The notes beneath the pieces were generated by a model, which saw only the letters and a list, made by a program, of their open reading frames with translations, did not search any database and was not told the origin of the DNA. Shown piece by piece: positions 1 to 64,000 of a DNA stretch of 64,000 nt; the first letter of the stretch is position 1, and each line of letters opens with the position of its first letter. Source of the DNA: Planctomyces sp. SH-PL62 (GTDB lineage Bacteria > Planctomycetota > Planctomycetia > Isosphaerales > Isosphaeraceae). A program made the position numbers and the translations under genes. The stretch lies in NCBI RefSeq assembly GCF_001610895.1, contig NZ_CP011273.1, positions 3,534,001-3,598,000 of the forward strand, written 5' to 3'.

Positions 1-1
1 C

Positions 2-1602
2 CACGGCCGCGCGGCGGGGCGGATCGAGACGATCCAGCCGATGGCCCACCTCTGCTTCATCCCGGATCGGCCGTTCCTGGTGGGGGCGGCGGCGTTCGGG
101 ATGCTGGCGGGGGTGGAGATCGAGCCGTCGCGGACGCCGGGCCGGCTGGAGCCCGAGGTCGTCTGGCAGGACCGGCTGATGTCGAACGTGGGCCGGCTGA
201 CGACCAGCGGCGACGGCTCGATGATCCTGGCGAGCTGCTTCACCCACGGCATCCAGCGGTTCGGCCTCGACGGCCGCAACGAGGGGGCGTACCACCCGGG
301 GGGGACCGTCTCGCACGCCGTCCCCGACTTCGCCGGCCGGACGATCGCGGCGGCGACGATCGAGGGGGAGCTGGCGATCATGAACTCGGCGGGGAACGTC
401 CGCTGGCGGACCCGCCTCGACCGCCCCGCCATCGCGCTGGAGATCGACCCCCTGGGGCGGTTCGCGATCCACGGCCGGGCCACCGGCGAGATCACCCGCC
501 TGGACTTCTTCGGACCGCCCCCCGGCGGCGAGTCGTCCCGGCCCGCTCGCGCGTCGGCGGCGTCCTCGGGCGCGGCCGCGAGGGGCGGGAGGGGGCAGGG
601 CGGGACCGGCTCCATCCGGAATCCGGACTGGTCGGTCCCCGCCGTGCAATCGGAGGAGCAGGCCGAGACCGTCGTGTCGATCGTCTGCGACGACCCGCCC
701 TGCATCGCCCTCTTCTCCAGCCCGAACCGGCTGGAGCTGTTCGGCACGGACGGCCGCAAGCTGGGCAAGGGGCCCGAGACGACGGGCGTCGGCCGGATCC
801 TCCGCGCCGCGCCGGGGTGGCTGGCGGCGGCCACCGACCGCCAGGTCGCCCTGTGCGACCTGAGGCGAGGGGAGCAGCGCCGGGTGGACCTGCGGCTGGT
901 CGAGCTGACCCACCTGGCGATCAAGCCGGACTCGTTCGGCCTGGCGATCGTCCAGGAGCGCGACCGGATCGGCCGCGCGACGGCCTCGGGCCGCTGGGTC
1001 TGGAAGCACGAGCTGCCGACGGCGATCGAGGACCTGGCGATCGGCGTCGAGGGCTTCGCGGCGGCCACCACCAACGACGGCCGGCTCCTGGTCTTCGACC
1101 CGGCGGGCGAGATCACGCCGACCCCCGGCTTCGAGGCGGCCGACCCCCCGTTCCTCATCGAGGCGCCCGAGGGCTCGCCGCCGGGGCTGGCCTGGATCAC
1201 GCTCGCCCGCCGGGCGCAGGAGCTGAAGGGGCACAGCCTGCGGGGGACGTCCTCTGGACCCGCCGCCTCCCCTGGGAGGCCTGGTCCCTCTCCCGCCTCG
1301 GCCCGTTCGCCGTCATCGCCGCGGCCGACGGCCGCGCCCTGGCGTTCGACGGCTCGGGGGAGGTGCGCCACGAGGGAGGGCCCAGCGGCGGAGCCAACGA
1401 CGTCTACCTGCTCGACGCCGACGGCCGCCCCCTCCGCGTCGTCCGCAAGGACGTCCACGTCCTCTGCGCCGGGTTCGACGGCCGCATCCGCTGGCGGCTC
1501 GTCGCCCCCCAGCCGGTCGGCCCGTGCGCGGCGGGCCGGGCCGGGGTCGCCGTGATGATCGGCGGCAACCTCGCCTGGTTCTCCAACGGGAAAACCGGCT
1601 GA
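2..1602 (+). CDS. Beta-propeller-like protein, 5'-truncated and frameshifted
   Basis: The frame is already open at the window edge, with sense codons before the first ATG at 41, so the N terminus lies outside. The product has recurring short blocks such as FGLDGRN, FGTDGRK, LDADGRP and FDGRIRW, typical of PQQ/WD40-type beta-propeller strands. A Ser/Ala/Gly/Arg-rich insert lies near residues 160-190, counted from 41. Propeller-like sequence runs in one frame to about 1240, then resumes one frame back (starting GDVLWTRRLPW) up to the stop at 1600-1602. The break falls on five Gs at 1242-1246; six would restore one frame. No catalytic motif or signal peptide is visible. The family call is by repeat pattern only. 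It could be the sensor or scaffold part of a larger protein that starts upstream. Confidence 0.7.
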   Translation, partial: RPRGGADRDDPADGPPLLHPGSAVPGGGGGVRDAGGGGDRAVADAGPAGARGRLAGPADVERGPADDQRRRLDDPGELLHPRHPAVRPRRPQRGGVPPGGDRLARRPRLRRPDDRGGDDRGGAGDHELGGERPLADPPRPPRHRAGDRPPGAVRDPRPGHRRDHPPGLLRTAPRRRVVPARSRVGGVLGRGREGREGAGRDRLHPESGLVGPRRAIGGAGRDRRVDRLRRPALHRPLLQPEPAGAVRHGRPQAGQGARDDGRRPDPPRRAGVAGGGHRPPGRPVRPEARGAAPGGPAAGRADPPGDQAGLVRPGDRPGARPDRPRDGLGPLGLEARAADGDRGPGDRRRGLRGGHHQRRPAPGLRPGGRDHADPRLRGGRPPVPHRGARGLAAGAGLDHARPPGAGAEGAQPAGDVLWTRRLPWEAWSLSRLGPFAVIAAADGRALAFDGSGEVRHEGGPSGGANDVYLLDADGRPLRVVRKDVHVLCAGFDGRIRWRLVAPQPVGPCAAGRAGVAVMIGGNLAWFSNGKTG

Positions 1603-1913
1603 TCCTCGCCTCGGGACGCCTCTGGCCCGGATGTTGCGTGAAGTCATCGCGAGCCGGGCGGACTCGCCGAAGGGGGGGCATCCGGCCTCGACGGCGCGCG
1701 GGGGATCGAGAAGAGACTTGCCGATGGGAGAAAAAGGACGTAACCTCGATCCAAGCCCGAGCTCGATGAAAGAGTGATCATCACGTTCCCACGTTTCCGC
1801 CCGTTTACCAGTAGGTAGAGGGTAGGGCCGATGGCTCGTATGATTCGCCAGCGCTCGTGAGCTGTGGGGAGAGGCCCCGGGAATTGGGTCGCGTCCTTGC
1901 TTTGGAGGGGTCG
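1603..1913. other. Intergenic region, nothing recognised
   Basis: About 310 bases between the beta-propeller gene and the next small gene. Short open frames here lack ribosome-binding sites and sensible codon use. I see no RNA gene, repeat or convincing terminator. A purine-rich site (ggagggg) near the right edge belongs to the next gene. Confidence 0.5.
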
Positions 1914-2381
1914 ATGCCGCCTCTTTCGATGGCTGAAGTGGAGATCGATCCGGCGGTTCGATGTAGTCTCCAGGAACGTGCCGAGCTGGAGGCCCTGCGG
2001 TTCAAGTGGATCGAGAGCGAGAAGGCGGGGCATGATCTTGGGGAGGCGGCGATCCGGCTCTGGATCGGTCGCTTCTGGAATCGGTTCCTGCGCCAGCACT
2101 GGCTGGAGCACCTCGCCGGCGATGTCCACTGGATCGAGTTCGACGCCAGGACCTTCGCCATCCTGCGGAGGCCGGGGCTGGTCGACTCTCCGCTGGCCGA
2201 GACGATCGTCGAGCGTTTCCGGTGGGGGGAGGAAAACCTCCACATCATCCAGTGGGCGATGGACGTCGGCCAGCCCATGGAAGAGGTCCGCGCGATCCTG
2301 ACGCTCCTCGACGTCAACAGCTCGCGGCTCTCCTGCCAGTTCGACCCGGCCCGACCGCGCTATCGCCACGCGGCGGGCTGA
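1914..2381 (+). CDS. Conserved-looking hypothetical protein (155 aa)
   Basis: A soluble, charged protein with no signal peptide or membrane helix. I chose the ATG at 1914 because a GGAGGGG ribosome-binding site lies just upstream; the frame is open back to 1857 without such a site. The protein is helix-rich, with aromatic patches (FRWGEENLHIIQWA), and reads like a regular globular domain. I do not recognise a family. It is followed after 25 bases by the convergent pepA gene, so it is probably monocistronic. Confidence 0.6.
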   Translation: MPPLSMAEVEIDPAVRCSLQERAELEALRFKWIESEKAGHDLGEAAIRLWIGRFWNRFLRQHWLEHLAGDVHWIEFDARTFAILRRPGLVDSPLAETIVERFRWGEENLHIIQWAMDVGQPMEEVRAILTLLDVNSSRLSCQFDPARPRYRHAAG

Positions 2382-2406
2382 TCCGGGCCTTCCATCCCAT
2401 CTCCGC

Positions 2407-3915
2407 TCAGTCCCTGGCGACGCCGTCAACGGCGGCGGCGGCTTCAAGGTAGGCCGTCAGGGTTCGGACGAAGCAGCCGGTCCCTCCGGCGTCGCGCGCC
2501 GCGCCTTCGGCGTCGACCCAGCTTGGGCCGGCGATGTCGAGGTGGGCCCACGGCACGTCGGCGGTGAACTCCTGGAGGAACCTGGCCGCGGTGATCGCGC
2601 CCCCCCAGCGGCCCCCCACGTTCTTGAGGTCGGCCACGCTGCTCTTGAGCGCCTCCTTGAAGTCGTCGTCCAGGGGCATCTGCCAGAGCCGCTCGCCGAC
2701 CTTCCGGCTCGAGTCGGCCAGGTCGCGGGCGAAGCCGTCGTCGTTGCTGAACAGGCCGGCGATCTTGGGGCCGAGGGCGACGAGGCAGGCCCCGGTGAGG
2801 GTGGCGAGGTCGAGCATCCGCGCCGGCCCGGCCTCGGCGGCGTAGCTCAGGGCGTCGGCCAGGATCAGCCGGCCCTCGGCGTCGGTGTTGAGGACCTCGA
2901 CGGTCTTGCCGTTGCGCATGGTGAGGACGTCGCCCAGCTTCATCGCCCGGCCGCCGGTCATGTTCTCGGTCAGGGCGACATAACCTTTGACGTTGATCGG
3001 AAGCCGGAGCCGGGCCGCCGCCAGGATCGAGGCGACGACGACCGCCGCGCCGGTCATGTCGCTCTTCATGTCCTCCATCGAGGCGGAGGGCTTGAGGCTG
3101 AGGCCGCCCGAATCGAACGTGACCCCCTTGCCGACGAGGGCCACCACGGGCGCGTCCCCCCCGTTGAGGTATTCGAGCGTGACGAAGGCCGGGGGCTCGG
3201 CCGAGCCGGCGGCGACCCCCAGCAGCCCGCCGAACCGCTCCTCGCGGATCCGCGCCTCGTTCCAGACCTGCACGTCGACGCCGTGCTCCTCGGCCGCCTT
3301 GCGGATCACCTCGGCCAGCACGACCGGGGGCTTCTCCGACGGCGGCGTGTTCGCCAGCATCCGCGCCAGGTTGACGGCCTGGCCGACGATTCCGCCCCGC
3401 GCGGCGAGGCGTTCCAGGTCCGCGAGGGCCTCGTCGGTCGTCCCCTCGGGGGCGATGAGGACGACCTCGAACGGGTGGCGGTTCGGCTCGGTCTTGTGCA
3501 GGCCGGGGCCCTGCATGCCGACGCAGACCCCTTCGACCAGCGAGGAGACGAGCGCGGGGTCGCCCGCTTCGAGGACGGCGGCCAGGCTCACCCCGACTTT
3601 CTCCCTGGGCTTGCTCGCCAGCCGCTTCGCCAGCGCGACGCCGGCCGTGTAGGCGGCGCGGGCGTCGAACCTGGCCTTGGCGCCGAGTCCCGCCAGGAGC
3701 AGCGCCCTGGTCCGGAATCCGACCGGCTCGTGGAGGGCGATCGTCTCGCCGGCCGAGCCCTTGATCTCCTTCTCCTCCAGCAGCCGGACGACGAGCGCCT
3801 CGACCGCCGAGCCCCGGAGGTCCGACGCGGGCCCGCCGTCCTTGTCGAAGATCCCGGCGGCGACCCAGGGGGCGTCCACGGTCGCCAGCGGCTGCCGGAT
3901 GATGCTGATCGTCAT
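2407..3915 (-). CDS. pepA: Cytosol (leucyl) aminopeptidase, M17 family
   Basis: A two-metal M17 aminopeptidase that removes N-terminal amino acids from peptides in the cytoplasm. The protein is 502 aa, the usual length for the family. The N-terminal domain (about 1-170) is variable. The catalytic domain carries VGKGVTFDSGG (Lys263, Asp268), Lys275, Asp286 and the family signature NTDAEGRL at 343-350, which supplies metal ligands and the catalytic Arg349. The start at 3915 (MTISIIRQ) is supported by homology to the family N terminus. The open frame continues upstream to 4572, but that part is antisense to the acetyltransferase gene and is not protein-like. A divergent gap of about 230 bases separates it from the GNAT gene. 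Confidence 0.95.
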   Translation of the reverse strand: MTISIIRQPLATVDAPWVAAGIFDKDGGPASDLRGSAVEALVVRLLEEKEIKGSAGETIALHEPVGFRTRALLLAGLGAKARFDARAAYTAGVALAKRLASKPREKVGVSLAAVLEAGDPALVSSLVEGVCVGMQGPGLHKTEPNRHPFEVVLIAPEGTTDEALADLERLAARGGIVGQAVNLARMLANTPPSEKPPVVLAEVIRKAAEEHGVDVQVWNEARIREERFGGLLGVAAGSAEPPAFVTLEYLNGGDAPVVALVGKGVTFDSGGLSLKPSASMEDMKSDMTGAAVVVASILAAARLRLPINVKGYVALTENMTGGRAMKLGDVLTMRNGKTVEVLNTDAEGRLILADALSYAAEAGPARMLDLATLTGACLVALGPKIAGLFSNDDGFARDLADSSRKVGERLWQMPLDDDFKEALKSSVADLKNVGGRWGGAITAARFLQEFTADVPWAHLDIAGPSWVDAEGAARDAGGTGCFVRTLTAYLEAAAAVDGVARD

Positions 3916-4146
3916 GATGGCGGGCTCGGTCCTTGCGGTGTGAAGCGGGCCCGGACCATCGAATTCGTCGCGACCATCGACCGGGACCTCGAAACCCGAT
4001 GATCGCAACGATCTCCGGACGCGCCAAGCCGATTCCCCCTCGCGACGGCGGGCCCGGGGCGGCATCATGGACGAAGGCGATCGTCGGCTGGTCGGCAAGA
4101 AGAAGGACCGCCGCGCCGTCGCCGACGCCCCGGGAGCCGCGCCCCC

Positions 4147-4602
4147 ATGACGATCACGATCGTCTCCGTCACCGAGGCCGAGTACCCCCGCCTGGTCGCA
4201 ATCTGGGAGGCGTCCGTCCGCGCGACCCACGATTTCCTGACCGAGGCGGACATCCAGGTCATGAAGCCGTTGCTCCTGCACGAATACCTCGGGGCGGTCG
4301 AGCTGGCGGCGGTCCGGGACGGGGAGGGGACTCTGCTCGGATTCCTGGGAACGTCCGGTCGGAAGATCGAGATGCTGTTCGTGGCCCCGGAGCATCGCGG
4401 CCAGGGCGTGGGGCGGGCGCTGGTCGAACATGCGGTCGGCCGGTTGGGCTGCGTCGACGTCGACGTGAACGAACAAAACCCGCAGGCCGTCGGGTTCTAC
4501 CTGCGGATGGGATTCCGCGAGGCGGGGCGTTCGCCGCGCGACGGCCAGGGCAACCCATTCCCCCTGCTGCATCTGACGCTCGCCGGGGCGGATGAGGCTT
4601 GA
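4147..4602 (+). CDS. GNAT family N-acetyltransferase
   Basis: A 151-aa single-domain GNAT protein that transfers an acetyl group from acetyl-CoA to an amine. Acetyl-CoA binding motif A is clear: a hydrophobic strand (IEMLFVAPEHRG) followed by the pyrophosphate loop HRGQGVGRAL near residues 83-92. A later VNEQNPQAVGFYLRMGF block is the usual motif B region. This arrangement resembles the PhnO/YjaB-type small-molecule acetyltransferases. The substrate cannot be inferred from context, because the gene stands alone between pepA (divergent) and a lipoprotein gene. Confidence 0.9.
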   Translation: MTITIVSVTEAEYPRLVAIWEASVRATHDFLTEADIQVMKPLLLHEYLGAVELAAVRDGEGTLLGFLGTSGRKIEMLFVAPEHRGQGVGRALVEHAVGRLGCVDVDVNEQNPQAVGFYLRMGFREAGRSPRDGQGNPFPLLHLTLAGADEA

Positions 4603-4633
4603 CGACGACGTCGATTTGGCGGATTAACCCGCC

Positions 4634-4662
4634 TTGTCGGGTTTCGCCGTCAAGGTTAGAAT
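4634..4662 (+). promoter_or_regulatory. Predicted sigma-70-type promoter for the PEGA lipoprotein
   Basis: TTGTCG at 4634-4639 and TAGAAT at 4657-4662 are separated by exactly 17 bases, a good match to a housekeeping promoter. It lies about 95 bases upstream of the lipoprotein start. Predicted from consensus only. Confidence 0.45.
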
Positions 4663-4755
4663 CCCGGCCGCCCCCGACCCCCCGAGCGCCGACGCGCCCC
4701 GGCGGGTCGTCCTCGGAAGAGGCCGGGTCAGGCCGGCGAGATGGGAGAGCCAAGG

Positions 4756-5226
4756 ATGGTGAGATCCCCGAAGGTAGGCCGTCGCGCGGCGGCGAGCCTC
4801 GTGTTGTCGGCCGCGTGCCTGGTCCTGGATACGGGCTGCGTGATCCGGCGTTACACGATCCGGAGCGAGCCCCCCGGCGCGCAGGTGATCGTCAATGATG
4901 AGGAGATCGGCCCGACGCCGGTCTCGAAGGCGTTCACCTTCTACGGCGATCGCGAGATCACCCTCGTCAAGGACGGCTTCGAGACCAAGACCGTCATCCA
5001 GCCGGTCCCGGCTCCCTGGTGGGACAACCTGCTCACCGAGTTCTTCGCGGAGAACGTGGTGCCGTTCACCCTGCGCGACGAGCGCGAGTACAAGTACGAA
5101 CTCCAGCCGGCGCAGGCGCCCGCGGCCAACGACCTGTACGATCGGGCCAACGCCCTTCGGGCCGAGTCCCAGGCGCCCCCCACGCCGAGGCGTCGCGGAT
5201 TCTTCGCCTGGCTGGGCTTTGATTGA
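4756..5226 (+). CDS. PEGA-domain lipoprotein
   Basis: A short exported protein with a basic N terminus, a hydrophobic segment and a Cys at residue 28 (LDTGC), consistent with a lipoprotein signal. The Asp at the -3 position is unusual for a lipobox. Residues about 30-75 form a PEGA domain: IRSEPPGAQVIVNDEEIGPTP, then VTLVKDGFETK-like beta strands. PEGA domains are small beta folds found on surface and periplasmic proteins. The start at 4756 is preferred over 4741 because GGAG lies nine bases before it. The C-terminal tail (PRRRGFFAWLGF) is basic and aromatic. Function unknown; it is probably a cell-envelope structural or anchoring protein. Confidence 0.8.
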   Translation: MVRSPKVGRRAAASLVLSAACLVLDTGCVIRRYTIRSEPPGAQVIVNDEEIGPTPVSKAFTFYGDREITLVKDGFETKTVIQPVPAPWWDNLLTEFFAENVVPFTLRDEREYKYELQPAQAPAANDLYDRANALRAESQAPPTPRRRGFFAWLGFD

Positions 5227-5425
5227 CCTGGCCTGAGCCGATCTGATCCGATCCGAATTTGAACCGAAACCGAAACGAGCCGGGCCGTCCGGCTCAAGCG
5301 ACCTCGCCGCCGCGACCGAAGATGGGGTAGCGGCGGGGTCGAACCGAACCGGGGGAGCCGTACCCCCGCGAACCGAGATCCCGACATCGCGTTCGCCGTC
5401 CTCAGGGATGTGGAGGTGGACTGAA

Positions 5426-6286
5426 GTGAAGTTACTGGCCGCCGCCGTACAGATGCCGAGCGACCTGCTCGACCTTTCGGCCAACCTCCAGCGCGCCGAC
5501 GTCCTGCTCCGGCAGGCTCGCGACGCCGGGGCCGAGCTCGTGGTCTTGCCCGAGCTGTTCAACACGGGCTACAGCCTCTGCCCCGACTTCGGCCCGCACA
5601 GCGAGACGCCCGAAGGCCCGACCCTCACCTACCTCCTCCGCCGCGCCCGGCAGTGGAAGATGCACATCGCCGCAGGCTACGCCGAGCGCGATGGGCGGCA
5701 CCTCTACGACTCGCTCGCCTTCTGCACCCCCGGCGGCGACCTGCACGTCTATCGCAAGCGGAACCTGGTCTTCTGGGAACGCTTCCGGTTCCATCCCGGC
5801 CGCCGCAACCTGATCGTGCCGACCCCCTGGGGCCGGATCGGCTTCGCCATCTGCGCCGACATGATCTACGACCGGGTCTGGCAGGATTACCGCGGCCAGA
5901 TCGACCTCGCGGTGGTCTCGTCCGCCTGGCCCGAATTCGCCGATCGCGGGACCGGTCGTCGACACTGGCTCCTGGGCCGGGTCGGGCCGCTCTGCAGCGA
6001 CATCCCCGCGCGGGTCGCGCAGGACCTGGGGGTGCCGGTCGTCTTCGCCAACCAGTGCGGCGAGACCCAGACCCGCATCCCCCTGCTGCACACCACGATC
6101 CACGACCGATTCGCCGGGCTCAGCAGCATCTGCGACGGCCGCCACGGCGAGCCGGTCCGCGCCGGCCTCGGCCCCGATCTCCTGTTGGCCCCCGTCACCA
6201 TTCATGCGAAGCGAGGATTGAAGGCGTGGCATTTTACATCCCACTCGGCCCGCGCGGCGGCGTCTTCCGCCTTGGAACCTTCCTGA
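5426..6286 (+). CDS. Carbon-nitrogen hydrolase (nitrilase superfamily)
   Basis: A 286-aa amidase/nitrilase-fold enzyme that cleaves a non-peptide C-N bond, typically an amide. With a GTG start at 5426, the catalytic triad is Glu43 (LPELFNTGYS), Lys111 (YRKRNLVFWERF) and Cys143 (FAICADMIYD). The GTG is chosen because GGAGGTG lies nine bases upstream; an ATG at 5408 has no such site. The C terminus overlaps a small GTG-started frame at 6226 by about 60 bases, and asnB follows. An amide-cleaving and an amide-forming enzyme side by side suggest a shared substrate or pathway, but which one is unknown. Confidence 0.88.
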   Translation: MKLLAAAVQMPSDLLDLSANLQRADVLLRQARDAGAELVVLPELFNTGYSLCPDFGPHSETPEGPTLTYLLRRARQWKMHIAAGYAERDGRHLYDSLAFCTPGGDLHVYRKRNLVFWERFRFHPGRRNLIVPTPWGRIGFAICADMIYDRVWQDYRGQIDLAVVSSAWPEFADRGTGRRHWLLGRVGPLCSDIPARVAQDLGVPVVFANQCGETQTRIPLLHTTIHDRFAGLSSICDGRHGEPVRAGLGPDLLLAPVTIHAKRGLKAWHFTSHSARAAASSALEPS

Positions 6287-6399
6287 TCGGCGTCATGGGG
6301 GGGGTGATCTATCGCAAGGCCTACCGCCGTCGCGACCTGACCTTCCTCAACCCCACGCTGCCGTCGTCGCCCCATCTCGACTCGCTCCACGCCGAGTGA
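6226..6399 (+). CDS. Small single-pass membrane protein (57 aa)
   Basis: A short frame starting with GTG at 6226, overlapping the end of the C-N hydrolase gene in another frame. The sequence contains one likely transmembrane helix (FRLGTFLIGVMGGVIY) followed by a positive-charge cluster (RKAYRRR), suggesting a C-terminus-in orientation. Third codon positions are strongly G/C throughout, as expected for real coding in this genome. GAGG lies about ten bases upstream. It sits between two enzymes of one apparent operon. No family is recognised. The alternative is that it is an out-of-frame tail of the hydrolase, but the hydrolase frame itself looks complete. Confidence 0.5.
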   Translation: MAFYIPLGPRGGVFRLGTFLIGVMGGVIYRKAYRRRDLTFLNPTLPSSPHLDSLHAE

Positions 6400-6481
6400 A
6401 TCGATCCCCGCCCGCCCCTCGACGCCGAGGGACGGACGCGGGGCGCGCGGGCGCCTCGTCCCCCCTCTCCGGAGCCCTGGA

Positions 6482-8434
6482 ATGTGCGGCATCGCCGGCG
6501 CCTACGACCTGACCGGCCAGCGTGAATTCCCCGCCCGCCGCCTGCTCGCCATGACCGCCGCGATCGCCCATCGCGGCCCCGACGACGAGCAGATCCACAT
6601 CGAGCCCGGCGTCGCGCTGGGGGCCCGCAGGCTGGCGATCATCGACCTCGCCGGCGGCCGACAGCCCCTCTCCAACGAGGACGGCTCGGTCTGGGTCGCC
6701 TTCAACGGCGAGCTGTTCGAATACCCGGAGCTTCGCCAGAAGCTCCTCGACCGCGGCCACCACCTGGCGACCCGCTGCGACACCGAGGCCTGGGTCCACC
6801 TCTACGAGGACCTCGGCGAGGGGATGTTCGAGCAGGCCCGGGGCCAGTTCGCCGTCTCGCTCTGGGACCGCAAGACCCGCACCTTGATCCTCGGCCGCGA
6901 CCGCATCGGCATCTGCCCGCTCTACTACGCGAAGGTCGACGGCTGGCTCCTCTGGGGCTCCGAGATCAAGGCGATCCTCGCCTCCGGGTTGGTCCGCGCC
7001 GAGGCCGACGTGCGCGGGATCGATCATCTGTTCACGTTCTTCTGCTCGGGTACCTCGCGGACCTTCTTCCAGGGGGTCTCCTCGATCCCCCCCGGCAACT
7101 TCCTGAAGGTGCGGGAAGACCGGATCGAACCGAAGGTGTACTGGGATCTGGATTTCCCCGACGCCGGCGACGAGATCCGAATGAGCGATCCGACGCCCCT
7201 CGTCGACGAGCTCCAGGGCCGCCTGGAGACGGCCGTCGAGCGACGGCTCCGCAGCGACGTGCCGGTCGTCACCTACATCAGCGGCGGGCTCGACTCGACC
7301 GTCGTCCTGGGCCTTTGCAGCCGGCTCCGCAAGGACCCGATCCCCGCCTTCACCATCGGCCTGGACCGGGCGGGACCCGACGAGCGCGCGCATGCGGCCG
7401 AGGCCGCCGAGACCCTCGGCTCTCCCCTGACCACGATCGTCATGGATCGCTCGCGGGTCGCCGAGGCGTTCCCCGAACTGGTCCTCGCGGCCGAGGGGCC
7501 GATCGTGGACACGTCGTGCGCGGCCTTGCTCCGCCTGGCCCAGGCCGTCCACCAGCAGGGCTACAAGGTCACGCTCACCGGCGAGGGCGCCGACGAGGCG
7601 CTCGCCGGCTACATCTGGTACAAGACCCAGAAAGTCCGCGACGCCGCGTATCGGGTCGTCGGTCGGACGCTCCCCCGGATGGCTCGGAACCTGATCGGCC
7701 GTTCGATCAGCGGCCGACGGTTCGCCGTCCCCCCCGAGGGGGCCGTCCACGGCGTCCGCACGGCCCAGCAAGACATGTACGAGATGATCTCGCAGTGCAA
7801 GCCGATCCTCTACTCCGACGGCATGCAGCTGAGGCTCGACGGCCACGACCCGTACGCCGATCTCGACGTCCCCAACGAGCGCATGTCGCGCTGGGATCCG
7901 CTCAACCAGTCGCTCTACCTCGGCTACAAGGTGATGCTCGCCGGCCTCCTGATGATCTCCAAGGGAGACCGGATCGCCATGAATTCATCCGTCGAGGCCC
8001 GCTATCCGTTCCTGGACGACGACGTGGTCTCGTTCGCCGCCGGGATCGCCCCGGAATACAAGCTGCGCGGGATGACCGAGAAATGGATCCTCCGGCGCGT
8101 CGCCGAGCGGATCCTGCCGAAGCAGATCGCCAACCGCCCCAAGACGATGTTCCGCACCAGCATGTCCGGGACGTTCCTCGGCCCGCACCGCCCCCATTGG
8201 GTCGACCAACTCCTGAGCCCCGAATCGCTCGCGAAGACCGGCTACTTCGACCCCGAAGGGGTCCGCAGGCAGAGGCTTCGCCAGACGCGGATCCCCAGGG
8301 TGACCATCCCTCGGTTGACCTACGACGTCGGCCTGACCTGCGTCGTCACCACCCAGCTCTGGCACCACCTCTACTGCGGCGGCGGCCTCTGCGACCTCCC
8401 CACCTGGGCCCCTCCCATCCTCCCGGCCGACTGA
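6482..8434 (+). CDS. asnB: Asparagine synthase (glutamine-hydrolysing)
   Basis: A 650-aa class II amidotransferase. The initiator Met is followed by Cys2 (MCGIAG), the glutaminase nucleophile. The glutaminase domain occupies roughly residues 1-200 and includes RGPDDE, RLAIIDL and FNGELFEY. The synthetase domain has the PP-loop SGGLDST at 267-273, which activates the acceptor carboxylate as an AMP ester. The reaction is ATP-dependent amide formation using glutamine nitrogen. The start is fixed by the Cys2 requirement. The gene follows the C-N hydrolase and the small membrane protein closely on the same strand. True asparagine synthesis is the default role; AsnB paralogues also modify envelope or secondary-metabolite substrates. 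Confidence 0.93.
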   Translation: MCGIAGAYDLTGQREFPARRLLAMTAAIAHRGPDDEQIHIEPGVALGARRLAIIDLAGGRQPLSNEDGSVWVAFNGELFEYPELRQKLLDRGHHLATRCDTEAWVHLYEDLGEGMFEQARGQFAVSLWDRKTRTLILGRDRIGICPLYYAKVDGWLLWGSEIKAILASGLVRAEADVRGIDHLFTFFCSGTSRTFFQGVSSIPPGNFLKVREDRIEPKVYWDLDFPDAGDEIRMSDPTPLVDELQGRLETAVERRLRSDVPVVTYISGGLDSTVVLGLCSRLRKDPIPAFTIGLDRAGPDERAHAAEAAETLGSPLTTIVMDRSRVAEAFPELVLAAEGPIVDTSCAALLRLAQAVHQQGYKVTLTGEGADEALAGYIWYKTQKVRDAAYRVVGRTLPRMARNLIGRSISGRRFAVPPEGAVHGVRTAQQDMYEMISQCKPILYSDGMQLRLDGHDPYADLDVPNERMSRWDPLNQSLYLGYKVMLAGLLMISKGDRIAMNSSVEARYPFLDDDVVSFAAGIAPEYKLRGMTEKWILRRVAERILPKQIANRPKTMFRTSMSGTFLGPHRPHWVDQLLSPESLAKTGYFDPEGVRRQRLRQTRIPRVTIPRLTYDVGLTCVVTTQLWHHLYCGGGLCDLPTWAPPILPAD

Positions 8435-8738
8435 CCCCGGGACCCGCGAAATTGGCTTCGCTCGCCGTCGCCTGAAATCGAAGCCATTTGACGTAAATCC
8501 TTGTTAGTTAAAGAGTTGGCGTGGGTTTATCGGTTCGGCGATTGGCTTCGCTCGGCACTTTTCCCTCGTCTCGCGAGCGACCCGCCCCGTTCGATCATCG
8601 ACCTGCCGGCTACCCGGACCCCCTGGAAGTCACGATACATCCCGCCCACGAATTGCGTACGCGGAATGCGCCGCCAGGCCGAGGCACCCGTTTCCCTTCT
8701 ATTCCTTCCCCTCTCGCGGGGGAAGATGGCCCGCAGGG

Positions 8739-8756
8739 CAATACTGTTCGGCACGA
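8739..8756 (+). repeat. Left arm of a perfect 18-bp inverted repeat
   Basis: These 18 bases (caatactgttcggcacga) are the exact reverse complement of 8983-9000. On the outer side each arm abuts a copy of the short near-palindrome gcccgcaggg. About 230 bases separate the arms. No open gene lies between them. Confidence 0.85.
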
Positions 8757-8982
8757 CTTGCATATCAGAGCGTCGTACGAAGAAGATCGACGGACCAGCC
8801 TCCAGACCTTCGCCGGCACGGTGCCTCAAGGAGTTACGTCGAGTTTCGGCGAGAGCGAAAAGGACGCCCACGGGGAGCTTGATTTATGATTGTTAATTTC
8901 CCGCGAGTCATCCACACCTGAGATCGTCTTGGCAAGCCTTTGCAGGCCAATGACTTACAGGATGCCTATTGCGGCTCAAATC

Positions 8983-9000
8983 TCGTGCCGAACAGTATTG
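8983..9000 (-). repeat. Right arm of a perfect 18-bp inverted repeat
   Basis: Exact reverse complement of 8739-8756. It is directly followed by gcccgcagggcc at 9001, the start of a repeat also found near 34.85 kb. Confidence 0.85.
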
Positions 9001-9050
9001 GCCCGCAGGGCCGGATGAGGGGGAGGACGAGCACGGAGACCGTCGGCGGA
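9001..9050 (-). repeat. Dispersed intergenic repeat, copy 1
   Basis: Read on the minus strand, this stretch matches 34836-34883 over about 45 bases with only a few mismatches. The shared core contains cgtgctcgtc, a C-rich run, ctcatccgg and a ggccc-n3-gggcc palindrome. Both copies lie between genes. It resembles the REP-type palindromic units common in high-GC genomes. Confidence 0.7.
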
Positions 9051-9090
9051 CACTCGGACTGGATTGCGAATTTCGACGATCGACTTGCTG

Positions 9091-9167
9091 GTCCTCCCCC
9101 ACATCTGACCCCTGCGGGGTCTGTCTTCCCCCGCGAGGGGGGAAGACCGTTAGGTTTGGGGGAGGAC
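9091..9167. repeat. Nested palindromic element with three stems
   Basis: Outer arms gtcctccccca (9091-9101) and tgggggaggac (9157-9167) are perfect reverse complements. Inside are two further hairpins: gacccctgcggggtc (9107-9121) and a CTTCCCC/GGGGAAG stem closed by GCGA (9125-9145). A closely related C-rich/GCGA hairpin appears at about 34883-34904. Transcribed or extruded, it would form a three-way junction. Confidence 0.75.
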
Positions 9168-9234
9168 GGGCAGGTCGACCCACCTTCCTCGAGAGGTCGA
9201 AGAGAGGCGCGGCTTCAACTCGCTTGAGCGCTCC

Positions 9235-10158
9235 TCAGGGCGTTTTCGACGAAGCCGCGGCGCGGCGGGGGCGCAGGGCGGCTCCCAGCACGACGGCGGC
9301 GGCACCGGCCAGGGCCAGGGACGCCGGTTCGGGCACGGCGGCGGGGGGCAGGCGGTAGGTGAGGTCGTCCACTGCGAAGTAGGCGGGCGTGTTCATCCCA
9401 TAGCGGCCCACGTCGGAGGAGGTCAGGTTGAACGAGAGCTGCGACGCGCCGGCCAGGGACGACAGATCCATGTAGGCCCACGTATCGAGGACGTAGTCCA
9501 GCGAATTGTCGTCGAAGCGGTAGTCGGCCAGGTAGAAATCGACGGAGGTCCCCAGGAGCGAGCCCGCCGCGGTGACTCCGTAGGCCGTGAGCTTGAACCA
9601 GTCGGCGTCGTCGCCGGAGTCGCCGCCGAACTTCTTGGCGAAGGAGTCGCCGTTGAGCATCGAGAGGGCGGCGTAGGTCGTGTTGGTGACGAACATCCCC
9701 GCGAGGGACGCCCCGGTCGGGATCGAGAACGTCGGCAGGCCTGCCAGGTCCGCCGGGTTCGCGGGGGCGAAGGGCGGGTTCCTGTACCCGCTGGCGACGC
9801 CGAAGTTGCCGCCCGAGTGCGCCGAGCCGGCGTAGGCGGAGAGCTCGTTGCCGTATCCGGCGGTCGTCGCGTCCGTCCGGTTCGAATAGCCGAAGCCGCT
9901 CCAGGTGGAGACGCCCTGTCCGTAGTCGGCGAAGCGGTTCGCGAATTCCGCCCCCCCCGAGGCGAACGTCCCCGTCCAGACGGTCGAGCCCCAGGAGCCG
10001 GGGGCGGAGGTCGCTCCCGACATCGGGCCGGCGGTGGCGGAGTCGGGGGAGAGGCTCAGATCCTCGAAGTCGACGACGCCGGCGCGGGCGGCGGGAGCCA
10101 GGCCGAGGAGGCCGACGAAGACCAGGGATGTCACAAGAGAAAGTGATCGCGATTTCAT
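9235..10158 (-). CDS. PEP-CTERM-anchored DUF4465 protein, B12-riboswitch controlled
   Basis: A 307-aa exported protein. Residues 1-26 are a signal peptide ending APAARA. The C terminus has the PEP-CTERM sorting signal: VPEPAS at 275-280, a hydrophobic stretch, then RPRR. The body matches the DUF4465 pattern: FEDLSL at the start, WSGFGYSNRTD, NELSAYAG, then DWFKLTAYG, VDFYLADYR, DTWAYMDLSSL and LTSSDVGRYGMNTPAYFAVDDL. The leader holds a cobalamin riboswitch, so expression should fall when cobalamin is plentiful. As I recall, DUF4465 proteins recur in Bacteroidota cobamide-uptake loci. I therefore infer a surface protein that binds or helps capture B12. No other B12 transport gene is adjacent. 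Confidence 0.9.
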   Translation of the reverse strand: MKSRSLSLVTSLVFVGLLGLAPAARAGVVDFEDLSLSPDSATAGPMSGATSAPGSWGSTVWTGTFASGGAEFANRFADYGQGVSTWSGFGYSNRTDATTAGYGNELSAYAGSAHSGGNFGVASGYRNPPFAPANPADLAGLPTFSIPTGASLAGMFVTNTTYAALSMLNGDSFAKKFGGDSGDDADWFKLTAYGVTAAGSLLGTSVDFYLADYRFDDNSLDYVLDTWAYMDLSSLAGASQLSFNLTSSDVGRYGMNTPAYFAVDDLTYRLPPAAVPEPASLALAGAAAVVLGAALRPRRAAASSKTP

Positions 10159-10500
10159 CTAATGGAATCCTGAAGACATCGAAAGCGTGGAAGCGAAGGC
10201 CGCGGAGCCGCCTCGGCGCGCAAGGCGACCGGGCCGGCTCGCGACGGGGCGTCGACCGGGAGGGATAAAGAGACGGCGCGCACGACCGCTCAATGCCCGG
10301 CTAGGAGGTCCGGGCGAGGCGTGCGGCCCGCGCGACGAGCAAGGCGCGCCGGAAGGCGCGCGAGAGCTTACGAGGGAGCTACCATCATGGGGACCTTTCC
10401 GCCGGGACGGGCAGCGTGGCGGAGGCGCGACCGTCCCGGGCGCACGCCGAGCGGACGATCCGCTGAGGCGTTCACCGAGGATGCAGGCGGTCGGGCATCC
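10159..10500 (-). promoter_or_regulatory. Long leader between riboswitch and DUF4465 start
   Basis: About 340 transcribed bases separate the aptamer from the start codon. On the minus strand it contains a hairpin GCGCGCC-TTCC-GGCGCGC (10344-10361), a smaller ggatgc/gcatcc hairpin near 10490 and agcgga-tcg-tccgct near 10465. None is followed by a clean T run. The leader may hold the expression platform, but I cannot tell whether control is by termination or at translation. No open frame here looks coding. Confidence 0.4.
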
Positions 10501-10696
10501 TGACAGCTCTCGACGGGCAGGTCTTCTGGCTCTCGGCTCATGACGGCTTTCGGACGGCCTTCCCGCCCCCGTGGGGGGCAGTGGCCCTGCGGTCCGAAGC
10601 CTGGCCGATTACAGCGGCGGCCCCGCGCCGGATTCTCACCGGCTTCCCTATTCTCCCCCCCGAGCGGCCTCGGCCTGGGGCACCTGTCGAGCTAGC
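10501..10696 (-). ncRNA. Cobalamin riboswitch
   Basis: Read on the minus strand, the classic B12 aptamer elements occur in order: ACAGGTGCC near the 5' end, GGGAAGCCGGTGAGAATCC, GCCGCTGTAA, GCCACTG, GGCGGGAAGG and the B12 box AGCCAGAAGACCTGCC. Closing-stem halves CTCGAC and GTCGAG flank the aptamer. The aptamer binds adenosylcobalamin or a related cobamide and usually represses the downstream gene. Here that is the PEP-CTERM DUF4465 gene on the same strand; the gene at 10827 is on the other strand and is not its target. Confidence 0.97.
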
Positions 10697-10826
10697 CCAG
10701 AGTAGCGGCTCCCCGTCGCGAACTCAAGAGGTCGTCGTCGGTCTAGAGGCGGGAGGCTGGTTGACGGAACGGTGTATTTGAAGGGTGCCTGAAGGTTGAT
10801 TTGAGTTTTCCCATCGGGAGGACGTG

Positions 10827-11240
10827 ATGGACCGGGAGTCGTGCGGGGACGACGATCGCGGTCGCCGAGGGGACCCGAATCGTTACAAGGGAGTCGGCGT
10901 GGGCCTGTTGCTGGCCGACGTTCGGGACGCCGTCGACCCCGCCCTCCGGGACGCCGGCTTCCTCCTCGTCGGCAGGAGTCCTCGCTGGACGAGGTCGCCG
11001 CAATTCCTCGACTGGAGCCGACCCGGCGAACTCGTTTCGATCTCCTACGAGCGCAGCTGGGACTGGGTCCGGCTCGTCGCCGTGCACGTCTCGGCCGGCG
11101 GCGACGAGCTGCGGACCATCGCGTCGGCGGACCTCCACGAATGTCGATCGACGGCCGACGTCGACGCCGTGCTCGCCTCCTTCACGGCCGCGATCGTGAA
11201 CGATGCGCATAACCTGCGCGGCTGTGGAGCCGAGGCGTGA
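10827..11240 (+). CDS. Hypothetical protein (137 aa)
   Basis: A soluble protein of unknown family. It starts at ATG 10827 with GGGAGG just upstream; the GTG three bases earlier is too close to that site. The first 20 residues are charged and probably disordered. The rest alternates helix and strand (LLADVRDAVDPALRDAGFLLV, LVSISYERSWDWVRLVAVHVS). The layout suggests a small immunity- or SMI1-like alpha/beta protein, but I see no diagnostic motif. It is divergent from the riboswitch leader and convergent with the sulfatase gene, 13 bases away. Confidence 0.6.
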   Translation: MDRESCGDDDRGRRGDPNRYKGVGVGLLLADVRDAVDPALRDAGFLLVGRSPRWTRSPQFLDWSRPGELVSISYERSWDWVRLVAVHVSAGGDELRTIASADLHECRSTADVDAVLASFTAAIVNDAHNLRGCGAEA

Positions 11241-11253
11241 TCGACGCTCACGC

Positions 11254-12705
11254 TCAGTCGGCGGCCGTCGCGGCGGGACGGATCTCGGGGCCGTCCGCTT
11301 TCGTGAGCCGGTCGCCCAGCCGGGCGCGCATCGAGTCGGCCATGCCCTGAAGCTGAGCGACGACCTCGGGGCGGTCGGCCGCGAGGTTGTGGGTCTCGCC
11401 GAGGTCCGCATCGAGATCGTACAGCTCCAGGCCGACGGCCAGCGGGCGGTACTTGCCGGGGACGCCGCCGCCGCCGGGGGCCTGGCCGTTCATGGTGCGC
11501 GTGGCGTGCGGGAAGAGGAGCTTCCACGGGCCGGAGCGCATGGCCTGGAGTTCGCCGTCGCCGTAGTAGAAGAAGAGGGCCTCGTGGGGGCTCCTGGCGT
11601 CGGGCTCGCCGAAGAGGAGCGGGCGGACGTCGAGGCCGTCGATCGGCAGGGCGGGCGGGTGGCCGCCGATCATCGCGGCGAACGTCGGGAGCAGGTCGAT
11701 GGTCGCGGCGGGCTGGCGCTGGACGAGGCCGGCGGGGACCTTGCCGGGCCACCGGGCGACGAACGGGACGCGGACGCCCCCCTCGTAGCTCGTCCCCTTC
11801 CCCTCGCGCAGCGGCCCGGCCGAGCCGCCGTGGTCGCCGTAGCTCAGCCAGGGGCCGTTGTCGGACGTGAAGACGACCAGGGTTCGCTCGTCGAGCCCCT
11901 CGGCGCGGAGGGTCGACAGGATCGCGCCGACCGCGTCGTCGATCTCGCGGATCACGTCGCCGTAGAGCCCGGCGCCGCTCCGGCCGGCGTTCTCGTCGCG
12001 GACGAACAGCGGGACGTGGGGCATGTTGGGGGCGAGGTAGAAGAAGAACGGCTCGTCCTTGTGGCGCTTGATGAAGTCGACGGCGCGGTCGGCGAAGCGG
12101 CTGGTCAGCGTCTTTTGGATCTCGGCGGTGACGTCGGCGATGGCCGGCTGGTCTCCCTCGATCAGCGGCAGTTTCGGATAGCCCTCGGGCCGCTCGGGAT
12201 GGTGCGGCCACATGTCGCCCGAGTAGGGGAGGCCCAGGAACTCGTCGAAGCCGTGGTGCACCGGCGCCTGCGAGGGTCGGTATCCCAGGTGCCACTTCCC
12301 GGCCATCCCCGTGGCGTACCCGGCCGATTTGAACATCTCGGCCATCGTGGTTTCGTCGTGCGACAGCCCCACCTTCGTCTTCGGCCCGAGCGCCCCCTGG
12401 ATGCCGACGCGCTCGTGGTACGCCCCGGTGAGGAGCGCCGCCCGCGAGGCCGAGCAGACCGCGCTGGAGACGTAGAAGTCGGTGAACCTCGCCCCCTCGG
12501 CGGCCATCCGGTCCAGGTTGGGCGTGGCGTATCTCGTCTGCCCGAAGCAGCCGAGGTCGCCGTACCCCATGTCGTCGCAGAAGATCACGACGACGTTGGG
12601 CCGGTCGGCTTTCCCGTCGGGCGGCTGCGCCCGGCCGGACGTCGCCGGGACCGTCGCGGAGAGGATCGCCGCCGCCAGAATCATCAAGGGTGATTTCATG
12701 ATCAT
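11254..12705 (-). CDS. Sulfatase (arylsulfatase-type), exported
   Basis: A 483-aa secreted sulfatase that hydrolyses sulfate esters, probably of polysaccharides. It has a signal peptide (residues about 1-26), metal-binding Asp44-Asp45 (VVVIFCDDMGYGD) and the formylglycine motif CSASR with Cys84 (AVCSASRAALLTG). Ala replaces the usual Pro of CxPxR, a common variant. MAGKWHLG and TSDNGPW complete the active-site pattern. The start overlaps the stop of the upstream phosphodiesterase gene in an ATGA, giving translational coupling. A second ATG at 12699 is an alternative start. No separate formylglycine-generating enzyme gene is visible in the window. Confidence 0.93.
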   Translation of the reverse strand: MIMKSPLMILAAAILSATVPATSGRAQPPDGKADRPNVVVIFCDDMGYGDLGCFGQTRYATPNLDRMAAEGARFTDFYVSSAVCSASRAALLTGAYHERVGIQGALGPKTKVGLSHDETTMAEMFKSAGYATGMAGKWHLGYRPSQAPVHHGFDEFLGLPYSGDMWPHHPERPEGYPKLPLIEGDQPAIADVTAEIQKTLTSRFADRAVDFIKRHKDEPFFFYLAPNMPHVPLFVRDENAGRSGAGLYGDVIREIDDAVGAILSTLRAEGLDERTLVVFTSDNGPWLSYGDHGGSAGPLREGKGTSYEGGVRVPFVARWPGKVPAGLVQRQPAATIDLLPTFAAMIGGHPPALPIDGLDVRPLLFGEPDARSPHEALFFYYGDGELQAMRSGPWKLLFPHATRTMNGQAPGGGGVPGKYRPLAVGLELYDLDADLGETHNLAADRPEVVAQLQGMADSMRARLGDRLTKADGPEIRPAATAAD

Positions 12706-14090
12706 CTCTGCGAAAAGGCGTTCAGGAGCAGGTCCCGGAAGTCGGTCGTCCTGAGCCGATCCTCGGCCGGGAGCGGGCCGTCGGCCAGGAGGAGGGGCTT
12801 GTCGAGGGGGTCGGCGGCGGGGAGGCCGTGGCTCCCTCGGACGAGGGAGGGGTCGAGCGGGACCACGTCGAAGAGGGTGCGGAAGCCCAGCTTCTTCTGG
12901 ATCAGGCGGCGGATCGCGCGACCCTTGGGCCAGAACAGTGCGGGGTCGAAGAACATCTCGCAGGGGTCGAAGCCCGGCTTGCGGTGGATGTCGATCGTAC
13001 GGGCGAAGTCGGGGGCGAGGGCGTCGTCGAACCAGTAAGGGTAGGCGAACCAGGCGTCGGGCTCGGACAGGGCGACGATCTCGCCCGACCGCGCGTGATC
13101 GAGTCCGATCTCGGCCCGCTCCGCGCCGGCCAGCGTCCGAGCCACCCCAGGCTGGGCCGCGATCAGGTCGCGGACGGCCGGGACGTCTTCGGGTCGGGAG
13201 ACGTAGACGTGGGCGAGCTGGTGGTCGCAGACGGCCATCGCGCGGCTGCCGAACGTGTCGATCATCTCGCCGAAGGGGCCGGGGCGGACGGAGAGCAGGC
13301 CCGCCCGGCGGAGGGCGCGGTTGAGGAGGACCGGACGGCTCACGTCGCAATGGCCGTACTCGCTGACGACCCAGACGCGGGCGCCTTCGGCCTTCGCGCG
13401 GTCGAGCAGAGGGGCGGCGGCGGCGTCGAGCTCGCGGACGAGCTTCGGCATGTCGCAGCCGGACGGCCCCCGGCGCTGGGGCTCGTAATCCAGGTGCGGC
13501 AGGTAGACGAACGTCAGGTCGGGGCGGTCGCGTTCGAGGACGTCGGCGGCGGCCCTGGCGATCCATTCCGTGCAGGGGAGCCCGGCGTTCGGCCCCCAGA
13601 AGGTGTGGAACGGGAACCTGCCCAGGCTGGATTCCAGGCGCTCGCAGAGGCCGTCGGGCGTGCCGGCGATGCCGAAGACCTTGGCGCCGTCGGCCCCGTA
13701 ATAGGGCTTGGGCGTGACGCTCAGGTCGACGTCGGCGCCCTGGTTGAACCACCAGAACAGCTTGGCGATGCGGATCTCGCGGCCCTGTTCGCCGGCGCGG
13801 CGGCGGAGCGTCGTCTCGACCGTTTCGGCCTGGACCAGGGCGCTCGACTGCTGCCAGAATCGGACTTCGCGGGTGTCGCGGAACAGCCAGCCGTTGGCGA
13901 CGATCCCGTGCTCCTGCGGGAGCTTTCCGGTCAGCAGGCTCGCCTGGGCCGTGCAGGTCACGGCGGGGGAGACCTCCTCCAGCGAGCGGACCCAGCCGGA
14001 TTCGGCCAGGGCCTTCAGGCGCGGGGCGTGGACGAGGAGACGCCGGGTCAGTCCCACGGCGTTGACGACGACGAAGGGCTGTGGGGACAT
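12702..14090 (-). CDS. Alkaline phosphatase-superfamily phosphodiesterase
   Basis: A 462-aa protein of the type I phosphodiesterase/nucleotide pyrophosphatase branch of the alkaline phosphatase superfamily. It has no signal peptide. Thr near residue 45 (SPAVTCTAQASLLTGKLPQEHGI) matches the metal-nucleophile loop. Further metal-ligand blocks are FVYLPHLDYE, VVSEYGHCDV and CDHQLAHVYV. It likely cleaves a phosphodiester or phosphomonoester in the cytoplasm. It is the first gene of a two-gene unit with the sulfatase, sharing an ATGA. Related proteins occur in ebo-type clusters, but no other ebo gene is present here, so the substrate is open. Confidence 0.85.
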   Translation of the reverse strand: MSPQPFVVVNAVGLTRRLLVHAPRLKALAESGWVRSLEEVSPAVTCTAQASLLTGKLPQEHGIVANGWLFRDTREVRFWQQSSALVQAETVETTLRRRAGEQGREIRIAKLFWWFNQGADVDLSVTPKPYYGADGAKVFGIAGTPDGLCERLESSLGRFPFHTFWGPNAGLPCTEWIARAAADVLERDRPDLTFVYLPHLDYEPQRRGPSGCDMPKLVRELDAAAAPLLDRAKAEGARVWVVSEYGHCDVSRPVLLNRALRRAGLLSVRPGPFGEMIDTFGSRAMAVCDHQLAHVYVSRPEDVPAVRDLIAAQPGVARTLAGAERAEIGLDHARSGEIVALSEPDAWFAYPYWFDDALAPDFARTIDIHRKPGFDPCEMFFDPALFWPKGRAIRRLIQKKLGFRTLFDVVPLDPSLVRGSHGLPAADPLDKPLLLADGPLPAEDRLRTTDFRDLLLNAFSQR

Positions 14091-14121
14091 CGCGGAGACC
14101 GGCTCCAGAAAGGCGGGGAGG

Positions 14122-14682
14122 ATGCGGGAGACGATCCGATCATACCAGGACGAGGAGCCGCCGGCGCGGACTTACGTCCCCGGAGCCGGCCGCCCGAAGC
14201 CCCCGCGTGACGAGGCCCGACCGTCGCCGCCGCCCATCGCGGGGGACGCCTGGGCGGAGTCGCCGGCTTACCTGCGGGGGGTCGACCTGTTCAACGCCGG
14301 ATGCTACTGGGAGGCCCATGAAGCCTGGGAGCCGCTCTGGCTGGCGCACGGCCGCCGGGGGCCGATTGCGGCGGTGTTGCAGGGCCTGATCAAGCTGGCC
14401 GCGGCCGGGGTCAAGGTCCGGCAGGGGAGGCCTGGGGGCGTGCGATCGCACGCGAGGAGGGCGGCCGACCACTTCGCGGAGGTGCGCGCCGAGGTCGGCC
14501 CTTCGCTCCTGGGGCTCGACCTCGACGCCCTGATCGCCTTCGCCCGCTCCGTGGCCGACGATCCGCCGGCCGAGCCCGTCGTCGCCGAGGGCTCGGCCGT
14601 GCGCGTCTTCACGCGACCGTTGCGGCCGGGCGGAGCTGGCCCAGCCGTCGACGCCAGTAGGCGCCCAGCGGCAGGGCCATGA
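14122..14682 (+). CDS. DUF309 domain protein
   Basis: A 186-aa protein with the DUF309 core at about residues 50-110: YLRGVDLFNAGCYWEAHEAWE, then VLQGLIKLAAAGVK. These helices contain the conserved WEAHE.WE motif of the family. Before it is a basic, Pro-rich stretch with YVPG, also typical. The chosen ATG at 14122 lies directly after a GGGGAGG run, a tight spacing. The gene ends 74 bases inside the convergent ccsA gene. The family's biochemical role is not established. Confidence 0.8.
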   Translation: MRETIRSYQDEEPPARTYVPGAGRPKPPRDEARPSPPPIAGDAWAESPAYLRGVDLFNAGCYWEAHEAWEPLWLAHGRRGPIAAVLQGLIKLAAAGVKVRQGRPGGVRSHARRAADHFAEVRAEVGPSLLGLDLDALIAFARSVADDPPAEPVVAEGSAVRVFTRPLRPGGAGPAVDASRRPAAGP

Positions 14683-17221
14683 TGGCGGAGAGGATCACGC
14701 CCATGAAGCCCTGCGAGCCCCCTTCCACGAAGCCGTAGCTGTGCAGGCCGACCCCCAGGACGAAGTTGACGCCGTACCAGGCCATGACGACCGAGAGGAA
14801 GCAGACCACCGACGCGAAGACCAGGCCGAAGGTGGTGACCCAGCCCGCGAACCGCCCGTGGAGCGGGATCAGGTAGACCAAGAGCGTGATGAGCGCCCAG
14901 ACCTCCTTCGGGTCCCATCCCCAGAAGCGTCCCCACGAGTAGTCGGCCCAGACGCCGCCGAGGATCGTGCCGGCGGCGATCAAGAGGACGCCGACCTGCA
15001 TCGCGCGGTAGATGAAGTTCGAGAGCGGCTTGATCATCGCCGCCGTCTCCTGCATGGCCTGGCCGCGGGCGTCGAGCGTGGCGGGGGCGGCCATCGCCCG
15101 GATCTCCTCGACCGAGGGCCGCACGCCGGGCGCTTGCGGCGAGACGGCCGGGGCCGGCGTCTCGGCCGCGACGGCCGGGGCGTCGTCGATCCCGCGCGAG
15201 GTCAGCCGGTTGGCGGCCTCGCCCAGCAGGGCCAGGACGGTCCCCAGCGAGACCATGCCGCCGATCGCCGCCATCGTGGAGAAGACGTAGAAGAGCGGAT
15301 CGCCGGTCGTCCACTGCGGCCCGAACGCCCCGTACGAGGCGGCCATGCCGCCGACGCCGACCGACAGGAGCGGGAAGGCGGGGACCAGCGGCGAGGCCAG
15401 CTCGCCGTACGAGGGGGAACGGCGGTAGGTGGCGGTCATGTAATAGACCGTCGCGATCAGGCCGAGCGCCCAGGCCAGGCCGAACGCGGCGTAGCTGGAG
15501 ACCTCCGTCAAGACGTGGATCGTCAGCCAGAGGTTGCTCCGCAGCACCGGCTGGAGGCTCTTGATGCTGGGGTCCAGGAGCGGCACGTTGGCCGCCGTGA
15601 TCGTCCCCAGCAGGGCCACGCCCGCCCCCGCCAGCGCGGTGAACGTGCGGCGGTAGACCAGCTCGAAGGCGAACGCCAGGACCGCCGCCACCAGGGCGAC
15701 CCAGATGACGGTCTCATACATGTTCGTGACCGGCGCCCATCCCGTGATCAGGATCCGCAGGTAGAAGCCGTAGCATTCCAGGCCGATGCCGACCAGCAGG
15801 CCGAGCATCCCCAGCGAGTGCAGCGCCCGGCCCGCGGTCCCCATCTGGCCCACCCGGCCGCCGGAGAACCCCAGCGCGATCGCCAGCAGGACCATCGAGA
15901 CGCCGTAGGCGAACGGCGCCTGGTAGAACGGGTTGACGGCGTTGAAGTGGGACTCGCGCTCGACGGCCGCCGCGGTGGGGTAGTGCTCCGGATTGAGCGC
16001 CTCTCCCAGGGCCCGCGACGACGCCAGCAGGGCGTCGGCCGTCTCGATCGGGATCGCCCCCGGCTTCTGGTTCTCGGCCTGCTCGAACGCCTTGTAGGCG
16101 TCGAGGAACGCGCGGGTCTCGGCTTCGGGGAAGCCGGCCTTCACGAGCGACTCGGCGTCGGCCTTGAGCAGCACCTTCAGGGGCGTCCAGACCGAGTTCT
16201 CGGCGAGCCAGGAGGAGAACTTGGCGTCGAATCCGGCGTCCTCGCCCGGGTCGTGCCGGTCGTTGCTGGGGACGTCGTTCCAGTAGGTGTCGAGCGCCTT
16301 GAGGGTGTCGAACTCGACCGGCGAGAGGTCGCGGAGGTTGGCGGCCGTGCGGGCCTTGGGGATGACTTCCTTGTAGAAGTCGAGGGCCGCCCGGCTGAAC
16401 GGTCGGGGCATGATGCGGATCAGCCCGGCGGTGCGCATCTCCTCGCCGGAATACGCCTTGTAGGTCGCCAGCCGATGGCCGACGTCGATGGCCCGGCGCT
16501 CGACCTCGGTGAGCCGTTCGGCGAGCGTCGGGTTGGAATCGAACTTGCGCTTCTGATCGTCGAGCTGGCCGACCCACTCCATGAACGGCTCTTCGTGGTC
16601 GCCGTGGCTGATCTTGGCCTCGTCCAGGTCGTCCGGGGACAGCCACTTGCGGTCCTCGTGGAGCTTGGCCGCCATGTCCAGGACGGCCTTGCGGTCGACC
16701 TCCTCGATCTTCGACGTCTCGACGAACTTCAGGAGCGAGCCGGCGTCGAGCCCGTCGTCCTCGGCCAGCACCGCGAGCCGCTCCTTGTCCTCGCCCGGGG
16801 TCTCCGGCCGGGCCGCGATCGCCGCCAGGCGGGCGCGGATCGGGCCCAGGAGGATCTGACGCTTGAGCGGCAGATAGTCGACGAGGATGAACGGCTGCGA
16901 GTCCCAGAACTCGGGACGCGCGATCCAGTCGACGAACGCGCCGACCGGTCCCCAGGTCTCGACGATCTGGTTGCGGTCGTCGAGGAGCTTGATCGACTCG
17001 CGGCCGAAGACCTGCTTGACCTCCTCGCGGGCGACCGTGTCCAGCGGCTTGACGCGCCCCTGGTGCATGACGGCCACCCGGCCGATGCGGTCGTAGGCCG
17101 GGCCGACGCCCAGCTTGCCGCCGTTGGAGCCCCCGCCGTCGGGGGGCGTGACGGAGGCCGTCGCGATCCCCAGGACCGCGAAGAGGCCCAGTCCAAAGAG
17201 AAGTCGGCCGTATCGTCTCAT
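14609..17221 (-). CDS. ccsA: Cytochrome c biogenesis protein CcsA-like with large periplasmic N-domain
   Basis: An 870-aa membrane protein of the system II heme-handling family. Residues about 1-20 form a signal or first membrane segment. About 450 residues of mostly hydrophilic, helix-rich sequence follow, then a multi-spanning CcsA domain. That domain carries the tryptophan-rich heme-binding motif WADYSWGRFWGWDPKEVW near the C terminus and conserved His residues in membrane segments. It works with ResB to deliver heme to CXXCH apocytochromes outside the membrane. The start at 17221 is supported by GGGAG ten bases upstream. It lies about 100 bases downstream of resB on the same strand. The long N-terminal extension is unlike short CcsA proteins but is seen in planctomycete-type fusions. 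Confidence 0.9.
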   Translation of the reverse strand: MRRYGRLLFGLGLFAVLGIATASVTPPDGGGSNGGKLGVGPAYDRIGRVAVMHQGRVKPLDTVAREEVKQVFGRESIKLLDDRNQIVETWGPVGAFVDWIARPEFWDSQPFILVDYLPLKRQILLGPIRARLAAIAARPETPGEDKERLAVLAEDDGLDAGSLLKFVETSKIEEVDRKAVLDMAAKLHEDRKWLSPDDLDEAKISHGDHEEPFMEWVGQLDDQKRKFDSNPTLAERLTEVERRAIDVGHRLATYKAYSGEEMRTAGLIRIMPRPFSRAALDFYKEVIPKARTAANLRDLSPVEFDTLKALDTYWNDVPSNDRHDPGEDAGFDAKFSSWLAENSVWTPLKVLLKADAESLVKAGFPEAETRAFLDAYKAFEQAENQKPGAIPIETADALLASSRALGEALNPEHYPTAAAVERESHFNAVNPFYQAPFAYGVSMVLLAIALGFSGGRVGQMGTAGRALHSLGMLGLLVGIGLECYGFYLRILITGWAPVTNMYETVIWVALVAAVLAFAFELVYRRTFTALAGAGVALLGTITAANVPLLDPSIKSLQPVLRSNLWLTIHVLTEVSSYAAFGLAWALGLIATVYYMTATYRRSPSYGELASPLVPAFPLLSVGVGGMAASYGAFGPQWTTGDPLFYVFSTMAAIGGMVSLGTVLALLGEAANRLTSRGIDDAPAVAAETPAPAVSPQAPGVRPSVEEIRAMAAPATLDARGQAMQETAAMIKPLSNFIYRAMQVGVLLIAAGTILGGVWADYSWGRFWGWDPKEVWALITLLVYLIPLHGRFAGWVTTFGLVFASVVCFLSVVMAWYGVNFVLGVGLHSYGFVEGGSQGFMGVILSAIMALPLGAYWRRRLGQLRPAATVA

Positions 17222-17321
17222 CGCGGATCTCCCGGAGATGGCTGTCGATCGGATTGGGGCGGTCTGGTCGAGGGGCGTCGGGACCGGTCCGGCCTCGGCC
17301 GGACGGTCGTCGCGCCCGTCA

Positions 17322-19499
17322 TCACAGGATGTCTTCATCGGACTGCGCGGGCGTGGGGGGCTCGACGGGCGTCGGCGCCCCGGCCTTCTTCGCGGCCTGC
17401 TCGCGTTCCCGCTTGCCGCCGTCGGTGAAGAGGCCGGCGCGCATGTAGAACTGCACGAACGTCCCCAGCACGATCAGCAGGCTGCCCGCGTAGATGATCG
17501 GCCTCCCCGGGTTGCTCCCCACCTGGAAGACCGACTGGAACTGGCCGGTCCGCTGGTTGGTGCGGGGATCGACGATCGGCGAGTAGCGCATCTGGTAAAA
17601 GGTGAGGCCGCGATGGGTCATCGGCTCGTTCATCGAGATCGTGTGGAGCTGGTCCCGGACCCCTTGCGACAGGTCGTCCACCTTCACCTGGCTGACGAAC
17701 TTGGTGGCCTGTTCGGTCCCCGGCTCGAAGCCGACCTCGAAGTCCTCGAGCGTGAGGTCGAAGCCCAGGGGACGGCGGTCGGCGTCGTAGGCGATCTCGA
17801 AGAGTCGGCCGCCGAACGGCACGGGACGGAAGACCGGGGCCTCCAGCGCCTCGCTGCGCTGGATCCAGATTTCCTCGGTCTTGCCGTCGACGGTCAGCTC
17901 GACGAGGCAGGCGGGGATCGCCTCGTCCATCTGGCTGCCGATCAGGAACAGAGGGCGGAAGATCCGCTTCTCGACGGCGGTCGGCAGGTATTCGCCGACC
18001 TGGAAGCCGATGGTCATGGCGGCCCCGGCGCCGCCGCCGAAGGCGTCGATCCACTTCCCGGTCTCGATCGGGCCGGCGCTCCGCAGTTCGGGCTTGCCGT
18101 CCTTGCCGCGGCCGAAGACGCGTTGGTAGAGGGTCTTCTCGGGCGTGGCCAGGACGTCGATCTGGCCGAACAGGCCGCTCGACTTGGGGTCGAGGTCCGG
18201 CGGGAGCATCAGGTGGATCCTGACGAGGGCCTCGGGGGGCTTGCCGCCGTCGACGGTCGGGCGGGGGATGATGTTGGGGAACATCGGCATCGCCCCCATC
18301 GCGACGTGCTCGACCACGGGGGCGTCCCCCTTGCGGACGTCGAAGACGGCGATCGGGATCGAATCCGCGCCCACCACCCGCGCCAGGCCCGCCTCGGCGG
18401 TCGGGAAGTTGGCGAGCTTCTGGAGCGAGACGATCAGGTCGCTGTCCGGGAGCGGGACCGGCTGGTCGGCCGGCGTCTCCAGCTTGAAGTCGTGGGAGCG
18501 TTCCTTGCCGTCCTTGTCCCGATAGCGGATCCGGGCGACCCCCACGGCGCTCTCGGCGAGCGGGGGCTTCAGGAAGTCCTCGACGTACTCGGGACGGTCG
18601 ACGTACGAGAACGAGACCAGGGCCGGCATGCCGTCGCTCCGGGCCGTCCGGTAGAAGCGGCGGTCGAGCTGGAACCACTGCGCGGCGTCCTCGGCGTTCG
18701 CCAGCCGGGCGTCGGGCATCCCCGGGGCCTTGAACCGCAGGAGGAGCCGGGCCATCGGCTGGCCGGAAGGATCGCTCCGGCGGACCGTGTCGGGCGTGGC
18801 GGCCGGCAGATACTGCTTGACCACGAACTTGAACGGGTCGCCCGCCTTGCTGAGGACGTCGGCCTCGTCCCGGACGATCGGATAACGGCCCCCGGTGAGG
18901 CGGTTGAGCGTCAGGTCGAACAGGTTGCGGATCCGCTGCGAGCCCCCGCCCCAGGGGAACGGACCGGACTCGTCGAACGGCAGCTCGTAATTCGCCGACG
19001 GCTTCTGGGTGTGCGGGTCGACCTCGCGGAGCCGGAACATCGGCGCGTCGGTGCGGAGCATCTCGCTCCGCGACTCCCCTTCGAGCATCCCCACCATTCC
19101 CTCGTCGCCCGACTTGAAGTGGACGTACGAGCCGGCGATCAGGACCAGGAGCCCGGCGTGCGTGATGACGAAGCCGGTCTGCCGCTTCTTCCAGGGGAAG
19201 CGGATCGACGCCGCGCAGAAGATGTTGATCGCCAAGAACGCGAGGAGGACGGCGAACCCCGCGCTCTTGTAGACGAACGACTGCACGGCCCGGGTCCCGT
19301 AGGTGGACTCGAACCAGGTGGCGAAGGCCAGCGCGGCGGCCAGGCTCGACAGCGAGAGCACGGCCAGCTTGAGCGAGGCGAGGAATTTGTAGATCGCGTC
19401 GATCGCGCCCAGGATCCGCCCGCCGATCGACCGCCCGGGGCTGGGGGCCGAGGGACGGGGCCGGGGGGCTTTTTGGTGGCCGTCGCCATGATGTCGCAC
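17322..19499 (-). CDS. resB: Cytochrome c biogenesis protein ResB (Ccs1)
   Basis: A 725-aa membrane protein, the partner of CcsA in system II cytochrome c maturation. Three N-terminal membrane segments fall at about residues 40-130 (for example LAVLSLSSLAAALAFATW and AVLLAFLAINIFCAASI). A large extracytoplasmic domain follows, with a final helix before the C terminus (IIYAGSLLIVLGTFVQF). It includes the usual GLTFYQMRYSP block. As read, translation starts at a GTG (19499). A better start is an ATG at 19489 with AGGTG eight bases upstream, but it is out of frame unless one C is restored in the run at 19463-19468 (plus-strand Gs). This possible frameshift affects only the first 15-20 residues. 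Confidence 0.92.
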   Translation of the reverse strand: MRHHGDGHQKAPRPRPSAPSPGRSIGGRILGAIDAIYKFLASLKLAVLSLSSLAAALAFATWFESTYGTRAVQSFVYKSAGFAVLLAFLAINIFCAASIRFPWKKRQTGFVITHAGLLVLIAGSYVHFKSGDEGMVGMLEGESRSEMLRTDAPMFRLREVDPHTQKPSANYELPFDESGPFPWGGGSQRIRNLFDLTLNRLTGGRYPIVRDEADVLSKAGDPFKFVVKQYLPAATPDTVRRSDPSGQPMARLLLRFKAPGMPDARLANAEDAAQWFQLDRRFYRTARSDGMPALVSFSYVDRPEYVEDFLKPPLAESAVGVARIRYRDKDGKERSHDFKLETPADQPVPLPDSDLIVSLQKLANFPTAEAGLARVVGADSIPIAVFDVRKGDAPVVEHVAMGAMPMFPNIIPRPTVDGGKPPEALVRIHLMLPPDLDPKSSGLFGQIDVLATPEKTLYQRVFGRGKDGKPELRSAGPIETGKWIDAFGGGAGAAMTIGFQVGEYLPTAVEKRIFRPLFLIGSQMDEAIPACLVELTVDGKTEEIWIQRSEALEAPVFRPVPFGGRLFEIAYDADRRPLGFDLTLEDFEVGFEPGTEQATKFVSQVKVDDLSQGVRDQLHTISMNEPMTHRGLTFYQMRYSPIVDPRTNQRTGQFQSVFQVGSNPGRPIIYAGSLLIVLGTFVQFYMRAGLFTDGGKREREQAAKKAGAPTPVEPPTPAQSDEDIL

Positions 19500-19638
19500 C
19501 TGCCGAGGAGGGAGGATCGTAATCGGGGGGGAGCCGGGCGGGTTGGGACGGGCCGTCGCCGGCCGCCCCAGGATACGTCGATTCTAAACCAGGGCCCCTA
19601 CGGGCGAACAGCCTCGTCGGGGCCGGCGGGCGGGTCGG

Positions 19639-20625
19639 TCAGTGGAGCGCGACGTGGCAGCGCACGCACGTCGCAAGGAGTCGCGGGACGTCGGCCCGGT
19701 CGTCGTCGGGGCCGATCCCCGACAGGTCGAGCGCCGCCAGCCGGGTCTCGGCCGCGAATCCGAGCAGCCGCTCCCGGCTCGCGGCCGGGGCGAGTTCGGC
19801 GGCTTCGGCGGCGTGCCGGACCGCGAGTCCGAGCCGATCCCGGCCGAGGCCATTCCCATCATTACGTTGGAGAGCCGCGAGAAGTTCTCGAAGTTCCGAC
19901 CGACTCGACGACTCGACCGCCTGGGCCGCGAAGCCGAGGGGGGGCGAACCGGGGCCCGGATCGGGCCGGCCTCCCGGTCGGGGCGAGGTGGCGACGAGCC
20001 AGCCGACCAGCGCCAGGACGACGCCGAGCGTCACCCCACGGCCGATCAGCCGCTTGCGGAGCAGCCCTCGCGCCTTCTCCAGGCGACGGGACATGGAACC
20101 CACCGGATAGCCGAGCGCGGCGGCGGCCTCGTGGTTCGTCTTGCCTTCCAGGTAGCAGAGGACCAACGGCTCGCGGTACTTCTCCGGCAGGTCGTCGACC
20201 TCGCCGTCGATCACCCGGCGAACGTCCCGGCGCTCGACCTCGTCCGTGAAGACGGAGAGCGGACAGGCCCGGTCGGGCAGGGCTCCGGTTTCGCCGAAAC
20301 GCAATCCCGGCAAGAGGTTGGAGACCGGCGTCTCGCGTCGGCGGCGGCGGGCGATCTCGGTCCGGGCGTTCAGGGCCAGCCGTCGGGCGACGTCGCGCAC
20401 CCAGCCGCCGATCGACGCCCGCCAGGCCACGTCCGAGGCCCGGAGGGCCAGGAGCAGGAACGTCGCCTGGAAGACGTCCTCGACGTCGTGCTCGCTGCGG
20501 AGGAGCCGCCGACAGACACCCCGGACGAGCGGGCCGTGACGTTCGACCAGTTCGGCGAACGCGGCCTCCTCCCGCTCCTCCGCGAAGCGCTTCAGCAAGA
20601 TCGCATCCGTGGCCCGCTCGATCAT
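19639..20625 (-). CDS. ECF sigma factor with membrane helix and C-terminal CXXCH heme-like tail
   Basis: A 328-aa protein. Residues about 10-92 are sigma-70 region 2 (HDVEDVFQATFLLLA at 46-60). Residues about 140-192 are region 4 (DLPEKYREPLVLCYLEGKTN with its helix-turn-helix). A transmembrane helix (GVTLGVVLALVGWLVAT, about 197-213) follows a basic stretch, so the tail should face outward. The tail is Pro/Gly-rich, then two amphipathic helices, and ends with Cys320-Val-Arg-Cys323-His324, the CXXCH motif for covalent heme c, near the C terminus as in class II cytochromes c. ResB and CcsA, which attach such heme, follow on the same strand. I infer a membrane-tethered redox- or gas-sensing sigma factor. 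The heme is not proven; zinc binding is the alternative. Confidence 0.85.
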   Translation of the reverse strand: MIERATDAILLKRFAEEREEAAFAELVERHGPLVRGVCRRLLRSEHDVEDVFQATFLLLALRASDVAWRASIGGWVRDVARRLALNARTEIARRRRRETPVSNLLPGLRFGETGALPDRACPLSVFTDEVERRDVRRVIDGEVDDLPEKYREPLVLCYLEGKTNHEAAAALGYPVGSMSRRLEKARGLLRKRLIGRGVTLGVVLALVGWLVATSPRPGGRPDPGPGSPPLGFAAQAVESSSRSELRELLAALQRNDGNGLGRDRLGLAVRHAAEAAELAPAASRERLLGFAAETRLAALDLSGIGPDDDRADVPRLLATCVRCHVALH

Positions 20626-20811
20626 CGCGATTCCGGCCCTCGCCCCCTTCGAATCACATGCTCTAACCCATTATGCCGATCCGGCCCCCGACGAATGCGG
20701 ATTTCTCGACGAAAGCCCACGATTCGCCCGAAGCGCGACGCCGGCCGCCTACGCCCGGGGGGGCGAGGCGGCCGGATTCGGTTCGTGGATTCGGAGGCGG
20801 GGCCGGCGTCC

Positions 20812-21687
20812 TCAGCTGAACAACAGCCGGTTCATGCGGGCGACGACGTCTTTCATGGCGTCCAGGTCGCCGAAGCCGACCTCGGCGGTGATCCAGCCTT
20901 CGTAGCCCACGTCGACGAGGGCCTGCTTGACCTCCGGCCAGTCGATCTCGCCCTCGCCGAGCGGGTAGCCGAACCGCTTGGGCTTGGCGTATTCCTTGAT
21001 GTGGATCTTGAGGATCCGCTTGCCGAGCTCGCGGATCCATTCCTGGGGGTAGGCGTACTCGACGATGTTGCCCACGTCGAAATACGCGCCGACGGTCGGG
21101 CTCTCGAATTCGTCGATGTAGCGGGCGAACTCGATCGGGCTGAGGAGGAACTTGTTCCAGACCTCCTCGACGGCGATCTTGACCCCGGCCTCCTCGGCCA
21201 GCGGGATGAGCTTGCGGATCTGGGCCTGGGACCGCTCCCACGCCTGGCGGTACGAGACGTTCTTGTTGACGACGGCCGGGACGACCAGGACCGTGGTCCC
21301 GCCGTACGCCTTGCAGTCCAGGAACTCCTGCTTGATGGCCTCCACGCCACGCTCGACGACGGCCGGATCGGGGTCGGAGAGGGGGTCGGACCAGTGTCGG
21401 CCGCCGCTGACTCCGTGGATGACCAGGCCCGTCTCGTCGCGGGCGGCGAGGACTTCCTTCAGGTCGAGCTCGTTGGGGCTGATCAGCTCGACGCCCTCGA
21501 AACCGGCCTCCTTGAGCAGCTTGAAGGTGGGGAGCACGGGGCCCTTGGTGAGGCCGCCGAGCATGAAGGCTCGCTTCCATTTGGGGGCGTCGGCCGCGAG
21601 CGCCGAAGGGCCGCGGAGCGCCGCGCCCGCCGCGACGCCGCCGACGGCCGCCAGGAATCCTCGTCGGTCGATGTTGAGCCTCTGCAT
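20812..21687 (-). CDS. Tat-exported sugar phosphate isomerase/epimerase-like TIM barrel
   Basis: A 291-aa protein with a twin-arginine signal (DRRGFLAAVGG) at residues about 6-30, then an AP-endonuclease-2/xylose-isomerase-type TIM barrel. Metal-ligand candidates are Glu in KIAVEEVWN, the Asp/His region around VGAYFDVGN, KIHIKEY and the final ITAEVGFGD. The start MQRLNIDRRGF at 21687 places the Tat motif correctly. Such exported isomerase-like proteins are abundant in planctomycetes and probably act on sugars or sugar acids in the periplasm. The gene follows gatB by 16 bases on the same strand. Confidence 0.88.
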   Translation of the reverse strand: MQRLNIDRRGFLAAVGGVAAGAALRGPSALAADAPKWKRAFMLGGLTKGPVLPTFKLLKEAGFEGVELISPNELDLKEVLAARDETGLVIHGVSGGRHWSDPLSDPDPAVVERGVEAIKQEFLDCKAYGGTTVLVVPAVVNKNVSYRQAWERSQAQIRKLIPLAEEAGVKIAVEEVWNKFLLSPIEFARYIDEFESPTVGAYFDVGNIVEYAYPQEWIRELGKRILKIHIKEYAKPKRFGYPLGEGEIDWPEVKQALVDVGYEGWITAEVGFGDLDAMKDVVARMNRLLFS

Positions 21688-21703
21688 GGGTTCGAGCCTT
21701 TCG

Positions 21704-23185
21704 TCACGCAAGGAGTTCGGCGAGCTTGGCTTCCAGCAACTCGCCCACGAGTGCCGGGTTGGCCTTGCCGCCGGTCTGCTTCATCACCTGGCCGCGCAGG
21801 AAGCCCTTGACGGCCTCGGGCTTCTTCTTGCCCTTCTTGAGATCCTCGATGGCCTGGGGGTTGGCCGCGAGCGCCGCGTCGACGGCGTCGGCTATGGCTC
21901 CGCTGTCGGAGACCATCTTGTAGCCCCCCAGCTCGATCACCTTCTCGGCCGGATCGCCGGTCTCGATCATCCGGCCGAGGACCTCGCGGCCCTGGTTGGT
22001 GTTCAGCTCGGCGCGCTTGACGCGGTTGATCAGGTCGGCCAGGGCGTCGGGGCGGACGGGGAAATCGGCGATCGCCAGCTTCCTGTCCTTGATCGTGCGA
22101 AGCACGTCCTGCTGGATCCAGTTGCTCGCCAGCTTGTACTCGCTGGTCTCCCTGGCGACGGCGTCGAAGTAGTCGGCCACGTCCTCGCCTTGCTCGACGA
22201 GGACGTTGGCGTCGTAGGGGGAGAGGCCGAACGCCGTCTGGAACCGCTCGCGGCGCGCCGCGGGGAGTTCGCCGATGGTCGCGCGGATCCGGGCCAGCCA
22301 CTCGTCGTCGACGACGACGGGGACGAGGTCGGGCTCGGGGAAGTAGCGGTAGTCGGCCGCCGTCTCCTTCTCGCGCTGGGGCTTCGTCACCTCCTCGGCG
22401 TCGTTCCAGCCCCGGGTGGTCTTGGGCGAGTCCGTGATGGTGAGGCCGTCCTCCTCCCACTTGCGGTACTGGCGATCGGTCTCGTAGTTCAGGGCCTTCT
22501 CGACGGCCCGGAAGCTGTTGAGGTTCTTGATCTCGACGATCGGGGTGGCGATCGTCCGGCCGTCCTTGTGGATGTGCAGGTTGATGTTGGCGTCGCAGCG
22601 GAGCGACCCTTCCTGCATCTCGCAGTCGGAGACGCCCAGGTAGCGGAGCGTGAGCCGAAGCTCCTCCAGGCAGCCTCGGGCGTCGGCCGCGGAGCGGATC
22701 TCGGGCTCGCCGACGATCTCCAAGAGCGGGATGCCGGCGCGGTTGAGGTCGACCTCGGAGTACTCGCCGACGCCGTGGGTGAGCTTGCCGGTGTCTTCTT
22801 CAAGGTGCACCCGCGTCAGGGCGCACCGGCCGCCGCCGCCGCCGTCCTTGCGGACGGGGATGTCGAGCCAGCCGCCGAGGGAGAACGGCAGGTCGTACTG
22901 GCTGATCTGATAGTTCTTGGGGAGGTCGGGATAGTAGTAGTTCTTGCGGTCCCACTTGGTGAACGGCGCGATCTCGGCGTGCAGCGCCAGGGCCGTCTTG
23001 AGGGCCAGGTCGAAGGCCTTGCGGTTCATGACCGGCAAGGTCCCCGGCATCCCCAGCGAGACCGGGTCCGTCTGCGTGTTCGGCGGCAGGCCGAACTCGG
23101 TGCCGCACCACGAGAACATCTTGCTCTCGGTCTGGAGCTGGACGTGGATTTCAAGGCCGATGACGACGTCGTAGGGATGGCTCAT
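21704..23185 (-). CDS. gatB: Asp/Glu-tRNA(Asn/Gln) amidotransferase subunit B
   Basis: A 493-aa subunit of GatCAB, which converts misacylated Glu-tRNA(Gln) and Asp-tRNA(Asn) to the correct aminoacyl-tRNA. GatB activates the carboxyl group with ATP and binds the tRNA. The N-terminal kinase-like cradle has VIGLEIHVQL at about residue 8 and the GxPGTLPVMN and MQEGSLRCDANIN blocks. The C-terminal YqeY-like tail domain ends near the C terminus (FLRGQVMKQTGGKANP). The start MSHPYDVV at 23185 matches the family N terminus. It is the third gene of gatC-gatA-gatB. Confidence 0.97.
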   Translation of the reverse strand: MSHPYDVVIGLEIHVQLQTESKMFSWCGTEFGLPPNTQTDPVSLGMPGTLPVMNRKAFDLALKTALALHAEIAPFTKWDRKNYYYPDLPKNYQISQYDLPFSLGGWLDIPVRKDGGGGGRCALTRVHLEEDTGKLTHGVGEYSEVDLNRAGIPLLEIVGEPEIRSAADARGCLEELRLTLRYLGVSDCEMQEGSLRCDANINLHIHKDGRTIATPIVEIKNLNSFRAVEKALNYETDRQYRKWEEDGLTITDSPKTTRGWNDAEEVTKPQREKETAADYRYFPEPDLVPVVVDDEWLARIRATIGELPAARRERFQTAFGLSPYDANVLVEQGEDVADYFDAVARETSEYKLASNWIQQDVLRTIKDRKLAIADFPVRPDALADLINRVKRAELNTNQGREVLGRMIETGDPAEKVIELGGYKMVSDSGAIADAVDAALAANPQAIEDLKKGKKKPEAVKGFLRGQVMKQTGGKANPALVGELLEAKLAELLA

Positions 23186-23261
23186 AGGAGGGGGACCCGC
23201 CGGGCTTTCTCGATTCAAAAAGGGGCGTTCTCGGCGACCTGTCGCGCCGCCGGACCGGGCG

Positions 23262-24761
23262 TCACGACAGCCCCGGGCGCCTGCGGTTCCAGTCGGTCTC
23301 GCGTTCGAAGACGCGGGCCGTGCGGAGGAGGTTCTCCTCGGCGAACGCGGGCGCCAGGAGCTGCAAGCCGATGGGCAGGCCCGATTTCGTGAAGCCGCAG
23401 GGGAGGCTCAGGCCGGGGATGCCGGCGAGGTTGGCGGTGATCGTGTAGATGTCCGAGAGGTACATCGCCAGCGGGTCGGCCGTGCGCTCGCCGAGCTTGA
23501 AGGCCGGCGAGGGGGAGGTCGGACCGAGGATCACGTCGACGTCGTGGAAGGCCGCGTCGAAGTCGTTGCGGATCAGGCGGCGGACCTTGAGCGCCTGGTT
23601 GTAGTACTGGTCGGCGTAGCCGGCCGAGAGGCAGAACGTCCCCAGCATGATCCGCCGCTTGACCTCGGCCCCGAACCCTTCGGCGCGGCTGGCCATCATC
23701 ATGCGGACCAGCGGGTGCAGGTCTTCCTCGCCGGGGTGCATCGGGGACCAGTCCTCGGCGCGGTGGCCGAAGAGGGTGCCGTCGTAGCGGGAGAGGTTGC
23801 TGGAGCACTCGGCGGGGGCCACGATGTAGTAGGCGGGCACGCCGTATTTGGAGTTCGGCAGCGAGACGTCCTTGATGGTCGCGCCGGCCTTCTCATAGAC
23901 CCGGATCGCCTCGCGGACGGCGGCCTCGACCTCGGGGTCGAGCCCCTCGCCGAAGAACTCGCGGGCGACGCCGATGCGCAGCGACTCGGGCTTGCGGTCG
24001 AGGCTCGCGACGTAGTCGGGGACCGGCCGGTCGACGCTGGTGGCGTCGCGGTCGTCATGGCCCGAGATGGCCCCGAGCAAGAGCGCGGCGTCGGCCAGGT
24101 CGTGGGCGAACGGGCCGATCTGGTCGAGCGAGCTGGCGAAGGCGATGAGGCCGTATCGGCTGACCCGTCCGTAGGTGGGCTTGAGGCCGACGACGCCGCA
24201 GACGGCGGCCGGCTGGCGGATCGAGCCGCCGGTGTCGGTGCCGAGCGAGATCGGCGCGAGGTCGGCGGCGACGGCGGCGGCCGAGCCCCCGGAGGATCCG
24301 CCGGGGATCCGCGTCTCGTCCCAGGGGTTGAGGGTCGGGCCGTAGGCGCTGTTCTCAGTGGACGAGCCCATCGCGAACTCGTCCATGTTCGTCTTGCCGA
24401 AGAGGATCGCGCCGGCCCGGCGGAGCTTGACGATCGCGGTCGCGTCGTAGGGGGGCCGGAAGTCCTTGAGCATCCGGCTGCCGCAGGTCGTCGGCTCCTT
24501 CTCGACGCAGAGGACGTCCTTGATCGCCACCGGCACGCCGGCGAGCGGGCCCACGGGCTCGCCGGCCGCGCGGCGGGCGTCGATCGCCCGGGCTTGGTCG
24601 AGGATCCGTTCGGGGTCCAGGTGGACGTACACGTTGAGCCGCTTGAGCGCCTCGGCGCGGTCGAGGTATCCCCGGACGAGCTCCTCGCTGCGGATCTCCC
24701 CGGCGTTCAGCTTGGCCAGCAGGCTCGCGGCGGTGGCGTCTTTCAGCAGGTCGGCGTTCAT
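23262..24761 (-). CDS. gatA: Asp/Glu-tRNA(Asn/Gln) amidotransferase subunit A
   Basis: A 499-aa amidase-signature enzyme that releases ammonia from glutamine for GatB. The Ser-cisSer-Lys triad is present: Lys in VAIKDVLC, and the two serines in the loop [20 protein letters not shown] with [12 protein letters not shown]. The length and the start MNADLL at 24761 match the family. gatC lies 71 bases upstream and gatB 76 bases downstream. Confidence 0.97.
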
Positions 24762-24832
24762 GGGGGCGGGATCTCGGCTCGGTCGTTCGGGCGGTCGTTC
24801 GATCCGTCGGGAATGGCGGCGGGTCGGGAGGT

Positions 24833-25120
24833 TCAGTCGAGGACGGCGGGGACGAGGAAGCTCTCGGCGTTCCTCTTGGGGGCGTTGGCGAGCGCGTCCT
24901 CGCGGGGGAGGGCGGGGCCGCGGACGTCGTCGCGGAAGACGTTGCGGACCTCGACGCCGTGGGCCAGCGGCTCGACGCCCGAGGTGTCGGGCTCCTGGAG
25001 CTGGGCCACGTAATCGACGATCGCGTTGAGCTGCCCGGTGAACGTCCGCAACTCGTCGGGGCTGAGGCGCAGCCGCGCCAGCACAGCGACCTTGGCCACT
25101 TCTTCGGTCGACAGCGACAT
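24833..25120 (-). CDS. gatC: Asp/Glu-tRNA(Asn/Gln) amidotransferase subunit C
   Basis: A 95-aa small subunit that wraps and stabilises GatA-GatB. It has the family pattern: an N-terminal [17 protein letters not shown] helix, then [18 protein letters not shown] and a C-terminal FLVPAVLD. First gene of the gatCAB operon. Confidence 0.95.
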
Positions 25121-25441
25121 CGTCCGGCTCTCTCCTCGCTCGCGCCTGGGATTCCCGCCGCCGGGCCCGACCGGACCCGGCGCACCGGGCCAGTCTGACA
25201 GATCCGGCCCCCGGCTTCAAGGCGCGGGGACGCCTCGGGGGCCGCCCTCGACCGCGGGGGTTCCCGGGGCGGCCGGCGGCGAAGTCCCCGGGGCTTCGGG
25301 GCGGCGGACGGCCGTTAATCGGTCTGGTGTCGGCCCGGTCGATCCTCCATAATGGGCCCTCGAACACGGGGCCGAACCGTTCGTTCTCGCGAGGGGAAGG
25401 GCCAGGAGACCGGAGCGCCTTCTGCGGGAAAGTTTCGCGCC
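25121..25441. other. Divergent intergenic region, nothing recognised
   Basis: About 320 bases between gatC (leftward) and the antiporter gene (rightward). It presumably carries both promoters. A weak -10-like CATAAT lies near 25350, without a good -35 partner. No RNA gene or repeat is visible. Confidence 0.4.
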
Positions 25442-27252
25442 ATGCACGACATCGACCTGATCGTAACCCTCACCGGCGGCATGGCCGCCGCGCTCGTCCT
25501 CGGCTACATCACCTTCAGGCTCCGGCTCTCGCCGATCGTCGGCTACCTTCTCGCGGGGATCGCGGTGGGGCCGGCGACGCCCGGATTCACGGCCGACCAG
25601 CACCTGGCCGACCAGCTCGCCGAGGTGGGCGTCATCCTGCTGATGTTCGGCGTCGGGTTGCAGTTCCACCTCAAGGAACTGCTCGCCGTCAAGCGGGTGG
25701 CGATCCCCGGCGCGGTCTGCCAGAGCGTGGTGGCGACGGTCCTGGGGACGCTGCTGGGCCACTACCACGGCTGGGATTGGTCGGCGGGCCTGGTCTTCGG
25801 CATGGCGATCTCGGTGGCGAGCACCGTGGTGCTGGTGCGAGTGCTGGCGGACAACGGCGACCTGCACACGCAGACCGGCCACATCGCCGTGGGCTGGCTC
25901 GTGGTCGAGGACCTGTTCACGGTCTTCCTGCTGGTGATGCTGCCGGCGCTCTTCGGCCCGGGGCGTCGGGGGCGGGGGCGGTCGGGTCGGCCGTCGGGAT
26001 GGCGACCGTGAAGCTCTGCGTGATGGTGGCGCTGACGTTCGTGGTCGGCGAGCGGGCGATACCCTGGCTGCTCGACAAGGCCGCGGCGACGCGCTCGCGC
26101 GAGCTGTTCACGCTGACCGTGCTCGTGGTGGCGCTGGGGATCGCCGTGTCGGCGGCGAAGCTGTTCGACGTGTCGATGGCCCTGGGGGCCTTCCTCGCCG
26201 GCATGGTGGTGGGCCGGTCGCAGTTCAGCCTGCGGGCGGCGACCGAGGCCCTGCCGATGCGGGACGCCTTCGCCGTCCTCTTCTTCGTCTCGGTCGGGAT
26301 GCTCTTCCACCCCCGGTCGCTGCTCGACTCCCCCGGCTTGCTCGCCGGGACGCTCGTCGTGATCCTCGTGGGCAAGCCGCTGGCGGCCTGGTCGATCGTC
26401 CACCTCCTCGGCTATCCGTTGCGGGCGGCGACCTCGGTCGGGGTCGTGCTGGCCCAGATCGGCGAGTTCTCGTTCATCCTGGCCACCGGCGGCAAGGCGC
26501 TCGGGATCATCGACGACGAAGCGAACAACGTCCTGATCGCCGCGGCGATCATCACGATCACGCTCAACCCGATCCTCTATCGGACCATCGGCCCGATGGA
26601 GCGGCTCCTCAAGCGCTTCATGAAGGACCCGAGCCCGGTCGAGAACCGGGTCCACCACGACGAGGAGGAGCCCGAGGCCTCGGGACGGCACCGGGTCGTC
26701 GTGATCGGCTACGGGCCGGTGGGGAAGACCCTCTCGCGGCTGCTCCGCGACATCCGGATCGACCCGGTCGTCGTCGAGCTCAACATGGACACCGTCCGCC
26801 GCCTGGAAGACGAGGGCGTGCGGGCGCTCTACGGGGACGCCATGCATCGCGAGGTCCTGGAGCACGCGGGCGTCGACAAGGCCGTCGGCCTGATCCTCAG
26901 CAGCTCGACCATGAGCGGCGGCAAGGAGACGATCCGGCTCGCCCGCGAGATCAACCCGGACGTCTTCATCCTCGCCCGAACGACCTACCTGCGCGAGGTG
27001 GCCGAGATGCGCGCCGCCGGCGCCGACAGCGTCTTCTCGGGCGAAGGCGAGGTCGCCCTGGCGATGACCGAGTCGCTGCTCCACCGCCTCGGCGCCACGC
27101 CCGACCAGGTGGACCGCGAGCGCGCCCGCGTCCACGCCGAATTCTCCGCCGCCGTCCGAGCCGGCGACGACGCACGGCTCGGGGGCCGGTCGGCGGCGAC
27201 GACGCCGGCGCCACGCCCGCCGCCCAGCCCGTCCCCGGGGCCCCGGAGATGA
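25442..27252 (+). CDS. Kef-type cation:proton antiporter with TrkA-N domain, frameshifted
   Basis: A CPA2-family monovalent cation/proton antiporter of about 600 aa when joined. The N-terminal half has about a dozen membrane helices ([51 protein letters not shown]). The C-terminal half has a TrkA-N Rossmann domain ([19 protein letters not shown]) that binds NAD(H) and gates transport. The frame starting at 25442 ends prematurely at 26011, and the rest continues one frame back. Restoring one G in the G-rich stretch 25960-25978 makes one frame. A C-terminal Pro/Ala tail is low-complexity. As written, the protein is broken; I suspect a sequence error. Confidence 0.88.
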
Positions 27253-27299
27253 CCGCCGCCCGCAGCGAGAACCCGCTGGGCGAATGACCGACGCGGTCC

Positions 27300-28331
27300 T
27301 CAGGCCGTCAGGATCAGGTCCGGCAGCCCCGTGTTGCGCGGCGAGTACGCCAGCGCGGGGTCGCCGCGGCGCAGGTCGACGGAGGGATCGATCGCCTCGT
27401 TCCCCTTCGTCTCCAGCACTGAGCGGAAGTGCCGGGGATGGCGGTGGGCGTAGAGCCCCAGGAGGAACTTCGCGTAGGAGTCGGTGGCCGTCCCCTTGAA
27501 GCTCTCGGCCCCGACCGCGACCCGGGAGAGCCCGAGGCCCGCGTCGGCCGCCCGGTCCTGCATCCACCGCAGGGCGATGTCGGAAAGTCTCCGATCGTCG
27601 TAGCCGCCCCCCACGTCCGAGTGGGCGCCCGCGAACCAGCGCTGTTCGACCGTCTGGCCCGGCTTCTCCTTGGGGTTCCAGAGCGCCGCCTCATAGTCGG
27701 CCCGGTGCTCGTCCAGCGCCAGGGCGTGGTAGGCCCGTTCGACGATGGCGCTGAGTTCGGTGTCGTGGAACTGGAAATATGAGGCGTTCAGCCGACCCGC
27801 CAGCTCCAGAGGGATGCCGAGCGCCCCGACGGTGTCCCAGACGCCGAGGAACCGGATCGGGATCTCGCGCGAGAAGCGGGCGCGGAAGCGTCGGGCCCGC
27901 GCGGTGTCGGGGCCGTCGCCCCGGGTCCGATAGATGAGGTACGCCGCCGCCGCCGCGAGCTTGGCGTACCGCCGGCTCACCAGGCCGCTGTTGCGGATCA
28001 TGCCGACGAGGCTCCTCGCCGTGTAGGCGCCCCGGCTGAATCCCAGGATGTAGACCTCGTCCCCTTCGTCGTACAGCTCGATGAGCTTCCCGTAGCCGTC
28101 ACGGATGTGCTCGGCAAGCCCGGCGCCCAGCACGCCGCCGGTGATCCGATCCCAGTGGTCGGTCCCCACGCCGCGAAAGTACGCTTTCGCCTGGACGACG
28201 CCGTCGGGGCCGACCGGCTGGACCGATTCGTGGAACCGACTGACGTTCGTCTCCACCCGCTCGCTCGGGTCGCGGCCTTCATCGGCCGGCACGTTCCAGG
28301 TGCCGTCGAAACAAAGGACGATGCGCTTCAT
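27300..28331 (-). CDS. DUF2235 alpha/beta hydrolase
   Basis: A 343-aa protein of the DUF2235 family, related to Tle1-type phospholipases. It starts with KRIVLCFDGTWN and carries the nucleophile elbow GFSRGAYTARSL at 97-108 (Ser99), with acidic and His residues in FLGVWDTVGALG and WFAGAHSDVGGGY. It has no signal peptide or membrane helix. No VgrG, Hcp or immunity-like gene is adjacent, so a secretion-effector role is not supported. A housekeeping lipase or esterase is equally possible. The start MKRIVL at 28331 fits the family; the frame continues upstream without homology. Confidence 0.88.
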   Translation of the reverse strand: MKRIVLCFDGTWNVPADEGRDPSERVETNVSRFHESVQPVGPDGVVQAKAYFRGVGTDHWDRITGGVLGAGLAEHIRDGYGKLIELYDEGDEVYILGFSRGAYTARSLVGMIRNSGLVSRRYAKLAAAAAYLIYRTRGDGPDTARARRFRARFSREIPIRFLGVWDTVGALGIPLELAGRLNASYFQFHDTELSAIVERAYHALALDEHRADYEAALWNPKEKPGQTVEQRWFAGAHSDVGGGYDDRRLSDIALRWMQDRAADAGLGLSRVAVGAESFKGTATDSYAKFLLGLYAHRHPRHFRSVLETKGNEAIDPSVDLRRGDPALAYSPRNTGLPDLILTA

Positions 28332-28511
28332 GGGGGGGCTCCACTGGGGCCGGGAGACCGCCTCGCGAGGCACCCGAAGGGGCTTGCCGAGGCGTCGATT
28401 GGAGGCGGAAAAGTGGTGGAACGGCCGAATCCTACCGGCCGAGAAACGCGAAAGCAATCATTTTAGGTGAAACTTAAAGCCCGGTCCGCCGTCGTCGGCA
28501 CCCGCGACGGT

Positions 28512-28541
28512 TTGACGACCGCCCCTGCGAGCTTCTAAGAT
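28512..28541 (+). promoter_or_regulatory. Predicted sigma-70-type promoter for glmU
   Basis: TTGACG at 28512-28517 and TAAGAT at 28536-28541 with an 18-base spacer, about 78 bases before the glmU start. Consensus match only. Confidence 0.45.
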
Positions 28542-28618
28542 GGCCCGACGCCGAGCCGGCCTCGCGATGCCGGGGCGACGGCCGGGGGACTACTTACTCT
28601 GAGGATCGGGGCGGATTC

Positions 28619-29890
28619 ATGGCGATCGAAGGTCCGGTGGCGATCATCCTGGCGGCCGGCCAGGGCAAGCGGATGAACTCGGACAGGGCGAAGGTGCTGC
28701 ACGAGGTGTGCGGCAGGCCGATGATCAGTTACGTCGTCGACGCGGCCCGGGGTGCGGGGGCGAAGACCATCGTGGTCGTCGTCGGCTATGCGGCCGATCA
28801 GCTCTACGAGGCCCTGGACGGCGAGCCTGACATCCGATTCGCCGTCCAGGAGGAACAGCTCGGCACGGGCCACGCCGTCAAGGTCTGCCGGCCGCTGCTG
28901 GAGGGCTACGAAGGCCCGATCCTGGTCCTCGTCGGCGACGAGCCCTTGCTCCGCCCCGAGCCGCTGGCCGACCTCCTCGATCGCCAGAAGCGCGAGCGGG
29001 CCGCCTGCCTGCTGGGGACGGCCGAGGTCGACGACCCGACCGGCTTCGGCCGCATCCTCCGCGACTCCGCCGGGCGGTTCCTGCGGATCGTCGAGGAACG
29101 CGACGGCACTCCCGAAGAGAGGGCCATCCGCGAGGTCAACCCGAGCTGCTACGTCTTCGAGCTTCCCGCGCTCTGGGAGGCCCTGGAACAGATCGGCACC
29201 AGCAACGCCCAGGGCGAATACTACCTCACCGACGCCCCCGAGCAGCTGATGCGGATGGACCGCAAGGTCCTGGCCCTCAACGTGCTCTCGGCCGACGACA
29301 TCCTCGGCGTCAACACCCGCCAGCACCTCGCCCAGGCCGGGGAGATCATGCAGGCCCGGATCCAGGACCACTGGATGACCGAGGGGGTCTCGATCGTCGA
29401 TCCCCGGAACACCTACATCGACGGCCGCGCCCAGATCGGCCGCGACACCGTCGTCCGGCCGTTCAGCGTGCTCGACGGCGCGGTGAAGGTCGGCGACCGC
29501 TGCAAGATCGGCCCGTTCGCCCACCTCCGGCCGGGTGCCGAGCTGGCCGACGACGTCGAGGTCGGCGCGTTCGTCGAGGTCAGCCGCTCGACGCTCGACG
29601 CGGGGGTCGTCGTCCGCCACCTGGCCTATCTGGGCGACGCCCGCGTGGGCGCGAACGTGAACGTCGGCTGCGGCGCGATCACCGCCAACTTCGACGGCGA
29701 GCGCAAGCACGCGACCACGATCGGCGCCGACGCCCACATCGGCTCGGGGGCCGTCCTGATCGCCCCCGTCGCGGTCGGCGAGGGGGCCGTCGTCGGCGCC
29801 GGCGCCGTCGTCACCAAGAACAACGACGTCCCCAAAGGCGCGACGGTCGTCGGCGTCCCGGCCCGGCCGATCGCGACGAAGTCCGAGTGA
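28619..29890 (+). CDS. glmU: Bifunctional GlcNAc-1-P uridyltransferase / GlcN-1-P acetyltransferase
   Basis: A 423-aa enzyme making UDP-N-acetylglucosamine, the precursor of peptidoglycan and LPS. The N-terminal nucleotidyltransferase domain (about 1-230) has LAAGQGKRM at 11-19 with Lys25, and EEQLGTGHA. The C-terminal left-handed beta-helix carries the acetyltransferase site: RHLAYLGDA with the catalytic His, then [17 protein letters not shown]. It is somewhat shorter than the E. coli enzyme but has both active sites. The gene appears monocistronic and has its own predicted promoter. Confidence 0.93.
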
Positions 29891-29935
29891 GCCGAGGAGG
29901 GGAGAGGCGGCCGTCCCCTCTCCCCTCGCGACGTC

Positions 29936-31306
29936 TCAGCCCAGCGACCAGCCCGGTCGGTAGTCCCGGCGGATCAGGGCGTCGGCCTCGGACGCGTTGG
30001 TCGCCTTGAGGGCGGCGGCGTCCCATTCGAGCTTCCCGCCGACGCGATAGGCCACGTTGCCGAGGTGGTTGGCCTCGGTGAGCCAGCCGGCGTACTCGAA
30101 ATTGCAGGTGGTGGGCGCCCCGGTCTTGCAGGCGTGGATCCACTCGGCGTGGTGGCCCAGCGACGCCGGGATCGTCGGCTCCGGCCGCTTGTAGTCGCGA
30201 AACTCGTCCTCGGGGAGGAGGAGGTGGCGGCCGTAATCGGAGAGGAGCATCCCCTTCTCGCCGACGAAGAGCACGCCGCTGTCCCACTTGGGGATGGCGC
30301 CCGACGACCAGGGCTCCGGCTTCATCGCCCCCTGATACCAGGTGAGGCGGGTGGCGGGCTGGTCCCCCTTGGCCTCGTATTCATAGACCGCCTTCATGGA
30401 GGCGGGCGCGATCTCGGCGTGCGGCGGCGGGCCGAAGGCCTCGATCGTGCTGGGGGCCTTCAGCTTCAGCGCCCAGAACGGCAGGTCGATCCAGTGGCTC
30501 CCCAGGTCGCTCATGGTGCCGTTGCCGAAGTCCCACCAGCGATACCACTTGGGGCCCGGGAAATAGACTTCGTGGAAGGGGCGGGACTTGACCGGCCCGA
30601 TCCAGAGGTCCCAGTCGAGCCCGGCGGGGATCGGCGACGAGCCGGCCGGCCGCTCGGTGACGGAGACGATGTCGCCGTTGGCCTTGGCTTCCTCGGGAGA
30701 CTGCCGCCCCCAGGCGCGGCCGACCCAGACGTGCACGTCCTTGACGGCGCCGATCGCCCCGGCCTGGATCAACTCGACGACGCGCCGGTAGTTGTCGCCG
30801 GCGTGGATCTGCGTCCCCATCTGGGTGGCGACCTTGGCCTTGCCGGCGGCCTCGCGGATCAGCCTCGCCTCCCAGATGTCGTGGGTCAGGGGCTTCTCGC
30901 AATAGACGTGCTTGCCCAGTTGCAGGGCCGGGAGGACGGCGAAGGCGTGGGTGTGCTCGGTGGTGCTGACCACCACGGCGTCGTACTTCTTGAGGTCGTC
31001 GTAGAGCTTGCGGAAGTCGCGATACTTCCTGGCGTGGGGACGCGTCTCGGCGGCCCGTTCGACGGCCACGTCGTAGACGTCGCAGAGGGCGACGATGTTC
31101 TCGGAGGAGACGTCGCCCAGATTTCCCGCGCCTCGCCCGCCCACGCCGATGCAGGCGATGTCCAGCTTCTCGTTGAGGTTCCGGCCCCGGACGAAGGCGG
31201 GGGCCGCGAAGACGCCGAGGGCCGCCGCGGCCGCGGCCTTGTGGAACTGGCGCCTCGAAGGGGCTGCCCCGGGCGTTCCCGGGGCCATCGTCGAATCGTC
31301 GGACAT
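29936..31306 (-). CDS. Tat-exported Gfo/Idh/MocA-family oxidoreductase
   Basis: A 456-aa secreted NAD(P)-dependent dehydrogenase-like protein. A twin-arginine signal ([15 protein letters not shown]) is at residues 17-31. The Rossmann fold starts with [12 protein letters not shown] (51-62). The catalytic EKP motif is intact at 137-139 ([11 protein letters not shown]). The C-terminal domain has [12 protein letters not shown] with the conserved His. GGAG lies just before the start. Planctomycetes encode many such exported proteins, thought to act on sugars; the substrate is not inferable here. Confidence 0.92.
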
Positions 31307-31448
31307 GGGGCGTCTCCGGCTCGCGATCGGCGAGGGCCCGGCCGGACGACGACCGCCCGGGGCTCAGGCCCATGCCAGAGCATGCCTCGGACGGCCCCGC
31401 GAATCAAGCGTCCCGCGTCCGGACGTCCCGCCCGGCGCGACCGTTCGC

Positions 31449-33194
31449 CTATGGAGTGGAGGCCGCGCCGATCTCGCAGCCCAGGGCCTCGGTGAAGTCG
31501 GCGAAGTAGCCCATGACGAGTCGGTTCGCTAGCGCGCCCGCGAGGGGGACCTGGTTCCAGGGGTTCGGGGTCGCGAAGACCAGCGGGAGCACGATCTCTC
31601 CGATGCGATAATCGATCCGGACGGCGACGTTCGACTGGCTCGGCACCGGCCACAACGCCGCGACGTCCTCGCCCCGGATCACGTAGCGATGGGTCAGGCC
31701 CTCGAAGATGAGACGACGGCCCGCCCGGTCGAAGAAGGCGATCCCCAGGTCGTCGCCGACCAGCTTCGGCTTGTCGAACGTCCGGGCGTCCTCAAGTGCG
31801 AGGACGCGCGAGGGGAGGTCGGGACGGCCGTCGACCGGCGTGCCGGAGCGGCCGTGGATGCGTCGGGCGAGGAACCCCCTCCAGTGGCGGAACCCGCCGA
31901 ACCAGATGAACATTCCGGCCGCCAGGAACCCGAAGAATCCGAGGATTCCCGCGACGGAATAGGTCTCGCTGAGAGGCGTCGGGGCGCCGTTCGGACCATT
32001 CACCCGCGAGGCCAGGTAGAGCATCGCCCCTATCCAGCCGAACGCCGCGACGATCGGCGCGAGTATCAGGAGGCACACGGCCCAGGATGTTCGGCTCATC
32101 GTGCGGCGGCCGTCCTCCGAGGCGGGCGTGCAGAGCGAGGTCGGGACGACGTCCAACCCCTCGATCGGTCTCCCCTTCAGACGGGCGAGGCTGGCGGCGA
32201 CGGCCGCTGCGCGGAAGTCGGCGTCGGCCTCGGGGCGAGACTCGGCGGCGAGGCCCAGGCGGTCGATCGATTCCTGGAGCGCCGACGGCGAGTCCCCGAC
32301 GACGTCGCCCGCGGGCCGCTTCACATCGGGGAACTCGCGGGCGACGGCGGCCATCTGGTCGGCGGGGATCGACCGCTGGGCGATCAGGCCCGTCTTGCCG
32401 CCGAGCACGCTGACGTACGAAGGCTCCGTGACGTCTTCCGGGAAGTGTTCGATCCGGACGACGACGCTCGGCGCGCCGCCGTTCATCTTGCTCGACGACC
32501 GGGGCAGGGCCCCGATCGCGGCCCAGTCCCCCGCCTCTACGGCGGCGAGCACGCCGTCGGTCGCCGCGATGGGGAGGCTGCACTCCGTCGAACTCGCCCA
32601 GCGCCGGAGCCGTTCCGAGTAGACGCGCGAGGCCGACGAACGCCCGATCGCGATCGCGGCGCCGGCGATCAGGAGCGTCTCCATCCCGAAGAAGACGCCG
32701 TTGAAGATCACGTCGACGGCCCCGGGAGGACGCGCGGCTTGGTTCGCCCCCCCTCGGCCGACGTCGACCGGCCGGCTCGTCTTGCAGCGGAAGGCGACGT
32801 ACCCCGGCAGGCCCGGGAGGCCCCCCACGGCCTCGGTCAGCGCGACCATTCCCGGGCCGTGGGAGACCACGTTGGCCAGGTAGCTCAGCTCCCAGTAGCC
32901 CGCGTAATACACGAACGCCAAGGCCATGCCCACGAAGCCCGCGAACCCTCGGTTGCGGCAGCGGCCCCCCCGCACGACCACCCAGACCATCCCGAAGACC
33001 GGGACGGCCAGGATCAATGGGGTGATGAGATAGAAATAGAACCCCCCCTCCGTCAGCAAGAGCGCCACGGCCATGACCAGGGCCACGATCCCCCCGGCCA
33101 CGAGTCGCGGGATCAGTCGGAGGAAGTCGATCCGGCCGCTCGGCCGATAGACGTCGGGCGGCTCGAGCGTCGCAACTTCGTCGTCGGGGGGCAT
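31449..33194 (-). CDS. Hypothetical multi-pass membrane protein
   Basis: A 581-aa protein with about six hydrophobic helices in two groups: near residues 28-110 (VAGGIVALVMAVALLLT, FYFYLITPLILAVPVFGMVWV) and near 370-440 (AVCLLILAPIVAAFGWIGAML, VAGILGFFGFLAAGMFIWF). A soluble domain lies between and another follows. I recognise no family. It starts 53 bases downstream of the FGGY kinase gene on the same strand, so the two may be co-transcribed. Codon use is like its neighbours. Confidence 0.7.
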   Translation of the reverse strand: MPPDDEVATLEPPDVYRPSGRIDFLRLIPRLVAGGIVALVMAVALLLTEGGFYFYLITPLILAVPVFGMVWVVVRGGRCRNRGFAGFVGMALAFVYYAGYWELSYLANVVSHGPGMVALTEAVGGLPGLPGYVAFRCKTSRPVDVGRGGANQAARPPGAVDVIFNGVFFGMETLLIAGAAIAIGRSSASRVYSERLRRWASSTECSLPIAATDGVLAAVEAGDWAAIGALPRSSSKMNGGAPSVVVRIEHFPEDVTEPSYVSVLGGKTGLIAQRSIPADQMAAVAREFPDVKRPAGDVVGDSPSALQESIDRLGLAAESRPEADADFRAAAVAASLARLKGRPIEGLDVVPTSLCTPASEDGRRTMSRTSWAVCLLILAPIVAAFGWIGAMLYLASRVNGPNGAPTPLSETYSVAGILGFFGFLAAGMFIWFGGFRHWRGFLARRIHGRSGTPVDGRPDLPSRVLALEDARTFDKPKLVGDDLGIAFFDRAGRRLIFEGLTHRYVIRGEDVAALWPVPSQSNVAVRIDYRIGEIVLPLVFATPNPWNQVPLAGALANRLVMGYFADFTEALGCEIGAASTP

Positions 33195-33243
33195 CGATGC
33201 GACTCCAGGTCGACAGGGGTCGTCAGGACCTCGGAAATCCGGG

Positions 33244-34763
33244 TCACGCGGGATCGTTCAGTCGGCGGTAGAGGTCGACGTAGCGGACGAACAATTCGTC
33301 GTAGGCCGGGGCGTTCGCCGGGTCGGGCTCGACGACGCGCTCGATGGCGACCATGGCTCCGGCGGCCTCGTCGAAGTCCTTGTAGACGCCGGCGGCGACC
33401 GCGGCGGTCATCGCGGAGCCCAGCGCGCACGACTCGCCCTCGCGGGTCAGGTGGATGGGCTTCTGCAGGACGTCGGCGTGGATCTGGAGCCAGAGCGGGG
33501 ACTTGGCGCCGCCGCCGCCGATGAAGACGCGCTCGACCTTCAGGCCGTGTCGCGAGGCGTCGTCGAGGATGTGCCGGGTCCCCATCGCGGTCGCTTCATA
33601 AAGGGCGCGGAAGACGTGGCCGGGGCCGTGGGCCAGGGAGAGGCCGACGATCGCGCCTCGGGCCTGCGGGTTCTTGTAGGGGGATCGGTTCCCCTGCCAG
33701 TCCTCGCGGACGACGAGGCCCTCGGCGCCGGGGGGACGGCGGCGGCCTTCTCGTCGAGCACGGTGTAGACGTTGACGCCTCGGGCGTCGGCTTCGGCCTG
33801 CTCGTGGCCGGCGAAGTGGCGGCGATACCAGTCCAGGATCGAGCCGGTCGCGGTCTGGCCCGCCTCGATGGTGTAGAGCCCTTCGACGGTGGCGTCGGGA
33901 TAGCAGCCGCCGGCGCCGGAGCCGAAAACCCCTTCGCGGGTCTGCGCCAGGTGGCAGGTGCTGGAGCCGACGATGAGCGCGACGTCGCCGTCGCCGGTGG
34001 CGCCCAGGCCAAGCATGCCGAGATAGGCGTCGATGCCCCCCTGCGCCACGGGCGTCCCGGCCTTCAGGCCCAGGTCCTCGGCGGCCGACTTGCTCAGGAC
34101 GGCGTCTCCCTTGCCCAGCGGGACGATCGCCTCGGGCCACTTGGCCGGGAGGTCGTGCAGGCCGACCGCGGCGATCATGGCGAGCGGCCAGCCGCCGTCG
34201 GGGCGGGCGTAGTTCCACTTCACCGCCAGGTGGTTCAGCGAGAGCGTCCACGCGCCGGTCAGCCGGTGCATCATCCAGTCGGTGCACTCGACGATCCGAT
34301 CGGCTCGGGCGAACGTCTCGGGATCGTTGCGCTTCAGCCAGAGGGCCTTCGGGAGCATCCACTCGGGCGAGACCCGGCCCGACACGTAGCGGAGCACCGG
34401 GTCGCCGGTCGCGCTGATCTCGTCGGCCTCTCGGAAGGCCCGCTGGTCCATCCAGAGCAGGGCGGGACGCAGGGGGGCGCCGTCCAGGTCGCAGGCGACG
34501 ACCGTGCAGGCCGTGCAGTCCAGGCCGATCGCGACCACCTGATCGGGACTGACGCCCGCCTTGGCGAGCGCGGCCCGGGTCGCGGACTTGGCGGCGTTCC
34601 ACCAGTCGCGGGGGTGCTGCTCGGCCCAGCTCGGCCTGGGATAGGTCGTCTCGATCGGCTCGACGCCGAAGGCCACGGTCCTCCCGCTCAGGTCCACCAG
34701 GGCGGCGCGGAGGCTCTGGGTGCCGACGTCGAGCCCCAGGACGATCGGTTGCTTGCTGCTCAT
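33244..34763 (-). CDS. FGGY-family carbohydrate kinase (xylulokinase-like), frameshifted
   Basis: An ATP-dependent sugar kinase of about 505 aa when joined. The N-terminal half starts VLGLDVGTQSLRAALVDLSG (phosphate-binding) and contains GGIDAYLGMLG with the catalytic Asp. Up to about 33745 the frame from 34763 is good. It then loses homology, while the next frame continues with GLVVREDWQGNRSPYKN, FIGGGGAKSPLWLQIHADVL and ALGSAMTAAVAAG, the second FGGY domain. The break coincides with six plus-strand Gs at 33730-33735; seven restore one frame. Sequence similarity suggests xylulokinase or a related pentulose kinase. Confidence 0.88.
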
Positions 34764-34835
34764 GGGGAGGTCTCGTCTTCGATGGAGAGGGGAGGCGGTT
34801 GGGGGAGGTGGCTGGGATTGCGTCGCGTGCCGATC

Positions 34836-34904
34836 CGACGGTGTTCGTGCTCGTCTTCCCCCTCATCCGGCCCTTCGGGCCACCTTCCCCGCGAGGGGGG
34901 AAGG
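34836..34904 (+). repeat. Dispersed intergenic palindromic repeat, copy 2
   Basis: The left part (34836-34883) matches the minus strand of 9001-9050. The right part (34883-34904) is a ccttcccc-gcga-ggggggaagg hairpin like that at 9125-9145. It lies between the FGGY kinase and dtd genes. Confidence 0.7.
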
Positions 34905-34927
34905 ACCTTGAGTTTCGGCGAACGATG

Positions 34928-35377
34928 TCAGAACTGGCGGCGGCTGTCGAGCAGGAACGTCACCGGGCCGTCGTTGACGAGCGCGACCTTCATATCCGCC
35001 CGGAAGACCCCGGTGGCGACGTCGAGCCCGGACTCGCCGACGCGCCTGGCGAAGTCCAGGTAGAGCGTCTCGGCGGTCTGGGGATCGGCGGCGTCGCTGA
35101 AACCGGGACGACGCCCGGCGCGGCAGTCGGCCATCAGGGTGAACTGGCTGACGACCAGCAGTCCTCCCCGGACGTCGACGACGCTGCGGTTCATCTTGCC
35201 GGCCTCGTCTTCGAAGGCGCGGAGGTTCAGGATCTTCTCGGCCAGGCGGGCGGAGTCCTCCGGGGCGTCCTCGCGGGCGACCCCCAGCAGGACCAGCCAG
35301 CCCCGGCCGATCTCCCCGACGATTTCGCCCTCGACCTCGACCGAGGCTCGCGACACGCGTTGCACGACGGCTCGCAT
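34928..35377 (-). CDS. dtd: D-aminoacyl-tRNA deacylase
   Basis: A 149-aa proofreading enzyme that removes D-amino acids (and glycine from tRNA-Ala) from tRNAs. The start [15 protein letters not shown] at 35377 is the family N terminus. The SQFTLMAD motif near residue 78 and the cross-subunit motif GPVTFLLD near the C terminus, with its Gly-Pro pair and Thr, form the active site. Length is typical. Single gene. Confidence 0.95.
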
Positions 35378-35573
35378 CCCACGCAGGCTCCTTCGCAAGC
35401 ACGGATCATCGAAACGCCGGACATCTTAGCCGTCCCGAAGCCCGCGCGGTAGGGAGTGCCCGGAACCCCCGCGACGTCGGGCTCGGACGCGGTCGGGACG
35501 AGTGGGTATGCCGTTTGCGTGGGCCGATCTCTGCGGGCCGTGCGGCGATCTGAGGGTCGTAAGAGAGGAGGGA

Positions 35574-37976
35574 ATGGACGTGGTGGAATCGAGAATCGCC
35601 GATGAGAGCCCTGTGGTCGGCGTCAGCCCGTGGCTGCTGCTCCTGCGCGACGAGCTGCGCAAGCTCGACGGCGATCCGCTCCTTCGCGCGAAGGCGGGCG
35701 GCTGCACCTTCGAGGTGCGCCACGCCGGGGCCTCGCTCTGGATCCTGGCGTCCTGGCCGTCCGGCGCCCGGGTGGCTTTCTGCGCGGCCTACGCGCCCGG
35801 AGGGTCGAGCCTGGTCGTGGAGCGGAGCGACGACTCGACGCTCGACGCCCGGCTCGACACCGCCGTCGGCGTGCTGAGGGTCCGGGTCGAGCTGCCGGCC
35901 GGTTCACGGCGGGTGTTGCACTGGAAGACGTCCCTGCTCCCGGCCACGGATCTGGTGCTCCCTTACTGGCCCCGCGACGTCTTCCCGATCGACGAGGCGG
36001 GCGACCCGCTGAACACGCGGGGGATCGTCCATGCGGCGCAGAAGGGACCGAAGGGGGGATTGCTGTACGCGTCGACGACCCGCCCGGAGGCAAGCTCCTT
36101 CCTCTACGTCCAGGACTTCACCTCCCTGAACGACTACTGCGAGCAGACCGGCGCGTCGCCGGCGGACCGGGTCGGCGGCTCGTGGCCGGAGCTGGGCTTC
36201 GCGCCGCCGACGGCCGCCAAGCCGCTTGGGGCGGGGCGAGAGGTCGTCCTGTCCGACGCGTACGTCCTGCCGGCCCCCGAGCCCCCGGACGACGACCTCG
36301 CCGCCGCTCGCCAGTTCCTCGACCTCTACGCCGAGATCTACCTCGCCCTCCCCCGGCCGGAGCCGATCCATCGCGACTGGTCGCGGCGGCTCGACGAGAC
36401 GCTCGCCTCGCTGACGCATTCGCCGGAATGCGCCGTGGAGAAGCAGGGGCACCGCTACCTGCTCGCCTACGTCGGCGCCGACGACCGACCGCCGGAGAGC
36501 ATGGTGCAACTGGCGGTCCTGGTCCCGCTGGTCGAGTACGCCCGGTCGCGGGACCGGGAGATCCCGCTGATCGACGCGCTGAGGGCGAACCTGCCGACCT
36601 TCTTCGACCCCGAGATCGGCACGGTCGTCCGCTGGCTGCCCGGCGAGGAGCGGCTCCTGGAGGGCAAGGAGGAGCACATGGGGCCGCGCATCATGGACTC
36701 CTGGTATCTCTATCATACCTATCTGAACCTCGGCCGCCTGGGGCACGGCGGCGACGAGACGGCGAAGCGGTTGTTCCTCGATTCGATCGAGTACGGCGTG
36801 CGCGTCGCGCAGCGGTTCGAATACCGCTGGCCCGTCTTCTACGACACGCACACTCTGGAGATCATCAAGGCCGAGGCGACGCCCGGCGAAGGGGGCGAGA
36901 ACGACGTCGGCGCCCAGTACGCGCACGTCATGCTCCTGGCGTGGGACCTGACCGGCGAGCGCCGTTTCCTCGACGAGGCGGTCCGGTCGGCCCAGGCCCT
37001 GCGCGGCCTCGGCTTCCGCCTCGGCTACCAGTTCAACAACACCAGCTTCGGCGCCGGAGGGCTGCTGCGGCTCTGGCGCGAGACGGGCGACGAGTCGTTC
37101 CGCGACCTCAGCCTGGTCTGCCTGGCGAACCTCGTCAAGAATTTCTGGCTTTGGGAGTGCGACTACGGCCACGCCCGGCATTACAGCACCTTCCTCGGCC
37201 TGCCACCTCTCCAGGACGCGCGCTACCTGGCGATGTACGAGGAGCTGGAGGTGCTGGCCGCGTTCCACGACTACCTTCGCGAGGCCGGCGACGACGTGCA
37301 TCCCGCGGCGCGGGTGCTGCTCCCGGAATACTGCAAGTACCTGATCGACCGGGCGTGGTATCACTATCCGAGCGAGCTGCCGGCGGACGTCCTGGCGGAG
37401 AAGCCCCGGTCGGGCCACCTCAACCGCCAGCTCTCGATCCCTCTGGAAGATCTCTACGACGGATGGACCAGCGCCGGCACGGTCGGCCAGGAGGTGTACG
37501 GGGCGGCGGCCCCCTTCGTCTTCGTGACCCGGCACGGCTACGAGCTGCAAGGGTCGGCCCTCGGCTTGCACTGCAATTACCCGATCCAGGGGCCCGAGAT
37601 CGAGGCCACGCCGCGCGGGGGTACGGCCCGCTTCCGGGCGCTCGGCGACCGCCGCTGCACCTGGCAGGCCTGGGTGGTGGCGGACCACACCACGCCGATG
37701 CCCGAGGCCCGGATCACGGTGGAAGGCCGAGGCGCGGTCGAGGCACGTCGCACCGAGTTCGGCTGCCTCGTCTTCGACCTTCCCGGCGACGCCGAAGCGA
37801 CCCTGGAGTGGGAGCGCAGCGAGGAGGTCGGCGAGACGTCGGCGAATCGTCGCCGAGGCCGGGCCCGAAGCGCCGGGAAGAAGGCGGGGGCAGGCGGGCC
37901 ACGGCGAGCCCTCGCGAGCATCCCCAACCGTGAGCCCGCTTGCATCTCGACACACGCCAGGACGAGGAGGACGACG
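35574..37976 (+). CDS. Large hypothetical protein, probable (alpha/alpha) toroid fold, runs in frame into SDR
   Basis: An approximately 800-aa soluble protein. It starts at ATG 35574 behind the excellent site AGAGGAGGGA. The first 250 residues look like a beta-rich domain (CTFEVRHAGASLWILASWPSG). The middle is a helical repeat region rich in aromatic residues, as in six-hairpin glycosidase or lyase toroids (SWYLYHTYLNLGRL, YRWPVFYDTHTLEI, GAQYAHVMLLAWDLTGERRF). A C-terminal beta segment follows. No signal peptide. The last 50 residues are low-complexity and basic, and no stop occurs before the SDR start at 37977. Adding one G to the run at 37886-37890 would end it at 37933. Function unknown; carbohydrate-active is a guess. 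Confidence 0.75.
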
Positions 37977-38732
37977 ATGAAGAAGAACACGCAGCTTGAC
38001 GACGTCCCCGAGGTGGTCGCCGGCAAGGCGGTGGTCGTCACCGGCGGGACCACCGGCATCGGCCGCGCCATCGCGCTGTTGCTCGCGGCGCGGGGGGCCA
38101 GGGTCCTGGTCTTCGGGCGTCACGAGCCGGAGCTCGCCGACGCGATGGCCGACCTTCGCAAGGCGGGCGGGGAGGTCCACGGCCTGACCGCCGACGTCAC
38201 GAAGCGGGAGGACGTGGCGAGGGTCTTCGCCGAGGCCGACCGCGTCCTGGGGGGCCTGGACGTGTTGGTGAACAACGCGGCCCTCGGCGCCGGGAGCATC
38301 GTCGACCAGGCCCGCGAAGATTGGGAGTACGTAATCCGCACCAACCTGATCGGCTACCTCGCCTGCGCGCAGGAGGCGGTGACCCGGATGAAGGAGGCCG
38401 GATCGGGCCACATCGTCAACATCGGCTCCATGAGCGCGGACGTCCGGGAGACGGGCAGCTCGGTCTACGTCGCCACCAAGGCGGGCATCCAGGGCTTCAG
38501 CGAGGCGCTCCGCAAGGAGGTCAACGCGCACGGCGTCAAGGTGACGCTGATCCAGCCCGGGGCCGTCGGCAGCGACATGCAGCCGGCCAAGGAGACGCAC
38601 GCGGCCAAGGCGGACCGAGGAGAGATGCTCAAGGCGGAAGACATCGCCGCATGCGTCTACTACTGCCTCACCCAGCCGAAGCGCTGCGACGTGGTGGAGG
38701 TCAGCATCCGCCCGCACCACCAGGAGATCTGA
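37977..38732 (+). CDS. Short-chain dehydrogenase/reductase (SDR)
   Basis: A 251-aa classical SDR. The cofactor loop is TGGTTGIG at 22-29. NNAAL is at 99-103. The catalytic Ser151, Tyr164 and Lys168 are present (YVATK). I start it at ATG 37977 because GAGGAGG lies six bases upstream and MKKNTQL is a normal SDR N terminus. The frame is, however, continuous with the upstream toroid-like protein, so a fusion is possible on the sequence as given. It probably oxidises or reduces a sugar or alcohol; cofactor preference is not clear. Confidence 0.9.
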   Translation: MKKNTQLDDVPEVVAGKAVVVTGGTTGIGRAIALLLAARGARVLVFGRHEPELADAMADLRKAGGEVHGLTADVTKREDVARVFAEADRVLGGLDVLVNNAALGAGSIVDQAREDWEYVIRTNLIGYLACAQEAVTRMKEAGSGHIVNIGSMSADVRETGSSVYVATKAGIQGFSEALRKEVNAHGVKVTLIQPGAVGSDMQPAKETHAAKADRGEMLKAEDIAACVYYCLTQPKRCDVVEVSIRPHHQEI

Positions 38733-39005
38733 CGTCGAGAGCCGGCGCGATCGCCGCCGCCGAGCGGTCGACCATTCCGTCGGGCCCGGCCGTGCCCCCG
38801 CACCATGCGAGGGGGGCGGCCGGGCCGGTCTCCATTCCGAGAAGGCCCGGCCGCCCGGGCTGCGAGTTCGAGCGGCCCCCGGGCCGGGCGGTCGATCCGG
38901 GTGGCCGGGCGGGCGTGGAGGTGATAACCTTTGGGGGCGACGGCCGGGGCCGGGAGGCGGCCGTCCGGTGGCGTGGCGGCGGGGCGGGGGACGAGGAGGC
39001 GGGAC

Positions 39006-40049
39006 TTGGAAGACGCGTCGAGACCGCAACGGCTTCGGGTGGGAGTCGTCGGCCCGGGCCGCCTCTGGGAGAGCCGCCACAAACCGTCGCTCATACGCCT
39101 TCGCGACCGCTTCCGCGTCACGGCCGTCTACGACCAGGTCGCCCGCCGCGCCGAGATCGAGGCGGCCCAGCTCGGCTGCGTCGCCTGCGAGGGACTGTCG
39201 AGCCTGATCGAGCGGTCCGACGTCGACGTCGTCTATCTCCTCTCCCCCCAGTGGTTCGGCCTGCATGCGGCGCACCTGGCCTGCGAGGCCGGCAAGCCGG
39301 TCTATTGCGCCCTTCCGCTCTCCGGCGACCTGCCGGAGCTGGAGCGGCTGGCGGCGCGGGTGGAGAGGACCGGGGTCGTCTTCATGCCCGAATTCGCCCG
39401 CCGCTGCTACCCGGCCACGCAGCGGCTCCGGGAGCTGCTCGCGACGAAGCTGGGGAAGCCCAGGCTCGTGGTCGGCCACTCCCGCCTCTCCGACTTCGAC
39501 CGATACGCCCTGCCCGGCCCGACCTCCCAGCTCGTCCCCGCCCCCCTGGCCGTCGACCCCGGGAGCTACCTGCTCGACTGGTGCGCGTTCGTCCTCGGCT
39601 CCCCGCCGACCTCGATCGCGTCGGCCCGCTCGGTCGTGCTGCCGTCTCGCGGCGACGCGCCGGATTTCGAGAGCTTCACGGCCGTCTTCCCCGGCGGGGC
39701 GACGGCCCAGCTCTCCTATGGGCGCTACCATCGCGAGGAATGGGGCGAGGCCGTCCGATTCCTCCCTCCGGCGGGCGTCCAGGTCTTCGCCGAACGCGGG
39801 GTCGCATGGCTGGAGCCGCCCGACCGGATCCAGTGGTGGGACGCCGATGGCGCCCACGAGGAACGCCTCGCCCCGGAGCCCACCGTGGGCGACGTGCTCA
39901 ACAAGCAGTTCCACCGTCTCGTCCACCAGGGAGACCCGTCCGCGCCCACGATCCGGGACGCGCTGGAGATCGCCCGGCTCGTCCGCGACATGGAACGAGG
40001 CCAGTCTGGGGGGGGCGTCGTCCCTCGCCCGGATTCGCCGCCGAGCTGA
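39006..40049 (+). CDS. Gfo/Idh-like protein lacking the catalytic EKP motif
   Basis: A 347-aa cytoplasmic Rossmann protein starting at TTG 39006, with GAGGAGG six bases upstream; upstream codons in this frame are low-complexity. It opens with RVGVVGPGRLWESRHKPSL (cofactor loop). It continues with VDVVYLLSPQWFGLHAAHLACEAGKPVYCALP, where the usual EKP is replaced by Ala102-Leu103-Pro104. The lysine that normally takes part in hydride transfer is therefore missing. The C-terminal domain looks intact (DPGSYLLDWCAFVLGSPP). It may be a non-oxidoreductase member of the fold or use another residue. It follows the SDR by 270 bases. Confidence 0.85.
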   Translation: MEDASRPQRLRVGVVGPGRLWESRHKPSLIRLRDRFRVTAVYDQVARRAEIEAAQLGCVACEGLSSLIERSDVDVVYLLSPQWFGLHAAHLACEAGKPVYCALPLSGDLPELERLAARVERTGVVFMPEFARRCYPATQRLRELLATKLGKPRLVVGHSRLSDFDRYALPGPTSQLVPAPLAVDPGSYLLDWCAFVLGSPPTSIASARSVVLPSRGDAPDFESFTAVFPGGATAQLSYGRYHREEWGEAVRFLPPAGVQVFAERGVAWLEPPDRIQWWDADGAHEERLAPEPTVGDVLNKQFHRLVHQGDPSAPTIRDALEIARLVRDMERGQSGGGVVPRPDSPPS

Positions 40050-40082
40050 TCCCCGAACCGGGCCCTGGAGGAGGATCGGAAG

Positions 40083-40427
40083 GTGTACATCTCGTTCCGG
40101 ACGGCCGTGGCTCGCGTCCTCCGCAGGCTCCGGTTCCGAATCGGGCTCACGGTTCGCAACCTGATCCTGGCCGTTGCGGTGGTCGCCGTCCTGTTCGGCG
40201 TGGGCGTCGGGCTGGCCAGGCGGCGGAACCGGCTCCTGGAGATCGCCCTCGAACACTCCGGTCACGCCGGTATGGATGGGGCGTTGATCCTCACCGAACA
40301 AGGGCCCGCCTACATCGGGATGACGACCGAGAAGGGCAAGTGGCACGAAGCCATGCGCCGGAAGTACGATTACTACGGTCGCCACCCCTGGCTCTCGATG
40401 CCCGAAGATCCCCCCGAGCCGGAATGA
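40083..40427 (+). CDS. Small single-pass membrane protein (114 aa)
   Basis: Starts at GTG 40083 with GAGGAGG upstream. A basic N terminus (RVLRRLRFRIGLTVR) precedes one transmembrane helix (NLILAVAVVAVLFGVGVGL). An extracytoplasmic or soluble tail ends KYDYYGRHPWLSMPEDPPEPE, rich in aromatic and acidic residues. It lies 33 bases after the Gfo/Idh-like gene and 24 before a glycosyltransferase gene, likely one operon. No family recognised. Confidence 0.65.
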   Translation: MYISFRTAVARVLRRLRFRIGLTVRNLILAVAVVAVLFGVGVGLARRRNRLLEIALEHSGHAGMDGALILTEQGPAYIGMTTEKGKWHEAMRRKYDYYGRHPWLSMPEDPPEPE

Positions 40428-40451
40428 CGCGGTCGGACGCGCGAAGCCGAC

Positions 40452-42203
40452 ATGCCTGAGCAGGATCCAGACGTGCCCATAGCCTCCTCAAGAAATGACC
40501 ATGATCGACGGCCGATGTTCTGGACCGCCGCAGCGGCCGTCGTCGGCCTGCTTCTCGTCTGGCACGCCGCGATCGCATCCTCGGCGACGTACGACGAGAC
40601 CACCTACCTGAACGCCGGCTCGCGGTGGTGGTGCGAAGGGGACCAGGTCGGGATCACCCGCATGGGCTCGCCGATCCTGTTCTGGAAGCTCCAGCAGGCG
40701 CCCGTCTTCTGGGCGCTCGACCTGCTGGGCCGGGGCGAGCTGATCGTCGACCAGCCCCGCCGCCAGGCCGAGCTGCTCCCGCTGGCGAGGATCGGCGCGT
40801 CGTGGATCTGGCTGCTGGGGCTCGGCCTCGTCGCCTGGTGGGCTCGGAGGCTGAACGGGCCCTGGGCGATGGCCTTCGCCGCCTGGCTCTACGCGCTGAG
40901 CCCGAATCTGATCGCGCACGGGGCGCTGGTGACGATGGAAATGCCCGTGACCGTGGCGACCGCCGGATCGTTCCTGGCCTTCCAGCGCTTCCTGACGACG
41001 CGCCGTCGCCGCTGGTTCTGGACGTCGGCGGCGATGGCCGGGGTCGCGTTCTCGTGCAAGTTCACGGTGGTGCTCTACCCGCCGATCCTCGGCGTGATCT
41101 GGTGGCTGGACGGACTCTCGCGGGACGAGGCTTTCGCGGCCCGACTGCGGCGCACCGGAGGGATGGCGGCCGGGATGGCGGCGTATGTGGCCGCCCTGCT
41201 GGCGAGCGACTTCGCCCTGACGGGCTTCGCGACGCTCCCGCTGAGCCCGACGTCGGGCGACCACCCCAGCGCCTCGGCCTGGTTCGGCCCGCTGGGCTCG
41301 CTCGTCTCTCGGCTCTACGAGACGCCGATCCCCCAGGATCTGGTGGGGTTCGCCGCGCAGGTGCGGCATCAGGCGTCGGGGGGGCCGGGCTACTTGCTGG
41401 GCGAGCGCCGATTGGGGGGTTGGCGGTACTACTACCTCGTGGCGATGGTCGTGAAAGTCCCGCTGACGTTCTGGCTGCTCGCGGCCTGCCGGGTGCGGAT
41501 CGACGGCCTGCGAGGCTGCCTGACAAAGGCCCCGGATCGGATGCTGCTCCAGGCGGCCTTGCTGTTCATGGCCGCCGCGTCGGTCGGATCGTCGCGGAAC
41601 TACGGGGTCCGCTACCTGCTGCCGATGGCCCCGCTCGCCGTCGTCTGGCTGTCGCGGCTGGCCCGAGGCGACGGCGCCGACGCTCACGACGAGGGAGACG
41701 ATCGACCGCGCCTCGGCAGGTTCCGCCGGGTCGTCCTGGCCGTCGCGCTGCTGGGCCAGGCGGCGGCCGTGGCGAGCGTCCATCCCGACGAATTGACGTA
41801 CTTCAACGCGATCGCGGGCGGTCGCACGGGAGGCCGGCGGATCCTGGCCGACTCGAACCTCGACTGGGGCCAGGGGCTCCGTTCGCTCGTGCGTCTCCAG
41901 CGCGAGCGGCCCGAGCTCCGCGACCTGACGCTCTTCTATTTCGGCGACGTCGACCCGTCGTATTACGGCGTCGAGGGCGTGCACCACGTCATCAACGCCG
42001 ACGAGGGCCAGTCGCCGCCGACCCGCGTCGAAGATGCGACGACGCCGTTCGTCGCCGTTTCGGCGTCGCTCCAGTTCGGCGCCTGGGGCCCCGACGGGTT
42101 CTTCCGATCGCTCGACGGCGTCGCCCCCGTCGCCCTGACGGACGACTCGACGATCGCGATCTATCGGGCGGCCGACGCGAGGCGCGGGCCGGCGTCTCAG
42201 TAG
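40452..42203 (+). CDS. Membrane glycosyltransferase (GT39/ArnT-like fold)
   Basis: A 583-aa multi-pass membrane protein of the GT-C type, which transfers sugars from polyprenyl-phosphate donors outside the membrane. After the first helix (AAAVVGLLLVWHAAIA) comes ATYDETTYLNAG, matching the acidic first-loop motif of the family. About ten further hydrophobic helices follow (for example WIWLLGLGLVAWWARRL, MAFAAWLYALSPNLIAHGAL). The soluble C-terminal part has DSNLDWGQGLRSL, frequent in this subfamily. It overlaps the convergent zinc-ribbon gene by 7 bases. The acceptor is unknown. Confidence 0.85.
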   Translation: MPEQDPDVPIASSRNDHDRRPMFWTAAAAVVGLLLVWHAAIASSATYDETTYLNAGSRWWCEGDQVGITRMGSPILFWKLQQAPVFWALDLLGRGELIVDQPRRQAELLPLARIGASWIWLLGLGLVAWWARRLNGPWAMAFAAWLYALSPNLIAHGALVTMEMPVTVATAGSFLAFQRFLTTRRRRWFWTSAAMAGVAFSCKFTVVLYPPILGVIWWLDGLSRDEAFAARLRRTGGMAAGMAAYVAALLASDFALTGFATLPLSPTSGDHPSASAWFGPLGSLVSRLYETPIPQDLVGFAAQVRHQASGGPGYLLGERRLGGWRYYYLVAMVVKVPLTFWLLAACRVRIDGLRGCLTKAPDRMLLQAALLFMAAASVGSSRNYGVRYLLPMAPLAVVWLSRLARGDGADAHDEGDDRPRLGRFRRVVLAVALLGQAAAVASVHPDELTYFNAIAGGRTGGRRILADSNLDWGQGLRSLVRLQRERPELRDLTLFYFGDVDPSYYGVEGVHHVINADEGQSPPTRVEDATTPFVAVSASLQFGAWGPDGFFRSLDGVAPVALTDDSTIAIYRAADARRGPASQ

Positions 42204-42766
42204 ATGTCGCCCCCGCGCGAGAGGCGGCCTTCGAGGCCGTCGGCCGCGGCGGCGATGCGGCGGAGGAGGTCGCCGGCGTCGAGCGAGGCGAGCGAGTCGA
42301 CGGGAAGGTTCTCGACGAAGACGAAATACTCCTCGCCGCGGAGGACCCGGATGGCGAAGCAGCCGTCGGTCGTCCGGGCGTTGAGCTTCAGCAGGTTGCG
42401 GCAGTCGCGCTCCACGACCGGCCCGCAGACCGAGACGAAGGCGACGAGCGAGCGGCCCTCGGCGTCGATCCCGCCGGGGCCGATGTAGACGGCCTGACGT
42501 CGGTCGAGGCCGCCGAGGAGGACGGTGGTCCTCCATCCCCGTCCCGAAGGGGAGAGCGGGGCGCCGGAGCGGGTCAGGAACTGCTGGATCGCGCGGCCGA
42601 CGTCGGGGTCGGTCGGCTCGGGGGTTTCATAGGGTCCCAGGGCGTCGGAGCCCGCGTCGGCGTCGGGCTGCGCGCCGCCGATCGGCAGCCCGCAGCCCGC
42701 GCAGAAGCGGTCCGTCCCGTAATTCGCCGACGTGCAACGCGCGCAGACGATCGTCGCGGACGACAT
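42197..42766 (-). CDS. Zinc-ribbon protein with CesT/YbjN-like domain
   Basis: A 189-aa protein. An N-terminal zinc ribbon has two CxxC pairs (CARCTSANYGTDRFCAGCG). Residues about 60-189 resemble the small alpha/beta fold of CesT/YbjN chaperone-like proteins (VGRAIQQFLTRSG, VSVCGPV, LLKLNARTTDGCFAI), with low confidence. It probably binds a protein partner. It precedes the next leftward gene (42787-43362) by 20 bases on the same strand. Confidence 0.65.
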   Translation of the reverse strand: MSSATIVCARCTSANYGTDRFCAGCGLPIGGAQPDADAGSDALGPYETPEPTDPDVGRAIQQFLTRSGAPLSPSGRGWRTTVLLGGLDRRQAVYIGPGGIDAEGRSLVAFVSVCGPVVERDCRNLLKLNARTTDGCFAIRVLRGEEYFVFVENLPVDSLASLDAGDLLRRIAAAADGLEGRLSRGGDIY

Positions 42767-42786
42767 CGCTCAGGCCCCTTCCGGGT

Positions 42787-43362
42787 TCATTTCGCGCCCG
42801 CTTCGAGGGTGGAGACCAGCTCGTCGAAGTCGGGGGTGATCGCCTTCATGGTCTTGTCGGGGCCGACCATCTTGAGGAAGTAGCCGTACTTGTCGGTGAT
42901 CACGATCGCGCCCAGGAGCCGGGCCTCGGGGCGGTCGGGCTCGGCGGGCATGCCCGGGAAGGCCGTCGGGTGGTAGTGGCCGGCGATCTCGACGCGCGAG
43001 GCCTCCACGCCCTTGGCCTTCACCTTCTTGGTCTCGACCTTGGGGGGCTTGCCGTCGGCGCCCTTGAACTGCTTCTGCCAGCGCTCGACGTTGGCGTCGA
43101 CCGAGCCGGCGCCGCCGGGGAAGACGTAGACGACCAGCTCGGCCGGGAAGTCGTCTCCTTCGACGGGCTCCACCCGGAGCTGCGCGGCGCGCATCTGCGA
43201 AGTGGTCGGGACCGTCTTCCAGCTCGCCGGGGCCTGGAAATTCAGGCCGCGGGCCTCGATCTTCTGCTTGGGATCGTCGGCACCCAGGAGGAGCGCGACC
43301 GCGGCCAGGCCGGCCGTGAGGGTCGACCACCGCCGGGCCGCCGTGGAACGTACGAAATTCAT
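42787..43362 (-). CDS. Exported hypothetical protein
   Basis: A 191-aa protein with a signal peptide (WSTLTAGLAAVALLLGA) and a globular domain with beta strands (GLNFQAPASWKTVP, AELVVYVFPGGAG, SRVEIAGHYHPTAFPG). This fits the pattern of planctomycete proteins that evaluate a fitted or penalty-like value, but no named family is clear. The start at 43362 is chosen for the signal peptide. It is divergent from the ThuA gene. Confidence 0.65.
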   Translation of the reverse strand: MNFVRSTAARRWSTLTAGLAAVALLLGADDPKQKIEARGLNFQAPASWKTVPTTSQMRAAQLRVEPVEGDDFPAELVVYVFPGGAGSVDANVERWQKQFKGADGKPPKVETKKVKAKGVEASRVEIAGHYHPTAFPGMPAEPDRPEARLLGAIVITDKYGYFLKMVGPDKTMKAITPDFDELVSTLEAGAK

Positions 43363-43495
43363 GTCTCGGCCTCGCTGTTCACGCCTGTCGGGGGACGCCG
43401 CCGCTTGCGACGCCCCGGGATTGCGAATACGCTGACCTGGCTTTCGGATCTCGACTCGAATCGACTCGACCCCCGGCTCGCCAAGGAGCGCCGTC

Positions 43496-44284
43496 ATGAC
43501 TCGGACCGCGATCGCCCGGACCTGCACGTTCTTGATCCTCGCCGGGAGCTGGTGCGCCCCCGCGACCGCCCAGAAGAAGGCCCCGGACGGCGCCAAGGTG
43601 TTGTTGCTCTCCGGCGGCCAGCGGCAGCACCACGGGTATCGCGATCAGGCATTCTACCTCAGCGCCGCGCTGGAAGACACCGGCAGGTACGAGGTCACGC
43701 AGACCGAGGAGGCCGCCGTCCTGGAGACCCCCGCTCTGGCCAAGTACGACCTGGTCATCGGCCTGTCGGATCGCCGCGACCCCGAATTCAAGATGACCAA
43801 GGGGCAGCAGGAGGCGCTCTTCGCCTACGTCCGGGGGGGCGGCGGCTACGTCTCGATCCACGGCGCCGACAACGCGCCGGCCGACTGGGAGCCCGAATGG
43901 AAGCCGATGCTCGGCGCCGTCTTCTCCCACTTCGGCCTCCCCGACGGCAAGGTCCGCAAGGGGGAGTACACCGTCCGCCTCGTCGACCCGTCGAGCCCCG
44001 TCGCGCAGGGCCTCCACGACTTCAAGCTGAACGACGAGCTGTACTACCACCTCCAGGCCGAGCCCGACCTCAAGCCGCTGGCCGTCGTCGAGTACGAGGG
44101 GGTCGACTGGCCCGTCGCCTGGACCCGGACGTACGGCGAAGGCCGCGTCTTCCACACCGTCTTCGGCCACCGCGACTTCGGCCCGGACAAGGACGACCCG
44201 CTGCGGAACCCGGACTTCGGGAAGCTGGTCCTCCAGGGGATCGACTGGGTCGCCGCCAATAAGCGACCCGCTCCCGGCGAATAA
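43496..44284 (+). CDS. Exported ThuA-like (trehalose utilisation) protein
   Basis: A 262-aa secreted protein with a signal peptide (residues about 1-25, ending ATA). The ThuA/class-I glutamine-amidotransferase-like fold shows KVLLLSGGQRQHHGYRDQA, GGGGYVSIHGADN and WTRTYGEGRVFHTVFGHRD. ThuA was named in sugar metabolism, but its enzymatic activity is uncertain. Planctomycetes often place such genes near exported dehydrogenases; an aldo/keto reductase lies 500 bases downstream. Confidence 0.9.
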   Translation: MTRTAIARTCTFLILAGSWCAPATAQKKAPDGAKVLLLSGGQRQHHGYRDQAFYLSAALEDTGRYEVTQTEEAAVLETPALAKYDLVIGLSDRRDPEFKMTKGQQEALFAYVRGGGGYVSIHGADNAPADWEPEWKPMLGAVFSHFGLPDGKVRKGEYTVRLVDPSSPVAQGLHDFKLNDELYYHLQAEPDLKPLAVVEYEGVDWPVAWTRTYGEGRVFHTVFGHRDFGPDKDDPLRNPDFGKLVLQGIDWVAANKRPAPGE

Positions 44285-44389
44285 AGGCTGAATCGGCGCA
44301 GGCGCCGCGACGGGATCGAGCGAAGCGGACACTCGCCGCGCCACCCCGCCCCGAATGAAGGCGTGGCGTCGCCATCGGAGGAGGGGCGT

Positions 44390-44686
44390 ATGGGCGTCTG
44401 GGAAGGGCTGAGGCGTGCCAGGAATTCGATCTGGGGCGATTTGAAGCGTGCCAGGAGGTCGTTCGTCGAAGGGTGGAATCCTTCGTCCTACTCGGCCGGC
44501 GGTCGAACGCTCGCCTGCCCCCACTGCGGCGGGGCTCGATTCTCGGAGGGATGGGCTCGGTTGAACAGGCCCCGCGTCGCGACGACCTTGATTTGCGAGC
44601 GCTGCGGGCTGGTCCAGTGGTTCGACCACGGACCGCAGCGTCTCCCGACCAAGCCCCGCGATGAGGAAGACTGGCTGGAAGTCTGA
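44390..44686 (+). CDS. Small zinc-ribbon protein (98 aa)
   Basis: Starts at ATG 44390 with GGAGGAGG upstream. A basic, helical N terminus is followed by a CxxC...CxxC zinc ribbon (ACPHCGG, then ICERCG). It probably binds zinc and nucleic acid or a protein. No family recognised. Confidence 0.65.
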   Translation: MGVWEGLRRARNSIWGDLKRARRSFVEGWNPSSYSAGGRTLACPHCGGARFSEGWARLNRPRVATTLICERCGLVQWFDHGPQRLPTKPRDEEDWLEV

Positions 44687-44786
44687 CGAGACCTCCGGAC
44701 GGACCTGATACGATGGGTTGGAACGAGGCCCCCGGCGTCGTGAGAGCCGGGCCGGGCCCCAGACAGGCGCCAAACCGGAGGCATGT

Positions 44787-45785
44787 ATGGAATCCAGGGA
44801 TTCGACGATCTCGAGACGGCATTTCGTCGGGGCCGGGGCCGTCCTCGGCGGCGCGGCCCTGACCGCCACGTCCACCACCGCCGCGCGGGGCGACGACGCG
44901 GCGACCGGCCCCATCCCCCAGGTCGTCCTGGGGCGGACCGGGGCGAAGGTGTCCAGGATGGGCATCGGCTGCGCCTACTTCAACCGCGAAAAGGTCACGC
45001 CCGACGACGTCGGCGCCACGATCCGCCGCGCCCTGGAGCTGGGCGTCAACTACCTCGACACCGCGCCCGCCTACGGGACCGCCGAGGAGAAGATGGGGCC
45101 GACCCTCCGCGACAAGGAGGTCCGCGACAAGGTCTTCCTCGTCACCAAGACGCCCGACGCCACCTACGAGGGGACCTGGAAGTCGCTCCGCCACAGCCTC
45201 AAGATGCTCCAGACCGACCACGTGGACCTAGTCCACCTGCACAACTTCGGCGACTCGAACATCTGGGGCGACGACAAGCTGGTCTTCGGCGACAAGGGGG
45301 CGATGGGAGCGCTCCGCGAGGCCAAGAAAGAGGGCCTGGTGCGGTTCATCGGCGCCAGCGGCCACCTGCACCCCAGCCGCTTCCACGCGGCGATGGACTC
45401 GGGCGAGATCGACGTCCTGATGAACGCCGTCAACTTCATCGTCCGCCACAACTACGACTTCGAACACAAGGTCTGGTCGCGCGCCCGGCACATGAACCTG
45501 GGCCTCGTCGCCATGAAGGTCCTCGGCGGCGCCAAGGGATCGGACGCCGGCTTCAAGATGGACGACAAGCACTACGACCAGGCCGTGCGCTACGCGCTCT
45601 CGATCCCGGGCCTGGCTGTCGCCGTCATCGGCGTCGACGGCGTCGCCGAGCTGGAGAAGGCCGCCGCGGCCGTCGCCGCGTACAAGCCCTTCTCTCCCGA
45701 GGAGGAGCAGGAACTCGCCCGCCTCGGCCTCCAACTCGCCGCCTCCCCCGAATGGAAGACGGCCTACGGCGACCCGCTGACCTGA
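44787..45785 (+). CDS. Tat-exported aldo/keto reductase
   Basis: A 332-aa NAD(P)H-dependent aldo/keto reductase with a twin-arginine signal (ISRRHFVGAGAVLGG). The TIM barrel has the catalytic Asp and Tyr in LDTAPAYGTAEE, the Lys in FLVTKTPDATYEG and the His in DLVHLHNF. The start MESRDSTISRR at 44787 has GGAGG upstream. It probably reduces sugar aldehydes or ketones outside the cytoplasm. Confidence 0.92.
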   Translation: MESRDSTISRRHFVGAGAVLGGAALTATSTTAARGDDAATGPIPQVVLGRTGAKVSRMGIGCAYFNREKVTPDDVGATIRRALELGVNYLDTAPAYGTAEEKMGPTLRDKEVRDKVFLVTKTPDATYEGTWKSLRHSLKMLQTDHVDLVHLHNFGDSNIWGDDKLVFGDKGAMGALREAKKEGLVRFIGASGHLHPSRFHAAMDSGEIDVLMNAVNFIVRHNYDFEHKVWSRARHMNLGLVAMKVLGGAKGSDAGFKMDDKHYDQAVRYALSIPGLAVAVIGVDGVAELEKAAAAVAAYKPFSPEEEQELARLGLQLAASPEWKTAYGDPLT

Positions 45786-45805
45786 TCTCGCTCCCACCGT
45801 CCCGC

Positions 45806-45840
45806 GCGAGCCGTCGCCGCCTTGCCGGAAGGCGGCTCGC
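45806..45840 (+). terminator. Possible terminator after the aldo/keto reductase
   Basis: GCGAGC (45806) pairs with GCTCGC (45835-45840), enclosing a CGCCTT/AAGGCG stem. The hairpin lies 20 bases after the stop. No clean T run follows. Confidence 0.4.
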
Positions 45841-45979
45841 GCCGGGGATCGTCGCGAGCCGTCGGCGTTTCGGCTCGTCCGCGATGACGGTCCCCCTCAC
45901 CCGGCGGCCGCCCCCCCCACCAGGGGGAAGGCATGGTCGTGCCAGTATATCTATATTTTCTCGCGGGGGGCGGCGCCGG

Positions 45980-48900
45980 TCAGTCCGCGACCTCCAGCCG
46001 GATCTCGTCCGAATTCCCCTTCAGCTCCGGGGCGTACATGGCCTGGGCGCGGGCGGGGAGGGCGTGGAACTTGCCGGGGATCTCGGCGCGGAGGCGGTAG
46101 GCGACGCTGTGCCGGCCGCGCGAGAGGCTGGGGACGAAGAAGGCGACGCGCTCGTCGCGGAACTCGACGTACGCGCCCAGGTCGTTGCCGTTGTAGCCGC
46201 TGCGGACCTCGACGGCCTCGAAGCCGGCGGCCTTGAAGTCCTCGAAGATCAGGTACTCGTAATCGTTCTTGGAGTCGATCGCGAGTTCGACCTCGACCAG
46301 TTCGCCGCTCTTGAGCGTCGCCCCGTCGACCAGCGGCTCGCGACGGTACTTCTCCACCCGCTGGGAGACCGCCTGGCCGCGGCCTCCGGCCACGTCCACC
46401 GCCTTGTCGTCGCGGATCAGCCGGTAGACCCTGCGGTCGACCTTCACTTCCAGCCCCGCGCGGGTGATCGGGTCTTCGAGGGTGAAGTTGGTCAAATAGG
46501 TGTTGAAGTAAAGCGGACCCGATCCCTTCTTGACGAACGAGATCACGTGCTCTCCGGAATCAAGCTCCGCGCCTTCGAGGACGAGGGACGCGTCGAAGCT
46601 GAACAGGTTCGCCGGGGTGATCGTCAGCTCCTTGCGGGTCTCGCCGTCGACGGCGATGGCGAGCGAGAGGTTCGGCTTGTCCTCGCCGCTGGCCTTGAGA
46701 TAGTCGGCTAGGGCCTCGATGTTGTAGGCCGTGTCGCGGGTCGATTTCCAGTACGCGCCGTGCTCGCGGTTGTTGAGGATGTACTTCACCAGCCGCGAGG
46801 CCAGCCGCCCCTTGGGGTCGGTCCGGGCGAGGAGCTTGAGGTAGAAGGCGCCGGTCTCGGTCTCGCTGCCGTACCAGTTCCACCAGAAGCCCTCGTTGGG
46901 GAGCTTCAGCCAGGCGGTCTGGTTCTCCTCATCCTCGACGACGAACTGGGCGACGTTCTGGAGGACCTTCGCCAGCTTGTCGGCCTCGCCGAACTTGTGC
47001 AGGGCCAGGCCGTACAGGCACTTGCCGTAGACCGAGAGTCCGGGGCGGTCGCGCTCCAGGAACTCCAGCATGCCGGGCGTTCGGACGTCGGCGTCGGCCA
47101 GGACCATGAAGACGAGGGCGTCCAGCTCGTCGGCGGACTTCTTGTAGGGCTTGGTCTCGGTCAGGCCGTTCTTCAGCAGATTCACCTGCTCCGCCTGGTA
47201 ATTGGTGAGCCAGGCGACGCCCCGTTCGAGCATCCCTTCGGCCAGGGCCAGGTCGTTGCGGCGGGCGATCTGGAGGCCGTGGACGACCTGCGCCGTGGTA
47301 TGGGCGTAGGACCGCTCGCCGTAGCCGGAGAACCAGCCCCAGCCGCCGTCGGAGAGCTGCATGTCGGCCAGGCGGTCGAGCCCGGCGCGGGACATCTTGA
47401 CGACCTCGTCGAGGTCGAACACCGGATTCTTCTTGCGCTGGGCGTCGCCCTGGAAGCGGGGCCGGTTGGGGCCCAGTTCCTGGGCGTTGAGGTTGGTGTG
47501 CGCGGCCTGCACGGCCTTCAGGTCGACCCCCAGGTCGATCAGGACCTTCTGGGTGATGACCGTCGGCAGGAAGCGGTTGAGGGTCTGCTCGGTGCAGCCG
47601 TAAGGATAGTCGACGAGGTAGGGGAGGGCGTCCACAAGCGCCCCGGCGAGGGTCGGCGAGTAGCGGACTTCGAGCCGGGTCTGCTCGGGCCGACGCTCCG
47701 CGGGGACCCGGATCGTCACCTTCGCCTCGGACTCCTCGGGCCGGATCGTCCCGGCGATCGCCTCCATCTTGAGCATGCCGTGGACGTAGGCCGGGAAGGT
47801 CATCTGGGCGGCGTCTGAGTCCGAGTCGGCCAGGGCTTTCATGCGGACGACGGCCTGACCTTCGTGCGCGACCTTCACGCGCCAGTCGACGCGGGCCTCG
47901 CCGCCGGCGGCCAGCTCGATCGTCTTGGAGGTCTCGGCGAGCGGCTCCAGGACGCCGCCTTCCAGCTCGAGCGCGACCTGGACGGACTTCGCCTCCTTGA
48001 GCTTGCTGTGGACCACGGCCGAGAGGACCACCTCGTCCTTCTGGACGAAGAACCGGGGGGCCTGGAGCCGGACGAGCAGGTCCTTGGAGGTGACGAACTC
48101 GGCCTCGGCCTGGCCCACGCGGGTGCCGGCGCCCAGGGTCCAGGCGCGGGCCTTCCAGGTCGTCAGGCTGTCGGGGACCGGGAACTCCAGCTCGGCGGCG
48201 CCGTCGGGCCCGGTCTCGATCGCGGCGGCCCAGTAGGCCGTGTCGGCGAAGTTGGTCCGCACGGCCGGGGCCGGCCCGGCCTCGCCCCCGCCCGGAGGTG
48301 GGGCCGCCTGATCGAAGTCCGCCATCACCTGGGCGGTCTTCGCCATCTCCAACCGACCACCGGCCATCACGGGAGCGGGCGCCGCCTCAGGCGCCATCGC
48401 CATCGCCATCCCGCGAGCCATGCCTCCTCCCATGCCACCCATGCCACCCATCATGCCGCCCATGCCGCGGCCGGGGGCCTGGCCGCCGCCGAAGACGCCC
48501 AGGTCGAGCATCGGCGTCTCCTGATCCTTGAGCAGGTTGGAGAACCGCCGGTCGAGGCTCGATTCGGTCCGGGGGTCGTGCGACCGCTTCCACTTCCAGT
48601 AGGCGTCCTTGATGGATCCGACGTTCGATCCGCCCGAGATGTACTCGACGGCCTTGTCGTAGACCGTCAGGACCGTCGAGCCGACGAACGGCTGGCCGTC
48701 GGGGCCGGTGAGCTTGAGCGCGAGCCGGGCCTTCTCGCCCGGCTTGTACGTCTCCTGCGAGGGCTTGACCTCGACGTTCAAGACCCGAGACTCGGGGGGC
48801 ACGGCGATCTCGCGGGCCTGGTCGTGGACCTTGCCGTTGGAGACCGTCATCGCCTCGACGAACAGGTTGGGCATGTCGGCCGTCGCCACGTCCAGCTCGA

Positions 48901-51900
48901 CCGTCTCGGTCTTGCCGCGCATCCGAAACGTGGACGGGACGGGGTAGATCCCGTTCAACGGGCGGACGAAGAGGAGGACGGTAGAGTCGGCCCGGTCGGT
49001 GTTGATGAGCAGGCGGACCTTCTCGCCCGCCTTGTACTCCTTCTTGTCGGGGATGATCTCCAGGTCGCCGAACCGGTAGCTCGCGCCGTTGAAGCCCCCG
49101 CCGGCGACGGTCAGCAGGTATCCCCCTTCGATCGTGTGGCCCTGGCCGTCGTCGACCGTGGCCGAGATCCGGAACTGGCCCGGCTCGGCGGCCTTGATCG
49201 GCTGCGAGCCTCGGCCGTCGGCGTCGAGCTTCAGGGGCCAGGTCTCCAACGGCGTCTCCACCGGCTTGCCGTCGGCCTGGTACGTCACCTTCAGGAGCCG
49301 GAGCGTCCCCTCGCCGACGACCGGCTTGTGGTCGAGCGTCTGGGCGCGGACCTCGGCCTGGATCGTATCCCCGGCGCGGTAGTGGCCGCGGTCGACCCAG
49401 GTGTAGACGGTGAACGGCTTCCTCGCCACCAGCACCTCGCCGCTCCCGACGATCGTGCGGCGCGACTGGTCGGTCACCTCGGCCTGGACCTCGTACCGGT
49501 GGTCGCGGTCGGGGTGGGCGGCCTTGGCGAAGGCGGTGTCGATCTCGACCTCGACCTTGCCGTCGGGCCCGATCGCCACCTCGGCGTCGGCGACGACCTC
49601 CGGCGGCCCCTCGGGGCGGTGCCACCACCAGGGGGACGGCGCCCGCATCCCCCAGGTGTTCCAGCCGGGATACCACGAGTAGTCGGACGCGAACCACCAG
49701 TAGCCCGAGCCGTACAGCCAGTCCCAACGGTCGACGGGGAACCAGCGGTCGTCGGCGGATCGCCGCGTGATCTTGTACTTGACCGTCGCCTGCGTGACGG
49801 GGCCGCCGAAGTAATAGTCGGCCTTGATCGTCGCCTTGACCTTCTCCCCCAGGGCGACGGGCTTGTCGGGGGCGTCGACCTTCACCTCGAACTCGGGCTT
49901 CTTGTACTCCTCGACCCGGAACGTCCCCCCGCCCTGGTTGACGACGTTGACGGCGTAGACCCCGAGCGCGGCGTCGGAGGGCAGCTCGTACTCCCCGGCC
50001 AGGCCGCCGAAGGCGTCGGCGGTCAGGGCCTTGTTGAAGATCTTCTCGCCCCTGGGGTTGTTGATCTCGACGAGGAATTCGCGGCCGGCGAACTCGGAGC
50101 CGCCTTCCTGGTCATAGCGGGAGCGTGCGATCCAGAACTTGAACTTCACGGGCCCGCCGGGGCGGTAGACCGGGCGGTCGGTGATCGTGAACACCCGGAC
50201 CTGGTCGTAGATTTCCTGGGGCTCGCCGAGCCCCCAGATGGGCGTGAAGCCCAGGTAGGCGAGCCGGCCTTCGGCGGTCCGGGCGGTCGCCAGCCACTGG
50301 AACATCCCGCCCTCCAGGTCGGTCTGGGCGACGGCGGCGACGAGTTGGCCGTTGGCGTCGGTCTTGCCGGCCTCCTCCTTGACATCCACCTGGAAACGTC
50401 GGCCGCCGTCGATCTGCCGGACGCGCCAGCCGAACAGATTCACGTCCGCGCCGGCGACCGGCGCGCCGGTACGGGAGTCGGCCGCGAAGTAGAACGATCG
50501 GCCGCTCATCGGCTTGCGGACGAGCACGGTGTCGTCGATCCAGGCGACGATCCGACCGACGTTGCCCCCTTCCATCCGCGCCGTGACCAGATACGCGCCG
50601 GCCGTCTGGAGCGGGGCCGTCACGGTGATTCGCCGGTCGAAGTGGTCGGCCGGGGGGTCGAGATCCATGTCCCACCGGGCGACCGACTCGCCCTGGTACT
50701 GGGCCTGGTTCTGCGAGACGAGCCGCGCGCCGACCTCGTTGACGTCGGTCCGCTGCCAGTCGACCTCGGCGGGGCGGCTCCTGAGGTAGTCCTTGACGTC
50801 CTTGAGGAGCTTGTCGACGAGGATGCGATGGGCTTCAAAATGGACCTTGCGGCCGTTGCGGAAGCTGAAATCGAAGGTCGCGCCGCGGCCGGCGGGGTGG
50901 GTCGAGGCGGGCTCGAACCGGCCCCACGGGGCCTCGATCTGGGCCAGCCGCTGCTGATACGTCCCGTCGGGGTCGCCGTATTTGGACCTCGCGAGCTTCC
51001 AGTATTCGGCCGCGCGGACGAACTGGCGGCGGTTCTCGAACAGCCCCGCCAGGGCGTTCGTCGCGTCCTGGGCCCAGCCGGTCTTGGGGTCGTCGAGGAT
51101 GGATTGGTAGATCTTGATCGGGTTGAACTCGTCGGGGAGCGTGAACCGCTTGATCCCCGAGGCGAGCCGGGCGACCGTCTCGTCGTCCTTGAGGGTCTCC
51201 AGGGCGTAGATGCTCGTCGTGGGGGCGTCGGGCTCGCCGTCGCCGTCCTCGTCGACGAACAGGGGCTCGGGGCCGCCGCCCAGGGTCTGGGGGCCGAACT
51301 GGCTGAGGGCGAAGTCGGCCAGCGTCATGCGGACGGCGTTGAGCAACTCGGCGTCGGCCTCGACCGCTTGCGCCAGCGCCCATCGCCAGCGCTCGCCGTC
51401 GTTGGCGGCCTTGTCGAATCCCTCGGGGACGTGGTAATAGACGGGCGAGCCCTCGGCGTCCACCGGCGCGCCGGTCTGCGAGCCTCCCCAGCCCCCCATG
51501 AACCGATATCCCTCCTCGAAGTCGGGCAGGGCGTCGAGCGCCGTCAGGCTCTGGAATCGCCAGGCCGTTCCGGGGTGCCGCCCCCAGGCCAGGGCGCGAG
51601 CCAGGGTCTGGAAGAACCGCCCGGCGCGGGCGCGGTCGGGGTCGGCCCGGACGGCGTCGAACGATCCCGTCAGGAGTTGCAGGGCCCGGACGCGGTCGCG
51701 CTCGGAGGCGTCGACGTAGCGGCCGTCCTGCCGCCGCTGGCGGCCTCGCGAGAACTCGCCCGCGACGACGAAGCCCTGGTGGCTGATCGAGTCCATGTAG
51801 CAGGAGGCCACGGCGATCGCCGTCCGGGCGTCTCCCTTCCTCACGGCGAGCGCAGCCTCCAGGAACTCGTCCGACTCGTCGGGCCGGCCCAGCCGCGCCA

Positions 51901-52138
51901 GGCATTCGAGGCCCCGTTTCAGGGAGTCCTCGACCTCGGCCGGATCGGTCCCGGCCGCCAGGGCCAGGACCCGGTAGGCGTCATAGGCGTCCTTGAAATT
52001 CCCCTGGCCCATCAGGGCGTCCGCCTCGGCCTTGGACCGGGCCTGAGGAGGTTCCGCGCCCGGGAACCCGACGACCGCGCCGCCGAGTACGACCAGAGAC
52101 GCCGTGGCGGCGAGCAGAGCGAAGGTGAACATTTTCAT
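45980..52138 (-). CDS. Large secreted alpha-2-macroglobulin family protein with thioester
   Basis: A 2052-aa protein with a signal peptide (residues about 1-28). It carries a repeated macroglobulin (MG) domain array (GAYLVTARMEGGNVGRIVAW, PVYRPGGPVKFKFWIARSRY), an A2M domain (TAYWAAAIETGPDGAAELEFP) and the thioester motif GCTEQ at 1514-1518 with Cys1515. A Met/Gly-rich linker lies at about 1222-1250, near where a bait region is expected. Bacterial A2M proteins trap proteases that cleave the bait. Codon use is uniform. There is no lipobox, so it is probably soluble in the periplasm or surface-bound. The start at 52138 fits the signal peptide. Confidence 0.92.
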   Translation of the reverse strand: MKMFTFALLAATASLVVLGGAVVGFPGAEPPQARSKAEADALMGQGNFKDAYDAYRVLALAAGTDPAEVEDSLKRGLECLARLGRPDESDEFLEAALAVRKGDARTAIAVASCYMDSISHQGFVVAGEFSRGRQRRQDGRYVDASERDRVRALQLLTGSFDAVRADPDRARAGRFFQTLARALAWGRHPGTAWRFQSLTALDALPDFEEGYRFMGGWGGSQTGAPVDAEGSPVYYHVPEGFDKAANDGERWRWALAQAVEADAELLNAVRMTLADFALSQFGPQTLGGGPEPLFVDEDGDGEPDAPTTSIYALETLKDDETVARLASGIKRFTLPDEFNPIKIYQSILDDPKTGWAQDATNALAGLFENRRQFVRAAEYWKLARSKYGDPDGTYQQRLAQIEAPWGRFEPASTHPAGRGATFDFSFRNGRKVHFEAHRILVDKLLKDVKDYLRSRPAEVDWQRTDVNEVGARLVSQNQAQYQGESVARWDMDLDPPADHFDRRITVTAPLQTAGAYLVTARMEGGNVGRIVAWIDDTVLVRKPMSGRSFYFAADSRTGAPVAGADVNLFGWRVRQIDGGRRFQVDVKEEAGKTDANGQLVAAVAQTDLEGGMFQWLATARTAEGRLAYLGFTPIWGLGEPQEIYDQVRVFTITDRPVYRPGGPVKFKFWIARSRYDQEGGSEFAGREFLVEINNPRGEKIFNKALTADAFGGLAGEYELPSDAALGVYAVNVVNQGGGTFRVEEYKKPEFEVKVDAPDKPVALGEKVKATIKADYYFGGPVTQATVKYKITRRSADDRWFPVDRWDWLYGSGYWWFASDYSWYPGWNTWGMRAPSPWWWHRPEGPPEVVADAEVAIGPDGKVEVEIDTAFAKAAHPDRDHRYEVQAEVTDQSRRTIVGSGEVLVARKPFTVYTWVDRGHYRAGDTIQAEVRAQTLDHKPVVGEGTLRLLKVTYQADGKPVETPLETWPLKLDADGRGSQPIKAAEPGQFRISATVDDGQGHTIEGGYLLTVAGGGFNGASYRFGDLEIIPDKKEYKAGEKVRLLINTDRADSTVLLFVRPLNGIYPVPSTFRMRGKTETVELDVATADMPNLFVEAMTVSNGKVHDQAREIAVPPESRVLNVEVKPSQETYKPGEKARLALKLTGPDGQPFVGSTVLTVYDKAVEYISGGSNVGSIKDAYWKWKRSHDPRTESSLDRRFSNLLKDQETPMLDLGVFGGGQAPGRGMGGMMGGMGGMGGGMARGMAMAMAPEAAPAPVMAGGRLEMAKTAQVMADFDQAAPPPGGGEAGPAPAVRTNFADTAYWAAAIETGPDGAAELEFPVPDSLTTWKARAWTLGAGTRVGQAEAEFVTSKDLLVRLQAPRFFVQKDEVVLSAVVHSKLKEAKSVQVALELEGGVLEPLAETSKTIELAAGGEARVDWRVKVAHEGQAVVRMKALADSDSDAAQMTFPAYVHGMLKMEAIAGTIRPEESEAKVTIRVPAERRPEQTRLEVRYSPTLAGALVDALPYLVDYPYGCTEQTLNRFLPTVITQKVLIDLGVDLKAVQAAHTNLNAQELGPNRPRFQGDAQRKKNPVFDLDEVVKMSRAGLDRLADMQLSDGGWGWFSGYGERSYAHTTAQVVHGLQIARRNDLALAEGMLERGVAWLTNYQAEQVNLLKNGLTETKPYKKSADELDALVFMVLADADVRTPGMLEFLERDRPGLSVYGKCLYGLALHKFGEADKLAKVLQNVAQFVVEDEENQTAWLKLPNEGFWWNWYGSETETGAFYLKLLARTDPKGRLASRLVKYILNNREHGAYWKSTRDTAYNIEALADYLKASGEDKPNLSLAIAVDGETRKELTITPANLFSFDASLVLEGAELDSGEHVISFVKKGSGPLYFNTYLTNFTLEDPITRAGLEVKVDRRVYRLIRDDKAVDVAGGRGQAVSQRVEKYRREPLVDGATLKSGELVEVELAIDSKNDYEYLIFEDFKAAGFEAVEVRSGYNGNDLGAYVEFRDERVAFFVPSLSRGRHSVAYRLRAEIPGKFHALPARAQAMYAPELKGNSDEIRLEVAD

Positions 52139-52565
52139 TTCGGCCTCGCGCGAGACGGTCGGGATTCGGAGTCGGCGTTCCCTGCCGGAGTGGCGCCCTC
52201 TTCCTATGATAGACGACGCCGGTCGAGGTTTCTTAGGGAAAGCCGCCGAAGGGAGCCGTGATGACGGACGTGGGGCTCGCCAGGCCGGACGAGCCCGGAC
52301 GCCGCGTCGGATTCCGCGTTTGCATTTCGAGAACACGTCGCATCATCCAGTCAGGGGATGCTGCGCGCGGCAACGGTTGAAGAGTGATCGGACTCGGGCG
52401 GCGTGAGGCGACGCGCGTTGATGAAAAACGCCGAACGAAGCCAATTCGGTGATCGGAATATCCGATTTAAATTTCGATTGGATATGGATTTGCGTCGATT
52501 GGGTTCGCTCGCGGGATGACGCGAGCGAACCCAATCGGCGGTGGGTGCGACTGGCGGATTTCAGC
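52139..52565. other. Intergenic region with a strong stem-loop
   Basis: About 430 bases upstream of the A2M gene. Most of it is unremarkable. An A/T-rich patch lies at 52455-52490, lower in GC than the neighbours. The stem-loop at 52496-52537 is listed separately. Confidence 0.5.
52496..52537 (-). terminator. Perfect 18-bp stem-loop after the GH38-like gene
   Basis: cgattgggttcgctcgcg (52496-52513) and its exact reverse complement (52520-52537) form an 18-bp stem with a six-base loop. It sits about 30 bases past the GH38-like gene's stop. No T run follows, so it may be a processing or anti-decay structure rather than a classical terminator. Confidence 0.6.
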
Positions 52566-55559
52566 TCATCCGAACGCCACGACGACGCGGTACAGTTCGC
52601 CGGCCATGAGGTCGAGCCAGACGCCGTCGCCGTCGACGGAGAGGTCGCCCTGCGCGTCGCCCTGGAGGTCGTACTGGCGGGCCCAGGTGGGGTTGCGGAA
52701 GAAGCGGAGGCGGCAGCGGGCGTGGTAGCCGGCGGTCTCGACGAGGTGGACGTCGATCCCCCACCCGCGCTCGTCATACGTCTCGTGGAGGAAGCCGACG
52801 TGGGTGACGGCGACGGCCTGGCTGTCGGTCCGCAAGAGCCAGCCGCGGTCGCCCAGGGGCGGCGGGCCGGCGTCGGTCTCGATCACGATCGCGGGGGTGA
52901 CGAACTCCTGGGCGGCCCGGTGGGGATGCTCGGAGTCGAGCACCACGGCCAGCTGGAAGTCGCGCCCGGTCTCGGAGCCGGCGACGAGCAGGGTGTCGAG
53001 CATCCGGCCGCCGGCCCGCTGGTGATAGGGGAGGCCGCCGAAGACCATCGCGGTGCGCTGGCGGCGGGTGGAGACGTCGATCGCGTCGGGCGTCTCGGGG
53101 CGCTCGGAGTCGGTCGTCTCGGGGGCGAGGAACGCCAGGCGACGGACCATCGAGGTGGCGTCCGGCCAGGCCCATCGGCAGGCCAGGTGTCGCGACCACG
53201 GGTCGGTCTCGGCGGCCCGTTCGGCCCAGATCGGGTCGAGTTCGCGGACGCTCACGTCCAGCTCGACGACCGGCCGCCCGACCCAGAGCCGACAGCGCTG
53301 GATGACGCGCGCCAGGGCCTTGCCGCTCGTCGGGTCGACGAGTTGCGAGGTGGCGACGGCCTGCACGACCGCCGGCCCGGCGTATTCGACCTCGAACGAC
53401 TCGCGCTTCATCCGCGAGGCGGCCGGCTTTCCGTCGGCCCCGTCGAGCCCGGTCACGACGACCTGCTGGGCGAGCCTGGCCGTCGATTCGCCGATCGCCA
53501 GGACGCCGCGAAGGCCGCCCGACTCCTGGTCGAACTCGACCTCGATGGTCTCGTTCTTGAGCACGTTCCCGCTGGCCGAGACCTTGCCCTGCTCGGCCGC
53601 GGGCCGTTCCGGGTCGGTGTCGCGGGGGACCCAGGCGAAGCCGAAGGCGGGCAGGTCGACGACCGCCGCGACCCCCTCGTCGATGAGCTGCGCGGCGATC
53701 AAAGGCCCCTCGGGACGCAGGTCGGGGGACGCCCCCGGCAGCACGACGGCGACCTTCCTCGGCACGTCCAGCGGGTTGAAGACGAGGTAGCCGGGACGGG
53801 CGTCGGCCTTCGGCTCGGCGCCGAAGCCGATGCTCCGGGCCAGCGCGGCCGTCCACTGCGCTTCGAGCGCGTCGAGGGCCGTCGCGGCCTCGTCGTGGCG
53901 GCGGGTCTCGATCGCGGCCTCGGCTTCCTCGATCGCCTCCCGCTCGGTCCGGACCGCCTCCGGGTCGATGGCGGCGGCGTCGGGATGCGAGGCGTCGACG
54001 GCCCGCGCCAGGGTCCGCAGCCAGTGGACGGCCTCCAGCCGGGCGCGGAGCCGGTGGTGGCGGGCGAACCGCGCGATCGGCTCGGGATCGCGGCTCGCGG
54101 CGGCCTGCGCCAGGAACGGCGAGGCGTAGGCGTCGGGCTCGGGTCGGAACGTCTCGTAGGGGCGGTCGGTGAGCTGGAAGTAGTCGTTGAGCGTGGCCCA
54201 GCGGCCGAAGACCGGCGAGATCGTCGCCGCGCGGCGGAGGTCGACGTACCAGGAGGCCACCGGCGACGGCCAGTGGACCAGCGGCAGCGTCGCGACCATG
54301 TCGGTGCGCATCGTCGCGGCCAGCTTCCACGGGAACATCAGCCCCTGCGACGGCCGGTCGGCCGCGATCGGCAGCCGGAAGAGGGCCTCCAGGGTGGACC
54401 CTTCGGGGCTCTCCCACAGCCGCTTCGGTTCCCGGCGGACCGGGAACCGGCCGCCGTCGAGCGCGAAGTGGACGGCGAAGCGGTAGCCGTGGCGGCGGCC
54501 GAGCTGCGCCACCTGGGGCCAGAGCCCGAACCGGCGGCGGGCGTAGGTCTCCACGTTCCGGTCGTCCAGGTGTTCGCGGTAGACCTCGGCGCCGCGGCGG
54601 TACTGCCAGAGCGTCGACTCGATCGGCAGGATCGGGTCCTCGGCCTCCGCGTACGTCCCGCCGGCGACGTCCACCCAGCCGTCGGTGATCGCCTGGCCGA
54701 GGACCGGGATGACGTCGGGGTCGAGCTTCGCCTGGACCTCGATCGCCTGGGCCTGGGCCAGGAACGTGATCGGGACGTTCGTCTCCAGTGCCGTGGCGAT
54801 CGCGCCGGCGGGGAGGGCGGGGTCGAGCAGGCAGAGGTCGACGAGGTAGGCGTCGACCGAATAGACGTGCTCGCGAGCCTGGGTCAGGATCTCGAAGGCG
54901 GCCTTGAGCCGGCCGGGGACCGCGTCGGCGTCGCCGGCCGCCCAGGCGTCGGCGGCGGCGAGGGCCTCGCGGGCCAGGGCGTCCTCGTTGATCGCGTCCG
55001 GCCGTCCCATCGCGGCGGCGAGGTCGCGGACCATCCAGCGGACCAGGCCCAGCGCCAGGAAGTCGCGGGCCGAGGCCTCGAGCGCGGCGTCTCCGCTCGG
55101 CTCGCCGAGGCCGAGCCGTTCCTGAAGCTCCCGGATCGTCCGGTCGCGGTCGGGGCTCGATTCGAGGAGGATCGCGCCGGATTCCTCGGCCTGGGTCCGG
55201 TAGCCCGAGGGGAGCCGGTCGAGCAGGCCGTCGACCGCGAGGCGGACCTCGTCCGGGCCCGGCGGCGTGGGGGCGGTGATCGACTCGATGCGGGGCGTGG
55301 CCGCGGCCTTCGCCAGCAGCGACGGGTGCCACAGGGCCGTCACGGCGCACCAGGCGGCCTGGGCCTCGGCGTCGGTGAGGCCCGCCGAGGGCTCCTTGCC
55401 GGCGTCGGGGATCAGGGCCGTCAGCGTCCATCCGGTCCGGGGGGGGGCGGGGGGAGCTTCCGGTACCGGCTCGGGGGCGGGGGGCTCGGTGTAGGGCTCG
55501 AAGACGCCGGAGGGCGACTCGGGGGCGGGCTCGTTCGGCGCGGCGTCGGGCGTGCTCAT
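52566..55559 (-). CDS. GH38 (alpha-mannosidase)-like protein
   Basis: A 997-aa protein. After a Pro/Glu-rich, disordered N terminus (about 1-45), the middle resembles the GH38 fold: QAITDGWVDVAGGTYAEAEDP, LWQYRRGAEVYREHL and RFGLWPQVAQLGRRHGY. C-terminal beta-sandwich domains follow (GYLVFNPLDVPRKVAVVLPG, CRLWVGRPVVELDVSV). The usual N-terminal HxHxD-type zinc motif is absent, so activity is doubtful. No signal peptide. It starts 5 bases after yceH on the same strand. Confidence 0.7.
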   Translation of the reverse strand: MSTPDAAPNEPAPESPSGVFEPYTEPPAPEPVPEAPPAPPRTGWTLTALIPDAGKEPSAGLTDAEAQAAWCAVTALWHPSLLAKAAATPRIESITAPTPPGPDEVRLAVDGLLDRLPSGYRTQAEESGAILLESSPDRDRTIRELQERLGLGEPSGDAALEASARDFLALGLVRWMVRDLAAAMGRPDAINEDALAREALAAADAWAAGDADAVPGRLKAAFEILTQAREHVYSVDAYLVDLCLLDPALPAGAIATALETNVPITFLAQAQAIEVQAKLDPDVIPVLGQAITDGWVDVAGGTYAEAEDPILPIESTLWQYRRGAEVYREHLDDRNVETYARRRFGLWPQVAQLGRRHGYRFAVHFALDGGRFPVRREPKRLWESPEGSTLEALFRLPIAADRPSQGLMFPWKLAATMRTDMVATLPLVHWPSPVASWYVDLRRAATISPVFGRWATLNDYFQLTDRPYETFRPEPDAYASPFLAQAAASRDPEPIARFARHHRLRARLEAVHWLRTLARAVDASHPDAAAIDPEAVRTEREAIEEAEAAIETRRHDEAATALDALEAQWTAALARSIGFGAEPKADARPGYLVFNPLDVPRKVAVVLPGASPDLRPEGPLIAAQLIDEGVAAVVDLPAFGFAWVPRDTDPERPAAEQGKVSASGNVLKNETIEVEFDQESGGLRGVLAIGESTARLAQQVVVTGLDGADGKPAASRMKRESFEVEYAGPAVVQAVATSQLVDPTSGKALARVIQRCRLWVGRPVVELDVSVRELDPIWAERAAETDPWSRHLACRWAWPDATSMVRRLAFLAPETTDSERPETPDAIDVSTRRQRTAMVFGGLPYHQRAGGRMLDTLLVAGSETGRDFQLAVVLDSEHPHRAAQEFVTPAIVIETDAGPPPLGDRGWLLRTDSQAVAVTHVGFLHETYDERGWGIDVHLVETAGYHARCRLRFFRNPTWARQYDLQGDAQGDLSVDGDGVWLDLMAGELYRVVVAFG

Positions 55560-55563
55560 GCAA

Positions 55564-56304
55564 TCAGGCTCCGAGGGCGGTCCGGAGTTCGCGAAGCTCG
55601 GCGGTCAGGACGTCGACCCGGCTGCGAAGCTCCTCGATCTCCGTGCGCAGGCCGGCGGCCTCGTCACGCCAGCCGGGGGCCGACTCCCCGCGAGCGGAGG
55701 ACGACCGGGAGGGGGCGGAGGCCTCGTCGTCCTCGGCGACGGCCGCGTGCGCGAACGCCTGCCGGACCTTCTCCAACTCCTCCGGCGGGTAGAGTCCGTG
55801 CGTCACCACGACCCCCCGACGCTGGCCGGGGGGCGAGAGGTAGACGACGAGGTTGCGGCCCGACAGGGCTTCGAGCTGGGCCTGCAAGGCGGGCAGGTCG
55901 GTGAGCGGCTCCATCCGGTTGGCTCGCGCCCGGAGGTCCCCCTCGGTCTGCGGCCCTCGCAGGAGCAACTCGGCGACGACGGCCAGCTCCACCTTGCTGA
56001 CCTTCAGCCATTCGTACAGGGTGTGCTTCCAGCGCGAGACGCGGCCCCCGGACTCCACGAGGATCGCGGCCCCCTTCTTGCGGAGGGAGTGGAGCGTGTC
56101 CTCGACGTCGTCGGCGTCGTAGTTGACGACGGGGTCGCGATTGCTCTTCTGGTTGCAGCCGGTGACGATGGCGGCGAGCGTCATCGGGTAGTACTCGGGC
56201 GTCGTCTTGGCCTTCTCGGCCATGACCCCCAGCACGCGCCGCTCGCGAGCGGTGAGAGGCACCCAGGAGACCGCCGGGACGGGCGTCGATTCGTTCTCGC
56301 TCAT
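55564..56304 (-). CDS. YceH/DUF480 family winged-helix protein
   Basis: A 246-aa protein. Two winged-helix domains are recognisable from LTARERRVLGVMAEKAKTTP, YYPMTLAAIVTGCNQKSNRDP and LLRGPQTEGDLRARANRM. The C-terminal 70 residues are a disordered and coiled-coil extension (LRTEIEELRSRVDVLTAELREL). Function of the family is not settled. The start is 56304 or 56316. It lies just upstream of the GH38-like gene. Confidence 0.88.
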   Translation of the reverse strand: MSENESTPVPAVSWVPLTARERRVLGVMAEKAKTTPEYYPMTLAAIVTGCNQKSNRDPVVNYDADDVEDTLHSLRKKGAAILVESGGRVSRWKHTLYEWLKVSKVELAVVAELLLRGPQTEGDLRARANRMEPLTDLPALQAQLEALSGRNLVVYLSPPGQRRGVVVTHGLYPPEELEKVRQAFAHAAVAEDDEASAPSRSSSARGESAPGWRDEAAGLRTEIEELRSRVDVLTAELRELRTALGA

Positions 56305-56396
56305 GATCGGTTCCATCCTCGTCGTCTCGAGGCGAAGGGGGAGGGAGGCTCCCCGATGGGCCCATGGTAGCCGGGGGCGCGAGGGGTGGACAAGCC

Positions 56397-57182
56397 TCAG
56401 GAGATCTCCGCGACCCGTTCGACGACCGCCTTGAACAGTCGCGACGGGTCGGCCGGGGGCTCGGGCCAGACGGTCAGCGTGCCGTGGTAGGCGATCTCCT
56501 CCAGGGCGCCGACGTACTCCTCCCAGTCGAGGGCGCCGGCGGGGTAGCCGATCCCTCGCGGGTTGCGGGCGGTGAGCGTGCCGCCGGTCGGGTCGCCGGC
56601 GTAGGCGTGGGCGACCCAGGCGTGCAGCTCTCGCGTGGCGGCCACCGGGTCAATCCCCGCGCGGAGGAGGTTGGGGGGATCGATGCTGACGGCGATCGAC
56701 GGATGCGCCAGGACGTCCAGGAACGCGCGGAGGTGGTCGGCGGGTTCGGAGCCGGACTCCAGCGTCAGGCGGACCCCGCGATGGTCGCCGCGGCCGCCGA
56801 GCGACGCCACGACGTTCGTGAAGGTCTCGCGACGCGCCGCGTCGTCGGCGGCCGGGACGGGCCCGGCCTGCGCCAGCACGAGCCGCGTCCCCAGGTCGAA
56901 GGCCAGGGCGAAGACGGCGTCGGCGCGGCGGAGCCGTTCGTCGAGCTGGTCGATCGAGTCGAACGGCCGGCGGGTGGGGAGGACCATCGCGGTGAGGGCG
57001 ACCTCCACCGAGCGGAGTTGGTGCTTGAGGTCGCGCCGGCCCGTCTCCCCCAGCCGATGAGGCGCGAGGTCGCCGGACGCTTCCAGGACCACGCCTTTGG
57101 CTCCGAGGCGGGCGGCCTGCTGGATCTGGCCGCGGATGGGTTGAGTTGGGTCGAGCCTGAGTCCAAGTGGGTTTCGTATCAT
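56397..57182 (-). CDS. Sugar phosphate isomerase/epimerase-like TIM barrel (cytoplasmic)
   Basis: A 261-aa xylose-isomerase-like barrel with no signal peptide. Candidate ligands are Glu in KGVVLEASGD, RLTLESGSE and SIDPPNLLRAG. The start MIRNPLGLRLD at 57182 has a weak ribosome-binding site. It is probably the first gene of a leftward unit with yceH, 92 bases away. Substrate unknown. Confidence 0.82.
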   Translation of the reverse strand: MIRNPLGLRLDPTQPIRGQIQQAARLGAKGVVLEASGDLAPHRLGETGRRDLKHQLRSVEVALTAMVLPTRRPFDSIDQLDERLRRADAVFALAFDLGTRLVLAQAGPVPAADDAARRETFTNVVASLGGRGDHRGVRLTLESGSEPADHLRAFLDVLAHPSIAVSIDPPNLLRAGIDPVAATRELHAWVAHAYAGDPTGGTLTARNPRGIGYPAGALDWEEYVGALEEIAYHGTLTVWPEPPADPSRLFKAVVERVAEIS

Positions 57183-57223
57183 CGTAGCGGTCGATCGAGC
57201 CTGGGTTGAAGCCGTCGGGGCTG

Positions 57224-57249
57224 TTGACGATCATCGACTCCCGTATACT
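57224..57249 (+). promoter_or_regulatory. Weak promoter candidate for the pab operon
   Basis: TATACT at 57244-57249 is a good -10. TTGACG at 57224 is a good -35, but the 14-base spacer is short. Confidence 0.3.
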
Positions 57250-57296
57250 TCCCCTAGGTTACGCGACGCCGACAGGTTTGGAGAGGTCAATCCCCC

Positions 57297-58724
57297 GTGG
57301 GAGAGCCGCTGACGACGACGACCGTGCGGATTCCACTCGACTTGCCGGCCGACCGGCTGGTCGCCGCCGTGGGCGGATGGCCCGAGCCGGCCATCCTGGC
57401 AAGCGGACCCGGCTTCGGCCCCGCCGGGCGCTGGAGCATCCTGGCCGCCTATCCCAGGAGGGTCTTCGAGGCCGTCGGCGGCCGGTGGTCGATCCGCACC
57501 GACTCCGGCGCGGTGGAGGCCGGCGACGACCCGCTCGCCCGGCTCGACGCCCTGGCCCGTGAGTTCCGCCTGGCCGACCCCGCCGACGACCCCGGCCCTG
57601 ATCCCGACGCCTGCCCGTTCCGTGGCGGCCTGATCGGTTACTTCGGCTATGACCTGGCCCCGTCGCTGGAGCGCCTGCCGCGCAAGGCGGCCCGCGATTC
57701 GAGGCTCCCTGACGTCCGCATGGCCCTGCACGACACCGCCGTGGCGATCGACCGCCAGGCCGGGACGGCCGCGATCCACGCCTGGGACTTGCTGGGAGAG
57801 GGTCGCGAGGCCGTCGAACGCCGGGCCCGGTTCTGGCGGCGGGCGCTTCGAGACGCCGTCGCGTCGCCGAGGCCGCCGGGCGCGACGGCCCTCGGCCCGC
57901 TCACCGGCGGCTTCACGCGCGAGGAATACGTGGCGGCCGTCGGCCGCGTGCTGGACTACATCCGCGCCGGGGACGTCTTCCAGATCAACCTCTCGCAGCG
58001 GTTCGCGGCGAGGGGCCGCGTCGATCCGCTCGGGCTGTTCCTGCGGCTTCAGGACGAGAGCCCCGCGCCGTTCGCCGCGTTCCTGCGGTGGCGGGACCTG
58101 GCGGTCGTCTCGGCGAGCCCGGAATGGTTCTACCAGACCCGAGGCGGGCGGATCGTCACGCGGCCGATCAAGGGGACCCGCCCCCGGGGCGCGACGCCCG
58201 AGGCCGACGCGGCGCTCGCCGCCGAGCTGACCGCCTCCGAGAAAGACCGCGCCGAGCTGATCATGATCGTCGACCTGGAGCGCAATGACCTGGGCCGCGT
58301 CTGCCGGTACGGCTCGGTCGAGGTCGTCGACCCCCTGACGCTGGAAAGCTACGCCCAGGTGCACCACCTCGTCGCGACCGTCGAGGGGACGCTCCGCGAG
58401 GGCGTCGGCCCGATCGACGTCGTCCGCGCCCTGTTCCCCGGCGGCTCGATCACCGGCGCGCCCAAGATCCGCGCGATGGAGATCATCGACGAGCTGGAGC
58501 CGACGCGCCGGAGCCTCTACACCGGGGCGATCGGCTACCTGAGCCGGGGCGGGACCAGCGGCTTCAACATTGCGATCCGGACCGCGATCGTCGAGGGGGA
58601 CCGCGTCAGCTATCAGGTCGGCGGGGGGATCGTCGCCGATTCCGATCCCGAGGCCGAGTACGAGGAGACGCTCCACAAGGGCCGGGGATTGCGCCGGGTT
58701 TTGACGGGGGAGGACGCCCGATGA
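57297..58724 (+). CDS. pabB: Aminodeoxychorismate synthase component I
   Basis: A 475-aa chorismate-utilising enzyme that makes 4-amino-4-deoxychorismate, the precursor of p-aminobenzoate and folate. The start is GTG 57297 with GGAGAGG upstream. The RPIKGTRPRG motif has the Lys that distinguishes PabB from anthranilate synthase. SITGAPKIRAMEII is the C-terminal signature. Its glutaminase partner PabA is not in the window. The stop overlaps the pabC-like start in ATGA. Confidence 0.93.
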   Translation: MGEPLTTTTVRIPLDLPADRLVAAVGGWPEPAILASGPGFGPAGRWSILAAYPRRVFEAVGGRWSIRTDSGAVEAGDDPLARLDALAREFRLADPADDPGPDPDACPFRGGLIGYFGYDLAPSLERLPRKAARDSRLPDVRMALHDTAVAIDRQAGTAAIHAWDLLGEGREAVERRARFWRRALRDAVASPRPPGATALGPLTGGFTREEYVAAVGRVLDYIRAGDVFQINLSQRFAARGRVDPLGLFLRLQDESPAPFAAFLRWRDLAVVSASPEWFYQTRGGRIVTRPIKGTRPRGATPEADAALAAELTASEKDRAELIMIVDLERNDLGRVCRYGSVEVVDPLTLESYAQVHHLVATVEGTLREGVGPIDVVRALFPGGSITGAPKIRAMEIIDELEPTRRSLYTGAIGYLSRGGTSGFNIAIRTAIVEGDRVSYQVGGGIVADSDPEAEYEETLHKGRGLRRVLTGEDAR

Positions 58725-59539
58725 TCTGGACTCGCGGCGAGATCGTGGCCGACGACGCCCTGAAGGTGAGCATCCTGGACCGGACGTTCGAGCACGGCCT
58801 GGGCCTGTTCGAGACCCTTCGCACCTGGAACGGTCGGCCCGCGCTCCTCCCCCGGCATCTGGACCGCCTGCGACGTTCGGCCGGGGAACTCGGCCTCCCC
58901 GTGGATGCAGACGCGGAGCCGACCGCCGACGACGTGCGGGCGCTCCTGGAGGCCGACGGTCGCGAAGGGGACGCCCTGCTGCGGATCACGCTGACCGGCG
59001 GGCTCTCGGCGACGGCCGGATCGACGCTCTGGATGCGTTCCTCGCCGCTGCCGCCCCCTCCGTCGCCCGAGGGCGCCCGGCTGGGGACGATCGGCCCGGC
59101 CCGGCAGGACCCGTTGGCCGGTTACAAGTCCCTGAACTACTGGCCGTACCGCCTGCTCCACGAGCGCGCGCGGGCCGAGGGCTGCGACGAGGCCCTGCTC
59201 GTGGACAAGACCGGCGCGGTGTGCGAGGGGAGCCGGACCAACGTCTTCTTCGTCGTCCGGGAGAGGCTCGTCACGCCTCCCGCCGACGGCCGGATCGTGC
59301 CGGGTATCATGCGTCGCCTGGTCGTCGAGCGGGCCCGGTCGCTGGGGATCGGAGTCGAGCAGGCGTCGCTCTCGTTGCTCGACCGGCGGCTCCACCCCGA
59401 GGAGGTCTTCCTGACCAACGCGGTGCGGGGGGTGATCCCCGTCGGCCGCTGGGGCGAAGCCCGATTCCCCGCGCCGGGGCCGACGACCCGACGGCTGTCC
59501 GCGGACGTCTTGAAGTGGCTGGAAACGGGAGGATCATGA
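58721..59539 (+). CDS. pabC: Class IV aminotransferase, probable aminodeoxychorismate lyase
   Basis: A 272-aa PLP enzyme. The PLP lysine is in YKSLNYW, with DEALLVDKTGAVCEGSRTNVFFV in the C-terminal half. Position directly after pabB (ATGA overlap) supports release of p-aminobenzoate and pyruvate from aminodeoxychorismate. A branched-chain or D-amino-acid aminotransferase role cannot be excluded from sequence alone. Confidence 0.88.
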   Translation: MIWTRGEIVADDALKVSILDRTFEHGLGLFETLRTWNGRPALLPRHLDRLRRSAGELGLPVDADAEPTADDVRALLEADGREGDALLRITLTGGLSATAGSTLWMRSSPLPPPPSPEGARLGTIGPARQDPLAGYKSLNYWPYRLLHERARAEGCDEALLVDKTGAVCEGSRTNVFFVVRERLVTPPADGRIVPGIMRRLVVERARSLGIGVEQASLSLLDRRLHPEEVFLTNAVRGVIPVGRWGEARFPAPGPTTRRLSADVLKWLETGGS

Positions 59540-60660
59540 TGAGGACCGTCGCCGAGGTGGCCGGCTGGCTGGAGGGCTTCGCCCCTTCGCGGCTGGCCGA
59601 GAAGTGGGACAACGTGGGGCTGCTCTGGGGCGATCCCGATGCGCCCGTGGAGCGGGTCATGACCTGCCTCACCGTGACCGACGAGTCGGCGACGGAGGCC
59701 GTGCGCGAGGGGGCCGGGCTGATCGTCAGCCATCACCCGATCCTGTTCCGCGAGACCAAGCGCATCCGCGCCGACATCCCGGCGACGGCCCCGCTCTGGA
59801 AGCTCGCCCGCGCCGGCGTGGCCGTCGCCAGCCCGCACACGGCGTTCGACTCGGCGGAGCAGGGGATCAACGCCGGGCTCTGCCGACGCCTGGGCCTGGT
59901 CGACGCCGCGCCGATCCGGCCGATCGCCGGGCCGTCAACGTTCAAGGTCGTCGTCTTCGCCCTCGAGACGGATCGAGACGCCGTGCTCGCCGGGGCGTTC
60001 GAGGCCGGCGCGGGGAGGATCGGCGACTATACCGAATGCTCGTTCGCGATCCCCGGCGCGGGGACGTTCTTCGGAGGCGAGTCGACCGATCCGACGGTCG
60101 GCGCCCGGGGCCGTCGGGAGGCCGTCGCGGAGCTTCGGATCGAGATGGTCTGCCCCGGCGATCGGCTCTCGGCGGTCCTGGCGGCGATCCGGGCGCGGCA
60201 CTCTTACGAGGAGCCGGCCATCGACGTCTACCCGATCGAGACCCCGCCCGGGGGCCTCGGCGCGGGGAGGATCGGCAAGCTGGAGGGACCCCGACCCTTC
60301 GGCGAGTTCGCCCGCGCCGCTTCGGAAGCGCTCGGCGGCGCGATGCTCCAACTCGTCGGCGACCTGGCGATGCCGGTCGAGCGGGTGGCCGTCTCCTGCG
60401 GCGCGGGGGACGACTTCCTGGTCGACGCCGCGAGGCTCGGCGCCCAGGTCCTGCTGACGGGCGAGGCGCGATTCCACCGGACGTTGGAGGCCCGCGCGCT
60501 CGGCGTCGGCCTGATCGTGGCCGGCCATTACGCCACCGAACGGCCGGGCGTCGAAGACCTGGCCGAGCAGATCGCCCTGGCCTTCCCCGACCTGCTCGTC
60601 TGGCCTAGCCGCGACGAGACCGACCCCCTGGCCATCCTCCCCGACCCGCGCCGATCGTAG
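59536..60660 (+). CDS. NIF3 family (GTP cyclohydrolase I type 2) metal protein
   Basis: A 374-aa NIF3-like protein starting in ATGA with the pabC stop, with GGAGG just upstream. Metal-site motifs are VSHHPILF, SPHTAFDSAEQGINAGL and GHYATERPG. The central insertion (FKVVVFALETDRDAVLAGAF...) is the family's PII/CutA-like domain. Databases call it GTP cyclohydrolase I type 2; the operon with pabB-pabC would fit a folate role, but that is inference. Confidence 0.88.
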   Translation: MMRTVAEVAGWLEGFAPSRLAEKWDNVGLLWGDPDAPVERVMTCLTVTDESATEAVREGAGLIVSHHPILFRETKRIRADIPATAPLWKLARAGVAVASPHTAFDSAEQGINAGLCRRLGLVDAAPIRPIAGPSTFKVVVFALETDRDAVLAGAFEAGAGRIGDYTECSFAIPGAGTFFGGESTDPTVGARGRREAVAELRIEMVCPGDRLSAVLAAIRARHSYEEPAIDVYPIETPPGGLGAGRIGKLEGPRPFGEFARAASEALGGAMLQLVGDLAMPVERVAVSCGAGDDFLVDAARLGAQVLLTGEARFHRTLEARALGVGLIVAGHYATERPGVEDLAEQIALAFPDLLVWPSRDETDPLAILPDPRRS

Positions 60661-60784
60661 CGCGGGCCGTCACGTGGACGGCCCTCGTGCTCGGCTTCTT
60701 CCAGCGGCGGAGGTCCGGTAAGTCGAATCGAAGACGTCGCCTGGGGGCCTTGCTTCCAGCGGCGCACTGACGAGAACGCTTCGA

Positions 60785-60813
60785 AATGAAAGACCCCCGG
60801 AGTGTTCCGGGGG
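60785..60813 (-). terminator. Rho-independent terminator of the hypothetical gene at 60877
   Basis: Read on the minus strand, CCCCCGGA-acac-TCCGGGGG (an 8-bp stem) is followed by TCTTTCATTTC, a T-rich tail. It lies about 65 bases after the stop of the leftward gene. Confidence 0.7.
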
Positions 60814-60876
60814 AGGAGGGGAAGACGAGAAGTCGACCGGGCCGAAGCCCGGGACTTTCAATTCAATCGATCACAA

Positions 60877-61272
60877 TCAATTCTGGGAGGCCTGGGTATC
60901 GCCGGCTTCCTGGAGATCGTCTTCCTCGTCCTCGACGGCGACGGCCACGCCGCCTTCGAGATCGGCCTCGACTTCCTCACCATCGGTCTCGGCGTCGGCG
61001 TCGCCGCCGGGGGCCTTGCCGGTGCGGGTCGCCGGGACGGCGAGGTAGGTCTGGTGCTCCCACTGCCCCGACCAGAACTGGCCGGTCCAGCGCTGCAGGG
61101 AGATGGCGCGCACGGTGGGACGGTCCTCGTCCCGGATCACTTCGCCCCAGGCCCCCGCGTACGCGGCGCGGACCTGAGAGGAGCTCTCACCCACGCAGAG
61201 GAGACGTTCGCCGTTGGGGGCGAGGCATGCGATCGCTCGCCAGTCCTGAGCACCACTGGTTCCGCTACTCAT
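60877..61272 (-). CDS. Hypothetical protein with acidic tail (131 aa)
   Basis: A compact domain of about 85 residues (WRAIACLAPNGERLLCVGESS, SLQRWTGQFWSGQWEHQTYLAVP) is followed by a disordered, acidic tail (about 15 Asp/Glu in the last 45 residues). No signal peptide or known family. It has its own terminator. Confidence 0.65.
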   Translation of the reverse strand: MSSGTSGAQDWRAIACLAPNGERLLCVGESSSQVRAAYAGAWGEVIRDEDRPTVRAISLQRWTGQFWSGQWEHQTYLAVPATRTGKAPGGDADAETDGEEVEADLEGGVAVAVEDEEDDLQEAGDTQASQN

Positions 61273-61752
61273 CGTCGATTATTCCCCGCCCGACGCAACC
61301 ATCGCCGCATCCTGCGGCCTGGTTTGTCGACTTCACGTCGCGTCGGGACTTGTTCTGTACGACCCGTTGAAAAGCTCGGCCGGGCATCGTCTTGCAAGTC
61401 GTTGATCGAGTAGAACCATCGGGCCGAGTCGCGCCGGCGATCGACACCCCGCGCGACGAAAACACGAAGACGCGGCTTGGGGCCGAATCTCCATGATGCC
61501 AGCGCGATGGATGACGAAGGCGAGGCCGGAGGTGGCGGGGGTCCAACGAAATGCGACGGAAGCGCGGCGGGCCGTTCGCAAAGGATCGGCGTGGCGCGTT
61601 CCCGGAGCTACATCTCGCTGATGGTCTCTACACGACGAATTGTAGCGTTTCCCCCGAGCACCGGCGAATAAAATCTCAAAAACTCACCACCCCCTCGGTC
61701 CGTGGGATCGTCGGAATCCGGCGATCCGCCAGGGGCTTGCGGCGAGGCGGGG
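61273..61752. other. Intergenic region, nothing recognised
   Basis: About 480 bases between two leftward genes. Short open frames exist in several frames but without ribosome-binding sites. It contains the promoter region of the hypothetical gene; I see no RNA gene or clear repeat. Confidence 0.4.
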
Positions 61753-62766
61753 TCATTCGCCGGGGGGGCCACCGGCTTGCGGCATCCTCAGGAGGACCTT
61801 CCCCCCTCGGCCGACGGCCGCGGCCTCGCGGACGGCGTCCTGGACCCGGTCGAGCGGGTAGGAGGTCCCGACATCGGCCGTCAGGACGCCCTTGCGGATC
61901 AGGGAGGCGATCTCCCGAAAGAGGAGCAAGGCCCCGGGGATGGAGCGCTCGCCCATCCAGTACCCCAGCCAGAAGCCCTCGATCGACTTCCGCGACGAGA
62001 TCAGGGATCTCGGGTCGACCTCGATCGGCTGGTCCGTCAGCGACCCGTAGACGACCAGCCGGCCCCCTCGGCCCATGGCCTGATAGATCGCCGTCCCGGC
62101 CTCGCCGCCGATCGGGTCGAGCGCGAATCGGGGGCCGTCGTCGCCGGTGATCCGCCGGACCTGCTCGGGGACGGGGCCTTCCGATGAGCTGACGACGGCG
62201 TCGGCCCCGAGGTCGATCAGCTCGCGCTTGGCCTCGGATCGTCGCACCACGCAGAGGGTCTTGAAGCCGTCGTGCCGGCCGAGCCGGATGATCATCTTGC
62301 CCAGCGTCGAGCCGGCCGCGGAGAGGAGCAGCCAGTCCCCCTTGGGGACGGCCAAAACGTGGCGGACCATCGCCAGCGCGGTGGCCGGGTTGACGAAGAA
62401 CGTCGCGGCCTGCTCGTCGGAGATGTCGTCGGGGATCGGCCGGGCCTGCTTCCAGGGGATCACGGCGTACTCGGCCCAGTTCCCCCCCTTGTGATTGATG
62501 ACCACGACCCGCTTGCCCACCACGAATCGGCCCATCAGGCCCGGCCCGGCCTTGTCGACCACGCCGACCCCCTCGAAGCCGGGGATGGCGGGCAGGGGGG
62601 GGAGGACGCCGTAGCGGCCTTCCACGACCATGGTGTCCGACGGGTTGATCGGGCTCGCGATCATCCGGACGCGGACCTCTCCGGGGCCCGGCTCGGGGGT
62701 GGGGACGTCTCGGACCTGGAGCCTCTCGGCAGGGTCTCCGAACGAGGAGAAGACGGCGGCTTTCAT
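61753..62766 (-). CDS. MDR-family (quinone/enoyl) reductase
   Basis: A 337-aa zinc-independent medium-chain dehydrogenase, closest in layout to mitochondrial 2-enoyl-thioester reductases. N-terminal GroES-like domain (ASPINPSDTMVVEGRYG, IPGFEGVGVV), then a Rossmann domain (LLSAAGSTLGKMIIRLGR). No zinc-binding Cys set is present. It reduces a double bond using NADPH; substrate unknown. Divergent from the sulfurtransferase. Confidence 0.88.
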   Translation of the reverse strand: MKAAVFSSFGDPAERLQVRDVPTPEPGPGEVRVRMIASPINPSDTMVVEGRYGVLPPLPAIPGFEGVGVVDKAGPGLMGRFVVGKRVVVINHKGGNWAEYAVIPWKQARPIPDDISDEQAATFFVNPATALAMVRHVLAVPKGDWLLLSAAGSTLGKMIIRLGRHDGFKTLCVVRRSEAKRELIDLGADAVVSSSEGPVPEQVRRITGDDGPRFALDPIGGEAGTAIYQAMGRGGRLVVYGSLTDQPIEVDPRSLISSRKSIEGFWLGYWMGERSIPGALLLFREIASLIRKGVLTADVGTSYPLDRVQDAVREAAAVGRGGKVLLRMPQAGGPPGE

Positions 62767-62825
62767 GTCGATTCGCTTCTTTTCCGGCTGGGCGGCGGCG
62801 GGGCGGTCGGCCCGGCGCGGGGCTC

Positions 62826-62854
62826 TTGGGGAAACGTCGGAACCTGATTATCCT
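62826..62854 (+). promoter_or_regulatory. Predicted promoter for the sulfurtransferase
   Basis: TTGGGG (62826-62831) and TATCCT (62849-62854) with a 17-base spacer, about 40 bases before the start. Confidence 0.4.
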
Positions 62855-62894
62855 AGGATCGAGGCCCAAGAAAAACCCACAAGGGGACGCACTC

Positions 62895-63761
62895 ATGGCC
62901 GAAGACCGATTCCTCGTCACGCCCGAATGGCTCGAAGCCCACTTCGACGACCCCGAGCTGCGCGTCGTCGACATCCGGGGCTACGTCGTCTCCCGTCCCC
63001 TCGCGCCGGGGGTCGAGGACGCCGACTACAAGGGCGCCCCGCAGGAGTACGCTGCCGGCCACATCCCGGGCGCCGTCTACGTCGACTGGACTCGCGACAT
63101 CGTCGACCTGGACGATCCGGTGAAGGCTCAGATCGCCCGTCCCGCCGCCTTCGCCGAGGCGATGGCCATCCGGGGGATCGGCGACGAGACGCACGTCGTC
63201 GCCGTCGACCACATGGGCGCCCAGAACGCCACCCGGCTCTGGTGGGCGCTCTCGTATTACGGCCACGACCGCGTGAGCGTCCTGCAAGGAGGCTGGAATC
63301 GCTGGGTCGAGGAGGGCCGGCCGACGACCACCGAGGTCCCGTCCCCCCCCCGCGCCACGTTCACCCCGAAGGAGCGCCCGGCGCTCCGGCTGACGGTCGA
63401 TCAGCTCGCCGCCAGGTTGGGCGAGCCCGGCCTCCAGCTCGTCGACGCGCGCGACGCCGGCCAGTACACCGGGGCGCGGCGTCGAGGGCCTCGCGGCGGG
63501 CATATCCCGGGCGCCGTCAACGTCCCCCGCGAGCGGTTCATCGCCGAGGGGGGCGGGTTCCTGTCGATGGACGACCTCCGCGCGCTGGCCGAACGCGAGG
63601 GTTTCGATCCCGGTCGGCCGGTCGTGGCGTACTGCAACGGCGGCGTCGCGGCGACGGTGGTCCTGTTCAACCTCGCCCGGCTCGGCTACACGGACCTCGC
63701 CAATTACGACGGCTCGTGGAACGAGTGGAGCGAGCGGTCGGACCTGCCGATCGAGCCCTGA
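62895..63761 (+). CDS. Two-domain sulfurtransferase (thiosulfate/3-mercaptopyruvate type)
   Basis: A 288-aa protein with two rhodanese domains. The first (about 20-140) is inactive: VAVDHMGAQN replaces the Cys loop. The second has the catalytic Cys247 in AYCNGGVAA. The active loop CNGGVA differs from the typical CRKGVT (thiosulfate) and CGSGVT (mercaptopyruvate) loops, so the donor is uncertain. The start at 62895 (MAEDRFLVTP) fits the family. Confidence 0.9.
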   Translation: MAEDRFLVTPEWLEAHFDDPELRVVDIRGYVVSRPLAPGVEDADYKGAPQEYAAGHIPGAVYVDWTRDIVDLDDPVKAQIARPAAFAEAMAIRGIGDETHVVAVDHMGAQNATRLWWALSYYGHDRVSVLQGGWNRWVEEGRPTTTEVPSPPRATFTPKERPALRLTVDQLAARLGEPGLQLVDARDAGQYTGARRRGPRGGHIPGAVNVPRERFIAEGGGFLSMDDLRALAEREGFDPGRPVVAYCNGGVAATVVLFNLARLGYTDLANYDGSWNEWSERSDLPIEP

Positions 63762-63798
63762 GCGGTCGCCGCGCGACCGGACTTTCGGGCCCGTCCGC

Positions 63799-64000
63799 TC
63801 ACTTCTTGACGAGTCGCTTGAGCTTCTCGGGGGCCTTGACGGCCAATGAGGACGAGCCGCCGACGGATTCCAGCGCGGCGGCTTCGACGTCCAGGTCGTC
63901 GTCGGCCTGCAGGGGATCGGCCTGCTTGATGGCGCACTGGGGATGAATCCCGGCCTTCGAGTAGACCGACTGGCGGCAGACCGGGCAGCGCCGGCGGCGA
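63799..64000 (-). CDS. Zinc-finger protein, C-terminal fragment
   Basis: A frame open to the right window edge and ending at 63799. The visible 66 residues have CPVCRQ and a spaced HPQC, the end of a zinc finger (CPVCRQSVYSKAGIHPQCAI), then an acidic stretch and a basic tail (EKLKRLVKK). The start is outside the window. Confidence 0.6.
   Translation of the reverse strand, partial: RRRRCPVCRQSVYSKAGIHPQCAIKQADPLQADDDLDVEAAALESVGGSSSLAVKAPEKLKRLVKK

Follow-up and report, generated by a model that had tools for sequence, protein, structure and literature searches.

A cobalamin riboswitch upstream of a PEP-CTERM-tailed, BtuJ-like DUF4465 protein in Planctomyces sp. SH-PL62, and the same arrangement in other Planctomycetota

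Described cobamide binders and a PEP-CTERM scavenger

The closest described relatives of the protein considered here are BtuJ1 and BtuJ2 of Bacteroides thetaiotaomicron (IPR027828; PDB codes 9FCT, 9QPM and 9I2L), which are secreted and controlled by a cobalamin riboswitch (PMC12751083). The DUF4465 protein encoded in the window, i.e., the whole 64-kb stretch of the Planctomyces sp. SH-PL62 genome that was analysed, is similar to them in family, fold and tyrosines, and also in riboswitch control and secretion; however, the BtuJ proteins are lipoproteins encoded together with the TonB-dependent BtuB and with BtuCDF, whereas the window protein ends in a PEP-CTERM tail, is encoded by a solitary gene and belongs to an order in which no TonB plug domain was found. 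Two members of the same family come from the PVC group, D5EK51 (Coraliomargarita) and 'Pan' (Mucisphaera calidilacus), and B12 binding has been demonstrated for both; altogether, eight diverse DUF4465 proteins were reported to bind B12, the M. calidilacus protein being the one from a planctomycete, and the residues Tyr146 and Tyr245 of BtuJ1, together with the NTPAY motif, are the conserved B12-binding features of the family (PMC13398666). Cobamide binding is a published function of DUF4465, so a cobamide-capturing protein of this family is not new in kind. The text of PMC13398666 does not contain the words PEP-CTERM, exosortase or sorting, and no published combination of DUF4465 with PEP-CTERM was found in the literature searched; a search for PEP-CTERM proteins or planctomycetes in connection with a cobalamin riboswitch, mostly without subscription journals and preprints, returned no relevant paper.

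The zinc-scavenging protein ZepA, which occurs in the PVC group too, is likewise a PEP-CTERM exoprotein that collects a micronutrient under nutrient-responsive control, and it was found in the exoproteome (PMC10957091). ZepA is unrelated to DUF4465, handles zinc rather than cobamide and is regulated by Zur and not by a riboswitch; it is nevertheless a working precedent for a PEP-CTERM exoprotein acting as a scavenger.

The riboswitch and the DUF4465 gene of the window

A covariance-model search (cmscan) placed a complete RF00174 cobalamin aptamer at 10702-10499 (-) (89.6 bits, E 7.9e-21, model positions 1-189; gathering score 31.5 bits). It was the sole Rfam match over threshold in the 64-kb window, and a chance aptamer was rejected since the score is far over the cutoff. 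The DUF4465 gene is the first same-strand gene behind the aptamer, with a distance of 340 nt to the start codon. An earlier note on this DNA, made from the letters alone, had recognised both the aptamer and its control of the gene, and the searches agree with it, except that the aptamer runs slightly further than the end given there (10702 rather than 10696). Promoter and terminator scans and RNA folding revealed no convincing expression platform in the leader (10159-10498, -), where one weak terminator-like site (10289-10273) was found against 0.5 expected by shuffling and the folding z-score of -1.3 was uninformative. Repression by B12 would be expected, because this is known for cobalamin riboswitches and has been measured in Bacteroides.

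The open reading frame at 9235-10158 (-) encodes a protein of 307 aa that is predicted to be secreted and is BtuJ-like by Pfam profile and AlphaFold model. By inspection, it begins with a predicted Sec-type signal peptide (10081-10158, -; MKSRSLSLVTSLVFVGLLGLAPAARA) that has an AxA end and no lipobox cysteine. The DUF4465 domain occupies residues 84-266 (9361-9909, -) and scores 180.3 bits against a cutoff of 25 (PF14717, IPR027828). AlphaFold modelling (mean pLDDT 92.6) predicted the augmented jellyroll of BtuJ1 and D5EK51; structural comparison matched the model to B12-bound DUF4465 structures at Z-scores of 22.5–27.9, against 8.9 for the best unrelated fold. BtuJ1 (9qpm) aligned over 216 residues with a Z-score of 27.9 and an rmsd of 2.0, and D5EK51 (9hmu) gave a Z-score of 26.8. 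D5EK51 is also the best match of the protein among PDB sequences (E 7e-23). Alignment to the BtuJ1 chain 9fct showed that both conserved B12-contacting tyrosines and the NTPAY motif are kept: Tyr162 (9673-9675, -) corresponds to Tyr146 of BtuJ1 in loop DE, and Tyr260 (9379-9381, -), located in the NTPAY motif (MNTPAYF), corresponds to Tyr245 in loop HI. Judging by the fold model, the kept tyrosines and the binding relatives, the window protein very likely binds cobamide. The link between DUF4465 and cobamides that the earlier note pointed out is borne out by the literature (PMC13398666, PMC12751083) and its reading of a cobamide-capturing protein was, on the whole, mostly right; the part of its novelty that lay in the binding does not hold, as B12 binding by DUF4465 had already been published (PMC13398666).

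The C-terminal PEP-CTERM sorting tail (VPEPASLALAGAAAVVLGAALRPRR; residues 274-299; 9262-9339, -) has a score that is marginal on its own (PF07589, 21.4 bits, cutoff 20.7), and an NCBIfam search of the protein returned weak generic PEP-CTERM families, none of them reaching its cutoff. The hallmarks of a PEP-CTERM substrate are present, including the PEP motif, a hydrophobic stretch, a basic end and the predicted signal peptide; a PEP-type tail occurs in 44 of the 48 planctomycete DUF4465 proteins examined and, additional to these, in a protein of G167, where the tail is followed by an extension. The SH-PL62 genome contains three matches to exosortase (PF09721; up to 211 bits), and exosortase is found in all 45 genomes of Isosphaerales. 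The tail score and the like tails of the relatives support a protein directed to the envelope; the earlier note had stated outright that sorting puts it there, and from the sequence features we infer a surface location.

The gene next downstream lies on the opposite strand, and therefore the DUF4465 unit looks monocistronic. The flanking genes, both named by eye, are asparagine synthase-like (6482-8434, +) and sulfatase-like (11254, -), in keeping with the observation that no other B12 gene is nearby; the DUF4465 gene is solitary and unlinked to btuCDF.

Distribution of the arrangement and its recurrent partner genes

DUF4465 is rare across Planctomycetota at large (11/392 genomes) and common in Isosphaerales (29/45). 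When DUF4465 and riboswitch positions were paired genome by genome, 46 of the 50 planctomycete DUF4465 matches had a cobalamin riboswitch on the same strand 311-2398 nt upstream, the remaining four being cut by contig ends (three) or a fragment (one). In a GTDB set of 80 loci scanned with a 10-row alignment, the riboswitch was upstream in 56 of the 63 loci whose upstream sequence spans 2 kb or more. Both counts include related genomes, with a few genomes shared between the two sets, so they are not counts of independent events. Conversely, 34 of the 92 cobalamin riboswitches of Isosphaerales lead into DUF4465. The combination of riboswitch, DUF4465 and PEP-CTERM tail, whose co-occurrence the earlier note proposed to survey, is the rule in Planctomycetota; a one-off combination was rejected, as the arrangement is phylum-wide. 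The combination is undescribed in the literature searched, and it is not a local oddity. A cobamide-scavenging family known mainly as gut Bacteroidota lipoproteins is hereby extended to a phylum that apparently anchors it by exosortase sorting, and PEP-CTERM proteins thereby gain a concrete nutritional role.

The combination was also found in beta- and gammaproteobacteria, where DUF4465 members, e.g., those of Aquabacterium and Methyloversatilis, carry PEP-type or variant tails. DUF4465 of the Rhodopirellula type is often part of very large proteins, and some members from Phycisphaerae have a dockerin-like C-terminal sequence.

A second secreted family recurs in many DUF4465 loci and is sometimes fused with DUF4465 (L060, L061, L098 and many Pirellulaceae). 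The SH-PL62 copy is a 294-aa PEP-CTERM protein (L013:5542-6426) with no other Pfam domain and with the conserved GxDFAVFENxF motif; it is preceded by the riboswitch C1:651994-652184 (+). The predicted structure of the partner (pLDDT 76) resembles the B12-binding BtuH (7biz) with a Z-score of 13.0 and the BtuH-like part of BtuG1 (8blw) with one of 12.1, against 9.6 for the best unrelated structure; a PDB search with the partner as a single sequence gave no match, and the family profile matched 8blw at E 8.9e-5. The fold is that of the C-terminal B12-binding domain of BtuH and BtuG1 (7BIZ, 8BLW; PMC8941943), but the partner family differs from these in possessing PEP-CTERM or dockerin-like tails and in being without the BtuG propeller. 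Based on the modelling, the family is probably a second, BtuH-like cobamide binder.

Another recurrent neighbour is a DUF1559 pseudopilin-like gene, present within 1.6 kb of 27 of 47 DUF4465 ORFs on the same strand, versus 5 on the opposite strand; at least one of the opposite-strand copies, that of G137, is accompanied by a riboswitch of its own. In a tree of 79 pseudopilin-like proteins, with a small sample of truly unlinked copies, nearly all B12-linked copies fell into two groups (7 label changes versus 15.7 after shuffling), and the seemingly unlinked copies checked inside these groups (L103, L108, L075 and L090) adjoin riboswitches. Adjacency arising from the mere abundance of such genes was rejected on the strand bias and the tree grouping. 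A TolC-like gene stands behind DUF4465 in five of six Paludisphaera genomes; in SH-PL62, a second riboswitch–DUF4465–PEP-CTERM gene elsewhere in the genome is followed by a TolC-like gene, and the riboswitch C1:2064347-2064547 (+) leads into DUF1559 pseudopilin-like, TolC-like and GH116 glycosidase genes (L012:4684-10854). The pseudopilin-like and TolC-like genes are candidates only for the outer-membrane step considered below.

Cobamide economy and the proposed function

The 6.78-Mb genome of SH-PL62 contains seven cobalamin riboswitches, six of which are outside the window. One precedes a DUF1289/DUF6925 gene (L011:9950-10890, -; start approximate), followed by btuC, btuD and btuF, which were recognised as FecCD, ABC ATPase and Peripla_BP_2 genes. 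Around its PF02310 matches, SH-PL62 encodes proteins recognised by eye as MetH, methylmalonyl-CoA mutase and a B12-binding radical SAM protein, and CbiC, the one marker gene from which biosynthesis was judged, was not found in its genome; this gene content is typical of an organism that uses B12 and has to scavenge it. Among Isosphaerales, CbiC was found in 2 of the 29 genomes with DUF4465 and in 8 of the 16 without it (Fisher p 0.002, uncorrected for relatedness). FecCD exceeds its cutoff in just 13/45 genomes of the order, and therefore the inner-membrane step also varies across it.

B12, with a mass of about 1,350 Da, is normally pumped across the outer membrane by BtuB. The TonB plug domain (PF07715) was found in none of the 45 Isosphaerales genomes, several of them nearly complete and SH-PL62 included; this absence cannot be blamed on the method, because the same search detected PF07715 in 286/392 genomes from the phylum as a whole and in three genomes used as controls. 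BtuB, the usual partner of DUF4465, seems by these profile searches to be missing, while SH-PL62 has BtuCDF; perhaps the order has a receptor whose plug is highly divergent or lacking. What is new here is the phylum-wide linkage of the riboswitch with DUF4465 carrying PEP-type tails, the plug-less order, and the BtuH-fold and pseudopilin-like partners; the window feature is real and well supported, yet the gene by itself is of less interest than the system around it, the plug-less order and the recurring partners, which the earlier note had not noticed, being the more surprising part. They raise the testable question of how B12 crosses the outer membrane, with the riboswitch regulon as a candidate short list. 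A novel cobamide route across the outer membrane of planctomycetes without TonB receptors, composed of riboswitch-controlled, PEP-CTERM-anchored DUF4465 and BtuH-fold catchers, a B12-linked DUF1559 subfamily and the Paludisphaera TolC-like protein, can be put forward tentatively, and in this full form it is doubtful.

For the window protein itself, the likely function is that of a BtuJ-type catcher of cobamides that would be sorted by exosortase rather than lipidated and would feed uptake through an outer-membrane step of a non-TonB kind. At low intracellular cobalamin, the unliganded riboswitch would permit expression of DUF4465, and plentiful cobalamin would turn it off. The protein would be exported by the Sec pathway, its PEP-CTERM tail would be recognised by exosortase, and the mature protein would reach the outer envelope or the exopolymer, with exosortase sorting substituting for the lipid anchor of Bacteroidota, and would there retain scarce cobamides near the cell. 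Cobamides may then pass the outer membrane without a TonB-dependent receptor and be taken by the periplasmic BtuF and the BtuCD importer, whose genes are governed by another B12 riboswitch; the hand-over from the DUF4465 protein to BtuF would be part of the same scheme. The marginal PEP-CTERM score, the lack of a clear expression platform and the position of the solitary gene, unlinked to btuCDF and with no outer-membrane partner found for it, speak against it.

Exosortase cleavage of PEP-CTERM proteins is thought to happen on the outer side of the inner membrane (PMC10957091) and some DUF4465 relatives have no tail or have dockerin-like ends, which would suit a cobamide binder that is anchored by its tail in the inner membrane, or is periplasmic, and passes B12 to BtuF without being a surface catcher; this location is unlikely, however, given that the lipoproteins BtuJ1 and BtuJ2 of Bacteroidota act from extracellular vesicles (PMC12751083) and that the PEP-CTERM protein ZepA was detected among exoproteins (PMC10957091). 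Less probable still is a B12 sponge in the exopolymer, serving storage or denial of B12 to competitors outside any import: there is no linked outer-membrane transporter and the order has no TonB plug domain, as such a function would allow, but induction by the riboswitch at shortage, co-regulation with btuCDF and rarity in B12-making relatives better suit import. Binding of another ligand by the jellyroll, e.g., a sugar, with the riboswitch belonging to a wider B12-starvation response like that of the reductase and desaturase genes described below, could draw on a weak fold likeness to carbohydrate-binding modules (Z about 8-9) and on the SH-PL62 riboswitches that also govern genes unrelated to B12 uptake, but it is very improbable in view of the Z-score of 27.9 to B12-bound BtuJ1, the conservation of both binding tyrosines, the binding of B12 by all eight reported DUF4465 proteins and the repeated pairing with a BtuH-fold protein.

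Two further riboswitches of SH-PL62 precede such genes. The riboswitch C1:3468113-3468311 (-) is followed by the class I ribonucleotide reductase genes NrdAB (L010:5370-8781), an arrangement that is expected if a B12-dependent reductase serves when B12 is available; riboswitch loci with NrdA also occur in G418 and G428. The riboswitch C1:3469441-3469639 (-) directly precedes an acyl-ACP desaturase gene (L010:9358-10398; FA_desaturase_2, 416 bits), and G412 has another desaturase of the same family in one of its riboswitch loci (L104:2405-3403). A publication linking a cobalamin riboswitch with an acyl-ACP desaturase was not found. A small DUF1289-like ORF lies immediately behind DUF4465 in G418 (L056), and another is near a riboswitch in G399 (L103). 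The gene of the corrinoid adenosyltransferase BtuR/CobO (188 bits) is located immediately behind DUF4465 in G357 (L092:6658-7227), and a MetE-like gene for B12-independent methionine synthase, identified by eye, is situated within 3 kb of the riboswitch–DUF4465 gene in L093 (G105). Finally, two MAGs of deltaproteobacterial type contain a c-di-GMP-I riboswitch directly behind the cobalamin riboswitch (L148:2774-2851 and L176:1841-1923), and these pairs, possibly two-ligand tandems, are located upstream of DUF4465/BtuH-like genes.
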